From Sphingobacteriales bacterium 50-39 (lineage in GTDB: Bacteria > Bacteroidota > Bacteroidia > Chitinophagales > Chitinophagaceae), in assembly GCA_001898505.1 (NCBI GenBank), contig MKTZ01000025.1, positions 124,001-188,000 on the forward strand: DNA of 64,000 nt. Direction: 5' to 3'. The notes beneath the pieces were generated by a model, which saw nothing but the letters and a program-made list of their open reading frames with translations, searched no databases and was not told the origin of the DNA. The position numbers were made by a program, and so were the translations under genes. Shown here piece after piece: positions 1 to 64,000 of this stretch (position 1 is its first letter; every line of letters starts with the position of its first letter).

Positions 1-1142
1 GCAGCCCTTTCAGCCTTTTTCGTCAGGCGGCGCAGAAGATAGGATTGGATAGCCTGTTGCCGGCCGGCGGGTATTTTACCATATTTGCGCCTGTCGACAC
101 GGCCATGGTTGCAGCGGGGCTGGACCAGGGACATATTGCAAGCCTGCCCGTGGATTCGCTGCGGGCGATCATCCTTTTCCATGTAGTTCAGGGCTCCTAT
201 AGCCAGGGGGCGCTGACTTCGGCGCTTTATAATGTGGAGGCGAAAAGCCTGCGCGAGGACCTGACCATCGATCGCAGCAGCGCCAGCTCGATACTGTACC
301 AGCAAAACGTGTACGCCAAAATATCAGGCGGGATATTATATGTCAATGGGGAACCTGTCACTAGCGCCGGTGATACGGCCTGGACGGCATCCAACGGCTA
401 TATATGGCCGATACATTATGTGCTGCAGGCGCCAACGCAAAACATATGGCAGATCGCCCAAGGCAGGCCTGAGCTGAGCATGTTCCTGATGGCCATGCGC
501 ATCGATGACAGCATCTATCGATCGAACTATTTGCTGCCGGATACTCCCTTTGTCACGGGACAGTATTATAGCAAGTCGGTGGCGGGCGACAGCATCAGCT
601 ATAGCTGGGTGGTTTACGACAACCTGCCTAATACACAACGTTACGGTTTCACCCGTCCGACAGTATTTGCGCCGACCAATGCGGCTTTTGCAGCGGCCGG
701 CCTTTATACTTATCAGGATATTCTGGACTATAACAGCACGGTTCCTAATCCCGGTCCCTCGATCGATTTTAACACATGGGTCACTACCTGGACCTATTTA
801 CCGATGGATAGTGTCCTGAAAAATCATGTGATCATCTATGCGGGGAACAATACTGCCGTCCCAATCCCTTATCACGTGAACCTGTACAATGATCTGCTGT
901 TCAACCCGGATGTCAATGATGGAGGTTTCAATACGGTGGACTTCTGGAGTCTTGGCAATGGGAACAAGGCGCCCCTGCCGAACCCGCTGTTACAGTTCTC
1001 CAACAATAGCGGGACCGTGAATATCAACTGGCAGCCCGGCGGGCCACCTGCGGTGCTTCCTGCCTCTAAGAGCAGGCATATCATGGCGCTGAACGGAGCG
1101 GTCTATGAAACAGACAAATTATTCTTCCACCCTCACAATTAA
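1..1142 (+). CDS. FAS1 (fasciclin) domain protein, 5' end cut by window
   Basis: The reading frame is open from base 3 to the TAA at 1140-1142 (379 visible residues), so the true start lies outside the window and the internal TTG at 45 is not the start. Two FAS1 units are visible. The first carries LFRQAAQKIGLDSLLP, GGYFTIFAPVDTAM and LRAIILFHVVQG. The second carries YGFTRPTVFAPTNAAFAAAG and, near the end, ALNGAVYETDKLFF. FAS1 domains mediate adhesion or carbohydrate/protein contact; here the protein is probably a surface lipoprotein like its two downstream neighbours. It is followed after 14 bases by the next FAS1 gene, so one transcript is likely. The family is clear; the ligand is unknown. 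Confidence 0.85.
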   Translation, partial: SPFSLFRQAAQKIGLDSLLPAGGYFTIFAPVDTAMVAAGLDQGHIASLPVDSLRAIILFHVVQGSYSQGALTSALYNVEAKSLREDLTIDRSSASSILYQQNVYAKISGGILYVNGEPVTSAGDTAWTASNGYIWPIHYVLQAPTQNIWQIAQGRPELSMFLMAMRIDDSIYRSNYLLPDTPFVTGQYYSKSVAGDSISYSWVVYDNLPNTQRYGFTRPTVFAPTNAAFAAAGLYTYQDILDYNSTVPNPGPSIDFNTWVTTWTYLPMDSVLKNHVIIYAGNNTAVPIPYHVNLYNDLLFNPDVNDGGFNTVDFWSLGNGNKAPLPNPLLQFSNNSGTVNINWQPGGPPAVLPASKSRHIMALNGAVYETDKLFFHPHN

Positions 1143-1156
1143 AAACAGACGATAAA

Positions 1157-2197
1157 ATGAGCTATAGAAGTTTGAGATACTTGCTGGGAGTGCTGCTTGC
1201 AGCAACTATGGGAGCCTGTCATAAGGACAATGGCGGCCCTGTCACTCCTCCGCAGTACGATAAGAATTATTATGGCCGGCAGGCATTTGTCATAGCGCTC
1301 AACGATACTTACCAAAATTACGATTCCGCGCTGAAGAAAGGAAGATATATCGATACCCTTGCGAGCCCTGGTCCGTATACTACTTTTTTGTTGGACAACA
1401 ACGCAGTGGGAGCATGGGGCTACCAGTTGCCTGATAATATCAATTTCCTGTTGAGCTCGCTGATCCTGGCTGGGGATCATCCCCTGAAAGGGCTGCCTTA
1501 CAGCCGCAACCAACGTTTTGCGACTTTGGCCGGAAATCATGTTTATGTGAGCAAATACCCCGCGGGTACGGATTCGGCTACTTATATGGTGAATGGGACG
1601 CCCGTATTCGCCGCGGATATACCTTCGACGAACGGGCATATCAACGTGGTCCATCAGAACTATCCGAACCTGGAGCGGTATTCCAGCATACTGGCTTATG
1701 TGCAGGGTTCCAAGGATCTGACTTTTCTGGCGCTGGCCTTGAAAAGGACAGGAATGGACAAGATGCTGGCCGATACCACCATGACATGGACCCTGCTGGC
1801 GCCGGCGGATGCTGCTTTTAAGAAATCCACGGACAGCGACTTCAACAGCTATGATGGACTATTGCAGGCAGACACGGCCAAGCTGGCGCGAATGCTACGG
1901 TACCATATCCTGAGCGACAGGACGTTTTATAATGAATTTATCCAGCAGCTGGGTCAGGCGGACAGTCTAACGGTGACGCCTATTCTGTCAAATGCCGCGC
2001 CGATAAAATTCTTCACCGCCAGCTCCTGGCCGTTATATGGAAATTATTTTATCGGTCCGGGGAACTGGGATCAAAGTACGAGCCCACCTACAGCCCATCC
2101 GGCTGCCATATACTCGCCTGTCTATATGACCAATCTCTGGGATAATATAGCCGTGAACGGAGTGGTGCATGAGATAGATAATATTCTTTTGCCTTAA
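1157..2197 (+). CDS. FAS1 domain lipoprotein
   Basis: A 346-residue protein with a lipoprotein signal: positively charged start, hydrophobic stretch LLGVLLAATMG, then Cys22 followed by HKDN. The N-terminal half (to about residue 170) is a degenerate FAS1-like region. The second FAS1 domain is clearer: YSSILAYVQGSKDLTFLALA, TLLAPADAAFKK, LARMLRYHILSD and the closing NGVVHEIDNILLP. It sits between two other FAS1 genes with 14- and 12-base gaps. Probably exported and anchored to the outer membrane, acting with the TonB-dependent receptor encoded at 3391. The ligand cannot be read from sequence. Confidence 0.85.
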   Translation: MSYRSLRYLLGVLLAATMGACHKDNGGPVTPPQYDKNYYGRQAFVIALNDTYQNYDSALKKGRYIDTLASPGPYTTFLLDNNAVGAWGYQLPDNINFLLSSLILAGDHPLKGLPYSRNQRFATLAGNHVYVSKYPAGTDSATYMVNGTPVFAADIPSTNGHINVVHQNYPNLERYSSILAYVQGSKDLTFLALALKRTGMDKMLADTTMTWTLLAPADAAFKKSTDSDFNSYDGLLQADTAKLARMLRYHILSDRTFYNEFIQQLGQADSLTVTPILSNAAPIKFFTASSWPLYGNYFIGPGNWDQSTSPPTAHPAAIYSPVYMTNLWDNIAVNGVVHEIDNILLP

Positions 2198-2209
2198 AAT
2201 GTAAAATGT

Positions 2210-3349
2210 ATGAAGATCTTTCATCTTAAATATGTCTGTTTGTATATTTTGTTGTCGGCGGCGGTCTCCTGCAGCAAAAAAGACTACAATGCCACACCCA
2301 GCCTCACGACCCTGAGCCAGTATATTCAGACCGGGGATGGTCTGACACTCTTCAGACAGGCCCTTAAAAGGACCGGCCTGGACTCTGTGCTGGCGAGCGG
2401 AGGGCCTTATACCGTATTCGCTCCGATGGATAGTGCGTTCACGGCAGCAGGGCTTGGTTCGGATAAGATAAGCGCTTATCCTGTGGATCAATTGAAGAAT
2501 ATTCTCTCTTATCATATCCTGCCCGGAAGGATCGGCAGCGGCACACTTACGGGATTCCTATCCGACACCCTGGAAAGCCTGAACAGCCAGCGGAGCCCGG
2601 TAGTCACACAAAACTATTATGGCACGTTCTTAAATGGCGTCAAAGTCACGCAAGGGAATATAAATCTGGCGGACGGGGTACTCCATAAGCTCAGCGGTGT
2701 TTGTCTTCCGCCCACAGGGGACATAATTACTGCCCTGGACAGCCTGCCTAACACCCGAATGGCGGCGTATATCCTTCATCAATCCGCGGGTCTGTCGATC
2801 TTTGCCAGGAATATCTCAAGCCTGTTCTTGCCTGTTCCACCCCAGGGCGGATACCATATACAGTACTTTTATACTGCTTCGGTATACACCTCGAGCACAA
2901 TGTTGATCCCTTCGGACGATGCCTTCAGACAGTATGGGTACAACAGTATCAGTGACCTGGCTGCCCTTGACAGCGTACACCGGACGAATATGCTGACAAG
3001 CTGTATTTTGTATGGCAGCTATTTCACCTGCGACTTCATGGGGGGGCGTCTATGCGGCAACATCAACAGCCTTTCCCAGGGCGGCGCTCCCCAGCCGCCG
3101 ATCGGTGATTTTGGTGATAACGGAGCCCTGGCCTGGTTTGACTCTACGGGCGGTAGTACTACTTACTTACTATTCAACAACAATGGGCAGTACGAATTTG
3201 CCAAGGATGGGTTGACCATTAATGGGACGGGTATAACGGCGTCGCCACGGATCATTCAGCCCAATATCGTTACCACAACAGGTGTCATACATATCATCGA
3301 CCACGTATTTGCGCCCAATGGAGGGTATACTCCACAATCGCCCCAATAA
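2210..3349 (+). CDS. FAS1 domain lipoprotein, tandem domains
   Basis: A 379-residue protein starting with a lipoprotein signal (VCLYILLSAAVSC, lipid Cys at about residue 21, then SKKDYN). The first FAS1 domain is well conserved: LTLFRQALKRTGLDSVLASG, GPYTVFAPMDSAFTAAGL and LKNILSYHILPG. A second domain begins near residue 180 (LPNTRMAAYILHQSAGLSIF) and ends with TTGVIHIIDHVFAPNGG. It resembles the truncated first gene more than the middle gene, so the three look like products of local duplication. It precedes the TonB-dependent receptor by about 40 bases. Confidence 0.88.
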   Translation: MKIFHLKYVCLYILLSAAVSCSKKDYNATPSLTTLSQYIQTGDGLTLFRQALKRTGLDSVLASGGPYTVFAPMDSAFTAAGLGSDKISAYPVDQLKNILSYHILPGRIGSGTLTGFLSDTLESLNSQRSPVVTQNYYGTFLNGVKVTQGNINLADGVLHKLSGVCLPPTGDIITALDSLPNTRMAAYILHQSAGLSIFARNISSLFLPVPPQGGYHIQYFYTASVYTSSTMLIPSDDAFRQYGYNSISDLAALDSVHRTNMLTSCILYGSYFTCDFMGGRLCGNINSLSQGGAPQPPIGDFGDNGALAWFDSTGGSTTYLLFNNNGQYEFAKDGLTINGTGITASPRIIQPNIVTTTGVIHIIDHVFAPNGGYTPQSPQ

Positions 3350-3390
3350 AGTTGTGTATTTATAGAATAGCACTCAAAATATTTATTTAC

Positions 3391-6300
3391 ATGAAACGAT
3401 GTTCAAGTGTTTGTTTTCGTGCGAGCTTATTGCTTTCACTTTGTATGATATGTTTCCTGGCCGGCCGGGCCCAGGAGACGAGGGGGACTTTGCGGGGAAG
3501 GATAACGGACAGTCTCGGACAACCCATTGCCGGAGTGACCGTGACCGTGCTGCACATTCCGACGGGTACTCCTTATATTACGACGACGTCCACGGATGGG
3601 AGGTATAACCTGCCCGGGCTGCTGGTTGGCGGGCCTTACCGTCTGAATGTTACGGCTGTCGGCTGGATGGCGCAGCAACAGGACAATCTCCAGGTGATGC
3701 TGGGGGATGCGCAGGTGTGGAATTTCAGCCTGAAGATCGAGGCGTTGCAATTGGCGGGTGTTACGGTGAAAGCAACGGTCCCGAGGGGGCGACAGGCTAA
3801 CAGTACGGGGGCGGGGGCGAATATTTCCAGGGAGCAGATAGCCAATATGCCGACCATCAACCGGAGCATTACCGATATGACGAAGCTGGTGCCTCAGGGG
3901 TCAAAGGACAATTCGTTTGCCGGGTCTAATTTTCGATACAACAACGTAACCATCGACGGAGCTATAAACAACGATGCCATTGGCTTTAGTCCGTCTATGG
4001 GAGGCATTGTCGGCACGTCCAATATGCCCGGGTCAAGTACGCGCAGCAATCCTATCTCCATGGATGCTATACAGGACATGCAGGTTTACCTGGCTCCTTA
4101 TGATGTGACTATCGGGAATTTCACGGGTGGGAGTATCAACGCGGTGACACGCAGCGGTACGAATAAGGTGGAAGGGTCGATATATGCGTATGGACGGAAT
4201 GCGGCTGTCACGGGTCATGAGAATGCGGGTGACGGGAGCAAGATGCCTTCCGGATTTCACGACTATCAGACGGGATTCAGGCTGGGGTTCCCTATCATAA
4301 AGAACAAGCTGTTCTTTTTCACCAGCGAAGAGATTGCCCGAAGGACCGATGTCGTACAGCAGGGGGCGAACAGCCCGGATGCGGCGGGAGTATTGAGTTT
4401 GCAGGATGCTAAAAATATTCAGGATGCGATAGCCAGCCGGTATGGCTTCGATGCCGGGGCCTTTGGGAATTTCGAGGCGTACGCCAATTCCGTCAAATAT
4501 TTCAATCGCCTGGACTGGAACATCGACGGCAGGACCCACCTGTCTGTCCGCAATAATACTATCATCTCTGAAGCCATCAACCTCGAGCGGGACCCTCAGG
4601 ATTTCCGCTTTGGAAGCATTTCGTACAAGCAGAAGAATAATCAAACCTCTACGGTGGCGGAATTGACCACCCGGTGGTCCAACAGGCTATACAACAGTCT
4701 GATCGCAGGGTACACCACCATTCACGACTACCGGACCCCCAGCAGCGACCCCGCTTTCCCGCAGGTGCAGATCGTAGGGCGTACGCCAGGCACCACCATT
4801 TTTCTGGGCACCGACCGGGAGGCCAGCATTTTCAATATGCGGCAAAAGACATGGGAGTTTACCGACAACCTGAACCTCAACTATGGCAGACATCACCTGA
4901 CACTGGGAACGCACAATGAACTCTATAAAATCGACTATGGTTTTGTAAATTCCTGGAATGGGCGGGTGGATTATCCGAGTATCGAGGATTTTCTGAACAA
5001 CCAGCCCAACCGGGTGCGGGGCAGCTTCAACTATGTGAACAATGACAGGAATTATATCCTTTCCCATCCCAGTGCGGTTTTTAACATCAATTTCTTCAGC
5101 CTGTACCTGCAGGATGAGATACAGGTGACCGATCGTTTCCGATTCACGCTCGGCATGCGCGCCGATTATGCGGATGTGCCGACCAAGCAGACGTTGAGCG
5201 ATAGGACCGTGAGCGCTGTTCCGGACCCGAATTTCGGTTATAGTTACAGTTATACGCAGCCTCGCTATATTACGAATTCCTACCTGGGGCGGGTACAGGC
5301 TTCCCCGCGGTTGGGATTCAATTATGACGTGCTGGGGAATAAGCGCATGGTGGTCCGTGGCGGGTTGGGAGTGTTTACGGGACGTATCCCTTTTGCATGG
5401 ATCGGCTATGCTTTTTATAATACAGGGCATTCGTATGGGGCTTATGACCAGCGCACCGACAATGGGACCAGTCAGTTCCTACCCGGGACCGACCCGCTGC
5501 GCCATGCGCCGGGCCAGGGAATCGCGGGCTTTGCGCAGCAGAATGGGACTGTCGTCGACAAAAAAGGTGCGGGGCAGACACAGGTAGACCTCATCGACAA
5601 CAGCTTCGTGATGCCGCAGATATTTCGGAGCAGTCTGGCTGTAGACTTTACGGATGCTCACGGTTTCAAGTATACCATCGAAGGCATCTATACGCAGGTG
5701 GTAAAGGATGTGCTATTCCAGCAGGTGAATCTGAAAGATGGTCCGACGGCCTTCCCCTATGCGTATGATTCGGCGGCCAACCTTCGGCGTCAGCCTATTT
5801 TCAATGGCGGCATCGATCCGCATTTCGCCAATGCGTATGAGATGTCCAATACTTCGCAGGGGCACAGGCTGCAGCTGACGGCGCAGGTCAGCAAAAATTT
5901 CGATAACGGAATACATGCGATGGTGGCGTATACTTATGGATGGTCAAAGGATCTCGCCAATGGGATCCGGAATTCCATGGAATCCAACTGGCAACTGAAC
6001 CCGGCCTTGAATCCCAACAATCCCGGGCTGGCCTATTCCAATTTCGATATCCGTCACCGGGTGATTGCCAATATTTCCTACCGGCTGCTCTGGAACAAGA
6101 ATTGGGCAACTACTTTTGCATTGTTTGCGAATTTCCAATCGGGGTCGCCTTTCACTTATGGGTTTATCAATTATACGATACAAAATACACCTCAGCAGGT
6201 GAGCCTGACGTATATCCCGAACAAGGGGGAGGCTATCAACTTTTTCAAGGATATCAAAGATGATGGGGGACAGGTGATCCAGTCGGCTGCTGCACAGGCA

Positions 6301-6705
6301 CAGACCTTCAATGACTTTATCGACAGGAACAGCTATCTGCGTACGCGGCGTGGGCGGTTTACCGAACGCAATGCGGCGAGAACGCCCTGGAACAATGACG
6401 TGGATTTTCATTTTGCGCATGACTTCGGGATCGTGACGCATAAGGGAGAGAAGCCCACGCATGTGATCACGGTGAGCTGGGATATTTTAAACCTGACTAA
6501 TTTGATCGATAAGAATTGGGGATGGGTCTATTTTTCACCCAATACATATAATTCGATGTCCAGCGTAGGGTTGGTGCCATTCATACCGGCACAGCGGTCG
6601 CAGGGATATCCTTTGTTCACATTCCAGGACCCGGGCAGGCCATATTCAGTGGATTACGCGGCGAGCCGGTGGCAGATGCAGATGGGATTGCGGTATACTT
6701 TCTAG
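3391..6705 (+). CDS. TonB-dependent receptor, Oar-like, with carboxypeptidase-regulatory-like N-terminal domain
   Basis: Outer-membrane transporter of 1104 residues. The start at 3391 is chosen because MKRCSSVCFRASLLLSLC gives a signal peptide ending at GRAQ; the frame is open further upstream to 3352. After the signal comes a CarboxypepD_reg-like domain (TLRGRITDSLGQPIAGVTVT, about residues 30-110), then a plug domain (about 125-260, with NNVTIDGAINN and GGSINAVTRSGTNKVEGS), then a beta-barrel ending in the aromatic terminus WQMQMGLRYTF. No SusD gene accompanies it in the window; instead three FAS1 proteins precede it and a VCBS lipoprotein follows nine bases later. Substrate unknown; peptides or glycans are plausible. 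Confidence 0.9.
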   Translation: MKRCSSVCFRASLLLSLCMICFLAGRAQETRGTLRGRITDSLGQPIAGVTVTVLHIPTGTPYITTTSTDGRYNLPGLLVGGPYRLNVTAVGWMAQQQDNLQVMLGDAQVWNFSLKIEALQLAGVTVKATVPRGRQANSTGAGANISREQIANMPTINRSITDMTKLVPQGSKDNSFAGSNFRYNNVTIDGAINNDAIGFSPSMGGIVGTSNMPGSSTRSNPISMDAIQDMQVYLAPYDVTIGNFTGGSINAVTRSGTNKVEGSIYAYGRNAAVTGHENAGDGSKMPSGFHDYQTGFRLGFPIIKNKLFFFTSEEIARRTDVVQQGANSPDAAGVLSLQDAKNIQDAIASRYGFDAGAFGNFEAYANSVKYFNRLDWNIDGRTHLSVRNNTIISEAINLERDPQDFRFGSISYKQKNNQTSTVAELTTRWSNRLYNSLIAGYTTIHDYRTPSSDPAFPQVQIVGRTPGTTIFLGTDREASIFNMRQKTWEFTDNLNLNYGRHHLTLGTHNELYKIDYGFVNSWNGRVDYPSIEDFLNNQPNRVRGSFNYVNNDRNYILSHPSAVFNINFFSLYLQDEIQVTDRFRFTLGMRADYADVPTKQTLSDRTVSAVPDPNFGYSYSYTQPRYITNSYLGRVQASPRLGFNYDVLGNKRMVVRGGLGVFTGRIPFAWIGYAFYNTGHSYGAYDQRTDNGTSQFLPGTDPLRHAPGQGIAGFAQQNGTVVDKKGAGQTQVDLIDNSFVMPQIFRSSLAVDFTDAHGFKYTIEGIYTQVVKDVLFQQVNLKDGPTAFPYAYDSAANLRRQPIFNGGIDPHFANAYEMSNTSQGHRLQLTAQVSKNFDNGIHAMVAYTYGWSKDLANGIRNSMESNWQLNPALNPNNPGLAYSNFDIRHRVIANISYRLLWNKNWATTFALFANFQSGSPFTYGFINYTIQNTPQQVSLTYIPNKGEAINFFKDIKDDGGQVIQSAAAQAQTFNDFIDRNSYLRTRRGRFTERNAARTPWNNDVDFHFAHDFGIVTHKGEKPTHVITVSWDILNLTNLIDKNWGWVYFSPNTYNSMSSVGLVPFIPAQRSQGYPLFTFQDPGRPYSVDYAASRWQMQMGLRYTF

Positions 6706-6714
6706 GAGGTTGTT

Positions 6715-9700
6715 ATGAAGAAAAAGATGCGGATGTTCCGGTGGATATTCTTCGGCCTGGCGCCGGTGGGGATATTTTCCTGCCATGCCAGGCATACCCT
6801 TTTTGAAAAGATATCTTCGTCTCATTCCGGGATTACTTTTACGAATCGGATCGTCGAGACGGATTCGATCAACCCGATGAATGTGGTAAATATTTATAAT
6901 GGGGGAGGGGTTGGCATCGGAGATTTTAATAATGACGGACTGCCGGATATTTTTTTTACGGGCAACCAGGTATATTCCAAATTATATCTGAACAAAGGCC
7001 GGTTCCAGTTTGAGGACATTACGGATCGGGCAGGAGTAGAGGGGCTGGGGAGATGGGCCCGGGGGGTATCCGTGGTCGATGTCAACAATGATGGGTTGAT
7101 GGATATTTATATCTGCAATACTATCTATAAAGACTCTTTTAAAAGACGAAATATCCTTTATGTAAACCAGGGCCTGGATAAGAACGGTATTCCGCATTTT
7201 AAGGATATGGCAGCGGAGTATGGTCTGGATATTCATGTCCAGTCTACCATGGCCAGCTTTTTCGACTATGACAACGACGGAGACCTGGATATGTATCTCA
7301 CCGTCAATGAAGCAAAATATGGCTATTCGTTCAATGTTTTTGGTAAAAGGGGCAGGCAGGATTCAGGCTTTAACCGGGGCAGGCTGTATCGTAATGACTG
7401 GGATACTGTTTTGGGTCATCCGGTGTACCATGATGTTTCCGATGCTGCAGGGATCATCTATGAGGGTTTTGGCCATGCCGCCACGATATGTGATATCAAC
7501 GGCGACGGATGGAAAGATATTTATGTGAGCAATGATTTCATACCAAGCAATATTCTTTATATCAACAATCATGACGGGACATTTACGAACAGGCTGAAGG
7601 ACTATTTTAAACATACCTCCTTGAATTCTATGGGCCAGGATGTGGTAGACATGAATAATGACGGCCTGCCCGACGTCATCGAGCTGGATATGGCCCCCCA
7701 TGATAATTACCGGAAGAAAACGATGGCCACCTCCGATAATTATTTTTCCTTCCAGCAATTCGATCACTTTGGATATGAATACCAGTATGTACGGAATACG
7801 CTGCAACTGAATCAGGGACCGCGGGTTGGGGAGAACGACTCCCTCGGCGCCCCTGCCTTTTGCGAGATCGGATTTCTGAGCGGCATATCGCAGACCGACT
7901 GGAGCTGGGCGCCGCTGATTGCAGATCTCGACAATGACGGCTATCGTGATCTGATCGTCACCAATGGCTTTCCAAGAGACGTATCCGACCTGGATTTTAT
8001 AGCCTACCGGGACATGAACAAGGGCAAGGCCAGTCAAAAGGATCTGCTGGACCGTATTCCACAGGTGAAGCTGAGCAATTACGGTTATAGGAATAATGGT
8101 AATCTTAGTTTCAGTGATGAGTCGGTGCAGTGGGGGCTTGAAGAGCCTTCGTTCTCCAATGGAGCAGCATATGCCGACCTTGACAATGACGGGGCCATCG
8201 ATATGGTGGTCAGCAATATCAACGATGAGGCTTTTCTGTACAGGAACACTTCGCGGGATATGGACAGGACAGCTGCGCATTATCTTCAGCTGAAATATAA
8301 AGGGCCGAAAAATAATGTCAACGGTGTAGGGGCTGTCGCCCGCATTTATTACGACCATGGAAGACAGCAGGTATATGATAATAACCCTTACAGGGGGTAT
8401 TTATCCAGCATGCAGGGCATAACACATTTTGGTTTGGGGAAGACACTGCTGATCGACTCAGTGGTGATACAATGGTATAATGGATTGCAACAGATCATGA
8501 CAAATGTAAAAGCCGATCAGGTATTGACAGTCAATATAAAAGATGCGAGGCAACCTTATGGCCGGGAGCAGCCGGCTATTGCCTCCGATGCGCTTTTCGG
8601 TGAAGTGACGCGAGCGGCTGGCGTTACTTACCGGGACTCCAGTCATGACTTTGTCGATTTCAATATTCAGCCGTTGTTGCCGCATAAGCTATCCGAATAT
8701 TCTCCGGCGCTTGCCGCGGGTGATGTAGACGGCGATGGGTACGATGACCTTGTCGTCAGTGGCAGCGGGGATGGGCCCGCGCATATCTTATTGCAGCAGG
8801 CTAGTGGCAGGTTTGTAGAAAGAGGGTTGTTACCGGGACTGCCAGGGGCGTCTGACCATGCGCTGTTGCCAGGCACAAAGGATGAAGGCTTGTTGCTGTT
8901 TGACGCCAACGGGGATGGCGCGCCAGACCTGTATATAGTCAGCGGGGGAATTGCATTACCTGCAGGTGACAAAGGATACCAGGACAGGTTGTATATCAAT
9001 GACGGTAACGGAAATTTCACACTGGATACAACGGCGCTGCCTCTGAATACAACGAGCAAACTATGTGTGCGGGCGGTGGACTATAACCGGGATGGAAAAT
9101 TAGATCTGTTTGTCTCGGGACGTGTCGATCCGTGGAATTATCCCAGGCCGGTGAGCAGCCGTATACTCCGGAATGATTCCCATGACGGGCATGTGAAATT
9201 TACGGATGTAACGGAGGAGGTGGCGCCGGAGCTGCTGCATATCGGGATGGTCTGCGATGCGTTGTTCTCGGACTTTGACGGGGATGGACAGGTGGATCTT
9301 ATTGTGGCCGGAGAGTGGATGCCTGTTACTTTTTTTAAGAATGAGGGCGGAAAATTCAGGAATGTGACGATGGAGACGGGTGTGGGCGGAAGGACCGGAT
9401 GGTGGAATTCTATTGTTGCAGGGGATTTCAGGCACACGGGCCGCATGGATTATATCGTGGGCAACCTGGGATCGAATTCGTTGTACCAGGCCAGTGAAGA
9501 TGAACCGGTAGGCATGACGGCCAGGGATTTTTCCGGCAATGGAAAATACATTGGCATTCCATCTTTATTCCTGCCGGATCGAGACGGGGTGCGGAGAGAA
9601 TTCCCGGCTCCTGGCCGGGACGAGATCACCAGGGTGCTGCCCGGGATAAAAAAGAAATTTCCTACCTACAAACCTTTTGCCCAGGCGACCCTGGATGAGG

Positions 9701-10335
9701 TGTTGACGCAGGAGCAACGGGAAGGCGCGCTGCGGTTAAAGGCCAATATGCTGAGGTCTTGTTATTTGCGAAACGACGGCGGTGGAAAATTTACGTTGAT
9801 CCCTCTGCCGGTGGAAGCACAGTTTTCGGTAATCAACGGCATGGTGGTGGACGACTTCGATGGAGATGGTAACCTGGATGTGTTGATCAATGGCAATGAT
9901 TTTGGGACAGCAGTTGGGATTGGGCGATATGATGCATTGAATGGCTTATTGTTGAAAGGAGATGGGGTCGGCAGGTTTGTTCCGTTGTCGATCGTCCGGA
10001 GCGGGATTTATATTCCCGGGAATGGGAAGGCGCTGGTGAAGCTGCGGGGGGCTACGGGGCTACGGGGTTCATCAGACGATCTGGTGGCGGCCAGTCAAAA
10101 CAGGGATGTCCTGAAATTATACAGAAGGAAGGTCAGGAGTCATCAAATCCCGGTGAAGCCGGATGATGTGAGTGCGGTGATCCGGTATAAGGATGGGAAG
10201 GTACGGAAGGAGGAGTTTTATTATGGTAGTTCCTTTTTGTCGCAGTCCGCTCGGTTTTTGGATTTGAGCGCTGGTGTGGTTAGTGTGGTGATTACGGATT
10301 ACAAGGGGAAGAGCAGGGAAGTTGCGTTGCACTGA
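6715..10335 (+). CDS. VCBS/FG-GAP repeat and ASPIC/UnbV lipoprotein
   Basis: A 1206-residue lipoprotein (APVGIFSC, lipid Cys23). It holds about twelve calcium-binding-type FG-GAP/VCBS units: DFNNDGLPDIFF, DVNNDGLMDIYI, DYDNDGDLDMYL, DINGDGWKDIYV, DMNNDGLPDVIE, DLDNDGYRDLIV, DLDNDGAIDMVV, then DVDGDGYDDLVV, DANGDGAPDLYI, DYNRDGKLDLFV, DFDGDGQVDLIV and DFDGDGNLDVLI. An ASPIC/UnbV domain lies between the two blocks, around residues 520-605 (GVGAVARIYYDHG, MQGITHFGLG). Unusually for this group, a strong Shine-Dalgarno (aggagg) sits seven bases before the ATG. Such beta-propeller proteins often accompany TonB receptors and probably bind ligand at the cell surface. Confidence 0.9.
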   Translation: MKKKMRMFRWIFFGLAPVGIFSCHARHTLFEKISSSHSGITFTNRIVETDSINPMNVVNIYNGGGVGIGDFNNDGLPDIFFTGNQVYSKLYLNKGRFQFEDITDRAGVEGLGRWARGVSVVDVNNDGLMDIYICNTIYKDSFKRRNILYVNQGLDKNGIPHFKDMAAEYGLDIHVQSTMASFFDYDNDGDLDMYLTVNEAKYGYSFNVFGKRGRQDSGFNRGRLYRNDWDTVLGHPVYHDVSDAAGIIYEGFGHAATICDINGDGWKDIYVSNDFIPSNILYINNHDGTFTNRLKDYFKHTSLNSMGQDVVDMNNDGLPDVIELDMAPHDNYRKKTMATSDNYFSFQQFDHFGYEYQYVRNTLQLNQGPRVGENDSLGAPAFCEIGFLSGISQTDWSWAPLIADLDNDGYRDLIVTNGFPRDVSDLDFIAYRDMNKGKASQKDLLDRIPQVKLSNYGYRNNGNLSFSDESVQWGLEEPSFSNGAAYADLDNDGAIDMVVSNINDEAFLYRNTSRDMDRTAAHYLQLKYKGPKNNVNGVGAVARIYYDHGRQQVYDNNPYRGYLSSMQGITHFGLGKTLLIDSVVIQWYNGLQQIMTNVKADQVLTVNIKDARQPYGREQPAIASDALFGEVTRAAGVTYRDSSHDFVDFNIQPLLPHKLSEYSPALAAGDVDGDGYDDLVVSGSGDGPAHILLQQASGRFVERGLLPGLPGASDHALLPGTKDEGLLLFDANGDGAPDLYIVSGGIALPAGDKGYQDRLYINDGNGNFTLDTTALPLNTTSKLCVRAVDYNRDGKLDLFVSGRVDPWNYPRPVSSRILRNDSHDGHVKFTDVTEEVAPELLHIGMVCDALFSDFDGDGQVDLIVAGEWMPVTFFKNEGGKFRNVTMETGVGGRTGWWNSIVAGDFRHTGRMDYIVGNLGSNSLYQASEDEPVGMTARDFSGNGKYIGIPSLFLPDRDGVRREFPAPGRDEITRVLPGIKKKFPTYKPFAQATLDEVLTQEQREGALRLKANMLRSCYLRNDGGGKFTLIPLPVEAQFSVINGMVVDDFDGDGNLDVLINGNDFGTAVGIGRYDALNGLLLKGDGVGRFVPLSIVRSGIYIPGNGKALVKLRGATGLRGSSDDLVAASQNRDVLKLYRRKVRSHQIPVKPDDVSAVIRYKDGKVRKEEFYYGSSFLSQSARFLDLSAGVVSVVITDYKGKSREVALH

Positions 10336-10471
10336 TAAATTAAACTAGTTTAATTCCTGGAAAAGTTTTTAGAAAATGGGTTTGGGTAAATGGTACATTT
10401 GATATTAGTACCTGGTGGTCCCTTTATGTCCAGCGGGGCTGAAACCATTTATTCATTTAAACCTTTATTTT
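10336..10471. other. Intergenic spacer with AT-rich palindrome
   Basis: A stretch of 136 bases between the VCBS gene and the retropepsin-like gene. The palindrome aattaaactagtttaatt lies within the first 20 bases after the stop codon and may end transcription of the FAS1-TonB-VCBS group, although no U-run follows it. No other gene is seen here. Confidence 0.4.
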
Positions 10472-10912
10472 ATGGGAATAGTGTATGCTGAAATAGAATT
10501 GATCAACAGCGTGGACCAGGAGAATGCCCGAAGGCATATCATCGGGGAGGAAGAGATACGTAGTGTGCATGTTATGATGATGGTGGACACCGGCGCCTGG
10601 ATGCTGTGCATCAATGAGAACATCCAGGCAGTGTTACAACTTCCATTTATCGAGAAGAGGAACTATCAAATGGCTAACGGTGATTGGGCAACGCATGATG
10701 CCGTTGGGCCTGTCGAAGTAAAATTTGCCAACCGGCGTGCCTTTTGCAGCGCGCTGGTGCTGCCGGGGGATAGCGAGCCGTTATTAGGCGCCATTCCGAT
10801 GGAGGAAATGGATGTACTGATCCATCCCAAGCGGCAGGAATTGATCATCAATCCGGAGCATTTGCATGGACCGGTTTACAAGATGGGGGGCATGGGCCTC
10901 GGTTTCCGTTGA
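10472..10912 (+). CDS. Retropepsin-like (clan AA) aspartic protease family protein
   Basis: A 146-residue cytoplasmic protein without a signal peptide. The start at 10472 (MGIVYAEIELINS) is preferred over an upstream in-frame ATG at 10415 because the intervening residues do not look like this fold. The catalytic motif VDTGAW has Asp39, and the second-lobe pattern LLGAIPMEEMDVLI is typical of single-domain retropepsin folds that act as homodimers. Such stand-alone proteins occur widely in bacteria with mostly unknown targets. It stands alone between the VCBS gene and the GH127 gene, so nothing in the context gives a role. Confidence 0.7.
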   Translation: MGIVYAEIELINSVDQENARRHIIGEEEIRSVHVMMMVDTGAWMLCINENIQAVLQLPFIEKRNYQMANGDWATHDAVGPVEVKFANRRAFCSALVLPGDSEPLLGAIPMEEMDVLIHPKRQELIINPEHLHGPVYKMGGMGLGFR

Positions 10913-10983
10913 TGGGAAAAACAGGGTTAATATTCGCTCATATCTTACCAAAAAATGTACATGTGACACTTATTTATTAAGAG

Positions 10984-10992
10984 TACCTTTAG
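10984..10992 (+). promoter_or_regulatory. Bacteroidota-type -7 box before the GH127 gene
   Basis: TACCTTTAG fits the TAnnTTTG -7 element of Bacteroidota promoters and ends only three bases before the ATG at 10996. If transcription starts at the usual distance downstream of the box, the mRNA would have almost no leader. No convincing -33 TTTG was found. Confidence 0.5.
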
Positions 10993-10995
10993 TAC

Positions 10996-13380
10996 ATGGT
11001 AAAAAGCATATTCCGATCATTGGCCTTATTGATCCTTTCCCTGGCGGCGCGGTCACAGGATTATCCTGTGAAACCGGTGCCTTTTACGCAGGTGCATCTT
11101 ACCGATAATTTCTGGGAACCCAAGCTACAGGTGAATGCCCGGGTGACGATACCCTATGTGCTGGATAAGTGCCGGGAGACGGGCAGGATCGATAATTTCC
11201 TCATGGCTGCCGGAAAGAAGAAGACCTCCAAGCTCACTGAATTCCCATTTGACGATACGGACCTGTATAAGGTGATAGAGGGGGCTTCGTATAGTCTGCA
11301 GGTCAACCCTGACGCGCGGCTGTCGGCCCAGCTGGATACGCTGATCGCTATTATCGGGGCGGCGCAGGAGCCGGATGGCTATCTGTATACTTTTCGTACG
11401 TCTCATCCCGGGCATCCCCATGATTGGATCGGGACCAAACGGTGGGAGAAGGAAGAAGAGCTTAGTCACGAACTGTATAATGCAGGACATTTATACGAGT
11501 CTGCTGTCGCCCATTACCAGGCTACGGGAAAAAGAACATTGCTGAATATTGCCCTTAAGAATGCGGATCTGCTGGTAAGGGATTTTGGATATGGCAAGGT
11601 AGAGGAATATCCGGGGCATCAGATCGTGGAGATCGGGCTGGTAAAGCTTTATCGGGTCACAGGTGAAAAGAAGTACCTGGATCTGGCGAAGTTCTTTTTG
11701 GATGTACGTGGTCCCGGAGGCAATGCCTATAACCAGGCCGATAAGAAAGTAGCCGATCAGCACCAGGCGGAGGGGCATGCCGTCAGGGCTGCCTATATGT
11801 ATACGGGTATGGCGGATGTAGCAGCCCTGACAGGGGATAAAAAATATATGAATGCCATCGACGATATCTGGCACGATGTAGTGACTTCCAAATTGTATAT
11901 CACGGGTGGCATCGGGGCCACGGGTAATGGAGAGGCCTTTGGGGATGCCTATGACCTGCCCAATATGTCGGCCTATGCGGAGACCTGTGCCGCCATTGCC
12001 AATGTTTACTGGAATCTCCGTATGTACCTGCTGCATGCGGATGCGGAGTATATGGATGTACTAGAGCGCACGCTGTACAATGGGCTTTTGTCAGGGGTAT
12101 CGTTGACGGGCAATCGCTTCTTTTATCCCAATCCGCTGGCTTCTCTGGGGCAGCATCAGCGGAGCGCCTGGTTCAGCTGTGCCTGCTGTATATCGAATGT
12201 TGCCCGCTTCCTTCCTTCTGTGCCCGGATATGTCTATGCGCAGGATGGGAATAATCTTTTTATCAACCTGTTCATGAGCAACAAAGCAGATATCAGTCTG
12301 CCCGCAGGTAAGCTAACCCTGACACAAACTACGAAGTATCCCTGGGAGGGAAAGGTAGAGATAAGCGTCGATCCTGCCCGCAGCGGACGTTTTGCCTTGC
12401 ATGTGCGTATCCCTGGCTGGGCGAAGGATCAGCCTATACCGGGCAATCTGTACCGTTATGCGATTGCAAAAGATAAAGCCATTCCCATCACGATCAACGG
12501 AGAAAAGGTGGAGTATAGCATGGACAAGGGATATGCGATACTGGACCGGAACTGGAAGAAAGGGGACAAAATAGTGGTGGAATTCCCGATGGATGTCCGC
12601 AAGGTACTGGCCAATGACAGCGTAAAGGCAGACAGGGACAGGTTTGCCTTGCAGCGTGGTCCCATTGTATATTGTCTGGAAGGCAAGGATCAGCAGGATA
12701 GCACGGTACAGAGCATTGTCGTCGATGCAGCCACGAGTGTCTCCAGCGCTTACCAGCCGGATAAACTGGGGGGCATCGTTCAACTGACGGCGGAAGGCAA
12801 TATGTCGGCGAGGCAACAGGGCAGAGACGCGATCATAACCAGAAAAGAGAAAATAACGGCCATTCCTTACTATTCCTGGAATAACAGAGGGGTGGGAGAG
12901 ATGGAGGTATGGATACCTTACAAGGCTTCAGCCGCCCTACCAAAGCCAGCTCCAACCATTGCCAGCAAGAGCAGGGTCTCTTCTTCCGTAAATGGCAAAC
13001 TGATGCTGAAGGCGCTGAACGATCAATATGACCCTGCGGATTCGAAAGACAACAGCGCCAGCTATCTGCATTGGTGGCCAAAGAAAAATACTACCGAGTG
13101 GGTGCAATATGATTTTGACAGCACCTATACCATATCGTCATCCAGGGTGTATTGGTTTGATGACGGTCCCTGGGGTGGCTGTCGCATACCCGCGTCGTGG
13201 AGACTCTTATATAAAAAGGACGGACAGTGGGCGCCTGTAAAAAATATCACTCCTTATGAGATCGCTAAGGACAGGTATAACAGCGTGCAGTTCGAGCCGG
13301 TGACAACCACAGCGCTTCGCATGGAAGTGCAGCTGCCTGTGGATTATGCTACGGGTATACATGAATGGATCGTAAAATGA
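10996..13380 (+). CDS. GH127 beta-L-arabinofuranosidase (DUF1680)
   Basis: Exported 794-residue glycoside hydrolase; signal peptide to about residue 21 (LLILSLAARSQ). GH127 enzymes release beta-L-arabinofuranose and use a zinc-bound cysteine as nucleophile. The expected residues are present: Glu329 and Cys331 in YAETCA, and Cys395, Cys397 and Cys398 in WFSCACC, equivalent to E338, C340, C417 and C418 of HypBA1. The (alpha/alpha)6 barrel spans about 35-430, followed by beta domains. The last 120 residues (HWWPKKNTTEWVQYDFDS onward) look like a galactose-binding-type module. It is coupled to the GH51 gene through an ATGA overlap, pointing to joint removal of arabinose side chains. Confidence 0.92.
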   Translation: MVKSIFRSLALLILSLAARSQDYPVKPVPFTQVHLTDNFWEPKLQVNARVTIPYVLDKCRETGRIDNFLMAAGKKKTSKLTEFPFDDTDLYKVIEGASYSLQVNPDARLSAQLDTLIAIIGAAQEPDGYLYTFRTSHPGHPHDWIGTKRWEKEEELSHELYNAGHLYESAVAHYQATGKRTLLNIALKNADLLVRDFGYGKVEEYPGHQIVEIGLVKLYRVTGEKKYLDLAKFFLDVRGPGGNAYNQADKKVADQHQAEGHAVRAAYMYTGMADVAALTGDKKYMNAIDDIWHDVVTSKLYITGGIGATGNGEAFGDAYDLPNMSAYAETCAAIANVYWNLRMYLLHADAEYMDVLERTLYNGLLSGVSLTGNRFFYPNPLASLGQHQRSAWFSCACCISNVARFLPSVPGYVYAQDGNNLFINLFMSNKADISLPAGKLTLTQTTKYPWEGKVEISVDPARSGRFALHVRIPGWAKDQPIPGNLYRYAIAKDKAIPITINGEKVEYSMDKGYAILDRNWKKGDKIVVEFPMDVRKVLANDSVKADRDRFALQRGPIVYCLEGKDQQDSTVQSIVVDAATSVSSAYQPDKLGGIVQLTAEGNMSARQQGRDAIITRKEKITAIPYYSWNNRGVGEMEVWIPYKASAALPKPAPTIASKSRVSSSVNGKLMLKALNDQYDPADSKDNSASYLHWWPKKNTTEWVQYDFDSTYTISSSRVYWFDDGPWGGCRIPASWRLLYKKDGQWAPVKNITPYEIAKDRYNSVQFEPVTTTALRMEVQLPVDYATGIHEWIVK

Positions 13381-15977
13381 AGGCCCGGGTCATCACTATA
13401 TTACTATTATGCATTAGCGCCGCGTATGGACAGCAGGCCATTATCACCGTGGATGCCGACAAGCCGGGACGGGCTGTATCGCCTACCCTTCACGGGATAT
13501 TCTTCGAGGAGATCAGTCATGCGGGCGAGGGTGGGCTTTATGCAGAACTGATCCAGAACAGGGGATTCGAGGAAGTGCGTTTACCGCCCGGTACCCATCT
13601 GGAAGGCGAATATATTGTCCCCGAAAGAACGCCGCATTTCTCCATTCCCAACAACCAACCCAGCGACTGGAAGATGGAATGGCCCCTGAAGAGCCAGTGG
13701 CCTGCCTGGTCGATGCGTCAGACGGACGGCACAGATATGCGATTGTCGCTCACTACTGATCAGCCCTTGAATGAGGCCACGCCTCATTCCTTGAGGGTCG
13801 ACATACATAAAAGTGCGGAAATTGGTCTCGCCCGAAAAGGAGGAGGCCTGGCTGATCTGATCAATGAAGGTTTTTGGGGCATCAATACCGTAGCGGGGCA
13901 AAAGTATGATGGTAGTTTTTATGCAAGGACCGCAGGTCTTTATAAAGGGGCCATCACCGTATCACTGCAGTCGGAAAATGGAGAAGTGCTGGCGACCCAT
14001 ACCTTTCCGGCAGTGAAGGAACGTAAATGGCATAAATACGGTTGCACGCTGACGGCGGTGAGAACCGACCCGAAGGCGAAATTTGTCCTTTCTTTCGGAG
14101 GTTTAGGCAGCATATGGCTCGACTTTGTCTCTCTCTTCCCTGAAAATACTTTTTTACGCCGGCCTAATGGCCTGCGTAAGGATTTGGCGGAATATATCGC
14201 GGGGCTCAAGCCCGCCTTTATACGATGGCCGGGTGGATGTTTTGTAGAGGGCATTTGTATACAAAGCGCGCCGGACTGGAAGAAGACGATCGGGCCTGTG
14301 GAGCGGAGGTCCGGGACCTATAGTCCATGGGGATATTGGACGAGCGATGGTTTTGGATATCATGAATACCTGCAATACTGCGAGGACATCGGGGCAGCGG
14401 CTTTGTATGTGCTGAATGCGGGCGTATCCTGCGATTTCAGGAGCGGCACATATGTAACTGACGACAGCCTGCAGCCGTATGTGCAAAGCGCGCTCGACGC
14501 CATCGAATACGCCATCGGACCCGAGAGCAGTAAATGGGGCAAGGTTCGGGCCCGGGCCGGGCATCCTTTGCCCTTCCCATTAAAGTACGTCGAGATCGGG
14601 AATGAGCAAAGCGGACCGCGATATGCCAGGCGGTATAATATTTTTTATGATGCCATCAAGAAGCGGTATCCGCAGATCGAGGTTATTGCAAGCATGGGTA
14701 TCGGAGATGTCAACAAGCATACGCTGGACAGCATGCGGCATGTGGAGCTGGCGGATGAACATGCTTATAAGGGAGCTTATTGGGCCATGACGCATTATGA
14801 TCATTTTGACAAATATGCACGGGGCAGCTGGAATATGTATGTAGGGGAATATGCAACCAATGGCGGGGTAGGCAGGGGCAATATGACCGCCAGCCTTAGC
14901 GATGCGGTATATATCATGAGCATGGAAAAGAACTCCGACCTGGTGAAGATGAGTAGCTATGCACCCCTGCTGGTGAATGTCAACGATGAGGACTGGCCCG
15001 TCAACCTTCTACATTTCAATGCATCGGAGAGCTTTGCCCGTATATCTTATTATGTCATCAAGATGATGAACGAGCACCGGGCGGATGTAAATCTACCAAC
15101 CAGCGTGCAGGTGTTGCCGCCTGCCGTACAGACGCCGGCGTTCAGCGGTGGTATCGGACTGGCTACATGGGATACTCACACAGAGTACAAGGATATTAAG
15201 GTAGAACAAAATGGAAAGACGGTATATCAGAGTGATTTTGTGCAAAACCTACCCGAATGGCAGCTACTAAGGGGACAGTGGCAGGTGATGCCGGATAGCG
15301 GACTGGCCGAGATGGCGGATGGGGCGCAGCGTCTGGCGATATTAAAGAACAGGACCTTCGACAGCTATACGCTGACGATGAAGGCCCGGAAGTTGGATGG
15401 ATACAATGCTTTTATCATCCCCTTTGCTGTAAGGGATTCCAATACTTTTTTGCGGGCTCATATCGGCGCCTTCGTCAATGTCAATTGTGTATTTGAAAGA
15501 GTGACCAATGGTTTCGATGTGTCGGATGTATCGTCTCAAAAGCGGCTGGCCCGACCGATCGAAAAAGGACGGTGGTATGATATTCGTTTGGAAGTGGGAT
15601 TGGATAAAGTGGATTGTTACCTGGATGATACGCTCATCATGTCATACAAAGAGCCACCTACATTATTTGCTTTGTCCGGAAGGGACGAGAGCAATGGGGA
15701 TATTATTCTCAAGGTGGTCAATTCGGCGGGTACAGCCTGTGAAGCTACGCTGCGGCTCAATGGTCTCCATGATCCCGGTGTTACTACGGCAGTGACGACG
15801 CTGAGTGCGCCAGCCGGCGAGGCGGAGAATTCATTTGATCATCCCTATCAATATATACCTCGGGATAGCGTGCTTTCTGCTCTTCTCATTCCGGACGGAC
15901 AGGGGTTTACTGGCCACGTTGTGTTCAAACCTTTTTCTATTTCTATATTTCGTGTCAGGGATGTAATTCGGAAATGA
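13377..15977 (+). CDS. GH51 alpha-L-arabinofuranosidase with internal LamG-like insert
   Basis: Exported arabinofuranosidase of 866 residues. The ATG at 13377 overlaps the GH127 stop (ATGA) and gives a normal signal peptide (ITILLLCISAAYGQ); an in-frame ATG at 13365 would only add DRK. A carbohydrate-binding-like domain lies at about 130-250. The barrel carries the acid/base Glu410 in EIGNEQSG and the nucleophile Glu491 in YVGEYAT. A concanavalin/LamG-like module (about residues 595-765, from GIGLATWDTHTEYKDIKVEQ) is inserted before the C-terminal GH51 beta domain. With GH127 upstream it should act on arabinan or arabinoxylan. A rho-independent terminator follows. Confidence 0.93.
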   Translation: MKARVITILLLCISAAYGQQAIITVDADKPGRAVSPTLHGIFFEEISHAGEGGLYAELIQNRGFEEVRLPPGTHLEGEYIVPERTPHFSIPNNQPSDWKMEWPLKSQWPAWSMRQTDGTDMRLSLTTDQPLNEATPHSLRVDIHKSAEIGLARKGGGLADLINEGFWGINTVAGQKYDGSFYARTAGLYKGAITVSLQSENGEVLATHTFPAVKERKWHKYGCTLTAVRTDPKAKFVLSFGGLGSIWLDFVSLFPENTFLRRPNGLRKDLAEYIAGLKPAFIRWPGGCFVEGICIQSAPDWKKTIGPVERRSGTYSPWGYWTSDGFGYHEYLQYCEDIGAAALYVLNAGVSCDFRSGTYVTDDSLQPYVQSALDAIEYAIGPESSKWGKVRARAGHPLPFPLKYVEIGNEQSGPRYARRYNIFYDAIKKRYPQIEVIASMGIGDVNKHTLDSMRHVELADEHAYKGAYWAMTHYDHFDKYARGSWNMYVGEYATNGGVGRGNMTASLSDAVYIMSMEKNSDLVKMSSYAPLLVNVNDEDWPVNLLHFNASESFARISYYVIKMMNEHRADVNLPTSVQVLPPAVQTPAFSGGIGLATWDTHTEYKDIKVEQNGKTVYQSDFVQNLPEWQLLRGQWQVMPDSGLAEMADGAQRLAILKNRTFDSYTLTMKARKLDGYNAFIIPFAVRDSNTFLRAHIGAFVNVNCVFERVTNGFDVSDVSSQKRLARPIEKGRWYDIRLEVGLDKVDCYLDDTLIMSYKEPPTLFALSGRDESNGDIILKVVNSAGTACEATLRLNGLHDPGVTTAVTTLSAPAGEAENSFDHPYQYIPRDSVLSALLIPDGQGFTGHVVFKPFSISIFRVRDVIRK

Positions 15978-16055
15978 TCGATGTGGATATCTTCTTCACG
16001 CACGGGTAAGGTCGAATGTTATACGGAGCCACAGATGAGGATCTAAAATGAAAGT

Positions 16056-16087
16056 AAAAAGGGGCCTGACTGAACCGGCCCCTTTTT
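16056..16087. terminator. Bidirectional rho-independent terminator
   Basis: Stem GGGGCC/GGCCCC with a ten-base loop, flanked by five A on the left and five T on the right. It lies between the convergent GH51 and M1 peptidase genes and can serve both strands. Confidence 0.85.
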
Positions 16088-16120
16088 GTTATTAGGGAGG
16101 AGGGGACCTCCTCCCTGGTA

Positions 16121-18496
16121 TTAGAAGGCCTTTTTCTCCTTCGCCTGTTGCATCGGATTGTTCGATTGTGGAATGCTGCGCAGCAGCTGTTGTTTGGCCT
16201 TGAAGACCTGGAACTTGCTTTCCGTGGTGACGGTAGGCCAGCTGTTGTTGCTCTCGTCGATGTCGGCTGTTTCGCGATTGGGGTCCAGCTTTATGCTTTT
16301 TACTTCCTTGTCCTTTATGAACAGTTTTGTCAGGTGGCTTTCATTCTTCCGCCATACCTGAGCCGGGATGCGTTCTATTTCTTTGGTGCCGTCGGTGTAG
16401 GTCCACTCGATGATGATGGGCATTACCAGTCCGCCTTTGTTGCTGAACTGCAGCTCATAGAATTGTTTGGAGCGGAAGAGCTGTCTGGTCGAATCATCCA
16501 TGGGCTGATCATATTGTACGATGTGCTGTGCGTATTTTGTCGTGTCGTAGGGTATGATGCCGCGGGAATATTTCCAGTAAAAATCATGTAGGGAAGTGTC
16601 GCCATCTACAGCGAAGTGGATATTCTTGTCGTTACGGTTCTTTTCCTTGGAAACGTCCTGAGGGAATTTTCCATCAGGCATGGGTTTGTCGATGCTCTTC
16701 ATGATCGTGGTATCGACTTTTGCAACGGGGCGATCCAGATCCGGCGTGAAATGTTTTACGCTGTCGATGGAGATATCCACCGGGTCGATGCCATAGAACC
16801 AGCCGCGCCAGAACCAGTCGAGATTTTCGGCGCTGGCGTCGTTCATCGTCCTGAACAGGTCGGCGGGTGTGGGATGTTTAAAGGCCCAGCGGCGGGCGTA
16901 TTCCTTAAAGGCATAGTCGAACAGGTCGCGTCCCATGATCGTCTCGCGCAGCATATTAAGACCGGTGGCGGGCTTTGTATATGCGTTGGGGCCGAAGTTG
17001 ACGATGTTCTCGGAATTAGTCATGATGGGCTCCAGCTGATCCTTTGGAAGCTTCATATAATCTACGATGGCCCAGGCTGGTCCTTTACCACGGACGGGGA
17101 ATTTATTATCCCATAGCTCTTCGGTGAGATATTCCACAAAAGAGTTCAGGCCTTCATCCATCCAGGACCACTGACGCTCATCGCTGTTGATGATCATGGG
17201 GAAGAAGTTGTGACCCACTTCGTGAATGATAACGCCCAACATGCCATATTTAGTGGCTTCGCTGTACGTGCCATCCTTTTCGGCCCTGCCGTAATTGAAG
17301 CAGATCATCGGATATTCCATACCATTGGAAGCTTCTACGCTCTGTGCCACCGGGTAGGGGAAGGGAATGGTAAAATGGGAATAGGTCTTGATGGTGTGCG
17401 CTACCGCCTTGGTGGAGAAGCGGCGGTAGAGGGGGTAAGCCTCCTGTCCATAATAGCTCATGCACATCACTTTTTTGCCTTCTACATAGGCAGGCATGGC
17501 GTCCATGACGAACCTCCTGGAAGAGCCCCATGCAAAGTCACGTACGTTGTCGGCCTTGAAGATCCAGGTCTTTGTGTTTTTGGTCTTTTTGACCATGGAT
17601 GCTTTGGCTTCGGCCAGGGTGACGATCTCGATGGGTTCTTTGGCAGCCTGCGCCTGCTGCCAGCGGGTGAACTGTGTGGGAGTCAATACCTGCTGATAGT
17701 TCTGGCATTCGCCTGTGGCGCCGATGACATGGTCCGCAGGGACTGTCATCTGGACCTTGAAATTGCCAAAGGTGAGGGCGAACTCGCCACGGCCTGTGAA
17801 CTGGTTGTTCTGCCAGCCCTGGAAATCGCTGTATACACATAGGCGGGGATACCATTGGGTCATGGTGAAGAGGTAGTTGCCATCCTCGGCGAAATATTCA
17901 TAACCGCCTCGTCCGCCGTATTTCATCCTGTCGGAAATGTGGTAGTTCCAGTCGATCTTGAAAATGAACTTCTGACCGGGCTTCAGGACCGTGGGCAGTT
18001 CTACACGCATCATGGTCTTATTGACCATGTATTTCAGGCTGGCGCCCAGGACGTCGGTGATCTTTGTTATGTTATCGCCATAGTCATTGTTCTCTTTCAT
18101 GAGCGTGCTGCGGTTCAGCCCCTGGTCGCTCATCATGCCCGGCATGGAACTGCCGTCCTGGTAGTTGGCATTGTTTTTCCCGCTGTGCTCATTCTCGTCC
18201 AGCTGCAGCCACAAATAGGTGAGCTCGTCCGGAGAGTTGTTGAAGTAGGTGATCGTTTCCGACCCTGTGAGCCATTGCTTGTCTTCATTCAGTGTAGCCT
18301 TGATGTCATAGTCGCAGCGTTGCTGCCAGTATTTGGGACCCGGGGCGCCGCTGGCGGTACGATATTCGTTCGGCGTAGGCAGCATGGTGCCCAGGGCTTC
18401 GAACTTATTACCGTGATTGGAAGTTGGATTGTTCTGGGCCATGAGGGCGCCACCGGCGGTCAAACCCACGAACAATAGCAGTTGTTTGTGTATCAT
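16121..18496 (-). CDS. M1 family (gluzincin) metallopeptidase, exported
   Basis: A 791-residue zinc peptidase with a signal peptide (LLLFVGLTAGGALMAQ). The zinc site is HEVGH at residues 425-429 with the third ligand Glu448 in WMDEG, the HEXXH-(18)-E spacing of M1 aminopeptidases. The N-terminal beta domain is typical (GPKYWQQRCDYDIKATLNED, TYLWLQLDENEHS), and a long beta-rich C-terminal part follows the catalytic domain. It probably trims peptides in the periplasm or at the surface. The upstream HupE-like gene runs 89 bases into this ORF, suggesting coupled translation. A second, shorter relative is at 57093-58970. Confidence 0.9.
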   Translation of the reverse strand: MIHKQLLLFVGLTAGGALMAQNNPTSNHGNKFEALGTMLPTPNEYRTASGAPGPKYWQQRCDYDIKATLNEDKQWLTGSETITYFNNSPDELTYLWLQLDENEHSGKNNANYQDGSSMPGMMSDQGLNRSTLMKENNDYGDNITKITDVLGASLKYMVNKTMMRVELPTVLKPGQKFIFKIDWNYHISDRMKYGGRGGYEYFAEDGNYLFTMTQWYPRLCVYSDFQGWQNNQFTGRGEFALTFGNFKVQMTVPADHVIGATGECQNYQQVLTPTQFTRWQQAQAAKEPIEIVTLAEAKASMVKKTKNTKTWIFKADNVRDFAWGSSRRFVMDAMPAYVEGKKVMCMSYYGQEAYPLYRRFSTKAVAHTIKTYSHFTIPFPYPVAQSVEASNGMEYPMICFNYGRAEKDGTYSEATKYGMLGVIIHEVGHNFFPMIINSDERQWSWMDEGLNSFVEYLTEELWDNKFPVRGKGPAWAIVDYMKLPKDQLEPIMTNSENIVNFGPNAYTKPATGLNMLRETIMGRDLFDYAFKEYARRWAFKHPTPADLFRTMNDASAENLDWFWRGWFYGIDPVDISIDSVKHFTPDLDRPVAKVDTTIMKSIDKPMPDGKFPQDVSKEKNRNDKNIHFAVDGDTSLHDFYWKYSRGIIPYDTTKYAQHIVQYDQPMDDSTRQLFRSKQFYELQFSNKGGLVMPIIIEWTYTDGTKEIERIPAQVWRKNESHLTKLFIKDKEVKSIKLDPNRETADIDESNNSWPTVTTESKFQVFKAKQQLLRSIPQSNNPMQQAKEKKAF

Positions 18497-19109
18497 GTGT
18501 GTATTTATTATCAGATGTTATCTGGCGAGCCGGGAGTCGTTGCCAGGCCATTTGCAGGGACCAGACCAACACTACCAGGGATGCGATACGCATCCACCAT
18601 AACCTGGGTGTTTTTAGGAGCTGCACGAAAATAAAGGAAATTAACAGGAAAAAGGTGACTACCAGCAACTGGGCCGCTTCGATGCCCAGGTTAAAAGCCA
18701 GGAGGGGCACGATCACTTCCTGGCGGGTCATCAGGCTGCGTAAGCCATTGCCAAAGGCCAGTCCGTGGATCAGGCCAAAGAAGAGGGCAAAGAAATAAAT
18801 AAGCGGCAAACGGGACGGATGTTCCACTTGCTGCTGCCTTTGCAGCAGATTATTAAGCGCCGTGACGACGATGGTAATGGGGATAAGGAATTCGATCCAG
18901 CGTGTAGATAGATGCAGGGCGCCGGTGGCCGTGAGGGCCAGAGTGATGGAATGACCGATAGTAAAGGCAGTGACGAGCACAACGACCTTCCGCCAGTCCT
19001 TTAGCTGATAGCGCAGACAGAGGGCCCCTACAAAAAGTATATGATCTACGGCATCCAGCGTAAGAATGTGGTGAGTGCCAATGCCGAAATATATATTGAA
19101 TTCTCCCAT
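18408..19109 (-). CDS. HupE/UreJ-like multi-spanning membrane protein
   Basis: A 233-residue inner-membrane protein with about six hydrophobic helices. It contains the HupE/UreJ-type metal-site signatures GTHHILTLDAVDHILF near the N-terminus and FGLIHGLAFG in the middle. Family members are linked to nickel or other metal uptake, but in Bacteroidota they often sit next to DUF6702 and M1 peptidase genes, as here, without urease or hydrogenase. The last 40 or so residues are polar and are encoded inside the start of the M1 gene, an overlap of 89 bases. The DUF6702 gene is divergent, 71 bases away. The exact substrate is unknown. Confidence 0.8.
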   Translation of the reverse strand: MGEFNIYFGIGTHHILTLDAVDHILFVGALCLRYQLKDWRKVVVLVTAFTIGHSITLALTATGALHLSTRWIEFLIPITIVVTALNNLLQRQQQVEHPSRLPLIYFFALFFGLIHGLAFGNGLRSLMTRQEVIVPLLAFNLGIEAAQLLVVTFFLLISFIFVQLLKTPRLWWMRIASLVVLVWSLQMAWQRLPARQITSDNKYTHDTQTTAIVRGFDRRWRPHGPEQSNFQSR

Positions 19110-19180
19110 GTCTGTCTAAACTTTGTTTCGCGGTGGTCAAAATTATTCAGACTTTTGTACCATAAAAATTTACTTTTTAA

Positions 19181-19657
19181 ATGGCTGCATCTCTATTTAA
19201 ATGGTTGATATTCTTATCGCATCCCTTATATATCACGGTCACGAACATAAACCACAATGCAAAGGACAGGACGTTGGAGATCAGCTGTAAGATGTTCACC
19301 AATGATTTCGAGGCCGTGCTGGAAAAGACGTCACATGTCCGGATAGACCTTTCGGATGCGAAGAGCAAGGCGGCTAATGATAAGCTAATAGCGGATTATG
19401 TAGAAAAACATTTACTGCTAAAGGTGGACGGGCGTCTTGTGTCGATGCATTTCATAGGCAGCGAGAAGGAAGAAGATGGGACCTGGAGCTATTTCCAGGT
19501 AGATAATATTCCCTCGGTAAAGAAGCTGGATGTCAATAATAACCTGCTGTACGACGGATTCAACCAGGAAATCAATATCATGCATGTGTCCGCGGGCGGG
19601 ATGGAAAAAAGCACTAAACTGGATTACCCTACGGCGGCGGCCAGTTTTGAATTTTAG
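19181..19657 (+). CDS. DUF6702 family protein
   Basis: A 158-residue protein with a short hydrophobic N-terminus (FKWLIFLSHPLYITVT), probably a signal peptide. The pattern HPLYITVTNINHNAKDRTLE, then CKMFTNDFEAVLEK and a beta-rich remainder, is that of DUF6702. These proteins are found beside HupE/UreJ-like genes in Bacteroidota, as here (divergent, sharing a 71-base upstream region). A periplasmic partner for the membrane protein is a reasonable guess; no enzymatic motif is visible. Confidence 0.75.
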   Translation: MAASLFKWLIFLSHPLYITVTNINHNAKDRTLEISCKMFTNDFEAVLEKTSHVRIDLSDAKSKAANDKLIADYVEKHLLLKVDGRLVSMHFIGSEKEEDGTWSYFQVDNIPSVKKLDVNNNLLYDGFNQEINIMHVSAGGMEKSTKLDYPTAAASFEF

Positions 19658-19677
19658 CTGTTGAAGGGACCGTCAGA

Positions 19678-20991
19678 CTAGAACCCCTCCTCTTCCTCCC
19701 GTACTTCATTTTTCAATTCTTCTGAAAGGCTTACGAGCACTTTGTCGATGCGCTGGGCATCCATGTCGATGACCTCGAAGGTGAAGCCGCGCCATTCCAT
19801 TTTTTCACCGGTGGATGGTATGCGTTCCAGCTCATTGAGGATAAAGCCGGCCAGCGTATCGAACTCATGGTCTCCCTCATTCATCCAGGACGTCTTGTGA
19901 AAGTGGGTGAGGAAATCGTAGAATGGTATCTGGGCGTCCACGAGGAAGCTGCCGTCTTCGCGGGCGGTGATCTCATAATCGGGCACATCCGGCTGGGCAA
20001 TCTCACCGATGATGGCTTCCAGTATATCGTTCAGTGTGATGAGTCCCTGGAGGCTGCCGTATTCATCCACGATGAAACAGCAGTGTATCTTTGATTGCTT
20101 GAATTTTTCCAGCACCACATAGGCGGAGTTGTTTTCAGGCACAAAAAGGGCCGGTGTGATGATGTCCTTGAACAGGACCGTATCATCCGTCACATAGAGG
20201 TCCTTTATGGAAACGACGCCTTTGATATTGTCGATGGCTCCGTCGCAGATAGGGTAGACCGAATGCGGCTCCCGGATGATCTTTTCCTTTACCGTCTCCT
20301 CATTTTCGTTGAGGTCGAACCAGATGATGTCGCTGCGATGGGTCATGAGGGAGGTTATGTTGCGATCGCCCAAATGAAATACCCGTTCAATGATCTCCTG
20401 TTCCGCCTCTTCGATAGTGCCTTGTTCCGTGCCTTCGTGGATGATGGCCTTTATTTCGTCCTCCGTGACGGCGCCGTCCTGGGAAGGGGTGATGGGGAAA
20501 AATTTAAAGAAGAGGTTGCTGCTGGTATTCAAAAGCCAGACGATGGGGTGGGTGACGAGGGAAAGGGTCCTTACCGGCCTGGCGACCAGCCGGGCGATCT
20601 GTTCGGCCCGAAGGAGGCCGATGCGTTTGGGGATCAGCTCTCCAAATATGATGGAAAGGAGGGTGACCGAGATCAGGATAAGGGCCGTGGAGAGATTGGC
20701 CGCGTAATGGCGGATATAGGGTATCCTTTCCAGGTAAGGCTGCAGGTCGGCGGCAAATTTTTCTCCCGAGTAGAAACCCACCAGGATCGCCACGAGGGTA
20801 ATACCAATCTGTGCGGTGGAAAGGAAGAGCTCCGGGTTTTCAGCCAGCCGGAGGGCCGCTTTGGCCTTATCATCCCCTCTATCCGCCAACTGTTCCAGCC
20901 TGCTTTTACGAGCAGATACCAGCGCTATCTCCGCCATGACGAACAACCCGTTCAAAAAGATTAAAAAAAGTAAAATTACTATCTCAAACAT
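19678..20991 (-). CDS. CNNM/CorC (HlyC/CorC) family transporter-like protein
   Basis: A 437-residue membrane protein. An N-terminal CNNM (DUF21) region of four helices spans roughly residues 1-190 (LFVMAEIALVSARKSRLEQL, FGELIPKRIGLL). A CBS-domain pair follows at about 205-335 (THRSDIIWFDLNEN, CCFIVDEYGSLQGLITLNDI), then a C-terminal CorC_HlyC domain (about 345-425, DTLAGFILNELERIP). The family is linked to magnesium or sodium transport; 'hemolysin' names are historical. The start codon overlaps the stop of the PAP2 gene by eight bases, so the two are co-transcribed. Confidence 0.92.
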   Translation of the reverse strand: MFEIVILLFLIFLNGLFVMAEIALVSARKSRLEQLADRGDDKAKAALRLAENPELFLSTAQIGITLVAILVGFYSGEKFAADLQPYLERIPYIRHYAANLSTALILISVTLLSIIFGELIPKRIGLLRAEQIARLVARPVRTLSLVTHPIVWLLNTSSNLFFKFFPITPSQDGAVTEDEIKAIIHEGTEQGTIEEAEQEIIERVFHLGDRNITSLMTHRSDIIWFDLNENEETVKEKIIREPHSVYPICDGAIDNIKGVVSIKDLYVTDDTVLFKDIITPALFVPENNSAYVVLEKFKQSKIHCCFIVDEYGSLQGLITLNDILEAIIGEIAQPDVPDYEITAREDGSFLVDAQIPFYDFLTHFHKTSWMNEGDHEFDTLAGFILNELERIPSTGEKMEWRGFTFEVIDMDAQRIDKVLVSLSEELKNEVREEEEGF

Positions 20992-21610
20992 GTTGAAGAT
21001 TATAGGGTTGTAAATTCAATGTGCCCGACAGCCGTCTGAACAAACGTGCGAGCAGCCATCCTATCAGGCTACCCACCAAGGCGCCGCCCAGGACATCCAC
21101 AGGGTAATGCACTCCTACATATACCTGTGCATAAGATATCAAAAAAGCCCAGGCGAACACCAGCCACCACCATCTGCTGGTATGACGCAGGGTTAAAAAT
21201 ATAAACCAGGCAACCGCAAAATGGTTGCAGGCATGTGAAGATGTAAAACTGGAACTCACCGGGCAATAACCCACCAGGATACGGATATTGTCAGCAAGCT
21301 CGGGGCTATGACAAGGGCGAAGGCGGAAAATGAGACGTTTTATCAGGTCGCTGCTGACCTGGTCGCTCAGGGCGGCTGTAATTATCAGGAGAAATACCCA
21401 CCGCCAGCCCTTTTTGCCAAAGTTCAGGGTAACGAACACCAGGAGGAAGAGGTAAAAAGGCACCCAGAATTCGGCCTCGCGCAGAAAAGGAAAAATGAGG
21501 TCGGTTATAGGGCTTGTCCAGTCCTGGTTGACCTTGTTAAACAGCCAATGATCAGCCTGTAAGATGTTTTGTATAAAGCCTGAATGACTGTCACTGTCAA
21601 GTAAAATCAT
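20984..21610 (-). CDS. PAP2 family membrane phosphatase
   Basis: A 208-residue membrane protein with about five helices. The phosphatase motifs are present with some variation: KRLIFRLRPC (motif 1), SSFTSSHACNHF (motif 2, with the catalytic His) and VYVGVHYPVDVLGG (motif 3, where the Arg of the usual SRxxxxxHxxxD is replaced). Likely substrates are undecaprenyl pyrophosphate or phosphatidic-acid-like lipids. It overlaps the CNNM/CorC gene and is divergent from the LTA-synthase-like gene, so envelope lipid phosphate metabolism is a fair reading. Confidence 0.88.
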   Translation of the reverse strand: MILLDSDSHSGFIQNILQADHWLFNKVNQDWTSPITDLIFPFLREAEFWVPFYLFLLVFVTLNFGKKGWRWVFLLIITAALSDQVSSDLIKRLIFRLRPCHSPELADNIRILVGYCPVSSSFTSSHACNHFAVAWFIFLTLRHTSRWWWLVFAWAFLISYAQVYVGVHYPVDVLGGALVGSLIGWLLARLFRRLSGTLNLQPYNLQHV

Positions 21611-21673
21611 GGTTTCCTGAATAATTGCCCTAATTTTACGCCCAATTTAACGAAAAGGTAATACCAACAGGTC

Positions 21674-23719
21674 ATGGGAACAAAGGCAGGAATAAAGATA
21701 CCGAAATTGATTCGTTTGATTTTTGTGGTGGGGATTATTTTTTTATTGATCATGAGCTTGTTGCGTTTGGGTCTCTTCCTCTTTTTCAGCAGGCAGGGTC
21801 ATTCTTTCTCCGACCTGCTGTCGTCCTTCGTCCTTGGTATACGATTCGACCTGCGTTATGCGGGGATACTTTGCGTTCTTCTTCTGATCACTGGCAGCCT
21901 GCCTTTCTTAGACCCTTTTCGTAAGCCGGCAGGTCGGAAATTGACCTTATTCCTTATCGCCCTTTCCGGATTTCTTATTCTCTTCTTTTATTCGGTGGAC
22001 TTTGCTCATTACAGCTATCTTTCACAGCGACTCAACGCCAGTGTCCTGAATTATCTGGCGGATGCCAATATCTCTGCCAGCATGGTATGGCAGACCTATC
22101 CCGTTCTGCGGATATTGCTCCTGCTGATACTGGGCACCTGGCTGGTGGCGAAGGGAACTAAATATTTATATAAGCGCATCGGCGGGGGAGAAGATCCCAT
22201 GTTAAAGACCTCCGTTCGCGCGACCTGGTGGGTTGGGACGTTCCTGTTATTGGGGCTGTCCATATTTGGACGCATCGGCCAATACCCTCTCCGGTGGAGT
22301 GATGCTTTTAGCCTGGGCAATGATTACAAGGCCAGCCTGTCGCTAAACCCTTTCCAATCTTTTTTTAGCAGCCTGAAGTTCCGGCATATTGCGTATGATG
22401 AGGCCAGGGTAAAGCAGGCCTTGCCCGTGCTGGCGCCCTATTTTGGATTCCATGAAGTAGCGGGGGCCGGTACCGACCCGCTGGCTGCAGCCGTTGCCAG
22501 AGATATACCCGCCAGGGAGGGTGTGACCGTCCGTATGCCCAATGTGGTGGTGGTCATTTGCGAGTCTTTTAGCGGCTATAAGAGCAGCATGTGGGGCAAT
22601 CCGCTGAACACGACGCCTTTTTTCAACAGCATGTGTCAGCAGGGGGTGTTCTTCGACCATTGTTTTACGCCTAGCTACGGGACCGCCCGGGGAGTATGGG
22701 CGGTGATCACCGGCATCCCCGATGTAGGGGTCCCTACCTCCACTTCCAGCCGCAACCCCGCTGCTGTGGATCAGCATACGATCATCAGCGACTTCCAGGG
22801 ATATGATAAGTTCTATTTTTTGGGCGGCAGCACCAGCTGGGCGAATATCAGGGGCCTGCTCACCAATAATATCGAAGGACTGAAGGTCTACGAACAGGAG
22901 AATTTCAAGTCCCCCAAGGTGGATGTATGGGGCATCAGCGACAAGAATCTGTTCCTGGAGTCCAATGAGATCCTCAGTCATCAGGATAAGCCGTTTTTTG
23001 CCGTCATCCAGACCGCGGACAATCATCGTCCCTATACTATCCCCGAGGAAGATAAACAAGCCTTTCATCCTGTCACTGTATCGCAGGATTCCCTTCAGAA
23101 ATGCGGGTTTGGCAGCAATGACGAGATGAATGCCTTCCGATATACAGACTTCGGGTATCGTACTTTTATCGAGGCTGCGTCGAGAGAAAAGTATTTTGAC
23201 AATACTATTTTTCTTTTTGTTGGGGACCATGGGATACCGGGCGATGCGGGGAAAATGTTCCCCAAAGCCTGGACTGATCTGTTCCTGACGGCCGAACATG
23301 TGCCATTGCTGATCTATGCACCTAAGCTGATCGCTCCCCGGCGGATCACGAAGACCTGCTCGCAGGTGGATGTCCTGCCAACCCTGGCCGGGCTCTGTCA
23401 TATACCGTATAAGAATACGACCTTAGGACGGGACCTGCTGGACAGCGTCCGTTACAGTGATGACAAGGAACTGGCATTTATCTACAATCCAGACCAGGAA
23501 TCCATCAGTGTGATTCGTAACGGGTATGTATACCGTCTATTGCAAAAGACGGGAAAAGAGCAGATGGCATCTGTCCTCAACAACGACCCCGTACCTGACT
23601 CGGTGATGAATGGCCCCGTAAAAAAAGAATTGCATCAATTGACAGAAGGCATCTTCGAGACGGCGAAATACATGATATTGAAGAACAAAAAAGAGAATGC
23701 TATTTCTTCTGCGCGATGA
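21674..23719 (+). CDS. LTA synthase-like sulfatase-fold membrane enzyme
   Basis: A 681-residue protein: five predicted transmembrane helices in the first 220 residues, then an extracytoplasmic alkaline-phosphatase-superfamily domain. It starts near VVVVICESFSGYKSSMWGNP, has the nucleophile region CFTPSYGTARGVWAVITG (Thr of GTARG) and the metal-site VGDHGIPG. The family transfers phosphoglycerol or phosphoethanolamine headgroups or hydrolyses them. In a diderm bacterium it would decorate glycans or lipids rather than make lipoteichoic acid. A TAATTTTA promoter-like box lies 35 bases before the start. The 3' end overlaps the convergent methyltransferase gene by 20 bases. Confidence 0.87.
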   Translation: MGTKAGIKIPKLIRLIFVVGIIFLLIMSLLRLGLFLFFSRQGHSFSDLLSSFVLGIRFDLRYAGILCVLLLITGSLPFLDPFRKPAGRKLTLFLIALSGFLILFFYSVDFAHYSYLSQRLNASVLNYLADANISASMVWQTYPVLRILLLLILGTWLVAKGTKYLYKRIGGGEDPMLKTSVRATWWVGTFLLLGLSIFGRIGQYPLRWSDAFSLGNDYKASLSLNPFQSFFSSLKFRHIAYDEARVKQALPVLAPYFGFHEVAGAGTDPLAAAVARDIPAREGVTVRMPNVVVVICESFSGYKSSMWGNPLNTTPFFNSMCQQGVFFDHCFTPSYGTARGVWAVITGIPDVGVPTSTSSRNPAAVDQHTIISDFQGYDKFYFLGGSTSWANIRGLLTNNIEGLKVYEQENFKSPKVDVWGISDKNLFLESNEILSHQDKPFFAVIQTADNHRPYTIPEEDKQAFHPVTVSQDSLQKCGFGSNDEMNAFRYTDFGYRTFIEAASREKYFDNTIFLFVGDHGIPGDAGKMFPKAWTDLFLTAEHVPLLIYAPKLIAPRRITKTCSQVDVLPTLAGLCHIPYKNTTLGRDLLDSVRYSDDKELAFIYNPDQESISVIRNGYVYRLLQKTGKEQMASVLNNDPVPDSVMNGPVKKELHQLTEGIFETAKYMILKNKKENAISSAR

Positions 23720-24452
23720 TGAGCAACCGCGGAGAATACTTGCTGTCGTAGGGTTGTAACTCATAGTTCCCGAATACCTGTTGTATTTGCATATTCTGCG
23801 CCGTCAGCATCCCGGTAAAATCATCCAGGGAAAATTTTGCTACTTTCTCGGTATACTCCAGCGGTGTTGTCAATGCTGCGTCCTCGATACGGATATTTTT
23901 GTAGAAATGGGTTTTGTCTGTCCATTTGGTAAGGTGATAAATCACGCCATCTATTTCTTTTTGCGAATGGCGTTCCAGTCTGTCTTCGGCATATTGTGTG
24001 TTGAGATAATCTATTATGAAATAGCCATTTGCTTTTAAAGACGTGCTGACTGTGCGAAGAGCGCAGGCATGTTCTCTTTCCGTCCGGAAGTAACCGAAGC
24101 TGGTAAAGAAATTGAAGACATAATTGAAGTAATTGGTGTAAAATATCTCTCTCATGTCGTGTATATAGAAATGGAGGTGATCATTTTCATATTGCAGGGC
24201 ATAATTAATGCTATTCTCGGACAGGTCGATGCCTGTCACGTCGAAGCCTTCGCCTGCCAGTACGCGGGCATGACGTCCTCGTCCGCAGGCCAGGTCAAGC
24301 ATTCGGGAGCCAGCGGGGGGATGGAGGAAGGAGAGAAGACGCCGGATAAAGGCGGTAGCTTCCTCCTCGTTCCTTTCAAAGTATAATTTATGATAATAAG
24401 AGGAGTTAAACCATTCCCGATACCATTCGGGAGAGACTTGGGTGGGGATCAT
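23700..24452 (-). CDS. Class I SAM-dependent methyltransferase
   Basis: A 250-residue protein. The start at 24452 (MIPTQVSPEWYREWFNSSYY) is chosen over the far upstream ATG at 24578 because that extension is Lys/Phe-rich and unlike the family. The Rossmann motif I is RMLDLACGRGRHARVLAGEG (about residues 52-71), followed by FDVTGIDLSENSI. The C-terminal part (FSLDDFTGMLTAQNMQIQQV) matches the small-molecule methyltransferases common in Bacteroidota. The substrate is unknown. The gene converges on the LTA-synthase-like gene with a 20-base overlap. Confidence 0.85.
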   Translation of the reverse strand: MIPTQVSPEWYREWFNSSYYHKLYFERNEEEATAFIRRLLSFLHPPAGSRMLDLACGRGRHARVLAGEGFDVTGIDLSENSINYALQYENDHLHFYIHDMREIFYTNYFNYVFNFFTSFGYFRTEREHACALRTVSTSLKANGYFIIDYLNTQYAEDRLERHSQKEIDGVIYHLTKWTDKTHFYKNIRIEDAALTTPLEYTEKVAKFSLDDFTGMLTAQNMQIQQVFGNYELQPYDSKYSPRLLIIAQKK

Positions 24453-24654
24453 GCAAAATCTTTTGTTTAATGATGGGAACTTCGGCGGTGCTGTGGTCCG
24501 CCTTGCAAATTTGTTGATATTTTGTAAGAAATTAAATGGTTTCTGGCATTTTAGTTGCGGAATTTTCAAAAAATTCAATTCTTAAGAATTCCCACAAAGT
24601 AGTAGTCTACCACCTCTGTCAAACCCGTATATTTAATATGTAAATCTACTGATT

Positions 24655-26061
24655 GTGGCGTTGATCAAGAGTATTTCCGGAATTAGAGGGACAATTGGAG
24701 GCAGACCGGGTGAGAACCTGTCGCCGCTGGACATTGTAAAATTCACTGCCGCATTTGGTGGCCGGATACTTGCGCACGAGACCGACAGGCCTTCGGCTCG
24801 CCGGGGTGGTAGAAAGAAGATCGTTGTCGGTCGTGATGGCCGTATCAGCGGAGAGATGGTCAGTCAGTTGGTGGTCAGCACGCTGATCGGGATGGGCCTG
24901 GATGTGATCGATCTTGGATTATCTACTACGCCTACAGTAGAGCTGGCTGTTGCCGGAGAAAAGGCTGCAGGCGGCATCATCATTACAGCCAGTCACAATC
25001 CAAAAGAATGGAATGCATTGAAGCTGTTGAACAGCGACGGCGAATTCATCAGTGCGGAGGAGGGGGCGGCTATCCTGGGTGCAGCGGAAAGAGAAGAGAT
25101 CTTTTTTGCACCGGTCGAAAGGCTGGGCAGCTATTCCGTAAATACCGGATGGCTGCAGAAACATATCGACGCTATTGTCCGTCATCCGCTGGTTGATGTC
25201 CAGAGCATCCAGCAGAAACATTATAGGATAGTGATCGACGCGATCAATTCCACAGGGGCTCTCTTTCTACCTCCGTTGTTAAGAGCGTTGGGTGTGGAAG
25301 AGGTGATATTGTTGAATGAGGAGATCAATGGGCGGTTTGCCCATAATCCGGAACCCCTGCCGGAGAATCTTTCCAGCCTCAGCGCTACCGTGCAAAAATC
25401 AAAGGCCAGTCTGGGGATCGCTGTCGACCCTGATGTGGACAGGCTTTGTTTTGTATGTGAGGACGGCAGCATGTTTGGAGAGGAGTATACATTGGTGGCT
25501 GTGGCGGACTATGTGCTGAGCAGGCGACCCGGCAATACCGTCAGCAATATGAGCAGCACCAAGGCGCTGAAGGAGATCACTTTGAAACATGGCGGCGCCT
25601 ATTATCCATCTGCGGTAGGGGAAGTGAATGTGGTGAACACGATGAAGGCGGTGGATGCTGTCATCGGCGGAGAGGGGAATGGGGGCATCATCGTTCCCGA
25701 CCTGCATTATGGCAGGGATGCTCTTATCGGTATAGGACTCTTTCTCAGCGCCTTATCCTATCACAAGAATGGTATCCGCTCCTTCCGGGCCCGCTATCCG
25801 GATTATTTTATATCCAAGAACAAGATCGAGCTGCAGCGGGGTATCGATGTCCCGGCCATCTTCGATAAGATCAAGAAGAAATACAAAAACCATCCAGTCA
25901 ATACCGATGACGGGCTAAAGATAGAGTTTGACAGCGATTGGGTGCATTTGCGTACCTCCAATACGGAACCCATTATCCGCATCTATGCCGAGAGCAGCTT
26001 CGAAACCACCGCTAATAACATAGCAACCAGGTTGATGCAGGATATTAAGGAGTTTATATAG
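24655..26061 (+). CDS. glmM: Phosphoglucosamine mutase / alpha-D-phosphohexomutase
   Basis: A 468-residue four-domain phosphohexomutase, most likely GlmM, which interconverts glucosamine-6-phosphate and glucosamine-1-phosphate for peptidoglycan and LPS precursors. The phosphoserine loop is TASHNPKEWNALK with Ser113. The metal loop DPDVDRLCF, the sugar-binding GEGNGG and the phosphate-binding RTSNTEPIIRIYAE follow in the usual order. The first codon is GTG at 24655 (GTGGCGTTG), directly preceding the conserved LIKSISGIRGT. Several Bacteroidota paralogs share this sequence type, so phosphomannomutase or phosphoglucomutase activity is an alternative. Three small hairpins follow the stop. Confidence 0.85.
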   Translation: MALIKSISGIRGTIGGRPGENLSPLDIVKFTAAFGGRILAHETDRPSARRGGRKKIVVGRDGRISGEMVSQLVVSTLIGMGLDVIDLGLSTTPTVELAVAGEKAAGGIIITASHNPKEWNALKLLNSDGEFISAEEGAAILGAAEREEIFFAPVERLGSYSVNTGWLQKHIDAIVRHPLVDVQSIQQKHYRIVIDAINSTGALFLPPLLRALGVEEVILLNEEINGRFAHNPEPLPENLSSLSATVQKSKASLGIAVDPDVDRLCFVCEDGSMFGEEYTLVAVADYVLSRRPGNTVSNMSSTKALKEITLKHGGAYYPSAVGEVNVVNTMKAVDAVIGGEGNGGIIVPDLHYGRDALIGIGLFLSALSYHKNGIRSFRARYPDYFISKNKIELQRGIDVPAIFDKIKKKYKNHPVNTDDGLKIEFDSDWVHLRTSNTEPIIRIYAESSFETTANNIATRLMQDIKEFI

Positions 26062-26110
26062 TGTCGTGCAGCCGACATAATAACCGCTGGAAGCGGTTCG
26101 TCCGAAGGAC
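26062..26110. repeat. Chain of three short hairpins after glmM
   Basis: Directly after the stop codon: TGTCG/CGACA (six-base loop), AACCGCT-gga-AGCGGTT (seven-base stem) and GTCC-gaa-GGAC. There is no U-run, so this is not a standard intrinsic terminator. Similar chains follow other genes in the window. Confidence 0.55.
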
Positions 26111-26125
26111 AGACATTAGCGCTTT

Positions 26126-26164
26126 GCGGGAATTGGGCTATATTTTGTGAAGACCAATTCCCGC
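26126..26164. promoter_or_regulatory. Perfect 11-bp inverted repeat upstream of cysteine desulfurase
   Basis: GCGGGAATTGG (26126-26136) and CCAATTCCCGC (26154-26164) are exact complements separated by 17 bases that include TATATTTTG, which resembles a -7 box. It may be an operator dyad around a promoter or an RNA hairpin ending glmM transcription; no U-run supports the second option. Confidence 0.5.
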
Positions 26165-26189
26165 ACATATTCACACCTAAAGAATATTG

Positions 26190-26197
26190 TATCTTTA
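26190..26197 (+). promoter_or_regulatory. Bacteroidota-type -7 box before cysteine desulfurase
   Basis: TATCTTTA matches TAnnTTTG except the last base and ends eight bases before the ATG at 26206, implying a very short leader. Confidence 0.45.
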
Positions 26198-26205
26198 CGC
26201 CCTCT

Positions 26206-27333
26206 ATGGAAAGAATCTATTTCGACAATGCTGCTACAACGACACTGGATCCCCTCGTATTGGAAGCCATGATGCCCTACCTGACGGAGAAATTCGGCAA
26301 TCCTTCCTCCATTTATTCATACGGGCGGGAGTCCAGGCTGGCGATAGAAAATGCACGCAAGTCTGTGGCGAGGATACTGAATGCCCATCCTGCGGAGATA
26401 TTCTTTACTTCGGGTGGTACGGAAAGCACCAATACAGCCCTTACGGCGGCGGTGCGGGACCTGGGATGTACTCATATCATCAGCTCCCCCCTCGAGCATC
26501 ATGCAACGTTGCATACGGTAGAGCATCTGCATAAAAGAGGGGAAGCTGCCCTAAGCTGGGTGGAAATACTGCCCAATGGGCATGTCGACCTGGAGGACCT
26601 CGAGCACAAACTGGCTTCCAGTTCGGAAAGGACCATCGTATCGCTGATGCACGCCAACAACGAGATCGGCAATATGCTGGATATCCATGCGGTGGGTGAA
26701 TTATGCAAGCTGTACGGCGCCTATTTTCATTCCGACACTGTTCAGACGGTGGGACATTTCCCCTTCGACCTCCGGAACACGCCTGTCCATTTTATTACGG
26801 GGGCGGGTCATAAGTTCCACGGGCCAAAAGGGGTGGGATTGCTGTATATCAACGAGAATGTAAAGATCAGCCCTTTTATACATGGCGGTTCGCAGGAGCG
26901 GAATATGCGTGCGGGAACGGAAAACCTTTATGGTATCGTAGGATTTGCCAAGGCGCTGGAACTGGCTACTGCTGCATTCGAAGATGAAAGTGCGTATATC
27001 AAGGGCGTGAAGGTCTATATGATGGAACAGCTGAAAAAGCATATAAAAGGGATATCTTTTAACGGGGATGCTCTTGGAAGAACCCTTTATACTGTGCTGA
27101 GCGTATCATTCCCCAAGACGGAGAAGTCGGAAATGCTGCTGTTCAACCTGGACATCAATCATATTTGCGCCAGCGGGGGCAGCGCCTGTACCAGCGGTGC
27201 AGAGCAGGGGTCGCATGTCATCAGGGCCATCAATAACAATCCTAACCAGGTGACGGTAAGGTTCTCTTTCAGCAAACACAATACAAAAGAAGAGGTGGAT
27301 ATTGTCGTAGATAAGTTGAGGGACATGATCTGA
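26206..27333 (+). CDS. Cysteine desulfurase (NifS/IscS family)
   Basis: A 375-residue PLP enzyme that removes sulfur from cysteine for Fe-S clusters and thio-cofactors. The N-terminus IYFDNAATTTLDPLV is diagnostic. The PLP lysine lies in GAGHKFHGPKGVG (about residue 201), the histidine in LEHHATL, and the catalytic cysteine loop is CASGGSACTSGAEQGSHV (about 322-339). No iscU, sufE or iscR homolog is adjacent; the next gene, 15 bases on, is an FGGY kinase, so the pairing is not obviously functional. An inverted repeat and a -7 box precede the gene. Confidence 0.92.
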   Translation: MERIYFDNAATTTLDPLVLEAMMPYLTEKFGNPSSIYSYGRESRLAIENARKSVARILNAHPAEIFFTSGGTESTNTALTAAVRDLGCTHIISSPLEHHATLHTVEHLHKRGEAALSWVEILPNGHVDLEDLEHKLASSSERTIVSLMHANNEIGNMLDIHAVGELCKLYGAYFHSDTVQTVGHFPFDLRNTPVHFITGAGHKFHGPKGVGLLYINENVKISPFIHGGSQERNMRAGTENLYGIVGFAKALELATAAFEDESAYIKGVKVYMMEQLKKHIKGISFNGDALGRTLYTVLSVSFPKTEKSEMLLFNLDINHICASGGSACTSGAEQGSHVIRAINNNPNQVTVRFSFSKHNTKEEVDIVVDKLRDMI

Positions 27334-27348
27334 TCCTGAACCCCTTTT

Positions 27349-28791
27349 ATGTCTTACATCATCGGCATCGACATCGGCACTACCAATACCAAAGCTGTAG
27401 CCTTTACGGACACGGGACTCATGCTGGCCGACGCCAGTCATTCCTATACTGCTTTTACGGATGAGGAAGGCGCCCATGAGCTGGACCCGCGTCAACTGTG
27501 GGATGCTGTGCTGAAGGTACTTTTGGAAGTGCTGTCACGCACTTCGGATCAAAAGGGACTGGCGGGCGTCAGCTTTAGCTGTGCCATGCATAGTCTGATA
27601 GCGGTGGACCAACAGGGAGAGCTGTTGACACGCGCCATGACCTGGGCCGACAGCCGGAGCAAATCATATGCGGACAGGCTTAAGACCAGCGAGGCGGGCC
27701 GGCTCATCTATCAACAGACCGGCACGCCGATACATCCCATGTCGCCTTTATGCAAATTGTTATGGTTAAGAGAAAAGGAGCCGGATATATTCCTGCGTGC
27801 GGCCAAATTTATTTCCATTAAAGAGTATATCTGGTGGAAGCTCTTTGGTAAGTACCAGGTGGATTATTCTCTGGCGTCTGCCACGGGGCTTTTCGACATC
27901 TACCATTTCACCTGGTATAAGGAGTCGCTGGAGCTGGCGGGTATCCGGGAGGACCATCTGTCGGAGCCCGTGGCCTGTGTGCATATAGAGAAGGGGCATC
28001 GGTTGGAAGGAATACCCGGTGGGTTGCCATTTATTATTGGGGGGAGCGACGGGTGTTTGGCAAACTTAGGAAGCAATGCCGTAAAGCCCGGGGAGACCGC
28101 GTTGACCATCGGTACCAGCGGAGCTATTCGTATGACCACACAAAGTCCAACGTATGATCCGGAGGAAAGAATATTCCGGTATATACTTACCCGTGATCTT
28201 TATGTATGCGGAGGCGCTACTAATAATGGGGGAGGGGCAGTGCAGTGGTTTGTTTCGAACTTTGGGGGAGGCAGTCCTGTGGAGGATATGGTCCGGAGTG
28301 CTTTTGACGTTGCCGGTTCGGATGGGTTGGTCTTTCTACCTTATTTGCTAGGGGAAAGGGCCCCTATCTGGAATGCAGATGCAAGGGCTTTATTTTTTGG
28401 GATAAAGGCCAGTCACGGGCAGGCGCATTTTATGCGGGCTGTATTGGAAGGGATCAGCTTTAGCCTGCACCAGGTAGGGGCGTCGCTGGAGGAGACCATT
28501 GGACCGATCAGGCATATATATGCCAGCGGGGGATTTACGCATAGCCCGCAGTGGCTGCAGATGATGGCCGATATCTTTGGCCGGACCGTGTATACTACCA
28601 GCAGTGCGGATGCCTCTGCCATCGGCGCCTGTATCATGGGAGCGTATGCGCTGGGGATCATTCCGGGACTTTATGCCGCGGCCGCTACAATGATCCGGAT
28701 AAAGGATAGCTACGAGCCGAAGCAGGATGTATATGGAACATCGTATGCAACTTATACAGAGCTGTATAGGCGGCTAAAGGATCTAATGTAA
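27349..28791 (+). CDS. FGGY family carbohydrate kinase, gluconokinase-like
   Basis: A 480-residue sugar kinase. The N-terminal ATP/sugar fold begins IIGIDIGTTNTKAVAFTDTG. The substrate loop region has HELDPRQLWDAV and CAMHSLIAVD, and the second domain has the FGGY C-terminal signature region (GERAPIWNADARALFFG, ASGGFTHSPQWLQMMADIFG). These resemble gluconate kinases of the GntK/FGGY branch; xylulokinase or other sugar specificities cannot be excluded. It follows the desulfurase by 15 bases and is closed by a strong terminator. Confidence 0.85.
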   Translation: MSYIIGIDIGTTNTKAVAFTDTGLMLADASHSYTAFTDEEGAHELDPRQLWDAVLKVLLEVLSRTSDQKGLAGVSFSCAMHSLIAVDQQGELLTRAMTWADSRSKSYADRLKTSEAGRLIYQQTGTPIHPMSPLCKLLWLREKEPDIFLRAAKFISIKEYIWWKLFGKYQVDYSLASATGLFDIYHFTWYKESLELAGIREDHLSEPVACVHIEKGHRLEGIPGGLPFIIGGSDGCLANLGSNAVKPGETALTIGTSGAIRMTTQSPTYDPEERIFRYILTRDLYVCGGATNNGGGAVQWFVSNFGGGSPVEDMVRSAFDVAGSDGLVFLPYLLGERAPIWNADARALFFGIKASHGQAHFMRAVLEGISFSLHQVGASLEETIGPIRHIYASGGFTHSPQWLQMMADIFGRTVYTTSSADASAIGACIMGAYALGIIPGLYAAAATMIRIKDSYEPKQDVYGTSYATYTELYRRLKDLM

Positions 28792-28792
28792 A

Positions 28793-28818
28793 GGCCCGCT
28801 TTACGCGGGCCTTTTTTT
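28793..28818 (+). terminator. Rho-independent terminator after the FGGY kinase
   Basis: Stem GGCCCGC/GCGGGCC with a five-base loop and seven T. It starts two bases after the stop codon. Confidence 0.9.
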
Positions 28819-28840
28819 GCTCTCATGTGTCTGTCCAACG

Positions 28841-29830
28841 TCACTTGTGTCTCACGAGGTCCCTCGGAAGAATGCCGAACTCTTTCTTGAAAGCTTTTGC
28901 GAAATGGCTAAGATTGGAAAAGCCTATCTCGCTGCCGGCCTGTTTGATGCTGCATTGGCCGGTGATCAGCATTTCTTTGGCCCGTTGGAGCCTGTTCTTA
29001 TTATAATAGTCATACAGGGTGTATCCGTATATCTGTTTGAAAAGATTCTTCAACTTGCTGGTGCTCATGAATACTTCATGGGCCAGTGATTCCAGCGAAG
29101 GGAAACCTTCCAGTCTGCTGCTGAGTATCTGTTCGATGTGCTGCATACTCTCGAGGTCGTTCTTTTTGATAGCTCTGGGCAGCGATGCCTGTTCCTGACG
29201 CAGGAACGAGTGAAGGAATTTCTCCGTCAGATGAATGATGCGTGACAGCCGGCGTATCTGGCTCAGCGGATCGTTCTCTTTCATTTCGAACAGCTCTTTG
29301 AGCGTCTCCCTATGTGGGAGGCTGACGAAATAAGGGTTGTCGGATAGGCTGTTGGCGCGGGCAAAGGCTTCGAGCTTGTCCAGGAGCTCTGTTGGCAGAT
29401 AACGGGAGGCGAGCTCATGTGTAGCGAAGATCATCAATCTCTTCACCGTGCTGCCGGCCGGTATTTTAATATGCAAGGGTTCCCGGGTGTCAGAAAGAAA
29501 AATGTCGTTTCGTAGGGAGCCTTTGTCTGCTGCAACAGGTTGGTCGTCCTTGAGCCATATTTCCTTATTTACTTCCACCTGGTTAAAGGAAAGGGAAAAT
29601 CCTTTGGCCCCATCCGGTTCGCGGTATATCTCAAGGTCGGAGCTAAGCCGGAAATTCATCACGGCATAAGAAAGATTTGGGCTCATGGTGTGAGCCAGGA
29701 TCGTTCCTTCTCCAAAATGAGGGGGCAAAACGAGCAAATGGTCTTTAACGGGAGTGTTCAGAAGCGCTGCGAATTCTTCCAACCATTTTTCATAGTTCTC
29801 CAGCTTGAATGAGTGCATTACCATGGTCAC
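28841..29830 (-). CDS. AraC family transcriptional regulator
   Basis: A 329-residue regulator. The C-terminal AraC/XylS double helix-turn-helix covers about residues 225-328 (LESLAHEVFMSTSKLKNLFK, then IKQAGSEIGFSNLSHFAKAF and the closing EFGILPRDLV). The N-terminal 210 residues have no recognised ligand domain but align along their whole length with the product of the neighbouring gene at 30090, for example YAVMNFRLSSDLEI against YVIMNFSLNDDLVF. The two are therefore tandem paralogs. The inducer is unknown; the kinase and desulfurase across the terminator are not obviously its targets. Confidence 0.88.
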   Translation of the reverse strand: MTMVMHSFKLENYEKWLEEFAALLNTPVKDHLLVLPPHFGEGTILAHTMSPNLSYAVMNFRLSSDLEIYREPDGAKGFSLSFNQVEVNKEIWLKDDQPVAADKGSLRNDIFLSDTREPLHIKIPAGSTVKRLMIFATHELASRYLPTELLDKLEAFARANSLSDNPYFVSLPHRETLKELFEMKENDPLSQIRRLSRIIHLTEKFLHSFLRQEQASLPRAIKKNDLESMQHIEQILSSRLEGFPSLESLAHEVFMSTSKLKNLFKQIYGYTLYDYYNKNRLQRAKEMLITGQCSIKQAGSEIGFSNLSHFAKAFKKEFGILPRDLVRHK

Positions 29831-30013
29831 ATTATTACGGGTCTACTCTAAAAAATTAATTACATCATCGGCAGCTGTCGTGGTTAAGAGGATAGAGTAC
29901 GCGCGGCCATTACCGCAAAAGGGCAAAATTACGGTAAATAGTTGTCGGGGATTGCCTGTAGGGAGTGTTTTAATAGCTGCAAAGGCTATTTAACGTTTTC
30001 TTGAGCCAGGTCA

Positions 30014-30074
30014 ATGCCGGGAAAGGGCATGTTCGCTAATATCCGAGCATTGGCTCGACGGACCTGTGGTCCGT
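30014..30074. repeat. Chain of three short hairpins between the AraC paralogs
   Basis: ATGCC/GGCAT (seven-base loop), CGAGC-attg-GCTCG and ACGGACC-tgt-GGTCCGT follow each other within 61 bases, just downstream of the AraC-type gene that ends at 30090. No U-run follows. The rest of the 260-base spacer (29831-30089) shows no gene. Confidence 0.55.
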
Positions 30075-30089
30075 TCGGGGGTCCTTTTA

Positions 30090-31091
30090 TTATCGGCCTT
30101 TGATGATCTCTTTTGGAAGAATGCCAAATTCTTTTTTGAATGCCTTTGCAAAGTTACTCAAATTTGAGAAACCAATGTTCAATCCTACTTGTTTTACGCT
30201 GAATTTGCCTGTTTGCAACATTTCTTTTGCTTTTTCCATCCTGTTGCGGTTGTAAAATTCGTATAGTTTCATTCCATATATCTGTTTGAACTTGGTCTTG
30301 AGCTTGGTCGAGCTCATCATGGCCGTTTTGGAAAGCATATCGATGGAGGGGAATTTATCCAGCTTGTTGTTGCTGAGTATACGCTCTATATCTTTCAGCG
30401 CCTCGATGTCTTTTTCTTTATCCCTTTGTTTTAATCCGCCGGACTCTTTCAGAAGGGGGACCTTGGTAAGGAAGGCATTGAGGAATTTTTCCGTCAGCAT
30501 GAGCACCCTGTTCTGTATAAGCAGATGGCTGATGGGAGCCCTGTGGTCGACGTTGAAGATGTCTTCCAGCAATTGCCGGTATTCAAAAGTGATGGGCTCC
30601 TTGTTGATGTTTCGCAATCGATTGTCCGCATATACGAGCAGGTCGAGCAATATATCTTTTTTGATACAGCGGCTGACAAAAGAGGGGCTGAAGAAGAGAC
30701 CGACTCGTCTTAGTCTCGACCCTCTTGAATAAGTTATCTCCAGGTCGTAATTGGTGGACGACAAAAAGATATTGCTCCTGTTGGGGCTTTTATCCGTGAT
30801 GGAATTGTGTGGTTCGCGGATCACGAAGAAATCGCTGACGTTGACCTGGTTGAAAAACAGGCTGAGACCGTATAGGGATGATTTTTTGCGAAGGAATACC
30901 AGGTCGTCATTCAGCGAGAAGTTCATGATGACATAGGATATATCCGTATTGATATTGGCTGCCATCACGTATCCATCCCCGATGGGGTAGGGGATCTGTA
31001 TCTTTCCGGCCATGACGGGCAATTTTAAGACCTTGCTGAAGCCCCTGAGCCAGCTGCGGAAATCTCTTAACTGATAAACATATCTTATCAT
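30090..31091 (-). CDS. AraC family transcriptional regulator, paralog of the neighbour
   Basis: A 333-residue protein from the ATG at 31091 (MIRYVYQLRDFRSWLRGF), a start that aligns with that of the paralog; an in-frame ATG at 31169 would add 26 residues. The AraC DNA-binding region is at about 230-332 (IDMLSKTAMMSSTKLKTKFK, VKQVGLNIGFSNLSNFAKAF, EFGILPKEII). The N-terminal half is related to the neighbour's and shares the motif FNQVNVSDFFVI/FNQVEVNKEIWL. Codon use is more AT-rich than in the paralog. It lies upstream of the first regulator on the same strand, separated by a hairpin-rich spacer. Confidence 0.87.
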   Translation of the reverse strand: MIRYVYQLRDFRSWLRGFSKVLKLPVMAGKIQIPYPIGDGYVMAANINTDISYVIMNFSLNDDLVFLRKKSSLYGLSLFFNQVNVSDFFVIREPHNSITDKSPNRSNIFLSSTNYDLEITYSRGSRLRRVGLFFSPSFVSRCIKKDILLDLLVYADNRLRNINKEPITFEYRQLLEDIFNVDHRAPISHLLIQNRVLMLTEKFLNAFLTKVPLLKESGGLKQRDKEKDIEALKDIERILSNNKLDKFPSIDMLSKTAMMSSTKLKTKFKQIYGMKLYEFYNRNRMEKAKEMLQTGKFSVKQVGLNIGFSNLSNFAKAFKKEFGILPKEIIKGR

Positions 31092-31304
31092 AGGACGATC
31101 GTTTAAGGCGACAGGTTTATTATCAGAGTAGATCCAATAGTAATTTAATGAAATTATGTCAAATTGCAATGACTCTTTTTCTATTCAACGACGGGGGAGA
31201 AGGTCTGATAAGCTAACGTAAAATAACACACGAACCGCAGTCGGGATGCAATGGGGACGTTTTTTGGACAAGAAAGCATTTTGGCCGGATGAAATACGCT
31301 GCGA

Positions 31305-31343
31305 GCAGGACGGACCTGCCGCTTCCTGCGGCTCCGGGAGGAG
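31305..31343. repeat. Chain of three short hairpins downstream of mutS
   Basis: GCAGG-acgga-CCTGC, CCGC-ttcct-GCGG and CTCC-ggga-GGAG run one after another just beyond the mutS stop (31352, minus strand). No T-run. The rest of the spacer 31092-31351 shows no gene. Confidence 0.5.
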
Positions 31344-31351
31344 ACGGGCGC

Positions 31352-33973
31352 TTATTTCAGGGTACTTTTTATCTCCTGCAGCTTGAGCAGGGCCTCAACG
31401 GGAGTCAACCGATTGATATCCACGCTTTCCAGCAGACGGCGGATATGGTCGAAGGTTTCCGTATGGGCATCGAAGATAGACAGCTGTAATTTTGGAGCGG
31501 CAATATCCTTTACGGCATCTCCGATGGAAGAGCCGGCCTGTTTGTCCTCCAGCTGACGGAGTATTTCGCCTGCCCTTTGAAGGAGGGCGGGGGGCATGCC
31601 TGCCAGTCTGGCTACGTGGATACCAAAGCTGTGGGTGCTGCCTCCGGGGGCCAGCTTGCGGAGGAAGATCACCTTATTACCCACTTCTTTATTGGTAATG
31701 TGATAGTTCCTGATGCGGGGCAGCTTGTTCTCCAGCTCATTGAGCTCATGGTAATGGGTGGCAAAAAGGGTCTTTGGGGCGTGCGGGGAATTGTGGAGAT
31801 ATTCCGCGATGCTCCAGGCTATGGATATGCCGTCATACGTGGAAGTGCCTCTTCCTATTTCATCGAGGAGCACAAGGCTGGCTGGAGTTATGTTGTTGAT
31901 GATGCTGGCTGTCTCGTTCATCTCGACCATGAAGGTGGATTCACCGGCGCTGAGATTGTCGGACGCGCCGACTCGTGTAAATATTTTATCCGTCAGCGGG
32001 ATCTTTGCGGCATCGCAGGGTACGAAGCTACCCATGTGGGCCATCAGGGTGATCAGCGCTGTCTGTCGCAGCAAAGCGCTTTTGCCGCTCATATTGGGGC
32101 CGGTGAGAATGATGATCTGCTGGGAGGAAGGGGATAGCAGCAGATCGTTTGCAATATATGTTTCTCCGGGAGGCAGGTTCCTTTCGATGACGGGATGGCG
32201 GCTTTCCCTGAGCTCCATTTCATGCCCTTCATGAAGGACGGGTTTTTTGTAATTGTATTGCAGCGCAACTGTCGCAAAGGTCAGGAGGCAATCCAGCTCG
32301 GCCAGCACCTGTCCATTGATCTGCATGGGGGCGATGTATTCCTGCAAGGCAGTCACAAGCTGGTCATACAATCCGGCCTCCAGCGCGAGTATCTTTTCTT
32401 CGGCGCCGGTGATCTGCTCTTCATATTCTTTCAGCTCGGGTGTGATATAACGTTCCGCGTTGGCCAGCGTCTGTTTGCGCATCCATTCCCCCGGCACTTT
32501 GTTCTTATGCGTGTTAGTGACTTCCAGATAATAGCCAAATACATTGTTGAAGCCTATCTTCAGAGAGGATATGCCTGATCTCTCCGCCTCTTTCTGCTGT
32601 AGCTCTACAAGATATTCTTTACCTCCCGTGGCTATTTTCCGGAGACGGTCCAGCTCTTCGTTGATGCCTGTGCGTATGGTATCGCCTTTGGCGACTGCCA
32701 CCGGTGGGTTGTCCATGATGGTGGAGCAGATCCTTTCCATGATGGGCCGGCAGATATCCAATCGTGCGGTGAGTTGACGGATATGCTCGTCGGGGATCCC
32801 GGCGCCTGTCAGTTTTATTTCGGCGATGTGTTGGAGACCTTTTGCCAGCACCAGCAGCTCACGGGGATTGATCTTTTTCACCGGGATCTTGCTTACCAGC
32901 CTTTCGATGTCGCCGCACTGATGGATATGGCGGGAGAGGCTACCCCGCAGATCGGGATCTTTGATGCAGCATTCGACGGCGTCCAGGCGCCGCTGGATCT
33001 GCAGGATGTCTTTTAAAGGCATGAGCAGCCAGCGTTTCAGCAGCCGTGCTCCCATGGGGGATACGGTATGGTCCAGCACTTTCAGGAGGCTGAGGCCTTG
33101 TTCGCGGTTGTCGGAACCTGCCAGCAATTCCAGGTTGCGGATGGTGAACTTATCCATCCACAGATAGTCTTCTTTATCCAGACGCTGGATGGAGCTGATG
33201 TGCTGGAGGTGCGGGTGTTCGGTGTCTTTTAAATAATGTAATACGGCTCCGGCCGCTACGATGCCCTCATGCATGTGCTCTACGCCGAATCCTTTGAAGC
33301 TGTGGGTCTGGAAATGTTTGAGGAGACTGTCTGTGGCGTAGGCCTCTTCGAAGATCCAGTCTTCCATTGTATAGGTGTAGAACCGGGGCCCGAATGTTTC
33401 CTTAAAGTGTTTTTGGAAGTTGCGCTGGAAGACGACTTCGGCAGGGCGGAGTGTTTGCAGCAATTTATCTATGTATTCGGTATCTCCTTCCGCTACAAAG
33501 AATTCGCCTGTGCTGATATCGAGGAAGGCGATGCCCAGGCCGTTCCTGTCATCGGGCCAGTGGTTGGGAAAGTAGATGCCTGCCAGGAAATTATTGCTAT
33601 TGCCTTCCAATAACTTTTCATTGGTGGCGACCCCGGGGGTTACCATTTCCGTGACGCCCCGTTTGACGATGCCTTTGACGGATTTGGGGTCTTCGAGCTG
33701 ATCGCAGATAGCGACGCGATAGCCTGCTTTTACGAGCTTGTGGAGGTAGGTATCCAGGGAGTGGTGGGGGAAGCCTGCCAGCTCGAGGGAGTGGGCGGCG
33801 CCGTTGTTGCGTTTGGTGAGGGTGATGCCCAGGACCCTTGAGGCGGTGATGGCATCTCCTCCGAAAGTCTCATAGAAGTCGCCTACGCGGAAGAGGAGAA
33901 CGGCATCGGGGTATTTTTGTTTGATGGCCCGGTGCTGTTGCATGAGAGGAGTATCTGCGCTGGATTTTGCCAT
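31352..33973 (-). CDS. mutS: DNA mismatch repair ATPase MutS
   Basis: An 873-residue MutS. The start is taken at 33973 (MAKSSADTPLMQQHRAIKQK) because the ten codons upstream are not family-like. The mismatch-reading motif is present as DFYETFGGDA (Phe-x-Glu type) near residue 33. Connector, core and clamp domains follow in order. The ATPase domain has Walker A GPNMSGKS near residue 624, Walker B LVLLDEIGRGTSTYDG and FATHYHELNEL. The length matches MutS1. No mutL is in the window. A hairpin terminator of the upstream small gene lies just before the start. Confidence 0.96.
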   Translation of the reverse strand: MAKSSADTPLMQQHRAIKQKYPDAVLLFRVGDFYETFGGDAITASRVLGITLTKRNNGAAHSLELAGFPHHSLDTYLHKLVKAGYRVAICDQLEDPKSVKGIVKRGVTEMVTPGVATNEKLLEGNSNNFLAGIYFPNHWPDDRNGLGIAFLDISTGEFFVAEGDTEYIDKLLQTLRPAEVVFQRNFQKHFKETFGPRFYTYTMEDWIFEEAYATDSLLKHFQTHSFKGFGVEHMHEGIVAAGAVLHYLKDTEHPHLQHISSIQRLDKEDYLWMDKFTIRNLELLAGSDNREQGLSLLKVLDHTVSPMGARLLKRWLLMPLKDILQIQRRLDAVECCIKDPDLRGSLSRHIHQCGDIERLVSKIPVKKINPRELLVLAKGLQHIAEIKLTGAGIPDEHIRQLTARLDICRPIMERICSTIMDNPPVAVAKGDTIRTGINEELDRLRKIATGGKEYLVELQQKEAERSGISSLKIGFNNVFGYYLEVTNTHKNKVPGEWMRKQTLANAERYITPELKEYEEQITGAEEKILALEAGLYDQLVTALQEYIAPMQINGQVLAELDCLLTFATVALQYNYKKPVLHEGHEMELRESRHPVIERNLPPGETYIANDLLLSPSSQQIIILTGPNMSGKSALLRQTALITLMAHMGSFVPCDAAKIPLTDKIFTRVGASDNLSAGESTFMVEMNETASIINNITPASLVLLDEIGRGTSTYDGISIAWSIAEYLHNSPHAPKTLFATHYHELNELENKLPRIRNYHITNKEVGNKVIFLRKLAPGGSTHSFGIHVARLAGMPPALLQRAGEILRQLEDKQAGSSIGDAVKDIAAPKLQLSIFDAHTETFDHIRRLLESVDINRLTPVEALLKLQEIKSTLK

Positions 33974-33990
33974 GGGGTGACAAAAATAAG

Positions 33991-34022
33991 AAAGCCTCCA
34001 CAAATGGATGGGGAGGCTTTTT
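33991..34022 (-). terminator. Hairpin terminator after the small DUF6934-linked gene
   Basis: AAAGCCTCC/GGAGGCTTT with a 12-base loop; reading leftward it is followed by an AT-rich run (cttatttttg). It separates the 53-residue ORF from mutS. Confidence 0.65.
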
Positions 34023-34046
34023 GTATGGGGATAAGTTGGTGGAAAG

Positions 34047-34208
34047 TTATAGTGTCGGGCTAATAGACCGCCTGATGGCTTCCCTCTGCCTTTCGATGTA
34101 TTCGAGAAGAGAGTTATTGGAGCCTTTTTTAAATTTGGCGGCTACCATGTCCAATAATTCAGACTTTTCCTGTCTGGTCAATTTCTTTTTGTTGTTTTTA
34201 GATGTCAT
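34047..34208 (-). CDS. Small basic protein (53 aa) linked to the DUF6934 gene
   Basis: A short ORF from ATG 34208 (or 34214) to TAA 34047. The product begins MTSKNNKKKLTRQEKSELLD, continues MVAAKFKKGSNNSLLEYIER and ends RRSISPTL. It is highly charged, probably helical, with no signal peptide. Its start lies inside the 3' end of the DUF6934 gene (overlap about 11-17 bases), so translation is likely coupled, and a terminator follows. The composition is AT-rich like its partner and unlike the flanking mutS and TrmH genes. Function unknown; a two-gene module such as toxin-antitoxin is possible. Confidence 0.6.
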   Translation of the reverse strand: MTSKNNKKKLTRQEKSELLDMVAAKFKKGSNNSLLEYIERQREAIRRSISPTL

Positions 34209-34767
34209 GGTCATCAAATTTACGCTTTTTCAGAAGAACGATCCGGTAATTGTTTTCTTTATTGTATTCTACTTTAAGTAATTGATTATCAATATCTATT
34301 ATGCCTCCATAAAATATATATTCCTTGGTCAAACTATCAAAATTCTTATTGACATAATTTCTATAGATATTGATCCGACGGTGCGCATTCCTGCATTCAG
34401 CCAACGGGCATCTTTTTTTGCAGGTGAGGCGGCAATTGTCTTGGAATTCCTGTGTACTATCGCTGCCCTGGACCATCAGCATGGCATTTTGCCAAATCGA
34501 AAAAAAGCAAGGTATAGTAGCAAGTACTGTATGGAAGACCTTATAAGCATCGCCGTTGTCGGTGGTTTTGTCGATATGGTATGAGTTAGTACTGATATCG
34601 TAATCACTTAGGGCCAGATTGTATAATGGATATTCTTGTAAGTCCAGGACGTAATAATATAGAACGACTTTAATGATATTCTTTTTGCCTTCGCTGAAGA
34701 AAAAGAAATGGACATCCCTCTCCGATATTTTGCTCCTAATCTCATAGGTGTCGGTAAAATGGCTCAT
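34198..34767 (-). CDS. DUF6934-like protein
   Basis: A 189-residue cytoplasmic protein. The layout (FFFFSEGKKNIIKVVLYYYV, YNLALSDYD, then DAYKVFHTVLATI, FFSIWQNAMLMVQGSDST, and CRNAHRRINIYRNYV) matches, as I recall it, the DUF6934 family of Bacteroidota, a short alpha/beta protein of unknown activity. The Cys-rich LTCKKRCPLAEC segment is unusual. Base composition is far more AT-rich than that of neighbouring housekeeping genes, suggesting acquisition. It overlaps a downstream small ORF and is bounded by hairpins on both sides. Confidence 0.65.
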   Translation of the reverse strand: MSHFTDTYEIRSKISERDVHFFFFSEGKKNIIKVVLYYYVLDLQEYPLYNLALSDYDISTNSYHIDKTTDNGDAYKVFHTVLATIPCFFSIWQNAMLMVQGSDSTQEFQDNCRLTCKKRCPLAECRNAHRRINIYRNYVNKNFDSLTKEYIFYGGIIDIDNQLLKVEYNKENNYRIVLLKKRKFDDHDI

Positions 34768-34823
34768 AAACTATTGATAAGGTTTAGGGCAAATTTACCT
34801 ACACTATCAGCACCTAAAAAATG

Positions 34824-34856
34824 AAAAAAGCCTGTCATTAAACTATGATAACAGGC
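34824..34856 (-). terminator. Leftward-facing terminator between the DUF6934 island and the TrmH gene
   Basis: GCCTGT (34830) pairs with ACAGGC (34851), extended by TCAT/ATGA inside. On the minus strand it is followed at once by six T and a further T-rich run, so it would stop leftward transcripts entering the DUF6934 island. Confidence 0.55.
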
Positions 34857-34902
34857 CCCGAACTTTATTTTTTACTATGCCAGAAATTCCTTAGAACCAA
34901 TG

Positions 34903-34910
34903 TACCTTTG
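34903..34910 (+). promoter_or_regulatory. Bacteroidota-type -7 box before the TrmH-family gene
   Basis: TACCTTTG is an exact TAnnTTTG match and ends three bases before the ATG at 34914. Either the mRNA is nearly leaderless or the ATG at 34929 is used. Confidence 0.6.
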
Positions 34911-34913
34911 CGC

Positions 34914-35453
34914 ATGCGCAAACTAGGTATGGATGAGCTGAACCGGCTGTCGGTGGATGAGTTCCGCGAGTCGGCAAAAATGCCGGTGGTGGTTGTTCTG
35001 GATAATATCCGTAGTATGCACAATGTGGGAAGTGTGTTCCGGACGGCAGATGCTTTTCTCATCCAGGGGATCTATCTCTGCGGCTACACGCCACAGCCTC
35101 CGCACCGGGATATAAACAAGACCGCACTGGGGGCAACCGATACCGTAGAATGGAAGTATTTCCAGGATATACAAGAGGCGTTGAAGGAGTTGAAGGAGGA
35201 GGGGTATCGGGTATTTGCCGTAGAGCAGGTGGAGAACAGCATACCGCTGCAGGAGATGGCCCGGCAACATTCCGGAAAGACGGTTGTTGTATTCGGGAAT
35301 GAGGTGAGCGGCGTAGGGGAGGGGGCATTGAAGCTTTGTGATGGCAGCGTCGAGATACCCCAGTGGGGGATGAAACATTCGTTGAATATTTCCATTGCCG
35401 CGGGGATCGTCCTGTGGGAACTGGCAAGAAACTATAGATTTGATACATTATGA
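34914..35453 (+). CDS. TrmH/SpoU-family RNA 2'-O-methyltransferase
   Basis: A 179-residue SPOUT enzyme. Motif 1 is NIRSMHNVGSVFRTADAF (catalytic Arg), motif 2 is VVVFGNEVSGVGEG and motif 3 is IPQWGMKHSLNISIAAGI. It methylates a ribose in tRNA or rRNA; the exact site is not readable. The start at 34914 (MRKLGMDELNRLSVDEF) matches the usual family N-terminus, whereas the frame open from 34845 crosses the promoter. It lacks the N-terminal substrate-binding domain of RlmB. The stop overlaps the next start as ATGA, coupling it to the prenyltransferase gene. Confidence 0.88.
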   Translation: MRKLGMDELNRLSVDEFRESAKMPVVVVLDNIRSMHNVGSVFRTADAFLIQGIYLCGYTPQPPHRDINKTALGATDTVEWKYFQDIQEALKELKEEGYRVFAVEQVENSIPLQEMARQHSGKTVVVFGNEVSGVGEGALKLCDGSVEIPQWGMKHSLNISIAAGIVLWELARNYRFDTL

Positions 35454-36436
35454 GTAAAGTGAAGAGCTACCTGAGCCTGATACGTTTCTCGCACACCATT
35501 TTCGCGATGCCCTTTGCGATGATCGGGTTCTTTCTGGGAATAATGCAGGTGTATTGGTCCTGGCAACCCGGATGGCATATGGTCTTATCTCCTTTGCGAG
35601 GATGGCCCATGCTTTTCGGGCCTCATGCGGAGTCCGATTATTGGAGAGGGGCTCCGCACAACGTGGAACAAGTGGGAATGAGGTTCGTTCTGGTCATCGC
35701 CTGCATGATCTTTGCCCGGAGCGCGGCCATGGCCTTCAACCGCTGGCTGGATGCGAAATGGGATGCGCTCAATCCCCGCACGGCCATTCGCGAAATACCG
35801 GCCGGGATCATTTCAAAGAACAGCGCCCTGCGGTTTGTCATCTTCAACTGTCTGGCATTTATCGCCTGCACCTGGTTTATCAATCCCCTGTGTTTTGCTC
35901 TTTCTTTTGTTGCCCTGGCCGTTGTGCTGGGCTATAGCTATACCAAGCGCTTTACTCCTCTTTGTCACCTGGTGCTGGGGGTGGGTCTCTCCCTGGCTCC
36001 CATCGGGGCCTACCTGGCTGTGACAGGTCATTTTGCCCTGCTCCCGCTGCTTTTTTCCTTTGCCGTTATCTTCTGGGTCAGCGGCTTCGACATCATCTAT
36101 GCCCTGCAGGATGAAGAGTTCGACCGGACCCAAAAGCTCTATTCCATGCCATCCTGGCTGGGAAAGGCCAACGCGCTGCGGGTGTCCGAGCTGCTGCATG
36201 TGCTGAGCACCGTTTGTGTGGTGGCGGCTGGTGTCTATGGCGGCTTCGGATGGCTGTACTGGGGTGGGATCGCCGTCTTTATGGGGATGCTGATCTACCA
36301 GCATATCCTCGTCAAACCCAATGACCTGAGCAGGGTGAACCTGGCTTTTATGACTGCCAATGGGATTGCCAGCGTTGTTTTTGCCGTTTTTGTTATTGCC
36401 GACCTTTTTTTGCATCAGGCCACGACGATCGGGTAA
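35450..36436 (+). CDS. UbiA-family prenyltransferase (MqnP/UbiA-like)
   Basis: A 328-residue membrane enzyme with about eight helices. The first Asp-rich motif is NRWLDAKWDALNPRTA, the second DIIYALQDEEFD, as in 4-hydroxybenzoate-type polyprenyltransferases. In menaquinone-using Bacteroidota such proteins are annotated as UbiA or as MqnP of the futalosine pathway, so a quinone role is likely. An extra loop after the first helix (about residues 28-70) is present. The gene is translationally coupled to the TrmH-family gene. Confidence 0.87.
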   Translation: MSKVKSYLSLIRFSHTIFAMPFAMIGFFLGIMQVYWSWQPGWHMVLSPLRGWPMLFGPHAESDYWRGAPHNVEQVGMRFVLVIACMIFARSAAMAFNRWLDAKWDALNPRTAIREIPAGIISKNSALRFVIFNCLAFIACTWFINPLCFALSFVALAVVLGYSYTKRFTPLCHLVLGVGLSLAPIGAYLAVTGHFALLPLLFSFAVIFWVSGFDIIYALQDEEFDRTQKLYSMPSWLGKANALRVSELLHVLSTVCVVAAGVYGGFGWLYWGGIAVFMGMLIYQHILVKPNDLSRVNLAFMTANGIASVVFAVFVIADLFLHQATTIG

Positions 36437-36483
36437 AAGGCCGGGCACGGGTAAAAATTATGCGCATAGTTTAAATTTATGCG

Positions 36484-36491
36484 TATATTTG
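36484..36491 (+). promoter_or_regulatory. Bacteroidota-type -7 box before the DUF6364/PIN module
   Basis: TATATTTG, an exact TAnnTTTG match, ends five bases before the antitoxin ATG at 36497. Confidence 0.55.
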
Positions 36492-36496
36492 CGTCC

Positions 36497-36739
36497 ATGA
36501 AAGAGCGACTCAATCTTACCATCGACGCCGAATTGGTAGAATCCATGAAGGCGTATGCCGCCAGCAAGCAGATGAGTGTATCCGAGCTGGTGGAGAGCTA
36601 TTTCAGGACAGTGACCAAGCCCCTGCAGCGGAAGAATATCGTAGACATGGTGGATGGATTGGAGGCGGCGAACGAACCTCCCGCCGACTGGCGGGCGAAG
36701 CCTGTTCGTTTTGATATGGAGGCAAAATATGGCGTTTAG
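36497..36739 (+). CDS. DUF6364-type antitoxin
   Basis: An 80-residue protein, start at 36497 (MKERLNLTIDAELVESMKAY); the ATG at 36479 lies upstream of the promoter box. The N-terminal ribbon-helix-helix pattern (LNLTIDAELVESMKAYAASK, then MSVSELVESYFRTV) and the C-terminal tail with a conserved Pro-Trp region (EPPADWRAKPVRFDMEAKYG) suit an antitoxin that binds its own operator through the RHH part and the toxin through the tail. Its 3' end overlaps the PIN gene by 11 bases. Confidence 0.8.
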   Translation: MKERLNLTIDAELVESMKAYAASKQMSVSELVESYFRTVTKPLQRKNIVDMVDGLEAANEPPADWRAKPVRFDMEAKYGV

Positions 36740-37142
36740 GATCTTTTTAGACACGGATATTCTGCTGGACTTTGCCTTAAAAAAGGACAGGACTGCACGC
36801 CAGCTGATGGAGTGGGCGGTAAAAGGCAGGGTACAGGCCTTTATTACGAATTACACTGTACAAGTGGCCGGTTACTGGTTGACAAAGGCCTATGGATCGG
36901 TAAAGGCGAAAGAGCTGTTGTCTACCCTTCTTGCGGACGTACAGGTCATCGATATTGCGCATGCTATCACGGTGGATGCGTTACATTCCCGGATAGACGA
37001 TATGGACCTGGCATTACAATATTATACCGCCCTGCATCATAAGTTAGATTATTTTATCACCCGGGCCGATGGGCTGGACGGGGCTTTGAGCCCGGTGCTG
37101 CCGACGTGTTCACCTGAAATATTCATCCAAAACAACAGTTAG
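36729..37142 (+). CDS. PIN domain toxin (VapC-like ribonuclease)
   Basis: A 137-residue PIN protein. The first acidic residue is Asp8 in FLDTDILLDFALK. Further conserved acids appear around DDMDLALQYYTA and LDYFITRADGLDGAL near the C-terminus. PIN toxins are Mg-dependent RNases that usually cut tRNA or rRNA. The start at 36729 lies within the antitoxin gene (11-base overlap), the usual arrangement. The pair is inserted between a prenyltransferase gene and ruvX. Confidence 0.82.
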   Translation: MAFRIFLDTDILLDFALKKDRTARQLMEWAVKGRVQAFITNYTVQVAGYWLTKAYGSVKAKELLSTLLADVQVIDIAHAITVDALHSRIDDMDLALQYYTALHHKLDYFITRADGLDGALSPVLPTCSPEIFIQNNS

Positions 37143-37143
37143 C

Positions 37144-37560
37144 ATGCCCCGTATCATGGCAATCGACTATGGCCTCAAGCGTACCGGCATCGCGGTAACC
37201 GACCCCTTGCAGATAATTGCCAGCGGGCTGACTACTGTGGAATCGCCGAAGCTGATAGCTTTTTTAAAGGACTATTTTAAAAAAGAGACGGTGGAGCTGG
37301 TATTGGTAGGGGAGCCCAAGAACTGGGATGACAGCGACACGCATGCCACTCCTTTGGTCCGTGAGCTGCTGGTGCGCTTGCAGAAAGAGTTCCCGGGAAT
37401 GCCGTTGCTCACCGTAGATGAGCGATATACTTCCAAGATGGCGTCCAGGGCGATGATCGATATGGGACTAAAGAAAAAGCAGCGGCAGAACAAGGCGCTG
37501 GTGGATGAGATCGCCGCCACGATCATGTTACAGGAATACCTGGAGAAGCTACAGAGGTGA
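37144..37560 (+). CDS. ruvX: Putative pre-16S rRNA nuclease YqgF/RuvX
   Basis: A 138-residue RNase H-fold protein. The catalytic Asp lies in MAIDYGLKRTGIAVTD; LVLVGEPKNW and TVDERYTSKMASRAM follow, with a final acidic VDEIAATIMLQEYLE. The family matures the 5' end of 16S rRNA and was once called a Holliday junction resolvase. The ATG follows the PIN stop codon by one base, but the next gene (def) is the more usual partner in Bacteroidota. Confidence 0.92.
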   Translation: MPRIMAIDYGLKRTGIAVTDPLQIIASGLTTVESPKLIAFLKDYFKKETVELVLVGEPKNWDDSDTHATPLVRELLVRLQKEFPGMPLLTVDERYTSKMASRAMIDMGLKKKQRQNKALVDEIAATIMLQEYLEKLQR

Positions 37561-37627
37561 CAAGGGCTCCGGAGGGCCCGGGCCGCGGGGGGATGATTTA
37601 TTATTTTTCGATTAAATTGCGCTCAAT

Positions 37628-38206
37628 ATGATTTTACCGATTGTAGCTTATGGCGATCCGATCCTGCGTACGGTGGGCAAGGATATTGCACCAGATTACC
37701 CCGGTCTGCAAAAGTTGATAGAAGATATGTGGGAAACGATGTACTACAGCAGCGGCGTTGGTCTGGCTGCTCCGCAGATCAACCGGGACATACGTCTTTT
37801 TGTGGTGGATTCCACGCAGGTGTTCGAGAACCTGGATGAGGATGAAAAGGATAAGTACCCGGATGGTCCCGGTGTCAAGCAGGTGTTCATCAATGCGCAT
37901 ATCGCAAAATTGAATGGCGAGGAGTGGTCCTACAACGAGGGGTGTCTCAGCATACCTAAAATCAGGGAGGATATTTATCGTAACGAAGAGGTGACGTTGG
38001 AATATGTGGATGAAAATTTCGAGCCCCACACAAAGACTTTCAATGGCATCACCGCCCGTATCATTTTGCACGAATACGATCACATCGAGGGCAAGCTGTT
38101 CATCGACTATCTGAAGCCCCTCAAACGGAAATTGTTAAAAGGCAAGCTGGATGATATCTCCCGGGGAAAGATAAAAGTAGATTATAAGATGAGCTTTCCC
38201 CGCTGA
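37628..38206 (+). CDS. def: Peptide deformylase
   Basis: A 192-residue metalloenzyme that removes the formyl group from nascent proteins. The three motifs are intact: GVGLAAPQI, EGCLSIP (metal Cys) and HEYDHIEG (HExxH-type, with Tyr in the middle). An insertion around residues 65-85 (LDEDEKDKYPDGPGVKQ) is typical of Bacteroidota deformylases. A TAAATTG promoter-like box lies nine bases before the ATG. A small CGCC-gga-GGCG hairpin follows the stop. Confidence 0.96.
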   Translation: MILPIVAYGDPILRTVGKDIAPDYPGLQKLIEDMWETMYYSSGVGLAAPQINRDIRLFVVDSTQVFENLDEDEKDKYPDGPGVKQVFINAHIAKLNGEEWSYNEGCLSIPKIREDIYRNEEVTLEYVDENFEPHTKTFNGITARIILHEYDHIEGKLFIDYLKPLKRKLLKGKLDDISRGKIKVDYKMSFPR

Positions 38207-38227
38207 CAAGGAACCGCCGGAGGCGCC

Positions 38228-39313
38228 TCAATCCGTAAACTGGACCGAGTAGATCATCGGCAGGTAATTGTTCAGGGTCTGCCAGCTTTCTCCTCTGTCA
38301 GGAGAGAAGAACAGATTGCCGGTAGTGGTGCCGAAGACTACCGTATCTCCTGAGCTCGCGAGGGCATGACGATAAACGATATCGAAACAATTTTCCTGGG
38401 GCAGCCCTTTCCTGAGGTCCTTCCAATTCTTACCACCATCATCCGTTCGGCAGATGCAGAGAGCGCCTTTGATGGCCGTGCGGACCATGTCGCTATCGGC
38501 AGGTGCGACCCATGCCTGGTCAGGGTTATCATCGGCAACAGCAATGGCGAACCCAAAGCGTGCAGGTCCTTCGGGCTGGCTTACCTCCTCCCATTTGAGC
38601 CCGCCGTTGGTGGAACGGAAGATGCCGCAATGATTCTGCTGCCAGAGCATATCCGGGTTGGAGGGGGCTGCGACGAGAATATGGGGATCATGTCCTATGT
38701 CCGAGGCGGGATCCGGGAGAAAGTCGGCACGTAAGCCTTTATTCCGCACTTCCCAGTTTCGGCCTCCGTCCATCGTTTCGAATACGCCAGCGCAGCTGAT
38801 GCCAATATGCACATGATCTTCGTTCCTTGGATCAACGACGATGGAATGGATGCCCGGCTGATCCCTACCTCCGCCCATCCATCCTGTCTTGCGGGATGGG
38901 TGTTGCCAAAGTGATTCCACCAGCCGGAAGCTGTTCCCCCCATCCTCGCTCATAAATAAGCCGCCGGGGTCGGTGCCGAGCCATAATTTGGAAAGAAAAT
39001 GCTTTCCGCCATGCGCCATCGACCAGATATAACGGGTGGCAGCCGGCACGCCGTCCGTTACTTCCTCCCCTTCGGGATAAGCAGGCGCCGGCACTTCTTC
39101 CCAATTTCCACCTCTGTCTTTTGATCGATGCAGCTTTACCCCCCAATGACCATGATCGAGGCAGGCCCACCACGTACCGCTTCGGGGGTCGCTATAGGCT
39201 ATCGAAACGGGTTGACCTTCGAAGGAGAGATTTTCCACTGTCCAGCGGCCGTTGGATCTGTTATAGGCGATCAAACCTTTACGGGTTCCTAATAAAATAG
39301 TTTGTTTACTCAT
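38228..39313 (-). CDS. BNR/sortilin-type beta-propeller protein
   Basis: A 361-residue protein without a signal peptide, built from repeated propeller blades with Asp-box or BNR motifs: SKDRGGNWEEV, SEDGGNSFRLV, TMDGGRNWEV, STNGGLKWEEV, RTDDGGKNWKDL and SPDRGESWQTL. It starts ILLGTRKGLIAYNRSNGRW. These propellers are often labelled exo-alpha-sialidase, but the sialidase catalytic residues are not evident, so a binding or scaffold role is as likely. It sits 26 bases after a MoaD/ThiS-like gene, a pairing that recurs in unrelated bacteria and suggests a shared function. Confidence 0.82.
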   Translation of the reverse strand: MSKQTILLGTRKGLIAYNRSNGRWTVENLSFEGQPVSIAYSDPRSGTWWACLDHGHWGVKLHRSKDRGGNWEEVPAPAYPEGEEVTDGVPAATRYIWSMAHGGKHFLSKLWLGTDPGGLFMSEDGGNSFRLVESLWQHPSRKTGWMGGGRDQPGIHSIVVDPRNEDHVHIGISCAGVFETMDGGRNWEVRNKGLRADFLPDPASDIGHDPHILVAAPSNPDMLWQQNHCGIFRSTNGGLKWEEVSQPEGPARFGFAIAVADDNPDQAWVAPADSDMVRTAIKGALCICRTDDGGKNWKDLRKGLPQENCFDIVYRHALASSGDTVVFGTTTGNLFFSPDRGESWQTLNNYLPMIYSVQFTD

Positions 39314-39339
39314 ATGGCGTGCAATTAGCGTTAACGTAT

Positions 39340-39612
39340 CTATCCTCCGGATAAGGCCTGCATGATATAGATCTCACTGTTGTCGGTGAATGGATCACTC
39401 AGGTCGTTCCGGTCTTTTATCAGGTGGCCGTCGATGAAAATATTCACATGCTGCCGTAACCTGCCCTGGTCATCGAGCAGATAACTCTGGATGCCGGGAT
39501 ATCTCTCCTCAGCAGCATGGAGTATCTCTGCAAGGGTGTTCCCTTTTGCGGGCGTATCCTTTATGCCCGGGAAAAACCGTTGGAGCGCATATGTGAATTT
39601 TATAGTCGCCAT
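39340..39612 (-). CDS. MoaD/ThiS-like ubiquitin-fold sulfur-carrier protein
   Basis: A 90-residue beta-grasp protein ending in the Gly-Gly tail (IYIMQALSGG) needed for adenylation and thiocarboxylation. The start at 39612 (MATIKFTYALQRFF) is preferred over 39618. NTLAEILHAAEERYPGIQSY and HVNIFIDGHLI are standard for the family. No moaE, moeB, thiF or thiG is nearby; instead the BNR-propeller gene follows directly. It may serve a non-molybdopterin sulfur transfer or a conjugation role. Confidence 0.85.
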   Translation of the reverse strand: MATIKFTYALQRFFPGIKDTPAKGNTLAEILHAAEERYPGIQSYLLDDQGRLRQHVNIFIDGHLIKDRNDLSDPFTDNSEIYIMQALSGG

Positions 39613-39636
39613 ACGCATATGGTTTATGCGCGTGTG

Positions 39637-40701
39637 TTATTGCAATCTATTCCTTGTATAGCCTCTCCATTTTTCGATGAGCTGTTGCATGTCATCTGGC
39701 AGCTCGCTCTCGAAAAGCACCTCCTTTCCTGTTCCGGGATGGACAAAGCCGATGGTCTTGGCATGCAGAGCGTGACGCGGGCAGATGGCGAAACAGTTGT
39801 CTACGAACTGCCGGTATTTGCTGAATACGGTGCCCTTTACGATCTTATCTCCTCCGTAGGTGTCGTCGTTGAAAAGCGGGTGTCCTATATGCTGCATGTG
39901 TACCCGGATCTGGTGGGTGCGGCCTGTCTCCAGCACGCATTGTACCAGGGTGGTATAACCGAACCTTTCCAATACCTTATAGTGGGTAATAGCTTCCTTG
40001 CCGTGCTCGCCGTCGGGATAAGCATCGAACAGCTTGCGAAAACGCTGGTGTCTTCCCACATGGGCGATGATGGTGCCATCATCTTCGACGAGGTCGCCCC
40101 ATACCAGGGCAAGGTATTGCCGTTTGACCGTGTGGTCGAAGAATTGTTTGGCCAGGCTGCGAACGGCTTTTTCCGTCTTGGCCAGGACCATGAGCCCGCT
40201 GGTGTTCTTATCGATGCGGTGGACGAGGCCAAAGCGCGGCAGATTGGTCTCGTTGATGGCATGGTTCTTCTGTTGCAGGTACCAGGCCACTCCATTGATC
40301 AGGGTGCCTGTATAGTTGCCGCTGGCGGGATGTACGACCAGACCCGGAGGTTTGTTGATGATAAGCACCTCTTCATCCTCGTAATGGATATTAAGGGGCA
40401 TTTCCTCGGGAATGATCTCTTCCCCAGGGGCTTCCTTTTCGGAGTACATGATGATCTCGTCCTGCGGGCGGATCTTATAGTTTGGCTGCACCTGTTTGTT
40501 GTTGACCAGCACCATGCCGGCTTCCAATGCCTTCTGGATCTTGTTGCGGGAGGCGTTCTCGATACGCCGCGCCAGGAATTTGTCAATGCGCATGGGCTCC
40601 TGCCCCTTGTCTACTTTCAGGTTCAGACGCTCGTACAGTTCTTCTGAACTGTCTGACGGAAGGCCTTCTTCCAGCTCTTTATCCAATTCCCGGTTGCTCA
40701 T
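39637..40701 (-). CDS. RluD-type 23S rRNA pseudouridine synthase
   Basis: A 354-residue enzyme with an N-terminal S4 RNA-binding domain (MRIDKFLARRIENASRNKIQ, about residues 37-95) and a RluA-family catalytic domain. The active-site motif is GLVHRIDKNTSGLMVLAKTE with the conserved Asp. HQIRVHMQHIGHPLFNDDTY is the second signature. The family makes pseudouridines in helix 69 of 23S rRNA (RluD) or at other sites; the S4 domain and length favour RluD. It is divergent from lipB with an 82-base gap. Confidence 0.9.
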   Translation of the reverse strand: MSNRELDKELEEGLPSDSSEELYERLNLKVDKGQEPMRIDKFLARRIENASRNKIQKALEAGMVLVNNKQVQPNYKIRPQDEIIMYSEKEAPGEEIIPEEMPLNIHYEDEEVLIINKPPGLVVHPASGNYTGTLINGVAWYLQQKNHAINETNLPRFGLVHRIDKNTSGLMVLAKTEKAVRSLAKQFFDHTVKRQYLALVWGDLVEDDGTIIAHVGRHQRFRKLFDAYPDGEHGKEAITHYKVLERFGYTTLVQCVLETGRTHQIRVHMQHIGHPLFNDDTYGGDKIVKGTVFSKYRQFVDNCFAICPRHALHAKTIGFVHPGTGKEVLFESELPDDMQQLIEKWRGYTRNRLQ

Positions 40702-40783
40702 TGAACAAAGGTACTATTCCATCTTCAAATCGCGGAGACCTGGCGGAAAGGGGCATTCCCCGCGGAAATCGTACATTGCGCCC

Positions 40784-41515
40784 ATGCAAGAAGTGTTTTT
40801 CAAGGACCTGGGCCGGGCGGAGTATAAACAGGTATGGGACTACCAGGAGTCGCTGCTGCAGGAGAATGTCCGGATAAAAACCGAGCAACGGAGACTGACG
40901 GAACATCCGGAGGCTGTGGGGGCCAGAGGGCTTGTTACTGCCAACTATCTTCTTTTTGTGGAGCATTTTCCCGTATATACATTGGGTAAGAGCGGGCATA
41001 TGGAAAATGTGCTGATCGATGAGGATCATATGAAAGAGAAGGGTATTGATTTTTTCCGGACCAACAGAGGCGGGGACATAACGTTCCATGGGCCGGGGCA
41101 GATTGTAGGTTATCCCATCCTGGACCTGGAAAGATTCTATACGGATATTGGAAAGTATCTACGCAATCTGGAGGAGGTTATTATCCAGGTATTGAAGACT
41201 TATGGCATTCAGGGTGATAGGAGTCAGGGTGAGACGGGGGTGTGGATAGAGGCCGGCGTGAAAGGCAGGGAACGTAAGATCTGCGCTATAGGGGTCCGCT
41301 GCAGCCGGTGGATCACCATGCATGGATTTGCTTTCAATGTAAATACCGACCTGGGTTATTTCGGGAACATCGTTCCCTGTGGCATACAGGACAAGCAGGT
41401 GACCTCGCTGGAAAAGGAGCTGGGGCGTGCCCTGCCGATGGAAGAGGTCAAGGAGCAGGTGAGACGCAGATTCGAAGAGGTCTTTGACGTGGAGCTTAGA
41501 AGTCCTTCGGAATAA
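40784..41515 (+). CDS. lipB: Lipoyl(octanoyl) transferase LipB
   Basis: A 243-residue enzyme that moves octanoyl from acyl-ACP to lipoyl domains. The start at 40784 (MQEVFFKDLGRAEYKQVWDY) matches the family; upstream in-frame codons lie inside the divergent rluD-like gene. Diagnostic motifs are TNRGGDITFHGPGQIVGYPI, the catalytic Lys region RKICAIGVRCSRWITMHGFA and the Cys in FGNIVPCGIQDK. A promoter-like TACATTG lies five bases before the ATG. The 3' end overlaps the convergent FnIII-like gene by 20 bases. Confidence 0.93.
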   Translation: MQEVFFKDLGRAEYKQVWDYQESLLQENVRIKTEQRRLTEHPEAVGARGLVTANYLLFVEHFPVYTLGKSGHMENVLIDEDHMKEKGIDFFRTNRGGDITFHGPGQIVGYPILDLERFYTDIGKYLRNLEEVIIQVLKTYGIQGDRSQGETGVWIEAGVKGRERKICAIGVRCSRWITMHGFAFNVNTDLGYFGNIVPCGIQDKQVTSLEKELGRALPMEEVKEQVRRRFEEVFDVELRSPSE

Positions 41516-42410
41516 ACAGCTTATTCTTTTCCTTCAGCTGTCCATCCTCGTACAGTTCGAACTTAAACCAGCCCGCATGCAGAAAATTACTTTTATCCAC
41601 GATGAGGCTGGGCGCCTTAATGGAAGATAATTCAAACAGCAATTTACTGTTGTCGTCGTAGAATTTGACGGAGTAATGTTTTCTCCCCGCATCGGGTAGG
41701 GATAGATGTATATTTCCGTATTTGCCGGTGAATATGTAGGATGATGCGCGGTATGTCTCTTTGGGAACAAAGGGCCTGATCTGTATGCTGTCGCCGTCGA
41801 TGAAGACGAGCGTATCCTTTGTCTTTGCGAGCATAGAGTCCCGGAAGGCGCGAAGCCTGTTGCCCGGTATCTGTCCGACGACGGCGCTTCCTTTTTTGAT
41901 ATAGATCGGGTGCTGTACATCAATCTCCCGAAGACCCCCTTTTATAATGGAAGGGCTTGTCACCTGTGGTTTGCCTTTGGGATCGGCGAAAAGGAGCCGC
42001 TGGTCTGACCGGGTCAGTATCGCATCCGACTCGTCGAGGTCTTCCTTTTGCGCGGCTGGGGTGACCCCTGTGTTTGTCCGGGGTCGGTGGGAGGGGGTAA
42101 AAAGATATTTTCCTTCATCCAGGACGATAAAGAGCCGGTAGTAGAAATTGGGATGGCTGGCTTTGTTGTCCATTGCGCCATTTTCGGGCAGTGTCGGATC
42201 CGGAACGGTCAGAAGGGTGGTGAAATATTTAAGACTGTCGGCGCTCCGCTGGATGCTGATCTGGGAAACATGTTGAAACGGGTTGTGCCAGCTGACGAGT
42301 ATTTTCCCCGGGCCTTTGGCGGCAGCGGTGAACCTGGGAAGGGTATCCTGAGACCAGACTATGGATGAAAACGAGAGACTTATGAACAAAAAGACCAGGA
42401 TCCTGCGCAT
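41496..42410 (-). CDS. Exported protein with fibronectin III-like N-terminal region
   Basis: A 304-residue protein with a signal peptide from the ATG at 42410 (MRRILVFLFISLSFSSIVWS, then QD). Residues 25-110 resemble an FnIII fold (KILVSWHNPFQHVSQISIQR, FYYRLFIV). The rest has beta-strand character and repeated statements of force or extension (SSYIFTGKYGNIHLSLPDAG, LLFELSSIKAPSLIVDKSNF, FKFELYEDGQLKEKNKLFIP), perhaps a second beta-sandwich. No enzymatic motif. Probably a periplasmic or surface protein of unknown role. The 3' end overlaps lipB by 20 bases on the opposite strand. Confidence 0.7.
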   Translation of the reverse strand: MRRILVFLFISLSFSSIVWSQDTLPRFTAAAKGPGKILVSWHNPFQHVSQISIQRSADSLKYFTTLLTVPDPTLPENGAMDNKASHPNFYYRLFIVLDEGKYLFTPSHRPRTNTGVTPAAQKEDLDESDAILTRSDQRLLFADPKGKPQVTSPSIIKGGLREIDVQHPIYIKKGSAVVGQIPGNRLRAFRDSMLAKTKDTLVFIDGDSIQIRPFVPKETYRASSYIFTGKYGNIHLSLPDAGRKHYSVKFYDDNSKLLFELSSIKAPSLIVDKSNFLHAGWFKFELYEDGQLKEKNKLFIPKDF

Positions 42411-42501
42411 ACCAGGCATAACGAATCTTTTAATAAGATGTTTTATAAGAGACTATTTATAACCAAATTTGGGGCCAGCCTATGGCTTGTTCCGGGAATG
42501 T

Positions 42502-43338
42502 CTAAAAATGCAAAGTCCCCGGCGGGAGCGACCGGTTGCCCTGCAATCCTCCGCTGTGTATCAATAATAAACGGGAGTTGGGTGGGAAAAGGTCTTTACG
42601 GACCATATCCAGTGCTGCATAGAACAGCTTGCCCGTGTAGACGATGTCGGATGGGATACCCGTAGCATGATACCATGTATTCATGAAATCCAGGAGCCCG
42701 GCAGTATGCCGTGCATATCCACCGAAATGGTAAGGGGGTGTCAACACGGAAATGCCTGTTACCTGCTGTCCCGGGGCTGCGGCTGCCATCAATCCCTTAT
42801 AGGTAGTGCCTGTGCCCACGGCGCAGAGGACATGAGAATAAGGACTGCTGTCTATCTGTCGTAAAATATCCATGCTGCCTTTGATCCCGGGCTCGCCTGC
42901 CCCGCCTTCTGGAATGATGATTGCATCGGGATGACGGGTGGCCAGACTGGCCAGGAATGCCGGTGTCTCCTTTTGCCTGTACTCTTCGCGGCTGATAAAT
43001 ACCAGCTGCATACCATATTCCTCTGCGCCAAGGAGTGTGGGGGAAGGGTTGGCTGGTCTTTCACCCCTGATAATACCTGTGGAGGAGAAGCCTGCGTGAT
43101 GTGCGGCACAGGCAGCAGCGATGATGTGATTGGACCAGGCTCCGCCAAAGGTGACCAGGTGGCGGCGGCCTTCTGTGATGGCGATGGCGAGCCATTCTTT
43201 CAGCTTGAACCATTTATTGCCGGAAATGACAGGGTGTATCTTATCCAGGCGAAGCACATCCATTTGGATGCGGTGCTGATCCAGCTCTTGTAAATTTACA
43301 TTGTCAATAGATAATGGATAATTAGATGGCGTTTTCAT
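42502..43338 (-). CDS. ACC deaminase / D-cysteine desulfhydrase family PLP enzyme
   Basis: A fold-type II PLP enzyme of 278 residues from 43338 (MKTPSNYPLSIDNVNLQELD); ATGs at 43350 and 43365 are alternatives. The PLP lysine lies in SGNKWFKLKEWL. The substrate loop LVTFGGAWSNHIIAAACAAH and the phosphate loop CAVGTGTTYKGLMAAA follow. The C-terminal LLLIHSGGLQGNRSLP is typical of the D-cysteine desulfhydrase/1-aminocyclopropane-1-carboxylate deaminase group. Which activity applies cannot be decided; most bacterial members of this short type act on D-cysteine. Confidence 0.87.
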   Translation of the reverse strand: MKTPSNYPLSIDNVNLQELDQHRIQMDVLRLDKIHPVISGNKWFKLKEWLAIAITEGRRHLVTFGGAWSNHIIAAACAAHHAGFSSTGIIRGERPANPSPTLLGAEEYGMQLVFISREEYRQKETPAFLASLATRHPDAIIIPEGGAGEPGIKGSMDILRQIDSSPYSHVLCAVGTGTTYKGLMAAAAPGQQVTGISVLTPPYHFGGYARHTAGLLDFMNTWYHATGIPSDIVYTGKLFYAALDMVRKDLFPPNSRLLLIHSGGLQGNRSLPPGTLHF

Positions 43339-43416
43339 TAAAATATCCATTAATAAATTGTCCATTGTCTATGAGTATTTTTTTATTTTCGTGAAAATTT
43401 TTTAAAAATACGATAA

Positions 43417-44313
43417 ATGCAACCAACACTTTTGATTCTTGCGGCCGGTATGGCTTCAAGATACGGCAGTATGAAACAAATACAGGGGTTTGGCCCGAAT
43501 GGGGAAACTATCATGGATTATTCGATTTATGATGCTATCCGTGCGGGGTTTAAGAAGGTAGTGTTTATTATACGCAAAGATTTTGCCGAAGATTTTAAGA
43601 ACATATTCGAACCCAAGTGGAAGGGTAAGGTGGAATTGGGCTATGTATACCAGGACCTGCACTCTTTTACAGGGAGCTTCCCTGTCCCTGCGGAGCGTAC
43701 GAAGCCCTGGGGCACGGCGCATGCCGTTCTTTGCGCAAAGGATGCCATCAAGGAGCCTTTTGCGGTGATCAATGCGGATGATTTCTATGGCAAGGATGCG
43801 TTCGGGAAGGCGGCTAAATTCCTCACAACGGATGTGAAGGACAATTTGTATTCCATCATTGGGTATGAGCTGGCCAAAACATTGTCCGACAATGGTACTG
43901 TGAGCCGGGGCGTCTGCCAGGTGGATGCGAACAACAATCTGGTATCGATAGCGGAGCGTACGAAGATCTATGAGGAGAATGGCAAGATCACCTATGAAGA
44001 AGGGGACAAGAAATATGAAGTGCCGTTCGATTCGAAGGTATCCATGAACTTTTGGTGTTTTTCACCTTCTGTATTTACTTATACGGAGAAGATCTTTGGG
44101 GAGTTCCTGAAAGAGGAGGGTTCCAATCTCAAGGCGGAGTTCTTTATCCCTATCATTGGGGACAAGTTCATCCGGGAAGGGAAGGGGGCTATTAAAGTGA
44201 TCCCTACCGGCGCCAAGTGGTTTGGGGTGACTTACAAGGAAGATGCTCCGGAGGTGCAGGCCAGTCTGAATGCGCTGATAGCGAAGGGAGAATATCCTTC
44301 CAAGATATACTAA
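43417..44313 (+). CDS. Nucleotidyltransferase (sugar-phosphate NTP transferase type)
   Basis: A 298-residue Rossmann-like nucleotidyltransferase. The nucleotide-binding start LLILAAGMASRYGSMKQIQG replaces the usual GxGTR; GPNGETIMDYSIYDAIRAGF and the metal-binding AVINADDFYGKDAFG are clear. The gene occurs widely in Bacteroidota as an NDP-sugar pyrophosphorylase-like protein without an assigned substrate. A strong intrinsic terminator follows the stop. It is divergent from the D-cysteine desulfhydrase-like gene. Confidence 0.85.
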   Translation: MQPTLLILAAGMASRYGSMKQIQGFGPNGETIMDYSIYDAIRAGFKKVVFIIRKDFAEDFKNIFEPKWKGKVELGYVYQDLHSFTGSFPVPAERTKPWGTAHAVLCAKDAIKEPFAVINADDFYGKDAFGKAAKFLTTDVKDNLYSIIGYELAKTLSDNGTVSRGVCQVDANNNLVSIAERTKIYEENGKITYEEGDKKYEVPFDSKVSMNFWCFSPSVFTYTEKIFGEFLKEEGSNLKAEFFIPIIGDKFIREGKGAIKVIPTGAKWFGVTYKEDAPEVQASLNALIAKGEYPSKIY

Positions 44314-44314
44314 G

Positions 44315-44341
44315 AAAAAAGGGGCGTGAGCCCCTTTTTTT
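44315..44341. terminator. Bidirectional rho-independent terminator
   Basis: GGGGC-gtga-GCCCC flanked by six A and seven T; it serves the nucleotidyltransferase gene and overlaps the stop codon of the convergent protease gene. Confidence 0.88.
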
Positions 44342-45449
44342 ATCTCTTTACGATGAAGATGCAATCCTGGATTTTCTGGATCTGGTGTTCGCGGTCCAGA
44401 CCCTTGAGAGAGGACGCGAGCGGCAGCCGAATGCGACTGAGGGTACTGTCACTCTTCAGAAGGGTGCTGTCGTTCTTCATGGCATTCAGCGCCTGGAAGA
44501 TGTTCTTGCTTCGAATGGCGAAGACGAACCCTTGTACGTTCTGTTCTGTGCCCTGGACGATGCCTACAACGTCTCCGTCCTTATTCAGTACGGGAGTGCC
44601 GCTATTGCCGGGATTGGCGGGAACGGTGATCTGGCAGGTGACTGTGTCACCATTATAACCTGTCCTGGCGCTCATATAGCCTTTACCATATACGATCTCA
44701 TTACGGGGATAGCCCAGGGTGAATATCTCTTCGCCCAATTCCATACCTGTCCGGCTAATGCTATAAGGGATGGCCGGGGCCTTGAAGTTGTTGTCCTCGA
44801 TCTTCAGCACAGCCAGGTCAGTCGTGTCATTGATATAAACAAGGCGGGCATTGTATGCGCCCGAAGCATTTTGTATAGCGATGCGCGTTGCGCCTTTTAC
44901 AACGTGGGCATTAGTGAGCAGGTAGCCTTTTTGATCGATGAGGAAACCTGTACCGCCGGTGTGGTAGGGATAAGGACGAGTGGCTTCTATGATAGCGGCG
45001 TTATTGCTATCCAGCTTAATGGATACCTGGTTCAGTTTTATCTCCTGGGCTGTCAGGATCCTGTTCAGCATTTCCACCTTTTTATAGTCCCCCTTGGGCG
45101 CCACATAGGAAACGATGCTGCTGATGCCCAGGGCTGTTATGCCGGCGATGGCAGCTGCAACACCGACCACCTTTTTATATTTTTTCCAAAGGGTTATGAC
45201 CCTGGCCGGACGCTGTTCGTTGATCTCCTCTGACTCTACGAGGGCGGAGTGTATCTCGTGCAGACGGGACTTCAATTCTTTAGTCTCTCCGTATTGGTTC
45301 ATGTCATGGAGGAAGATCGTGTGCTCCACCACCATTTGGTCGACGCTGGGATTGCTTTTCCGCAGCTGTTCGAAGAACACCCTCTCATCCGGCAGCATTT
45401 CACCCCGGATGTATCGTTCGATGGCGTCCAATATGGTTATCTCATTCAT
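44340..45449 (-). CDS. Membrane-anchored trypsin-like serine protease with anti-sigma-like N-terminal region
   Basis: A 369-residue protein with three parts. Residues 1-90 are cytoplasmic and begin ILDAIERYIRGEMLPDERVF, like the N-termini of Bacteroidota anti-sigma proteins. One transmembrane helix follows (about 93-115, VVGVAAAIAGITALGISSIV). Residues 150-330 are a trypsin/S1C protease with His182 (LLTNAHVV), Asp211 (TTDLAVL) and Ser283 (GNSGTPVL). It lies eight bases after an ECF sigma gene, so it probably holds that sigma factor and responds to periplasmic stress. No PDZ domain is present, unlike DegP. The fusion of sensor, anchor and protease is unusual. Confidence 0.85.
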   Translation of the reverse strand: MNEITILDAIERYIRGEMLPDERVFFEQLRKSNPSVDQMVVEHTIFLHDMNQYGETKELKSRLHEIHSALVESEEINEQRPARVITLWKKYKKVVGVAAAIAGITALGISSIVSYVAPKGDYKKVEMLNRILTAQEIKLNQVSIKLDSNNAAIIEATRPYPYHTGGTGFLIDQKGYLLTNAHVVKGATRIAIQNASGAYNARLVYINDTTDLAVLKIEDNNFKAPAIPYSISRTGMELGEEIFTLGYPRNEIVYGKGYMSARTGYNGDTVTCQITVPANPGNSGTPVLNKDGDVVGIVQGTEQNVQGFVFAIRSKNIFQALNAMKNDSTLLKSDSTLSRIRLPLASSLKGLDREHQIQKIQDCIFIVKR

Positions 45450-45457
45450 TACGCGGC

Positions 45458-46015
45458 TTATTTTTTATACTCCTTAAATAATTTCTTCAGGCGCATGAGG
45501 CACTTGTACTTCTGGTTCTTGGCATTGTCTGCATTGGTGTATCCAAAATTGGCGGCTATTTCCACCATATTCTTCTTTTGCAGATAATAGGCCTCCAAAA
45601 GGCTTTTGCAGGGTTCACCCAGGTGCTTCATCGATTTTTCCATTACCTGGAAATCAATGTTCTTTTGTTCGTGCAGTTCCAGGTCTTCTTCTACGGGTAC
45701 GGTCTCTTCGAGCTTTTCCACTTCTGGAGAGATCCGTTGCAACTGACTCAGGCGTTTGAGCCATAGACGGCGGCATACGGAATAGAGGTAGGTCTTGATC
45801 AGGCAGTTCAATTCAAAGGAGCCGGTCTTCGCTTTTTCGTACAGCACGATCATGGCCTCCTGAAAAATATCCCTGGCATCGTCGGGAGATCCGTTGTTGT
45901 TCAGGATCAAGGACTGTACCATGTTATAATGTTGTTTATAAATGGTTTCTATCGCCTTTCGGTCGTTTTGAGCCAATCCTTCCAATAATTGCTGTTCGTC
46001 GGTAACGGTCCTCAC
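45458..46015 (-). CDS. ECF-type RNA polymerase sigma factor
   Basis: A 185-residue sigma-70 family protein. Region 2 includes AIETIYKQHYNMVQSLILNN and DDARDIFQEAMIVLYEKA; region 4 is near LEAYYLQKKNMVEIAANFGY and ends TNADNAKNQKYKCLMRLKKL. It is upstream of, and probably controlled by, the membrane protease with the anti-sigma-like region. A 204-base AT-rich region separates it from the divergent small lipoprotein gene; the promoter of both should be there. Target genes are unknown. Confidence 0.9.
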   Translation of the reverse strand: MRTVTDEQQLLEGLAQNDRKAIETIYKQHYNMVQSLILNNNGSPDDARDIFQEAMIVLYEKAKTGSFELNCLIKTYLYSVCRRLWLKRLSQLQRISPEVEKLEETVPVEEDLELHEQKNIDFQVMEKSMKHLGEPCKSLLEAYYLQKKNMVEIAANFGYTNADNAKNQKYKCLMRLKKLFKEYKK

Positions 46016-46219
46016 GCTGATGCTATATTTAATACAGGAATTTATGAATCGTAACCCAAGATAGGGACAAAAAATCTAAAAATACTTCCCTGGCATATCA
46101 ATCTGTGAATTTTATGCATTATTAATTAATATATATAAAAAACATTGAAAATACAGGGTTACTTTTTTATCGGATGAGTATTAACTGGAAACCATTCAAT
46201 TAACATCAAAAATTTAAAC

Positions 46220-46429
46220 ATGAAAAAGTTCTTTTTTGTACTTGCTATCGGCGCTTTCGCAGCTTGTAACAACAGTTCCAGCACTGAAGCTAAGACTGAT
46301 TCTCCTGTAGTTAAGGCTGACTCTCCTGCTGTAGCTAAAACTGACAGCGGTGCTGTTAAGTCTGATAGCGGTGCCGCTAAGAAGGATTCTGGCGCTGCAA
46401 AGAAGGATTCTGGTGCTGCAAAGAAATAA
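46220..46429 (+). CDS. Small repeat-rich lipoprotein
   Basis: A 69-residue lipoprotein: signal MKKFFFVLAIGAFAAC with lipid Cys16. The mature part is a low-complexity chain of units such as AKTDSPVVK, ADSPAVAKTDSGAVK and KKDSGAA, rich in Lys, Asp and Ser and without further Cys. The Lys-Asp-Ser cadence recalls the KDSTM repeats of the precursor peptide at 47478. It may be an envelope spacer protein or a stress-induced product of one of the flanking sigma factors. Expression should be monocistronic, since a terminator follows. Confidence 0.75.
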   Translation: MKKFFFVLAIGAFAACNNSSSTEAKTDSPVVKADSPAVAKTDSGAVKSDSGAAKKDSGAAKKDSGAAKK

Positions 46430-46455
46430 TTTTCTTATATTGGCAAGCAATTGTT

Positions 46456-46494
46456 AGAGGCCGTTCGCCGTCAGGTGAATGGTCTCTTTGTTTT
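46456..46494 (+). terminator. Rho-independent terminator after the small lipoprotein
   Basis: A stem of about 14 pairs (AGAGGCCGTTCGCC against AGGTGAATGGTCTCT, with G-U pairs) followed by ttgtttt. It separates the lipoprotein from the sigma factor at 46512. Confidence 0.75.
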
Positions 46495-46511
46495 GAAATC
46501 ACTCCGGAGAA

Positions 46512-47108
46512 ATGACAGAACGGCACGAACAAGCTTCTGGTGATACAAAGAATGACACTCATGTTGTATTCAGATCATGGGTAACCTCTTATACGGACAA
46601 TATGTATGCCTGGGCATATAGCAAGGTAGCAGACAAATCTATGGCAGAGGACCTGGTACAGGAAACGTTCCTCTCCGCCTACCAGTCCTTTGATAAATTC
46701 CGATCGGACAGCAGTCCGAAGACTTGGCTTTTCTCCATTCTCAACAACAAGATCATCGATCATCTTCGTCAAAAACTCAAAACACAGGCATTTTCTCAGG
46801 ACACCGCTTTTTTTGAATTGTATTTTGACCGGTGGGAGCACTGGCAAAGATCCGAGCGCCCCCGAGAATGGCAGGAAACTGATCTTAATCTATTGGATAA
46901 CAGTGACTTCAGAAATACTTTGAAAAAATGCATGGAAAACCTGCCCCTCCAATGGAATGCGGCGGTGCAATTAAAATACCTCGAGCAAAAAGACGGTCAG
47001 GAGATCTGTCAGGATTTACAGATTTCCCCGTCTAATTTCTGGCAACTCATACATCGTGCAAAATTGCAGCTTAGGAAATGTCTTGAATTGCACTGGTTTA
47101 AAAAGTGA
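46512..47108 (+). CDS. ECF-type sigma factor of the MNIO/bufferin-like operon
   Basis: A 198-residue sigma-70 family protein. Region 2 is WVTSYTDNMYAWAYSKVADK, then MAEDLVQETFLSAYQSFDKF; FRSDSSPKTWLFSILNNKII is the classical core. Region 4 is near MENLPLQWNAAVQLKYLEQK and DGQEICQDLQISPSNFWQLI. The anti-sigma gene follows after three bases. Together they head a group that continues with an exported Cys peptide, DUF692, DUF2063 and DoxX genes, so this sigma factor probably switches on the metallophore-like peptide. Bufferin operons of other phyla are also under ECF control. Confidence 0.9.
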   Translation: MTERHEQASGDTKNDTHVVFRSWVTSYTDNMYAWAYSKVADKSMAEDLVQETFLSAYQSFDKFRSDSSPKTWLFSILNNKIIDHLRQKLKTQAFSQDTAFFELYFDRWEHWQRSERPREWQETDLNLLDNSDFRNTLKKCMENLPLQWNAAVQLKYLEQKDGQEICQDLQISPSNFWQLIHRAKLQLRKCLELHWFKK

Positions 47109-47111
47109 CGT

Positions 47112-47387
47112 ATGAAGCGATTGATGAATATTATTATGCTCAGCTGCCGGAAAGCTACCGAACTCATCGAGAAGCAGCTGTATTTCGGCTTATCTCCCCT
47201 GGAAAAGGCGAAGCTGCGCATGCATATGCTGATGTGCGACTATTGCACCCGTTATAAAAAACAAAGTCTGTTCCTGCATGAGCTGCTTAGCGGGCATGAT
47301 CACGATCATTCTACGTTGGACATTTCCGGAGTCGAAGAAAACGCACCACTTAAAGATAAGATCATCAAGCAAATAGATAAATTTTAA
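47112..47387 (+). CDS. Zinc-finger (zf-HC2-like) anti-sigma factor
   Basis: A 91-residue soluble protein. The anti-sigma zinc-finger pattern is HMLMCDYC, with His38, Cys42 and Cys45, preceded by LSCRKATELIEKQ (Cys12), the usual ZAS layout. No transmembrane helix is evident, so it may act as a cytoplasmic redox or metal sensor that frees the ECF sigma. The C-terminal HDHDHST segment adds three close His residues and could bind metal. It is three bases after the sigma gene. Confidence 0.85.
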   Translation: MKRLMNIIMLSCRKATELIEKQLYFGLSPLEKAKLRMHMLMCDYCTRYKKQSLFLHELLSGHDHDHSTLDISGVEENAPLKDKIIKQIDKF

Positions 47388-47403
47388 GAAAAAGTTCCAC
47401 TCC

Positions 47404-47477
47404 TGTTGTCAGGTCCGTTCCATTTCTCCGACTATTCTTTCAAAGTCTATTATTATTTATCACAAAACCTGACAACA
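47404..47477 (+). promoter_or_regulatory. Long-range perfect inverted repeat ending at the precursor-peptide AUG
   Basis: TGTTGTCAGGT (47404-47414) and ACCTGACAACA (47467-47477) are exact complements, 52 bases apart. The right arm occupies the 11 bases directly before the ATG at 47478. If both arms are transcribed, the stem would bury the initiation region; if transcription starts between them, they could be operator half sites. Confidence 0.6.
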
Positions 47478-47798
47478 ATGCAAAGCAAAAAGAAAGGTCT
47501 TTTATCCGGCAGTCTCATCGCCGGCGTATTATTAGCCAGCACTTCATTGAACGCAGAACCTGCCCGCGCCTTCCGGTTCGAAGAGCTGGGGTCCGGTGAT
47601 CATGTTCGTACAGAGTTGCTTTCGCGTAATGCCAGCCTCGAACTGAAATGCAGCAAAGACTCTACGATGGCCAAGAAAGGCAAAGACGGTAAATGCGGCG
47701 AGGGCAAATGCTCTGGCAAGAAGAAGGGTATGATGAAGGATAGCACTATGAAAGGTAAGGATGGCCATTGCAGCGCGAAGAAAAAGTCCGGCAATTAA
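47478..47798 (+). CDS. Bufferin/HvfA-like Cys-containing precursor peptide
   Basis: A 106-residue exported peptide, start at 47478 because this gives the signal peptide (LLSGSLIAGVLLASTSLNA, cleavage near residue 26). The leader part FRFEELGSGDHVR resembles the FxxxxLxSG region of Bacteroidota and proteobacterial MNIO substrates. The core has Cys58, Cys73, Cys78 and Cys98 in a Lys/Gly/Asp-rich chain with two copies of KDSTM...GKDG-x-C (60-73 and 87-98) and an EGKC element, related to the EGKCG motifs of HvfA. It is followed by a terminator and then by DUF692, DUF2063 and DoxX genes. Likely product: a modified copper-binding peptide. Confidence 0.78.
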   Translation: MQSKKKGLLSGSLIAGVLLASTSLNAEPARAFRFEELGSGDHVRTELLSRNASLELKCSKDSTMAKKGKDGKCGEGKCSGKKKGMMKDSTMKGKDGHCSAKKKSGN

Positions 47799-47813
47799 CC
47801 TTTAATCCGCCTT

Positions 47814-47847
47814 CTACAGGCAGGTCAACATCTGCCTGTAGTTTTTT
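47814..47847 (+). terminator. Intrinsic terminator/attenuator between precursor peptide and DUF692 gene
   Basis: A perfect ten-base stem CTACAGGCAG/CTGCCTGTAG with an eight-base loop and six T. The enzyme genes follow only 22 bases later, so partial read-through would give much more precursor than enzyme. Confidence 0.85.
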
Positions 47848-47868
47848 CCAACTTTTAAATCACAGCAT

Positions 47869-48696
47869 ATGGTCGGTATCGGCTTTAGAAAGGACTTTGC
47901 AGATCAATTCCTGAATAGTACCACCCTTCACCCGGATTTTATCGAAGTATCGCCGGAGAACTGGATTGGTGTCGGCGGCTACTGGAAGAAAATGCTTTAT
48001 AAGGCGCTTGACAAATATCCGTTGTTTACGCACGGGTTATCGCTCTCCCTTGGAAGCCCGGATGAGCTCGATCTGCCTTTTCTGAAGAAGACAAAGCAGT
48101 TCTTGAAGGACACGGGCGCGCGACTCTTCTCGGAACATTTGAGTTATGCCAAATGCGACAACGCCCATTTATACGACCTCCTTCCGATGCCTTTTACAGA
48201 GGAGGCCATCCGGCATGTCAGTCAGCGTATCAGGCAGGTACAGGATGTACTCGGTGATCGGATCGCCATCGAGATCGTCAGCTATTACACACCCGTGGCT
48301 CCGGAAATGGATGAGATCGAGTTTGTCAACGGCGTACTGGAATTGGCGGACTGTCGGCTCCTGCTGGACGTGAATAATGTATACGTCAACAGCTTCAATC
48401 ATCACTACGATGCCAAAGCTTTTATCGATGCCTTGCCGCTGGATCGTATCAGATACATCCATATGGCCGGACATGAACAGGTGGAAGAAGACCTGATCCT
48501 CGATACCCATGGACAGCCCATCGCGAACCCGGTATATGACCTGTTCGGTCATGTGATGTCCAAACTAAATGACGAGGTGCCGGTACTGCTCGAAAGAGAC
48601 TTCAATATCCCGGAGCTGTCCGAATTACAACAGGAACTCGACCGCCTTGCATCCATAAAAGCAATAAAAAGAAATACCTATGCCATCGCCGGTTAG
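47869..48696 (+). CDS. DUF692 multinuclear non-heme iron oxidative enzyme (MNIO, BufB/HvfB-like)
   Basis: A 275-residue TIM-barrel protein of the DUF692/MNIO family, which uses two or three iron ions to modify cysteines in precursor peptides (MbnB, TglH, HvfB, BufB). The expected ligands are all visible: His55 (THGLS), His90 (SEHLSYAKC), Glu135 (AIEIVSYY), Asp167 (LLLDVNNVYVN), His198 (YIHMAGHE), Asp212 and His214 (DTHGQ) and Glu242 (LLERDFN). The N-terminal GIGFRKDF and EVSPENWIG are diagnostic. The gene follows the Cys-peptide gene and overlaps the DUF2063 gene by 17 bases. Confidence 0.93.
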   Translation: MVGIGFRKDFADQFLNSTTLHPDFIEVSPENWIGVGGYWKKMLYKALDKYPLFTHGLSLSLGSPDELDLPFLKKTKQFLKDTGARLFSEHLSYAKCDNAHLYDLLPMPFTEEAIRHVSQRIRQVQDVLGDRIAIEIVSYYTPVAPEMDEIEFVNGVLELADCRLLLDVNNVYVNSFNHHYDAKAFIDALPLDRIRYIHMAGHEQVEEDLILDTHGQPIANPVYDLFGHVMSKLNDEVPVLLERDFNIPELSELQQELDRLASIKAIKRNTYAIAG

Positions 48697-49435
48697 TACT
48701 ATTAGCCAACATCAATCCGCACTGGCAAGATACTGCCGGACGGGGAGCTATGAGCCTATCCCGGGCGTGCGGCACCGGCATGTAATACGTTACAGGGAGC
48801 TGGTCTATAATGTCGTGGAGGACATTCTTCAGTCGGCCTACCCATTGACTTATGAACTCCTGTCATCAGCAGAATGGAACGACCTGGTTGATCGATTTCT
48901 CTCTGAGCATTCCTGCCGCTCGCCCCAGGTCTGGCGCATGCCGAAAGAGTTATACGACTTTGTCAAAAAGGAGGGAACCCCCTTACTCTCCCAATATCCC
49001 TTTCTCCTGGAATTGCTTTATTTCGAATGGTTGGAAGTGGAGTTATTCATGATGGAAGACAAAAAGGCAAGCCACACTTCAAAGGGAGATGCTGCCAGTG
49101 ATGCTCTGGTATTGAACCCCGAACACATCCTGCAACATTTCCATTATCCTTTACATCGGAAGACAGCAGCGCAAATCTCAGACGAAGACAAAGGGGATTA
49201 TTTTCTGGTGATGTTTCGTCACCCGGGATCGGGGAGCGTTCAATTCATGGATCTTTCGCCGGCGCTGGTATACCTGGTTGAACAGCTCGCTATCGCGCCA
49301 GTCCGGGTGACGGAACTGGCAAAGGAAGTTTGTGATGCGTTGAACGTGCCTTTTCAGGACGACACCCTGTCGGACATACTCACATTCATAAATCGCTGCC
49401 TGGATAATAAATTGATCCTGGGATTTAAAGCTTAA
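48680..49435 (+). CDS. DUF2063 (BufC/HvfC-like) partner protein
   Basis: A 251-residue protein. The first 100 residues form the helical DUF2063 domain (SALARYCRTGSYEPIPGVRH, HVIRYRELVYNVVEDILQSA, PLTYELL). The C-terminal part (about 150-250, YFLVMFRHPGSGSVQFMDLS, then PALVYLVEQL) resembles the PqqD-like peptide-recognition fold reported for HvfC. It should present the precursor peptide to the DUF692 enzyme. The ATG lies 17 bases inside the DUF692 gene, so synthesis is coupled and probably equimolar. Confidence 0.88.
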   Translation: MPSPVSTISQHQSALARYCRTGSYEPIPGVRHRHVIRYRELVYNVVEDILQSAYPLTYELLSSAEWNDLVDRFLSEHSCRSPQVWRMPKELYDFVKKEGTPLLSQYPFLLELLYFEWLEVELFMMEDKKASHTSKGDAASDALVLNPEHILQHFHYPLHRKTAAQISDEDKGDYFLVMFRHPGSGSVQFMDLSPALVYLVEQLAIAPVRVTELAKEVCDALNVPFQDDTLSDILTFINRCLDNKLILGFKA

Positions 49436-49444
49436 ACTACAATT

Positions 49445-49924
49445 ATGAAGAAGATAGTCCAATACTATTATAAGTGGATCATACAAATCAACAGACTCAG
49501 GGGCTTCCCGCTGTTGTTCATAAGACTTGTGCTGGCCTACGGCTTCTATATGCCGGCCAAATTGAAGTGGGCGGACGTCGGCGGCGCCATCGACTGGTTC
49601 AAAAATCTGGGAATTCCCGCACCGGCCTTCAATGCCTACCTCGTTGCTTCAACGGAGGCAGCGGGTGTCATCCTGCTCATCCTGGGCCTGGGCACCAGGA
49701 TAATTGCCATACCCCTTATGATCAGCATGCTGGTAGCGATCAGGACGGTGCATTGGGTCAACGGCTTTGAGGCAGGCAATAATGGTTTTGAGATACCGCT
49801 CTATTATCTGCTCATGCTGTTCGTATTGCTCGTTTATGGTGGCGGGAAATTCAGCCTTGACCGGGTCATGGATGGAAAATACGGAGTGGTTCCGGATAAC
49901 GGTCGTAACTTGAAGCGCGTATGA
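49445..49924 (+). CDS. DoxX family membrane protein (BufD/HvfD-like)
   Basis: A 159-residue inner-membrane protein with four helices, typical of DoxX. It begins with an amphipathic part, then LLFIRLVLAYGFYMPAKLKW, IDWFKNLGIPAPAFNAYLVA and LILGLGTRIIAIPLMISMLV. A DoxX gene closes most HvfABCD and bufferin operons, where its role is unknown (perhaps redox coupling or export). The start follows the DUF2063 stop by nine bases. A CTAATATcATATTAG palindrome lies just after the stop. Confidence 0.88.
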   Translation: MKKIVQYYYKWIIQINRLRGFPLLFIRLVLAYGFYMPAKLKWADVGGAIDWFKNLGIPAPAFNAYLVASTEAAGVILLILGLGTRIIAIPLMISMLVAIRTVHWVNGFEAGNNGFEIPLYYLLMLFVLLVYGGGKFSLDRVMDGKYGVVPDNGRNLKRV

Positions 49925-49927
49925 GCA

Positions 49928-49942
49928 CTAATATCATATTAG
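49928..49942. repeat. Palindrome after the DoxX gene
   Basis: CTAATATcATATTAG: seven-base arms around one base, three bases after the DoxX stop. No U-run; too weak and AT-rich to be a sure terminator. Confidence 0.35.
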
Positions 49943-49994
49943 GATCCTTCATTACCTGCCCTTCCATCCAGGAGAAGAAAGGTTGTTGTAATTC

Positions 49995-51239
49995 TTAGTT
50001 CCCGACCGGCCTGGCCGGTTTTTCAACATCCGGCAGCAGACCTGTAAGCAATCCCAGCAGGGGTAGGAAGGCGCAAAGGCGAAAGACATAGCCGATGCTG
50101 GTATGGTCTGCCAGCTTGCCCAGCACGGCTGCTCCGATACCACCCATTCCGAAGGCCAGGCCGAAGAACAATCCCGCGATCATTCCCACCTTACCGGGCA
50201 CCAGTTCCTGCGCGTATACGAGGATGGCTGAAAAGGCCGATGCCAGGATCACGCCAATAAATACGGTTAATACACTGGTCCAGAATAAATTAGCAAAAGG
50301 GAGCAAGAGGGTGAAGGGGGCTACCCCCAGGATAGAGAACCAAATGACATATTTACGGCCAAAGCGGTCGCCGATGGGGCCGCCAAGGACCGTCCCTGCC
50401 GCGACGGAAAAGAGAAAGATAAAGAGATGCATCTGGGCGCTGGCCACGGAGACATGGAACTTATCCATAAGGAAAAAGGTATAGTAGCTGGTCATGCTGG
50501 CCATGTAGAAATATTTTGAAAATATGAGCACGAGCAGGATCATCAGGGCGAAGGCCACTTTTTTCTTTGAAAGGGCGGGATGAATATCTACAGCGCCGGC
50601 TGCTTTTTTGCCTTTATGGCTGAGGTTTCGGCTATACCAGTTGCCTGTACGCAGCAGCACCCCGATGGCCAGGAGGGCGGCCAGGGAGAACCACATGATC
50701 CGGGACTGTCCATAGGGGGCGATGATCTGGGCAGCCAGGAGAGGACCCAGCGAACTGCCGGCGTTACCGCCTACCTGGAAAAGGGATTGTGCCAAGCCTC
50801 TTCGTCCTCCTGATGCAAGGTAGGCCAGCCGGGAAGCTTCAGGATGGAATATAGAAGAACCGACGCCTACCAGGGCAACGGAGACGAGCACTACCGCGAA
50901 GCTGCCTGCCCGGGACAGCAACACCAGCCCTATCAGGGTAAAGCACATCCCGATGGCAAGGGAATAGGGCTGTGGTCTTTTGTCTGTGTACAGTCCGACG
51001 AAAGGCTGGAGCAGGCTGGCGGTCAGCTGAAAGCAGAAGGTTATCAGCCCCAACTGTCCGAAGTCCAGGTGCAGGGATGTTTTTAGTATGGGATAGGTGG
51101 AGGGGATGAGGGATTGCATGGTATCATTCAGCAGATGGGAAATGCTGATGGCTACCAGGATAGGAAAAACAGTTTTTTGGGCAATGTCCTTTGTGACGGC
51201 TATCTGTTCTTTTACGACTGTGTTCGACATGGGAGTCAA
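49995..51239 (-). CDS. MFS transporter, fosmidomycin resistance (Fsr)-like
   Basis: A 414-residue, twelve-helix major facilitator (start 51239 or 51230). The Fsr-group features are SISHLLNDTMQSLIPSTYPI, the motif-A-like GLYTDKRPQPYSLAIG, and VGVGSSIFHPEASRLAYLAS in helix 4. Members export fosmidomycin, other drugs or sugars. The FCD/GntR regulator gene lies 38 bases upstream on the same strand and is likely co-transcribed, suggesting a link to organic acid or sugar-acid signals. Substrate not readable from sequence. Confidence 0.87.
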   Translation of the reverse strand: MTPMSNTVVKEQIAVTKDIAQKTVFPILVAISISHLLNDTMQSLIPSTYPILKTSLHLDFGQLGLITFCFQLTASLLQPFVGLYTDKRPQPYSLAIGMCFTLIGLVLLSRAGSFAVVLVSVALVGVGSSIFHPEASRLAYLASGGRRGLAQSLFQVGGNAGSSLGPLLAAQIIAPYGQSRIMWFSLAALLAIGVLLRTGNWYSRNLSHKGKKAAGAVDIHPALSKKKVAFALMILLVLIFSKYFYMASMTSYYTFFLMDKFHVSVASAQMHLFIFLFSVAAGTVLGGPIGDRFGRKYVIWFSILGVAPFTLLLPFANLFWTSVLTVFIGVILASAFSAILVYAQELVPGKVGMIAGLFFGLAFGMGGIGAAVLGKLADHTSIGYVFRLCAFLPLLGLLTGLLPDVEKPARPVGN

Positions 51240-51277
51240 TTATGTGGTTAGTGTGCTGCCAGGCGGGCGTTATTTGG

Positions 51278-51943
51278 TTAATGTGCCACGATCTTCGAGG
51301 ACCAGTGCCAGGCTTTTTCGGGGTCCTGGTCGACGATGCTTTTCAACAGTGATTCATGCCAGCTTTGGGTGCGGATAAATGCTTCGGTGTTGTGGTGAAG
51401 GTGACGGAAATGCCGGGTCAGGTGTTCTGAGAAAGTTTTGTAAAGGTCTGCCAGCACATCATTGCGGCTGGCCGCTGCGATGGCCACGTGGAACTGGATA
51501 TCCGCGAGTATTGCAGCTTCCGTATCACCAGCCTTTGCGGCTATGCTCCTTTTCTTCAAAAGAACTTTCATTTTTTCGATGTCTTTCTTGCTGCGATGGA
51601 GAGCGGCCTTCTCGGCTATTTTCATCTCCAGGAGCTGTCGGACTTCGTCGAGGTCCTTTGTGTCGGCTCTTTTCAGACGGATAGATAGCGGTTCCGCGAT
51701 GCCTGTCTGCTGCTCTACAAAAGTACCCGAACCCTGCCGCACGCTGAGCTGTCCTGAATTAGCCAGTATACGTATTGCTTCCCTGATGGTGCTGCGGCCT
51801 ACGCCGAACTTCTCCATCAGCTCCGGCTCCGATGGTAATTTTTCTCCCGGCTGGTATTCACCAAAGGACAGCTGCTGCTGCAGGCGGCTGACGACTGCGT
51901 CTGCCAAAGAATGTCGTTGAAGGTGGTTGATTGTTTTCATCAT
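51278..51943 (-). CDS. GntR/FadR (FCD) transcriptional regulator
   Basis: A 221-residue regulator from 51943 (MMKTINHLQRHSLADAVVSR); the frame is open to 52066 but that part overlaps the divergent HdeD-like gene. The winged helix (GEKLPSEPELMEKFGVGRST, then IREAIRILANSGQLSVRQGS) occupies residues 10-75. The C-terminal FCD effector domain (about 90-215) includes QLLEMKIAEKAALHRSKKDI, ADIQFHVAIAAASRNDVLAD and HESLLKSIVDQDPEKAWHWS, with metal-binding His positions. FCD regulators typically sense sugar acids or other carboxylates. Confidence 0.9.
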   Translation of the reverse strand: MMKTINHLQRHSLADAVVSRLQQQLSFGEYQPGEKLPSEPELMEKFGVGRSTIREAIRILANSGQLSVRQGSGTFVEQQTGIAEPLSIRLKRADTKDLDEVRQLLEMKIAEKAALHRSKKDIEKMKVLLKKRSIAAKAGDTEAAILADIQFHVAIAAASRNDVLADLYKTFSEHLTRHFRHLHHNTEAFIRTQSWHESLLKSIVDQDPEKAWHWSSKIVAH

Positions 51944-52004
51944 ATCATCTGATGACTTCAAAGGTAAAAGGTTTTTTCCATATCTTTCCCTCCATCTTCT
52001 ACCT

Positions 52005-52556
52005 ATGCGAAAAAATTCTTCCATTTGGATATTGTTGATGACCATTGGCGTCGTGTTCCTGATCATTGGGGTAATGGCCTTTGCCCGTCCGTTGGCCAGT
52101 TATGTAAAGCTGGCAAAGTATGCCGGAGCCGGGTTGCTGATAAATGGCATTCTGTTACAGGCAGTCATCGTCGTCAATAAGAGATATCCGCGGGAAAATC
52201 GTTGGATGCAGATCGAGAGCATCCTTGACTTTCTTTTTTCCCTTTTGCTGTTTATCAACCCGCTGTTGTCCTTTATCCTGCTGGATTATCTCATCGGTAT
52301 CTGGATACTATTGGTGGGCATCTTGAAAATACTGGCGGCGCTGTCGTTGCGTAGCGTGGTCAGGGGATGGCGGTTCATCCTGCTGGTGGGGATACTGTCC
52401 GCTATTTTTGGCGGGACATTGCTGTACAGTCCTTTTGTCCGGGCGGAAGGCATTACCTGGCTGATCGGGGCCTTTGGAACGATCATGGGGTGTTTATACA
52501 TTTTAGATGGCTTTTATTTCAGGAAGAGGGAAGATACGCTGGATATGATGTTGTGA
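52005..52556 (+). CDS. HdeD/DUF308 family membrane protein
   Basis: A 183-residue protein with six helices. It starts at 52005 (MRKNSSIWILLMTIGVVFLI); the frame upstream to 51927 overlaps the divergent regulator. DUF308 repeats appear as WILLMTIGVVFLIIGVMA, LFINPLLSFILLDYLIGIWI and LLVGILSAIFGGTLLYSPFV. E. coli HdeD is linked to acid resistance at high cell density; here the role is unknown. A TATCTTTC box lies 16 bases before the start. Confidence 0.82.
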   Translation: MRKNSSIWILLMTIGVVFLIIGVMAFARPLASYVKLAKYAGAGLLINGILLQAVIVVNKRYPRENRWMQIESILDFLFSLLLFINPLLSFILLDYLIGIWILLVGILKILAALSLRSVVRGWRFILLVGILSAIFGGTLLYSPFVRAEGITWLIGAFGTIMGCLYILDGFYFRKREDTLDMML

Positions 52557-52609
52557 GGATATAATCACTTATTGTGCGATATTTGGGATTCATTTTAATT
52601 TTTCCAAAT

Positions 52610-53599
52610 ATGCGTGTAGCAATCAACGGTATGGGGCGTATAGGACGGCTGTTAGGCAGAAGGCTTCTGCATCTTCCCGGAGTAGACCTGGTGGCGGTGA
52701 ATGATATTATGGACACGGAGAACCTCGTTTATCTTTTCCGGTATGATTCTATTTACGGTACGCTGCCAGGACCTGTGCAGCTGCGCGAAGGCAAGTTGCT
52801 GGCGGCTGGCAAAGAAATTTCGGTATTTCGGGAAGCAGATCCGGCGCGTCTGCCCTGGAAACAGCTGGGTGTAGACATCGTGCTGGAATGCTCCGGCAGG
52901 TTCTCTCATGGAGAGGGCGTCGGTCTTCACCTGGACGCGGGAGCCCGGAAGGTGCTTTTATCCACCACTGGTACGCCAGATATCCCTTTGCTTATCTATG
53001 GATTTAACCAGCATGCCCTGACGGCAGATAGTTTTGTTATCTCTCCGGGTGGATGTATGACCAATTGTTCGACCCATATATTGTACCTGTTGAACTCCAT
53101 TGGTATCCAGTCGGCGCATTTGAACATCCTGCATTCCTATACTTCCCGTCAGGAGCTGGTGGATGCGCCGCATAAGCAATTCAGGAGGGGCCGGGCGGCG
53201 GCCGAATCGATCATCCCGGTGGAGATAGACCTGGCTGTCAGCCTGGAACGGCTTATGCCGGCGCTGCAGGGCAAGATCGCGGCTGTATCGACAAGGGTGC
53301 CGGTAGCAAATGGCGCCATGGCGGACTTTACCGTGCAGATGAAACATCCTGTCACTGTCCGGGAGATCAATTCTCTGTTCAGCAAGGCCGCGCACCATGA
53401 ATATAAAGGTATTGTCGACTATAGTGAAGAGCCGCTGGTATCACTGGATATCAAGGGCAATACTCATTCCTGCCTCATCGATGGTACGCTGACCTCGGTA
53501 GTAGGATCTCATCTCAAACTGATCGCCTGGTTTGATAATGAGTATGGCTATACCAGCCGTATGATCGACTGGCTGTTTTACTGGAAGAAATTTCTTTGA
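52610..53599 (+). CDS. Divergent glyceraldehyde-3-phosphate dehydrogenase-like protein
   Basis: A 329-residue type I GAPDH fold. The NAD-binding start is MRVAINGMGRIGRLLGRRLL. The catalytic Cys lies in SPGGCMTNCSTHILY, where the usual SNASCTTN is altered but Cys and Asn-Cys remain. Other conserved parts are HSYTSRQELVD, RRGRAAAESIIPVEIDLAVS and WFDNEYGYTSRMIDW. The changes around the active site suggest a paralog rather than the main glycolytic enzyme, perhaps with another aldehyde phosphate as substrate. The start at 52610 is used; the frame opens at 52574. Confidence 0.82.
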   Translation: MRVAINGMGRIGRLLGRRLLHLPGVDLVAVNDIMDTENLVYLFRYDSIYGTLPGPVQLREGKLLAAGKEISVFREADPARLPWKQLGVDIVLECSGRFSHGEGVGLHLDAGARKVLLSTTGTPDIPLLIYGFNQHALTADSFVISPGGCMTNCSTHILYLLNSIGIQSAHLNILHSYTSRQELVDAPHKQFRRGRAAAESIIPVEIDLAVSLERLMPALQGKIAAVSTRVPVANGAMADFTVQMKHPVTVREINSLFSKAAHHEYKGIVDYSEEPLVSLDIKGNTHSCLIDGTLTSVVGSHLKLIAWFDNEYGYTSRMIDWLFYWKKFL

Positions 53600-53616
53600 G
53601 GAGAGAAAATATTATT

Positions 53617-54813
53617 ATGACAACGGTGACCCGGCGCCTGGCTTCGGTAGATGCACTCAGAGCATTGACCATGCTGCTGATGATCTTCGTAAACGACCTT
53701 GTATCGCTGAAGGATGTCCCTTCATGGCTGGAACATGCCGGGGACACGGAGGACAGAATGGGGCTGGCGGATGTGGTATTCCCCGCCTTTCTTTTTATCG
53801 TAGGTCTCTCCATTCCTTTTGCCATTGCCAACAGGGAGGCAAAGGGGTATTCGCGTAAGAGCACCCTCATCCATATACTCGTTCGCAGCCTGGCCTTGCT
53901 GGTGATGGGCATTTACAATGTCAATTACGAGAATTATGTAAAGGAAGGAGCGCTTATTCCCCAATACTGGTGGCTATTGCTGGCCACCGTCGCCTTTTTC
54001 CTCGTGTGGCTGGATTACCCCCGCGACATGAAGAAGAATAAGAAGCATGCATTTCAATGGACGGGTATACTGTTATTGGTGTTGCTGGCCCTTGTATACA
54101 AAGGGCGGGACCACGGAAATATTATTTGGATGAGACCTCACTGGTACGGTATCCTGGGGCTTATCGGCTGGTGTTACCTGATATGCGCTTGTCTTTATTT
54201 ATGGACGAGAGGCCGCCAACCTGTATTATGGCTGTCCTTTTTCTTTTTCATCGGTCTGTGTATTGCGGATAGTGCAAAGATGCTCGTGGTGTTGAAGCCC
54301 ATCCGTAATTTTTTCTGGATAGTGGGCAGCGGCTCATTGCCTTCCCTAACGATGGGAGGGGTGCTGGTTGCCATTTTATATCGACGGGGTGTGGAAAAAG
54401 GTAAGACTGTTCAAACCCTGGGGATATTGCTGGCATTTGCCGTGCTGGCCACTGTGGCGGGATTTGGGCTGCGTCCTTATTGGGGTATCTCCAAACTGCG
54501 GTCGACACCCGCATGGATATTGATCTGTATGGGGATCAGCATCGCCAGCTTTGTGTTTTTGGCCTGGCTTATGGACCTGAAAGGCCGAAAGGATTGGTAT
54601 CGGCTGATCCGTCCTGCCGGAACGAGTACGTTAACCTGTTATCTGCTTCCGAATATTCATTTTGCCATATACCATCTGATGGGGCCCCGGTGGAGACTGC
54701 CCGAGAACCTGCGTACGGACGGCGTCGGTCTTGTCAAATCTATTCTTTATGCATTCCTCATCGTTGCGTTGACCGGCTGGTTGGAGAAGAAGAAGCTAAG
54801 ATTATCGATCTAA
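53617..54813 (+). CDS. DUF5009 / HGSNAT-like membrane acyltransferase
   Basis: A 398-residue protein with about ten helices. The N-terminal RLASVDALRALTMLLMIFVN and FPAFLFIVGLSIPFAIANRE fit the DUF1624/DUF5009 group related to heparan-alpha-glucosaminide N-acetyltransferase. The C-terminal GTSTLTCYLLPNIHFAIYHL is characteristic. Such proteins in Bacteroidota sit near glycan-use genes and may acetylate or process sugars at the membrane. The start at 53617 (MTTVTRRLASVDA) is preferred to 53596. It converges on the GH3 gene with a four-base overlap. Confidence 0.85.
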   Translation: MTTVTRRLASVDALRALTMLLMIFVNDLVSLKDVPSWLEHAGDTEDRMGLADVVFPAFLFIVGLSIPFAIANREAKGYSRKSTLIHILVRSLALLVMGIYNVNYENYVKEGALIPQYWWLLLATVAFFLVWLDYPRDMKKNKKHAFQWTGILLLVLLALVYKGRDHGNIIWMRPHWYGILGLIGWCYLICACLYLWTRGRQPVLWLSFFFFIGLCIADSAKMLVVLKPIRNFFWIVGSGSLPSLTMGGVLVAILYRRGVEKGKTVQTLGILLAFAVLATVAGFGLRPYWGISKLRSTPAWILICMGISIASFVFLAWLMDLKGRKDWYRLIRPAGTSTLTCYLLPNIHFAIYHLMGPRWRLPENLRTDGVGLVKSILYAFLIVALTGWLEKKKLRLSI

Positions 54814-57041
54814 TGACGGGCCTTCGGCCGGCGAACCTCAGGTTCGCTTGGAACCGTAAAGGTTGCTTTCAGCTTTTCATCTCTTGAATGACTTCCTAAA
54901 ACAATCTTATACGTGCCCGGATAAAGCTTCCATTTGCCGGTGGCGAGGTCCCATTTCCGAAGGTCGCTGGCGGGAATGGTCAGGCGCAGATCGCGGGGCC
55001 GATCCTTTTGGACTGCGAGGCGCTGGAATGCCTTTAGTTCTTTTAGCGGCATCCTGTCGGAAGAAGGATATTCTATATAGGCTTGCACTACTTCATCGCC
55101 ATCCATGGGTCCTGTGTTGGAAACGGAGACAGCCAGGCTGATGGTGTCTTTAGCGGTATAACTGCTCTTCGGCTGTTGCTCCCATGTGTAGCCAAAAGAA
55201 GTATAGCTGAGGCCATATCCAAAAGGATATTGTACGGGGCCATTATAATACCTGTAGGTCCTGCCTTTCATGCTATAGTCCTGATAGGACGGAAGGTCGG
55301 TGAGGCTGCGGTAGAAGGTGACGGGCAGGTGTCCTGAAGGAGATACTTTACCAAACAGGATATCTGCAAGGGCATTGCCGCCCTGCTCTCCCGGATACCA
55401 TGCGAGTATGATGCCATCGACATATGGTTCGATGGTGGAGAGGTCTATGGCGCTGCCTGCTGTGACAACGGCGATGAGAGGCTTGCTGCGAATGCTTTTA
55501 CGAAGTGCCTTTATATAGGCGATGTGCGCTGCCGGCAGATCGAGATCCACTTTATCGCCTCCATGCGGGGCGAGGAAGGCGTCGCCTTCTTCCCCTTCCA
55601 TCACGGGCGTGAGGCCGATGACGTCGATAGTCAGGTCGGCATTAGAGGCTGCCCAGGTGCCCCCGAAATGAGTGGTGTCGGAATAATCGCTGCCCTGATC
55701 ATATTCTATGCGCGTGCCTGGGCCGGCGACGGTGGTGATACCTTCCACGAAGCTCACCATATGGGATGCTACGCCGTGATAGTTGCCGGAGAGAGCGTCG
55801 AAGCTATAGGCGTTGGGACCTGTGATCATGATGGAATGGATCTTATCCATAGCTATCGGGAGTGCTCCTTTTTCATTTTTCAGCAATACCATGCTTTTTT
55901 GGGCCATGGCTCTTGCAAGGGCTACATGTGCAGGGCTGTGAATGCTGTCTCCTTTGTAGGAACTATAAGGATCGTGATCTTTGCCGTCGAAGAAACCAAG
56001 CTTTATCTGTGTACGCAGCAGGGGCGCGAGGGCAGAATCCAGATCGGCATGTGTCAGCAGCCCCTGGCGTACGGCCTCGAGCGCATCTTTCTGCAGCACG
56101 CTGGAGCAGTCCAGGTTCACGCCCGCCCGGATGGCCGCGGCTGCGGTTGCCACGGGGCCATCCAGCACTTTGTGTCTTTCAAAGATATCGTCCAGCGCCC
56201 CGCAATCCGTCACAACATGTCCTTTAAACTTCCATTCGTCCCTCAGTATGCGATGCAGCAGGGTGGGGCCTGAACAGCAGGGCTCGCCGTTGACCCGGTT
56301 GTACGCGCACATAACGGATTCCACGCCGGAGTCCACCAGCTTTTTAAAGGCGTAGAGGTAGGTTTCCCGCAGATCCTTCTCGTCGACGATGGCGTCGAAG
56401 GTATGACGGTTGGCCTCGGGGCCGCTGTGTACGGCAAAATGCTTGGCGCAGGCGGTCGCTTTGAGGTAATGCCCGGCCAGCGGGCCGCTGTCCTGGTCAC
56501 CATTGCCCTGTATGCCATGGACAAAAGCTACGCCCATGGAGGCCGTCAGGTATGGGTCTTCCCCGTACGTCTCCTGCCCACGTCCCCAGCGGGGATCGCG
56601 GAATATATTGATATTGGGGGACCAGAAAGTCAGCCCCATATATTGCTGTGGTCTTCCGACTCCTGCCGACAGGTTGTATTTAGCTCTTGCTTCGGTGGAG
56701 ATATAGCTGGCGGCCTCTTGTAAAAGGGAGGGGTCGAAGGTCGCTGCCATGCCGATGGCCTGTGGGAACATCGTGGCATCACCTGCCCTTGCAACGCCGT
56801 GGAGGGCTTCGTTCCACCAGTTGTAGGCCGGGATGGAAAGTCTTTCCACCGGCCTGCTGCGATAGCCTAATAATGATACTTTTTCCGAGTCGGTAAGCTG
56901 CGTCAGCAGGTCGTTGACCCTTGCTGCCATGGGCTGGGAGGGGTCACGAAAGAGCGGGCCTTTTTGTGCGAAGGCCGATACAGAACAGAGCACGACTGCC
57001 ATCAGCAGTCCGTATGGACGGAAGGTGATACGAAAAATCAT
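54810..57041 (-). CDS. GH3 glycoside hydrolase, beta-xylosidase-like
   Basis: An exported 743-residue enzyme (signal peptide LLMAVVLCSVSAFAQ). The first domain carries YNWWNEALHGVARAG and FWSPNINIFRDPRWGRGQET, which favour the xylan 1,4-beta-xylosidase branch of GH3. The nucleophile is Asp279 in VVTDCGALDDI (replacing the usual SDW). The second domain (about 385-590) and a C-terminal FnIII-like domain (about 660-730, VVQAYIEYPSSDRMPLKELK) complete the standard three-domain plan. The last codons overlap a double hairpin at 54819-54847. Context (LacI, GH10 relic, uxuA further on) fits xylan breakdown. Confidence 0.92.
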   Translation of the reverse strand: MIFRITFRPYGLLMAVVLCSVSAFAQKGPLFRDPSQPMAARVNDLLTQLTDSEKVSLLGYRSRPVERLSIPAYNWWNEALHGVARAGDATMFPQAIGMAATFDPSLLQEAASYISTEARAKYNLSAGVGRPQQYMGLTFWSPNINIFRDPRWGRGQETYGEDPYLTASMGVAFVHGIQGNGDQDSGPLAGHYLKATACAKHFAVHSGPEANRHTFDAIVDEKDLRETYLYAFKKLVDSGVESVMCAYNRVNGEPCCSGPTLLHRILRDEWKFKGHVVTDCGALDDIFERHKVLDGPVATAAAAIRAGVNLDCSSVLQKDALEAVRQGLLTHADLDSALAPLLRTQIKLGFFDGKDHDPYSSYKGDSIHSPAHVALARAMAQKSMVLLKNEKGALPIAMDKIHSIMITGPNAYSFDALSGNYHGVASHMVSFVEGITTVAGPGTRIEYDQGSDYSDTTHFGGTWAASNADLTIDVIGLTPVMEGEEGDAFLAPHGGDKVDLDLPAAHIAYIKALRKSIRSKPLIAVVTAGSAIDLSTIEPYVDGIILAWYPGEQGGNALADILFGKVSPSGHLPVTFYRSLTDLPSYQDYSMKGRTYRYYNGPVQYPFGYGLSYTSFGYTWEQQPKSSYTAKDTISLAVSVSNTGPMDGDEVVQAYIEYPSSDRMPLKELKAFQRLAVQKDRPRDLRLTIPASDLRKWDLATGKWKLYPGTYKIVLGSHSRDEKLKATFTVPSEPEVRRPKARH
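54819..54847. repeat. Two adjacent short hairpins at the DUF5009/GH3 junction
   Basis: GGCC-ttc-GGCC followed by GCGAACC-tca-GGTTCGC. They lie inside the last codons of the GH3 gene and just beyond the DUF5009 stop, and may end transcription on both strands, although no T-run is present. Confidence 0.5.
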
Positions 57042-57092
57042 GCGCCAATTTCGGTCAAATTCATGACACCGGTCGTGATAAATTTTGTCGTC

Positions 57093-58970
57093 TTATTGAG
57101 GCGCCTTCCAGCTATTATTGGATATATCTGCGTCTACATAGATGCCTCCTTTCAATTCCACGGAAAGCAGCTTTTTACCACCTGCCGGGGCGATGTTTAT
57201 CTGTGCCTGTTTTTCATTGGCCGCCCATATGGCGGGTGTCTGGTGCCGGGTGTCGCTGCTGCCGTCCGTATAATGAAAGACGACGTCGAAAGGAATGGCA
57301 AATCCGCCGATGTTGGTGACAAAGACATTATTCCCTTCCACTTTATCGATGGCCAGGTCGATGTAGTTGTTGGTAAAGAACCAGTTGGTCCAGAACCAGT
57401 TCATATTCTTTCCTGCGACATCGTTGAAGGTATAGAAGAAGTCCCAGGGGATGGGATGTTTGCCGTGCCAGCGGGCCATGTATTCATGAAGACATTTCCT
57501 GAACAGGTCGTCACCCAGCATATCCTTTACGGCCAGGTAGGCCAGGGATGGCTTGCCGTAGGCGTTGTTGCCATAGGCCGCATTTCTCAGCACATTGGCC
57601 GGGGTGATGATGGGCAGGTCTTCTTCCTGTGAAGGATCGTAAATATATCCATTGACACGAAACTGTTTGTAGAAGCCCTCGGCTCTTTCCGTGCCCAGGT
57701 CCTCCCGGCCGATGAGCAGCTCGAAGGTAGTGGCCCAGCCTTCGTCCATAAAGGCATATCTGGCTTCGTTGATACCCATATAAAAGGGGAACCATGAGTG
57801 GGCGATCTCGTGTTCGGCGACAAAGCGGGAGAAGATGGGATCTTCGTTGGTGCCATCGTTGACCATCATAGGATATTCCATATCGGCATAACCCTGGACG
57901 ATGGTGGTTTTTGGGAAGGGATAGGGAACGCCAGGCCATTTATGGGACAGCCAGTCCAGTGCATGGCGGCCGAACTCTACCATGCGGTGAAAGTCCTTTG
58001 CCGTGTCGTTAAAGGCAGATTGCACGCTGGCCCTGCGTTTGGTGGCGTCATCCACTATTACGCTGGAGGCGTCCCATACGTAATGATCGCTGACATTGGC
58101 CGTGACGTCGGTGATATCATTGGCCGTCCATACCCATGAGTTAGTAGGGTTCTGACGGGTGACCCGCTGTTTGGCGAGGTCTTCCTTTGTAGCGATGTGA
58201 AGGATCTCGTCCGTGGTCATGGAGGCCGCCAGTTTTTTTGCGTATGCAGGCTGGAGAACAGCGTCAGGGTTCTGCAGGGTGCCCGTGGCCCATACGATGT
58301 AGTTCTTTGGCGCGGTCACCGTGAGCGTATAATCGTTAAAGTCATTGTAGAATTCCTGCTGGTCGGTGAAGTCCAGCCTGTCCCAGCCGTTGTAATCGTC
58401 ATAGACGGCGACCCGTGGATAGAAATAGGCGAGGAAGTAGGTGGTGCTGTCGATCATGCCTTCGCGGTTGCTCTCCAGCGATATCTGGTAATGCCATTTG
58501 AAGGTGAGCTCGACGCTGTCGTGCGGGGCCAGGGGTTTGTCCAGCCGGAAGGGGCGCCATGTCGGTACTGCTCCGGAACTGGGGAAGGGTCTGGCCTGTC
58601 CGTTCTGTGAAAAGGCATCGATCACTATTCCATTGGTGAGATAGGTGCTGTCAGCCAGGCCATAGCGGACTGCCCCTGGTTTATGGATATTCAGGATCAG
58701 CTTTATAACGGGGGCCCTCAGGGTATCGGGGCTGTTGTTGATATACGTGATATGTTCGTCGCCCCGGATGGTCCTGTCAGGGGGGGCGGCGGTGATGTTG
58801 ATGGTATAGCGTCCTTTGTTCTGCCAGTAGTTGGGGCCGGGCCGGCCGTCGGGGGAACGGGTGCCTTTTTTATAGGCTTCCTGTATATTACGCGGGGTAT
58901 AAAGTGTCTGGCTGTAAAGGCTGGGCTGGGCAAGGAGCAGCGTCAGGCAAAGGGCGATAGAATGTCTCAT
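57093..58970 (-). CDS. M1 family metallopeptidase, exported
   Basis: A 625-residue peptidase with a signal peptide (ALCLTLLLAQPSLYSQ). The zinc site is HEIAH at residues 387-391 with Glu410 in FMDEGWATTFE (18-residue spacing). The N-terminal beta domain (GPNYWQNKGRYTINITAAPP, HITYINNSPDTLRAPVIKLI) mirrors that of the 791-residue M1 protein at 16121, so they are paralogs; this one has a shorter C-terminal part. Probably a periplasmic or surface aminopeptidase. The gene is 52 bases upstream of the GH3 gene on the minus strand and might be co-transcribed with it. Confidence 0.9.
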   Translation of the reverse strand: MRHSIALCLTLLLAQPSLYSQTLYTPRNIQEAYKKGTRSPDGRPGPNYWQNKGRYTINITAAPPDRTIRGDEHITYINNSPDTLRAPVIKLILNIHKPGAVRYGLADSTYLTNGIVIDAFSQNGQARPFPSSGAVPTWRPFRLDKPLAPHDSVELTFKWHYQISLESNREGMIDSTTYFLAYFYPRVAVYDDYNGWDRLDFTDQQEFYNDFNDYTLTVTAPKNYIVWATGTLQNPDAVLQPAYAKKLAASMTTDEILHIATKEDLAKQRVTRQNPTNSWVWTANDITDVTANVSDHYVWDASSVIVDDATKRRASVQSAFNDTAKDFHRMVEFGRHALDWLSHKWPGVPYPFPKTTIVQGYADMEYPMMVNDGTNEDPIFSRFVAEHEIAHSWFPFYMGINEARYAFMDEGWATTFELLIGREDLGTERAEGFYKQFRVNGYIYDPSQEEDLPIITPANVLRNAAYGNNAYGKPSLAYLAVKDMLGDDLFRKCLHEYMARWHGKHPIPWDFFYTFNDVAGKNMNWFWTNWFFTNNYIDLAIDKVEGNNVFVTNIGGFAIPFDVVFHYTDGSSDTRHQTPAIWAANEKQAQINIAPAGGKKLLSVELKGGIYVDADISNNSWKAPQ

Positions 58971-59093
58971 GCGGGGAAATTAAATAAAAGGGATGAATAG
59001 CTGACGCCACTCATCCCTTTTTCAAGCAGCAATCGTTTTGAATGGGAGGTCTCCCGTCGGACGCAAGGATTCAATGTATAAATGTAAGCCTTT

Positions 59094-59708
59094 TTACAGG
59101 AATGTAAAGCTTCCGGCATCGCGGAGGAAGCGGGTCATGTTCTCTTTCCGGATGTTATAGAGCAGGATCGTCGCGGAGCCTTTCTTTACAAGCCAGGTCT
59201 CTCTGGTGGTGCTAAAAGGGTTGTTGTCGATGTCCAGCTTATTCTGGTAGTTGATGGCGTTGAGATCGTCCAGAAGGAGGTGTTCTATTTCATCCTGCCG
59301 GATGACGCGGTAAGCCGTGTCGGTGGCATTCTTATCATAATAGTCGATATACACATAGACCGTCTGCTGATCGGAATAACGGAAGCCAAAGGCGTCGAAC
59401 CCTGAAGTATAGCTGGACAACACATGGGGCGGCAGCTTGATCTTAAAAAGCAGGGGAGGGGAGGACTCTTTATCTTTTTGGGGGACAAGATGCGGGGTGA
59501 ATGTGTATACGATGGAGTCGGGGTAGGATAATAAATTATCGACGGGAGTATGGGATTGCCCTTTGCAGTAATTGGAGAGGACAATGGGCAGCAAAAGGAG
59601 CAGGGCCTTTTCAATGATCCTGTATCTTTTTAACGATGTTGCAAAATTCGTCGAATGGCAGCGTGACAGGTTTTGTTGTTGAATAATAGAAGACGATCTT
59701 TTGGACAT
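59094..59708 (-). CDS. Exported protein of unknown function, start uncertain
   Basis: A well-formed C-terminal region of about 170 residues preceded by a hydrophobic segment ALLLLLPIVLSNYCKGQ that looks like a signal peptide. The expected start just before this segment has no ATG, GTG or TTG. The only candidate is an ATT at 59615 that overlaps the upstream stop as ATTGA, the spacing seen for ATGA couplings. The nearest canonical ATG (59708) would put about 30 polar residues before the hydrophobic stretch. The body (FKIKLPPHVLSSYTSGFDAF, QQTVYVYIDYYD, LVKKGSATILLYNIRKEN) is beta-rich and unrecognised. It is partner of the gene at 59611. Confidence 0.55.
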   Translation of the reverse strand: MSKRSSSIIQQQNLSRCHSTNFATSLKRYRIIEKALLLLLPIVLSNYCKGQSHTPVDNLLSYPDSIVYTFTPHLVPQKDKESSPPLLFKIKLPPHVLSSYTSGFDAFGFRYSDQQTVYVYIDYYDKNATDTAYRVIRQDEIEHLLLDDLNAINYQNKLDIDNNPFSTTRETWLVKKGSATILLYNIRKENMTRFLRDAGSFTFL

Positions 59709-60333
59709 ACTTATAGTTGTTCTTTTCTTTTTCGTTGTCTGATCCGACGGTCTGACTATTGCCGGTGCTGAGATCTGATCTTTCTCTGTCATAGGATAGT
59801 ATGATACTGGCCTGATGCCTATAGTTGAAATAATCATTTTTTCTATCAGTCAGCGAGGGGCCGGACATAAAATACGGCTCTTCGTCCTCGGATAACAGCT
59901 CCCCGTGTGTATGTACATCGTAGGCTGTGATAGTATCGCCTTTTGTCTTCAGGTCCAGGCCGGCTTTCAGGTTTTCGACGGGGGGTACTTCATATCTTGT
60001 TCCCTGGACGATGACCGATACTTCTCCTTTACTACCCACCAGGAATTTTTGTTCGAGACCCTGTCTGTGATTGGCCCTGGTATAGGCCTCGTTCATCGAA
60101 TCTATGACGCCCGATGAAGGAAGATCGATGACCAGGTTAGCTTCCAATAGCTGGTTGATCACTTCTTCTTTTGAACTACGTGTAAGCACAATTACTTTCC
60201 TGGCTCCGGGTGTCCCGAGAAAAGAAAGACGGTCTCCTTTTAGATTATAATAACCACCAGCATCTCCAGGTTGGGAAAGAAAGGATATCAGTAGCAGAGG
60301 CATTGCACTCAGGCAAACTTTTGAATAGGACAT
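59611..60333 (-). CDS. Exported protein with JAMM/MPN-like HxH...SxxD pattern
   Basis: A 240-residue protein with a probable signal peptide (CLSAMPLLLISFLSQPGDAG). Residues 94-163 contain an upstream Glu94 (LEQKFLVG), then His141 and His143 (YDVHTHGELL), and Ser160-Asp163 (GPSLTD), the order of ligands in JAB/MPN+ metalloproteases (Glu, HxH, SxxD). The spacing between HxH and SxxD is 16 rather than about 7 residues, so an insertion is needed and the assignment is tentative. The rest is unrecognised. It overlaps or abuts the next gene at its 3' end. Confidence 0.6.
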   Translation of the reverse strand: MSYSKVCLSAMPLLLISFLSQPGDAGGYYNLKGDRLSFLGTPGARKVIVLTRSSKEEVINQLLEANLVIDLPSSGVIDSMNEAYTRANHRQGLEQKFLVGSKGEVSVIVQGTRYEVPPVENLKAGLDLKTKGDTITAYDVHTHGELLSEDEEPYFMSGPSLTDRKNDYFNYRHQASIILSYDRERSDLSTGNSQTVGSDNEKEKNNYKYVQKIVFYYSTTKPVTLPFDEFCNIVKKIQDH

Positions 60334-60346
60334 AGGTATAAGGTTG

Positions 60347-60385
60347 TTTTAAGGTGATTTGCGCCTCAATCATTGAGCCTTAAAA
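60347..60385. promoter_or_regulatory. Nested palindrome upstream of the JAMM-like gene
   Basis: TTTTAAGG (60347) and CCTTAAAA (60378) enclose CTCAA-tca-TTGAG. It lies 14 bases upstream of the gene starting at 60333 and could be an operator. The rest of 60386-60517 shows no credible gene. Confidence 0.4.
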
Positions 60386-60517
60386 CATGAACAGGGGATT
60401 AAAGGTATTGTATACGCAGGAATTTTCCCGAATTTTTTGGGACTGTGCAGGCTGGGATGATAACTGTCTAAAATCCAATGGAATTGCCTCCTGTAACAAT
60501 GGCTACCTTGCTGTTCA

Positions 60518-61552
60518 TCAGGTTTTATATTTAGGGCTGGAAGATTCGCGAATGATGAGCTCGCTGCGGAGGATAATGGTATTGGTGGTGGTGATGCTGG
60601 AAGCTCCGTTGAGATGGTTGATCAGGTTGCGTGCCGCCACCTGTCCCATTTCATATCCCGGGTAGTTGATGGTTGTGAGATTGGGTTCCACTACAGTGGA
60701 GACAGGGTCGTTGTTAAAGCCGACGAAGGCTATGTCCCCGGGGATAAGGATGCCGGATTGTTTAAGGGCGACCATGCAACCAACCGCACAATTATCGTTG
60801 GCGACAAATACGGCGTCCGGCAGCGGGTCCATCTGGCGGATCAGGTTGGCTGCTTCCGCCCCTGCCTCCTGGCTCAGATTGCTCACTAACACATATTCTT
60901 CTCTGAATGGGATCTTTTGATCGGCGAGGGCCTCTTTATATCCTTCCAGCCGATGGATATAGACATTGCGTTTGGGCGTGGCAGTAATATAGACAATGCG
61001 CCGGCGTCCCTGGCTGATGAGATGGGTAGTCGCTTCGTAGGCGGCCTTCTTATTATTGATAAGTATATTAAGACAGTTGGCGTGATCTTCGACACGGTCG
61101 AAAAAGACGAGGGGAATATTTTTCTTTATGAAGGGCTCGAAATGGGTCAGTTTGTCCGTGTCGTAAGCCAGGGATACCAGCAGACCGTCCACTCTGTTAT
61201 TGAACATGGTCCTGGCGCTGTTCATCTCCTTTTGAGCCGATTCGGAGGACTGGCTGATGATGAGGTTGTAACCTTCGCTGTTGGCTATATTCTCGATACC
61301 GGCGATGACCGTGGCCATGAAATAGCTGTTCAGCCGCGGGACGATGACACCGATGGTATTGGTGCGCTGAGTTCGTAAATTGCGTGCAAAATTATTGGAG
61401 CGATAGCCCATCTCTTCTGCCAGGTCGGCGATCTTCTTCCGGGTTTTTTTACTCACCACGGGATCGTCTTTCAGAGCACGGCTTACGGTCGCAATGGAAA
61501 TATTCAGTTTGCGGGCTAAATCGTATATGGTAACTTCTTTTTCTATAGACAT
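60518..61552 (-). CDS. LacI family transcriptional regulator
   Basis: A 344-residue regulator from 61552 (MSIEKEVTIYDLARKLNISI); the frame is open to 61732 but that stretch crosses the promoter and the GH10 relic. The LacI helix-turn-helix VTIYDLARKLNISIATVSRA and hinge (SNNFARNLRTQRTNTIGVIV) are followed by a periplasmic-binding-type sensor with FVANDNCAVGCMVALKQSGI and AFVGFNNDPVSTVVEPNLTT. Two palindromic candidate operators of LacI type lie at its start and 57 bases further upstream, so it probably represses itself. The likely inducer is a sugar acid or xylan-derived sugar, judged from uxuA and glycosidases nearby. Confidence 0.92.
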   Translation of the reverse strand: MSIEKEVTIYDLARKLNISIATVSRALKDDPVVSKKTRKKIADLAEEMGYRSNNFARNLRTQRTNTIGVIVPRLNSYFMATVIAGIENIANSEGYNLIISQSSESAQKEMNSARTMFNNRVDGLLVSLAYDTDKLTHFEPFIKKNIPLVFFDRVEDHANCLNILINNKKAAYEATTHLISQGRRRIVYITATPKRNVYIHRLEGYKEALADQKIPFREEYVLVSNLSQEAGAEAANLIRQMDPLPDAVFVANDNCAVGCMVALKQSGILIPGDIAFVGFNNDPVSTVVEPNLTTINYPGYEMGQVAARNLINHLNGASSITTTNTIILRSELIIRESSSPKYKT

Positions 61553-61565
61553 ACAATCGTTTACA
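61552..61565. promoter_or_regulatory. Candidate LacI-type operator at the regulator's start codon
   Basis: TACAATCGTTTACA, whose complement TGTAAACGATTGTA resembles the second site (TGTAACCGATTACA read on the minus strand). It overlaps the first base of the start codon. Confidence 0.5.
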
Positions 61566-61606
61566 CATTGAAAGTAAAGGTAAATTAAATATTTTTTTTC
61601 AAAAAA

Positions 61607-61624
61607 AATGTAATCGGTTACATT
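61607..61624. promoter_or_regulatory. Candidate LacI-type operator upstream of the regulator
   Basis: AATGTAATCGGTTACATT is an almost perfect palindrome with the CG centre of LacI/CcpA-type operators (TGTAAnCGnTTACA). It lies 55 bases upstream of the LacI start. Confidence 0.65.
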
Positions 61625-61628
61625 TTCG

Positions 61629-61643
61629 CCGGGACAGTCCCGG
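61629..61643. repeat. Short hairpin between LacI operator and GH10 relic
   Basis: CCGGGA-cag-TCCCGG, a six-base stem with a three-base loop, without T-run. It resembles the hairpins at other gene ends. Confidence 0.45.
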
Positions 61644-61722
61644 TATCTTCGGGTCCTTCGTCGGGTATTGGCCTTCTGCTCTCTGGCGATGCGTTCGCCA
61701 TCAATACAAGCTCTTCCCCTGC

Positions 61723-61944
61723 AACAAATCATATGCCAAGGCGGCCGACCCCAATGCGCTGCTCTTTATCAATGAATACAACCTGGAGTCCAATCCTGCC
61801 AAGCTCGATTCTTTACTGGCTTTTGTAAATGAGCTGAAGAGCCAGGGTGCGCAGATAGATGGTATCGGTACGCAAATGCATATCACTACGCTGACTTCGG
61901 ATACGGGGATAGACCGTACTTTCCGGAAGCTGGGCGGGCAGCGG
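61723..61944 (+). pseudogene. GH10 endo-beta-1,4-xylanase relic
   Basis: In the frame starting at 61723 the sequence encodes SYAKAADPNALLFINEYNLE, then PAKLDSLLAFVNELKSQGAQ and IDGIGTQMHITTLTSDTGID, a clear GH10 segment. The stretch covers only the part between the two catalytic glutamates: neither WDVVNE (acid/base) nor TELD (nucleophile) is present, and homology ends near RTFRKL. It has no start codon of its own and is bounded by short hairpins. It is therefore a decayed fragment of about 74 codons. Together with the rest of 61553-61958 this is the only stretch over 300 bases without an intact gene. Confidence 0.8.
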
Positions 61945-61957
61945 AGCTGTGCTCCGC
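61941..61957. repeat. Short hairpin at the serpin stop codon
   Basis: GCGGAGC-tgt-GCTCCGC, seven-base stem, one base beyond the serpin stop (61959, minus strand). It is also at the end of the GH10 relic. No T-run. Confidence 0.5.
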
Positions 61958-61958
61958 T

Positions 61959-63203
61959 TTATGAAGGATCACTGACGAGGCCAATGAACAGGATGGCCCC
62001 GGACTGTCGTTCACGCAGGATATAGACAAAGGGATGATCAAAAGTGATCGTCGGATTGGAACTGGTGCTTGTCAGGGTTATGCCTATTACCGTAGCGGCG
62101 GCTGCTTCGGTACCCTGTTCGGACACTTTGATATAGGTCTTGTGAATGGCGCGTGAGATATACAATGTCCCGGGGGGTACGGAATACATATTTGCGAAAT
62201 CGGCCGTGTTGCCAAATGAGATGCCCATGCCCATTTGGGTGAGGTTTGGTATCATATCGTCGATGGAGTAGGCATACTCCCATTTGGGAAGGTTGATCTG
62301 GACGTTCTGGGTGTCCAATCGGGACAGTACGCTGGTCAACGCGGCCGCGTCGAAAGATGCTGCGAAGTCCACTATAGATTGATCTTTGTTGGATGGCAAC
62401 GCGAGATACATATCATAACTTTTTCCGCCGCCATAAGGTAATTCCACAAGCGTAAGGGAAGGACCATAGCCCACCCGCACCGCCATCTTACCCGACATAA
62501 AGGGAACGCTGACAGCGCCGCCCGGGCGATTAAAGACACCGGTGTAGGTGAGGTTTGGTTTGAAGGCATATTTCCAGGCTCCATTGAAATAAATGGCATT
62601 AACGAGGTACATCAGGTCGGAAGGGGCGGTATTATCGAGAACATTTTTGATCTTATTATTTGTTTTTTGAGCGATCCAGGAATTGATGGCGGGGGCGGCC
62701 GAAGGGCTGCCAAAGTCGAGTGACTGGGTCTGGCCATCGTAATCGTTTTGGATGGTATCCAGGAAGGCGGGGATGGGTTGAGGGCCGTTCTTGTTATACC
62801 ATATCGAATTGGCGATATCCATGGTGACCTTGCTGTCCTCTGTCGGCATTTGCCGGATAAGCGCTTTGTTCAGGGCATTCAGATCATCGATGGAGATGCC
62901 GTTGAGCTGAAGGACTTTGGCGATGGAATCCCTGGTAGCATTGGCAGCTCCATTGTAGACCATGCTCAGGGCGGTGTATACGCTCAGCGGGGAGACCAGC
63001 TTATTGTTCTGCGCGGGGTCCTGCTGCAGCACCGTGTTAAAGAACTTAAAGGCAAACTGGTTGCTGGCATCGATGACGGCGTCGCTGCCCGGTGGCAGAT
63101 TCAGCGGCCGGGTAACGCCGGGCGAATTGTCTTTTTTACAGGATAAAAGCCCCAGAAAGAGCAATAACAGGAGACAGATGGTATTTGGAGTTCGACAGCG
63201 CAT
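61959..63203 (-). CDS. Serpin lipoprotein
   Basis: A 414-residue serine protease inhibitor with a lipoprotein signal (LLLLLFLGLLSC, lipid Cys22, then KKDNS). The serpin fold is complete: NKLVSPLSVYTALSMVYNGA, LVNAIYFNGAWKYAF, ISRAIHKTYIKVSEQGTEAA and FDHPFVYILRERQSGAILFI. The reactive-loop hinge GTEAAAATV has the small residues needed for loop insertion, so it should be inhibitory. The loop continues IGITLTSTSSNP; the scissile bond cannot be fixed, but hydrophobic or Thr residues suggest an elastase- or chymotrypsin-like target. It may protect surface proteins from host or competitor proteases. Confidence 0.93.
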   Translation of the reverse strand: MRCRTPNTICLLLLLFLGLLSCKKDNSPGVTRPLNLPPGSDAVIDASNQFAFKFFNTVLQQDPAQNNKLVSPLSVYTALSMVYNGAANATRDSIAKVLQLNGISIDDLNALNKALIRQMPTEDSKVTMDIANSIWYNKNGPQPIPAFLDTIQNDYDGQTQSLDFGSPSAAPAINSWIAQKTNNKIKNVLDNTAPSDLMYLVNAIYFNGAWKYAFKPNLTYTGVFNRPGGAVSVPFMSGKMAVRVGYGPSLTLVELPYGGGKSYDMYLALPSNKDQSIVDFAASFDAAALTSVLSRLDTQNVQINLPKWEYAYSIDDMIPNLTQMGMGISFGNTADFANMYSVPPGTLYISRAIHKTYIKVSEQGTEAAAATVIGITLTSTSSNPTITFDHPFVYILRERQSGAILFIGLVSDPS

Positions 63204-63345
63204 AAGAAAGATTGAATCAACAAGTCTGACAAGGAATTATCCTCTACCGTTGCACCCGCCATCGATATGATAAAATAACTTAATAAAATGCCGACCGTCG
63301 AAAGGATTTGTGCCCTATTTTTACGCCCTAAATGAAAATGACAAC

Positions 63346-64000
63346 ATGGAAAGACCCTTGTTAATGGAAGAGACAATGAGATGGTTTGGTCCCAATGATC
63401 CGGTGAGCCTGTGGGACATACGTCAGGCGGGATGTACCGGTGTGGTGACCGCCCTCCATCATATTCCTGTAGGAGAAGTTTGGTCGGTGGAAGAGATAGT
63501 CAAGAGAAAGAAAGAAGTGGAAGATGCCGGTATGCGCTGGACCGTGATCGAGAGCCTGCCTGTGCATGAGGATATCAAAAAACAGACGGGTAATTACCAG
63601 CAGTATATAAAAAATTACCAGGAGAGTCTTCGCAACGTGGCCCGCTGCGGTCTGGAGGTGGTGACATATAATTTTATGCCTATCCTCGACTGGATGCGTA
63701 CCGAGATAGCGTATGAGATGCCCGACAGGAGCAAGGCCCTGCGATTCGAGAAATCCGCCTTTATAGCCTTCGACCTGTTCATACTCAAACGTCCCGGTGC
63801 GGAAAAGGATTATACAAAGGAGGAGGTTGAAAAAGCCAGGAGCCGTCATGCCCGTATGAACGACGAGGAGAAAGAGACATTGTACCGTAATGCATTGCTG
63901 GGGCTGCCCGGTAGTGAAGAGCGTTTTACGGAGGAGCAGATACTGGCCGCCCTTCGTACGTATGAGGGCATCGATGCCAAAAAACTGAAGCAGCATTTAT
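63346..64000 (+). CDS. uxuA: Mannonate dehydratase, 3' end outside the window
   Basis: The reading frame starts at ATG 63346 ([20 protein letters not shown]), with internal ATGs at 63364 and 63376 as alternatives, and is open to the window edge (218 codons). Conserved stretches are [55 protein letters not shown] and [14 protein letters not shown]. UxuA removes water from D-mannonate to give 2-keto-3-deoxygluconate in glucuronate breakdown. A TATTTTTA promoter-like box lies 22 bases before the start. With the LacI regulator, GH10 relic and GH3 enzyme nearby, a glucuronoxylan-use locus probably continues to the right. Confidence 0.9.

Follow-up and report, generated by a model that had tools for sequence, protein, structure and literature searches.

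The window, a 64,000-nucleotide stretch of contig MKTZ01000025.1 from Sphingobacteriales bacterium 50-39, carries between positions 46512 and 49924 six open reading frames in a row, all borne out in place and strand. They belong to the families that a first-pass annotation of the same DNA had named (an ECF sigma factor, a zinc-finger anti-sigma, a Cys peptide, and DUF692, DUF2063 and DoxX proteins), and are accompanied by two predicted promoters:

46512..47108, + strand: ECF sigma factor, 198 aa (Sigma70_r2 66.7 bits, r4_2 34.4 bits)
47007..47034, + strand: predicted intragenic sigma-dependent promoter (-35 TGTCAGG 47007-47013, 15 nt, -10 CGTCTA 47029-47034)
47112..47387, + strand: soluble zinc-binding (ZAS) anti-sigma factor, 91 aa (NCBIfam antisigmaE 55.4, cut-off 50)
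47407..47434, + strand: predicted sigma-dependent promoter of the biosynthetic genes (-35 TGTCAGG 47407-47413, 15 nt, -10 CGACTA 47429-47434)
47478..47798, + strand: precursor peptide with a Sec-type signal, 106 aa (ATG at 47478, stop ending at 47798)
47869..48696, + strand: MNIO/DUF692 enzyme of the HvfB family, 275 aa (PF05114, 321 bits)
48680..49435, + strand: DUF2063 partner, HvfC/PME1-like, 251 aa (PF09836, 58.8 bits)
49445..49924, + strand: DoxX membrane protein of the HvfX family, 159 aa (HvfX model 117.7, cut-off 80)

Profile searches thus place the DUF692, DUF2063 and DoxX proteins where they had been expected. The MNIO also exceeds the curated cut-off of the HvfB model NF003818 (377.2 bits versus 360). 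The earlier reading, that of an MNIO RiPP operon of HvfABC(X) type under ECF control, was right. The iron ligands listed at that time (His55, His90, Glu135, Asp167, His198, Asp212, His214 and Glu242) lie at those very numbers and are invariant in 83/83 aligned MNIOs, together with Asp244 and with Asn169 and Asn170, which were missing from the list; the roles of all these residues are assigned by homology. One of the two asparagines should be the counterpart of HvfB Asn175, for which a role as ligand at site 3 is predicted (PMC13419390). The specificity residues of the Lys-Cys group are an Arg-Arg and an Asp-Phe pair. At the putative positions the enzyme carries Arg7-Lys8, the second position being Lys in 59 and Arg in 24 of the 83 sequences, and Asp244-Phe245, with Phe in 79/83; both pairs were tentatively mapped to FonB numbering through motifs. 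The partner, whose frame overlaps the end of the MNIO gene, falls narrowly below the HvfC cut-off (138.3 versus 142) and matches NGO1945_C with 39.5 bits. As a single sequence it gave no PDB match, and a 17-sequence profile matches PDB 3dee (E 1.3e-9).

The best NCBIfam match of the sigma factor is TIGR02943, at 143 bits below its cut-off of 162, and the anti-sigma factor reaches just 19.1 against 22.2 with zf-HC2. The latter holds a zinc-type site (Cys12 plus H38-x3-C42-x2-C45), and an upstream Cys followed by HxxxCxxC is found in 64/64 aligned homologues, gonococcal MseR included. It lacks a transmembrane segment, the highest 19-residue hydropathy of the window protein being 0.51. A His-rich stretch (HDHDH) was considered as a conserved metal sensor and rejected, since a His-rich tail is confined to the window and a minority of relatives and is therefore not a general trait. 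Of the 75 loci that could be judged, 58 have both regulatory genes upstream in the same orientation, and 17 do not.

The precursor, whose signal was called by hydrophobicity only, contains four cysteines, Cys58 (ELKCS), Cys73 (DGKCG), Cys78 (EGKCS) and Cys98 (DGHCS), and a conserved LGSG..VR segment. It scores 16.9 bits with the NCBIfam HvfA model, far under the curated cut-off of 95, and matches no Pfam family and no DUF2282. The pattern [ED][GAH]KC[GSA], present in the window as DGKCG and EGKCS, occurs in 77/77 relatives with an HMM-found precursor. A Lys-Cys precursor frame lies just upstream of the MNIO gene in 79/79 judgeable relatives (77 of 80 by HMM, plus L017 and L032 seen in a separate pattern search, with L052 excluded as cut by a contig end), so the arrangement is not due to chance. 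The first-pass annotation had allowed that the peptide gene might prove unassociated with DUF692, and this neighbourhood analysis brought no such refutation.

What that annotation missed in its picture of an ECF factor and an anti-sigma were the two sigma promoters. A motif TGTMAGG-N15-CGWCTA, found without reference to the sigma gene, ends 44 nt before the ATG of the peptide. Where a sigma gene lies close by, 37 of 59 loci have its strict form, versus 1 of 14 where none does (Fisher p 1.8e-4, uncorrected for kinship), and shuffling gives 0.1%; the patterns are too tight for several -10 variants, and the counts were kept as they stand. The motif fits the published sigma-E consensus of Neisseria (PMC2893595), and the gonococcal operon has a site upstream with equal spacing and one letter changed. 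Within its own 7.9-Mb genome the strict pattern appears twice, both times in this operon (reversed control: 5). Across 32 genomes it matched 55 times versus 41 for the reversed pattern, so that by itself it has limited specificity. The idea of a large sigma regulon in the own genome was dropped, the strict search having returned just the two operon sites, and so was autoregulation of the sigma gene, which has the motif upstream in just 1 of 58 loci. The MsrB genes of relatives carry it in 5 of 30 fetched cases (L178 with just 119 nt upstream) versus 0/30 for the reversed control; a corresponding case, msrAB, is described for Neisseria and Haemophilus in PMC2893595 and PMC7907618. The single MsrB gene of the own genome has no motif upstream. 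Elsewhere the motif adjoins peroxiredoxin and cytochrome b561 genes (L106), precedes an ArsR-MerT pair (L108), and stands before a MerC gene inside the L018 operon (L110).

The sigma gene itself appears, judging from its codons, to carry inside the coding sequence a promoter recognised by its own product. A second copy of the motif lies in the region 4.2 codons (C-Q-D-L-Q-I-S-P-S-N), 78 nt before the ATG of the anti-sigma gene. Such a copy could be a by-product of the conserved protein segment (C-[KQ]-[ED]-L...SN) without promoter function, given that the -35 letters are partly dictated by C-K-E or C-Q-E/D and that 32 of the 62 sigma genes, about half, do not have it in strict form. However, when every protein sequence and the codon use of each locus are held fixed, synonymous choice predicts 0.34 strict motifs, where 30 of 62 genes have one, and among the 42 sigma genes below 70% identity the full motif occurs 15 times versus 0.26 expected, the -35 part 37 versus 6.9, and the -10 part 18 versus 1.3. 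The most biased codon columns are those of the motif (+7, +1 and +8) in all sets from the complete one down to 70% identity, once columns with just two informative codons are disregarded, and at 60% identity other columns mix in. Moreover, the spacer of 15, that of the intergenic site, is the only one found in sigma genes among spacers of 10 to 21, and the motif occurs in 0/62 anti-sigma, 0/80 MNIO, 0/80 partner and 0/60 DoxX genes (0/282 in total). Selection acts on the synonymous codons of the embedded motif, and we regard a mere by-product as highly unlikely. The distribution is uneven: Flavobacteriales-like loci keep the -35 half with a decayed -10 half; 7 of 23 sigma genes from later samples have the strict motif (16 of the 23 being 92-100% identical to earlier ones); and among the 7 of these 23 that are below 70% identity the -35 half is present in 5, the -10 half in 2, both in 1 and neither in 1 (L127). 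The motif is missing from a paralogous sigma gene in L118, from N. gonorrhoeae ecf and from an Acinetobacter plasmid.

As far as the sequence data go, a conserved element of this kind might also work at another level, for instance within the RNA, by causing a pause or by binding some other regulator. In favour of this, TAAGGA resembles a Shine-Dalgarno core. Nonetheless, the element lies at least 78 nt before the anti-sigma start in the window, too far for ribosome loading, and the same two-part motif with its spacing stands before the peptide genes, before the gonococcal operon (one letter changed) and before some MsrB genes, as well as inside the paralogous sigma gene of L092, whose fetched stretch holds no MNIO; such a role seems unlikely to us. 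A promoter read by the sigma factor thus stays the preferred explanation, and the embedded copy would probably switch on the inhibitor of the sigma factor, which would so drive transcription of its own anti-sigma.

At its fourth position the -35 element has either A or C, and inside the sigma gene this base decides between Lys and Gln. Intragenic and intergenic sites agree at this position in 46 of 47 loci (A/A 33, C/C 13, A/C 1; 13 of 60 loci were dropped because one site was missing), and therefore the promoter change and the change in the sigma protein moved together. All 13 C/C loci fall in one clade of the MNIO tree, so that a single event may account for them. We can only tentatively suggest, at somewhat less than even odds, that the DNA-reading domain recognises the very stretch that encodes it as a promoter, and that this double duty shapes the protein.

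Altogether, we propose that this is an MNIO RiPP operon of captophorin type that contains its own negative feedback loop, a reading to which we assign a probability of about 0.78. The sigma gene would be transcribed from a promoter outside the loop, and the cytoplasmic ZAS anti-sigma would hold the sigma factor until oxidation or metal displaces its Cys/zinc site, a release step modelled on MseR and RsrA-type homologues. The freed factor would then fire both promoters through their shared -35/-10 elements and 15-nt spacing, one driving the peptide, MNIO, partner and DoxX genes, and the one embedded in the region 4.2 codons yielding extra anti-sigma that would end the response. On the exported peptide, cysteines that follow Lys, Cys73 and Cys78 being the likeliest, would be converted by the MNIO and its partner to 5-thiooxazoles able to bind copper(I) in the periplasm.

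This chemistry and a copper-buffering role would be expected by analogy, because in architecture the operon comes closest to Neisseria ecf/mseR and not to the Caulobacter bufferins. The Bacteroidota host and a differing core had earlier been taken as hints of a new modification. The host gives no ground for this, because many Bacteroidota and Ignavibacteriota relatives have operons of this kind, and the core (DGKCG, EGKCS) closely resembles known substrates. Nor do the motifs and the specificity residues point to a chemistry new to the family. As for the mass shifts of -2 or -4 Da once suggested at Cys, the predicted change per modified Cys is the latter. The product is probably a copper-binding modified peptide, and the copper role is plausible by homology. 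A main function in defence against oxidants or reactive sulfur, or in handling mercury or other metals, rather than copper has somewhat less than even odds: the context includes DoxX, MsrB and peroxiredoxin, the motif precedes MsrB genes and accompanies the peroxiredoxin/cytochrome b561, ArsR-MerT and MerC genes mentioned above, and in Haemophilus the homologue takes part in the response to hypochlorite (PMC7907618). Against it stands the binding of copper by 5-thiooxazole peptides from the same group of MNIOs (PMC13097082). The two roles are compatible.

These results extend the Lys-Cys thiooxazole metallophore systems, mostly described in Pseudomonadota, to a large and uniform branch of Bacteroidota and Ignavibacteriota with a regulator attached, so that natural inducers can be tested in harmless soil species. 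With the embedded promoter, a single piece of DNA would both encode a transcription factor and contain the site to which it binds, a case open to experiment. It also suggests that codon-level conservation may reveal feedback promoters missed by intergenic-only searches.

Such metal-peptide operons are already known from other bacteria, and the present one is a Bacteroidota version of the captophorin/oxazolin-type MNIO cluster. Neisseria ecf/mseR (NMB2140-2145, NGO1948-1943; product gonophorin) has the same six kinds of genes (DoxX, Lys-Cys precursor, MNIO, DUF2063 partner, ECF sigma and ZAS anti-sigma), with nearly alike promoter letters and equal spacing. There, doxX comes first and the sigma and anti-sigma genes last in one polycistronic autoregulated operon, whereas in the window the regulatory pair comes first, with predicted promoters inside the sigma gene and before the peptide; unlike the window gene, gonococcal ecf has no embedded motif. 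The oxazolin system of Haemophilus influenzae (HvfABC plus DoxX, RpoE2/HrsE) has in common an HvfB-family MNIO, an HvfC-like partner, an HvfX DoxX and an ECF sigma with a small ZAS anti-sigma, though in Haemophilus the sigma pair lies apart from the doxX/hvf genes; the window precursor is far below the curated cut-off for HvfA. With the Caulobacter bufferins Buf1 and Buf2 the operon shares the MNIO, DUF2063 and DoxX core, a Sec-exported Cys peptide and an expected role in copper buffering. Membership in the bufferin type, as once proposed, was rejected: the precursor has 4 Cys instead of 6/12 and no DUF2282 match, the MNIO scores 269 bits with the BufB model (cut-off 310) and bears what is probably the Asp-Phe pair of the Lys-Cys group, and the anti-sigma is a ZAS protein, unlike the NrsF whose gene, with a sigma gene, is reported in Buf1 but not Buf2 clusters (PMC12452194). 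Within the openly licensed literature, the new part is the regulation, with one precedent in print for an embedded anti-sigma promoter, the sigH-rshA locus of Corynebacterium glutamicum. There, according to PMC3489674, the coding region of the sigma factor contains a sigma-dependent promoter for the anti-sigma gene alone, with transcripts beginning 62 and 66 nt ahead of that gene, and a shut-off loop is proposed. That case was shown by experiment in one species, of another phylum and with other promoter letters, whereas ours, lying in region 4.2 and linked to an MNIO, is deduced from codon-level conservation across Bacteroidota and Ignavibacteriota.

The operon itself belongs to an already known kind, and what sets it apart is a predicted sigma promoter embedded in its sigma gene, for which sequence comparison provides strong evidence. 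The first-pass annotation had claimed six genes in a row, and six plus-strand ORFs were indeed found, all except the peptide backed by family scans:

46512-47108, + strand: ECF sigma factor (ORF call, family scan)
47007-47034: predicted sigma promoter inside the sigma gene (motif match)
47112-47387, + strand: anti-sigma factor (ORF call, family scan)
47407-47434: predicted sigma promoter before the peptide gene (motif match)
47478-47798, + strand: exported peptide (ORF call)
47869-48696, + strand: MNIO enzyme (ORF call, family scan)
48680-49435, + strand: DUF2063 partner (ORF call, family scan)
49445-49924, + strand: DoxX (ORF call, family scan)

The peptide matches the HvfA models weakly (16.9 bits, cut-off 95; 13.4 bits, cut-off 19.5). 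Directly 5′ of the sigma gene lies a small lipoprotein-like ORF with KKDSGAA repeats (46220-46429; 28.6 bits against the PG1828 lipoprotein family, below the threshold of 50), and on the minus strand, divergent from the operon, the ORF list read by eye gives a second sigma-like gene and then a membrane-anchored trypsin-like protease (44340-46015).

The MNIO family (PF05114) has one match in the genome itself and, at E 0.001, weaker ones in 5 of 57 other genomes searched (32 of the same genus); close to its host, the operon is thus patchily distributed. In evenly drawn samples, 7 of 394 genomes from the phylum, 20 of 395 from the class and 10 of 396 from the order encode an HvfB-type enzyme that scores above the cut-off, each count including the genome itself. 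Among one-per-species genomes, 136 stretches encode an MNIO relative, and 77 of the best 80, which were those examined, are labelled Bacteroidota or Ignavibacteriota in their records. The partner gene is present in all 80, a Lys-Cys precursor ORF lies immediately 5′ of the MNIO gene in 79 of 79 judgeable loci, a same-strand sigma/anti-sigma pair precedes it in 58 of 75, and DoxX follows in 56 of 78. The 17 loci lacking the same-strand pair include two with sigma/anti-sigma genes on the opposite strand (L024, L029), one whose sigma gene is read as two pieces (L045) and one retaining an anti-sigma fragment (L060). In locus L127 the sigma gene is followed by precursor, MNIO, partner and DoxX genes, with a weak anti-sigma-like ORF at the end. 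A Daejeonella operon (L018, 3586-4194; the same gene as L110, 1965-2570) carries a Cys-rich MerC-family gene between anti-sigma and precursor, hinting at a mercury link. A tree of 83 MNIO proteins places the window enzyme beside L009, to which it is 81% identical, in a clade of 25 rows made up of Chitinophagaceae, Sphingobacteriaceae and metagenome bins. The operons of L009, L026 and L075, labelled Beijerinckiaceae, Patescibacteria and Saccharibacteria, group among Bacteroidota in this tree, and are probably misbinned contigs.

A two-part element, TGT[AC]AGG and CG[AT]CTA separated by 15 nt, occurs 5′ of the peptide genes, and its sequence fits the Neisseria sigma-E consensus, which PMC2893595 gives as GTMAGBWTT and CGTCTAAH with a spacer of 12-13 nt. 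In the window the element stands at 47407-47434, before the peptide gene. The gonococcal operon (L139) has TGTCAGT-N15-CGTCTA before doxX. Both the L139 record (NZ_CP119142.1) and NZ_CP119140.1, from N. gonorrhoeae, are classed as plasmids; their size, about 2.17 Mb each, looks chromosomal. Where a sigma gene lies nearby, 37 of 59 loci have the strict pattern, versus 1 of 14 loci lacking such a gene (p 1.8e-4, not adjusted for kinship); for a second pattern the counts are 35 of 59 and 3 of 14 (p 0.016), 4 further loci being unassignable to either class. Shuffled sequences yield the two patterns at 0.1% and 0.6%, respectively.

Across the whole genome, TGTMAGG-N14..16-CGWCTA has two sites, both in the operon, and the reversed control pattern five. 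The embedded site is in frame with region 4.2 codons C-Q-D-L-Q-I-S-P-S-N; its start is 102 nt from the sigma gene's 3′ end, and its end lies 78 nt upstream of the anti-sigma start codon. Of 62 sigma genes, 30 have the motif at the corresponding position, and in 26 of these the distance to the gene end is precisely 102 nt. Because the protein segment beneath it is conserved, the null model drew random synonymous codons by per-locus codon use with the protein sequence fixed; it expects 0.34 genes with the strict motif, versus the 30 observed. With one gene per cluster (66 sigma genes, 5 from a later sample, the L045 fragment removed), the motif occurs in 21 of 51 genes below 80% identity, 15 of 42 below 70% and 9 of 27 below 60%, against 0.28, 0.26 and 0.20 expected. 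A blind scan of all codon columns, setting aside those with only two informative codons, ranked motif codons +7, +1 and +8 as the most biased for the full set and for identity limits as low as 70%, with other columns appearing among them at 60%. None of the 62 sigma genes has the two halves at any spacing between 10 and 21 nt other than 15, and the strict motif is absent from the anti-sigma (0/62), MNIO (0/80), partner (0/80) and DoxX (0/60) genes and from 7 other sigma ORFs nearby. A paralogous sigma/anti-sigma pair in L092 has the embedded motif with no MNIO gene within its 3-kb stretch, and adjoins a small exported Cys-containing protein with no Pfam match.

On the other side, the strict embedded motif is missing from 32 of the 62 sigma genes. 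Flavobacteriales-like loci keep the -35 half and not the -10 half (L041, L043, L046, L048, L147, L148, L157, L159, L160), the first four also lacking the intergenic site, and a paralogous sigma gene in L118 has no embedded motif. Later samples added 23 sigma genes, 7 with the strict motif, 16 of the 23 being 92-100% identical to earlier ones. Seven lie below 70% identity (L127, L146, L149, L153, L160, L198, L199); 5 of these match the -35 half exactly, 2 the -10 half and 1 (L199) both, where per-gene chance rates from the clustered test are about 0.16, 0.03 and 0.005. The L127 sigma gene has neither half. Its sole anti-sigma-like ORF lies at the far operon end rather than behind sigma, and absence of the motif would be expected there if its role is to serve an anti-sigma gene immediately downstream of sigma.

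In 46 of 47 readable loci the embedded and the intergenic site share the same fourth -35 base (A or C), 13 of 60 loci being left out for want of one site. All 13 C/C loci fall in the window's 25-row clade, so kinship alone could account for this count. Within the sigma gene this base determines whether the codon reads Lys or Gln; either a base change needed in both promoters altered the protein, or a residue change altered the preferred base.

Strict-pattern matches in 32 genomes of named relatives number 55, versus 41 for the reversed control, and isolated matches thus mean little without context. Strict or near-strict sites lie within 500 nt upstream of SelR (MsrB) genes in 5 of 30 loci fetched from the 53 SelR matches listed in 32 genomes (reversed control, 0 of 30), and coordinates place two more in relatives G070 and G075, the latter gene being SelR by Pfam (L097). 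Other sites adjoin peroxiredoxin and cytochrome b561 genes (L106) or precede an ArsR-MerT pair (L108). In L098 (G077 contig C10, 86796-86867) an MsrB gene and a lipoprotein-like gene are each preceded by a motif copy, the two copies diverging with an offset of 44 nt. In Neisseria and Haemophilus the homologues target MsrAB (PMC2893595, PMC7907618); no site was found at the single SelR gene of the window's own genome.

The 77 HMM-found precursors have 3 to 10 Cys each, most commonly 4 (31/77), and their top 5-mers are EGKCG (119), DGKCG (74), DAKCG (35) and EAKCG (21); the window peptide has ELKCS, DGKCG, EGKCS and DGHCS. As described in PMC13097082, characterised MNIO-partner pairs of the Lys-Cys group install 5-thiooxazoles on Lys-Cys motifs (-4 Da per modified site), and FonBC processed a DGKCG substrate fully, a small residue being preferred after Cys. 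The Asp-Phe pair of this group is present in the window MNIO (Asp244-Phe245; Phe in 79 of 83 MNIOs). From this chemistry and this pair, homology points to Cys73 and Cys78 as the likeliest modification targets.

Probably, stress releases sigma from its anti-sigma; the freed sigma would then drive both the peptide system and extra anti-sigma, its inhibitor, the two internal promoters and the gene order leaving sigma itself outside the loop. Such a site precedes the sigma gene in just 1 of 58 loci, so a different promoter would set sigma supply. All 64 aligned anti-sigma proteins share a Cys and an H-x3-C-x2-C motif, and the window's is soluble; Neisseria MseR has the same arrangement, and its Cys residues matter for activity (PMC2893595). 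After the zinc motif comes a His-rich stretch (47295-47309; HDHDH and similar), also seen in L009, L011, L013, L015 and L018 and limited to a minority of relatives; it is a possible metal site.

The openly licensed papers that the searches reached described no embedded promoter in region 4.2 codons, kept across two phyla and tied to this operon. The closest experimental precedent is sigH-rshA of Corynebacterium glutamicum, where the anti-sigma gene is served by a separate sigma-dependent promoter that lies within the sigma gene (PMC3489674); the one described here is predicted from sequence. In Neisseria one autoregulated transcript spans all six genes including sigma, which creates a positive feedback, whereas here gene order and internal promoters would exclude sigma from the loop.
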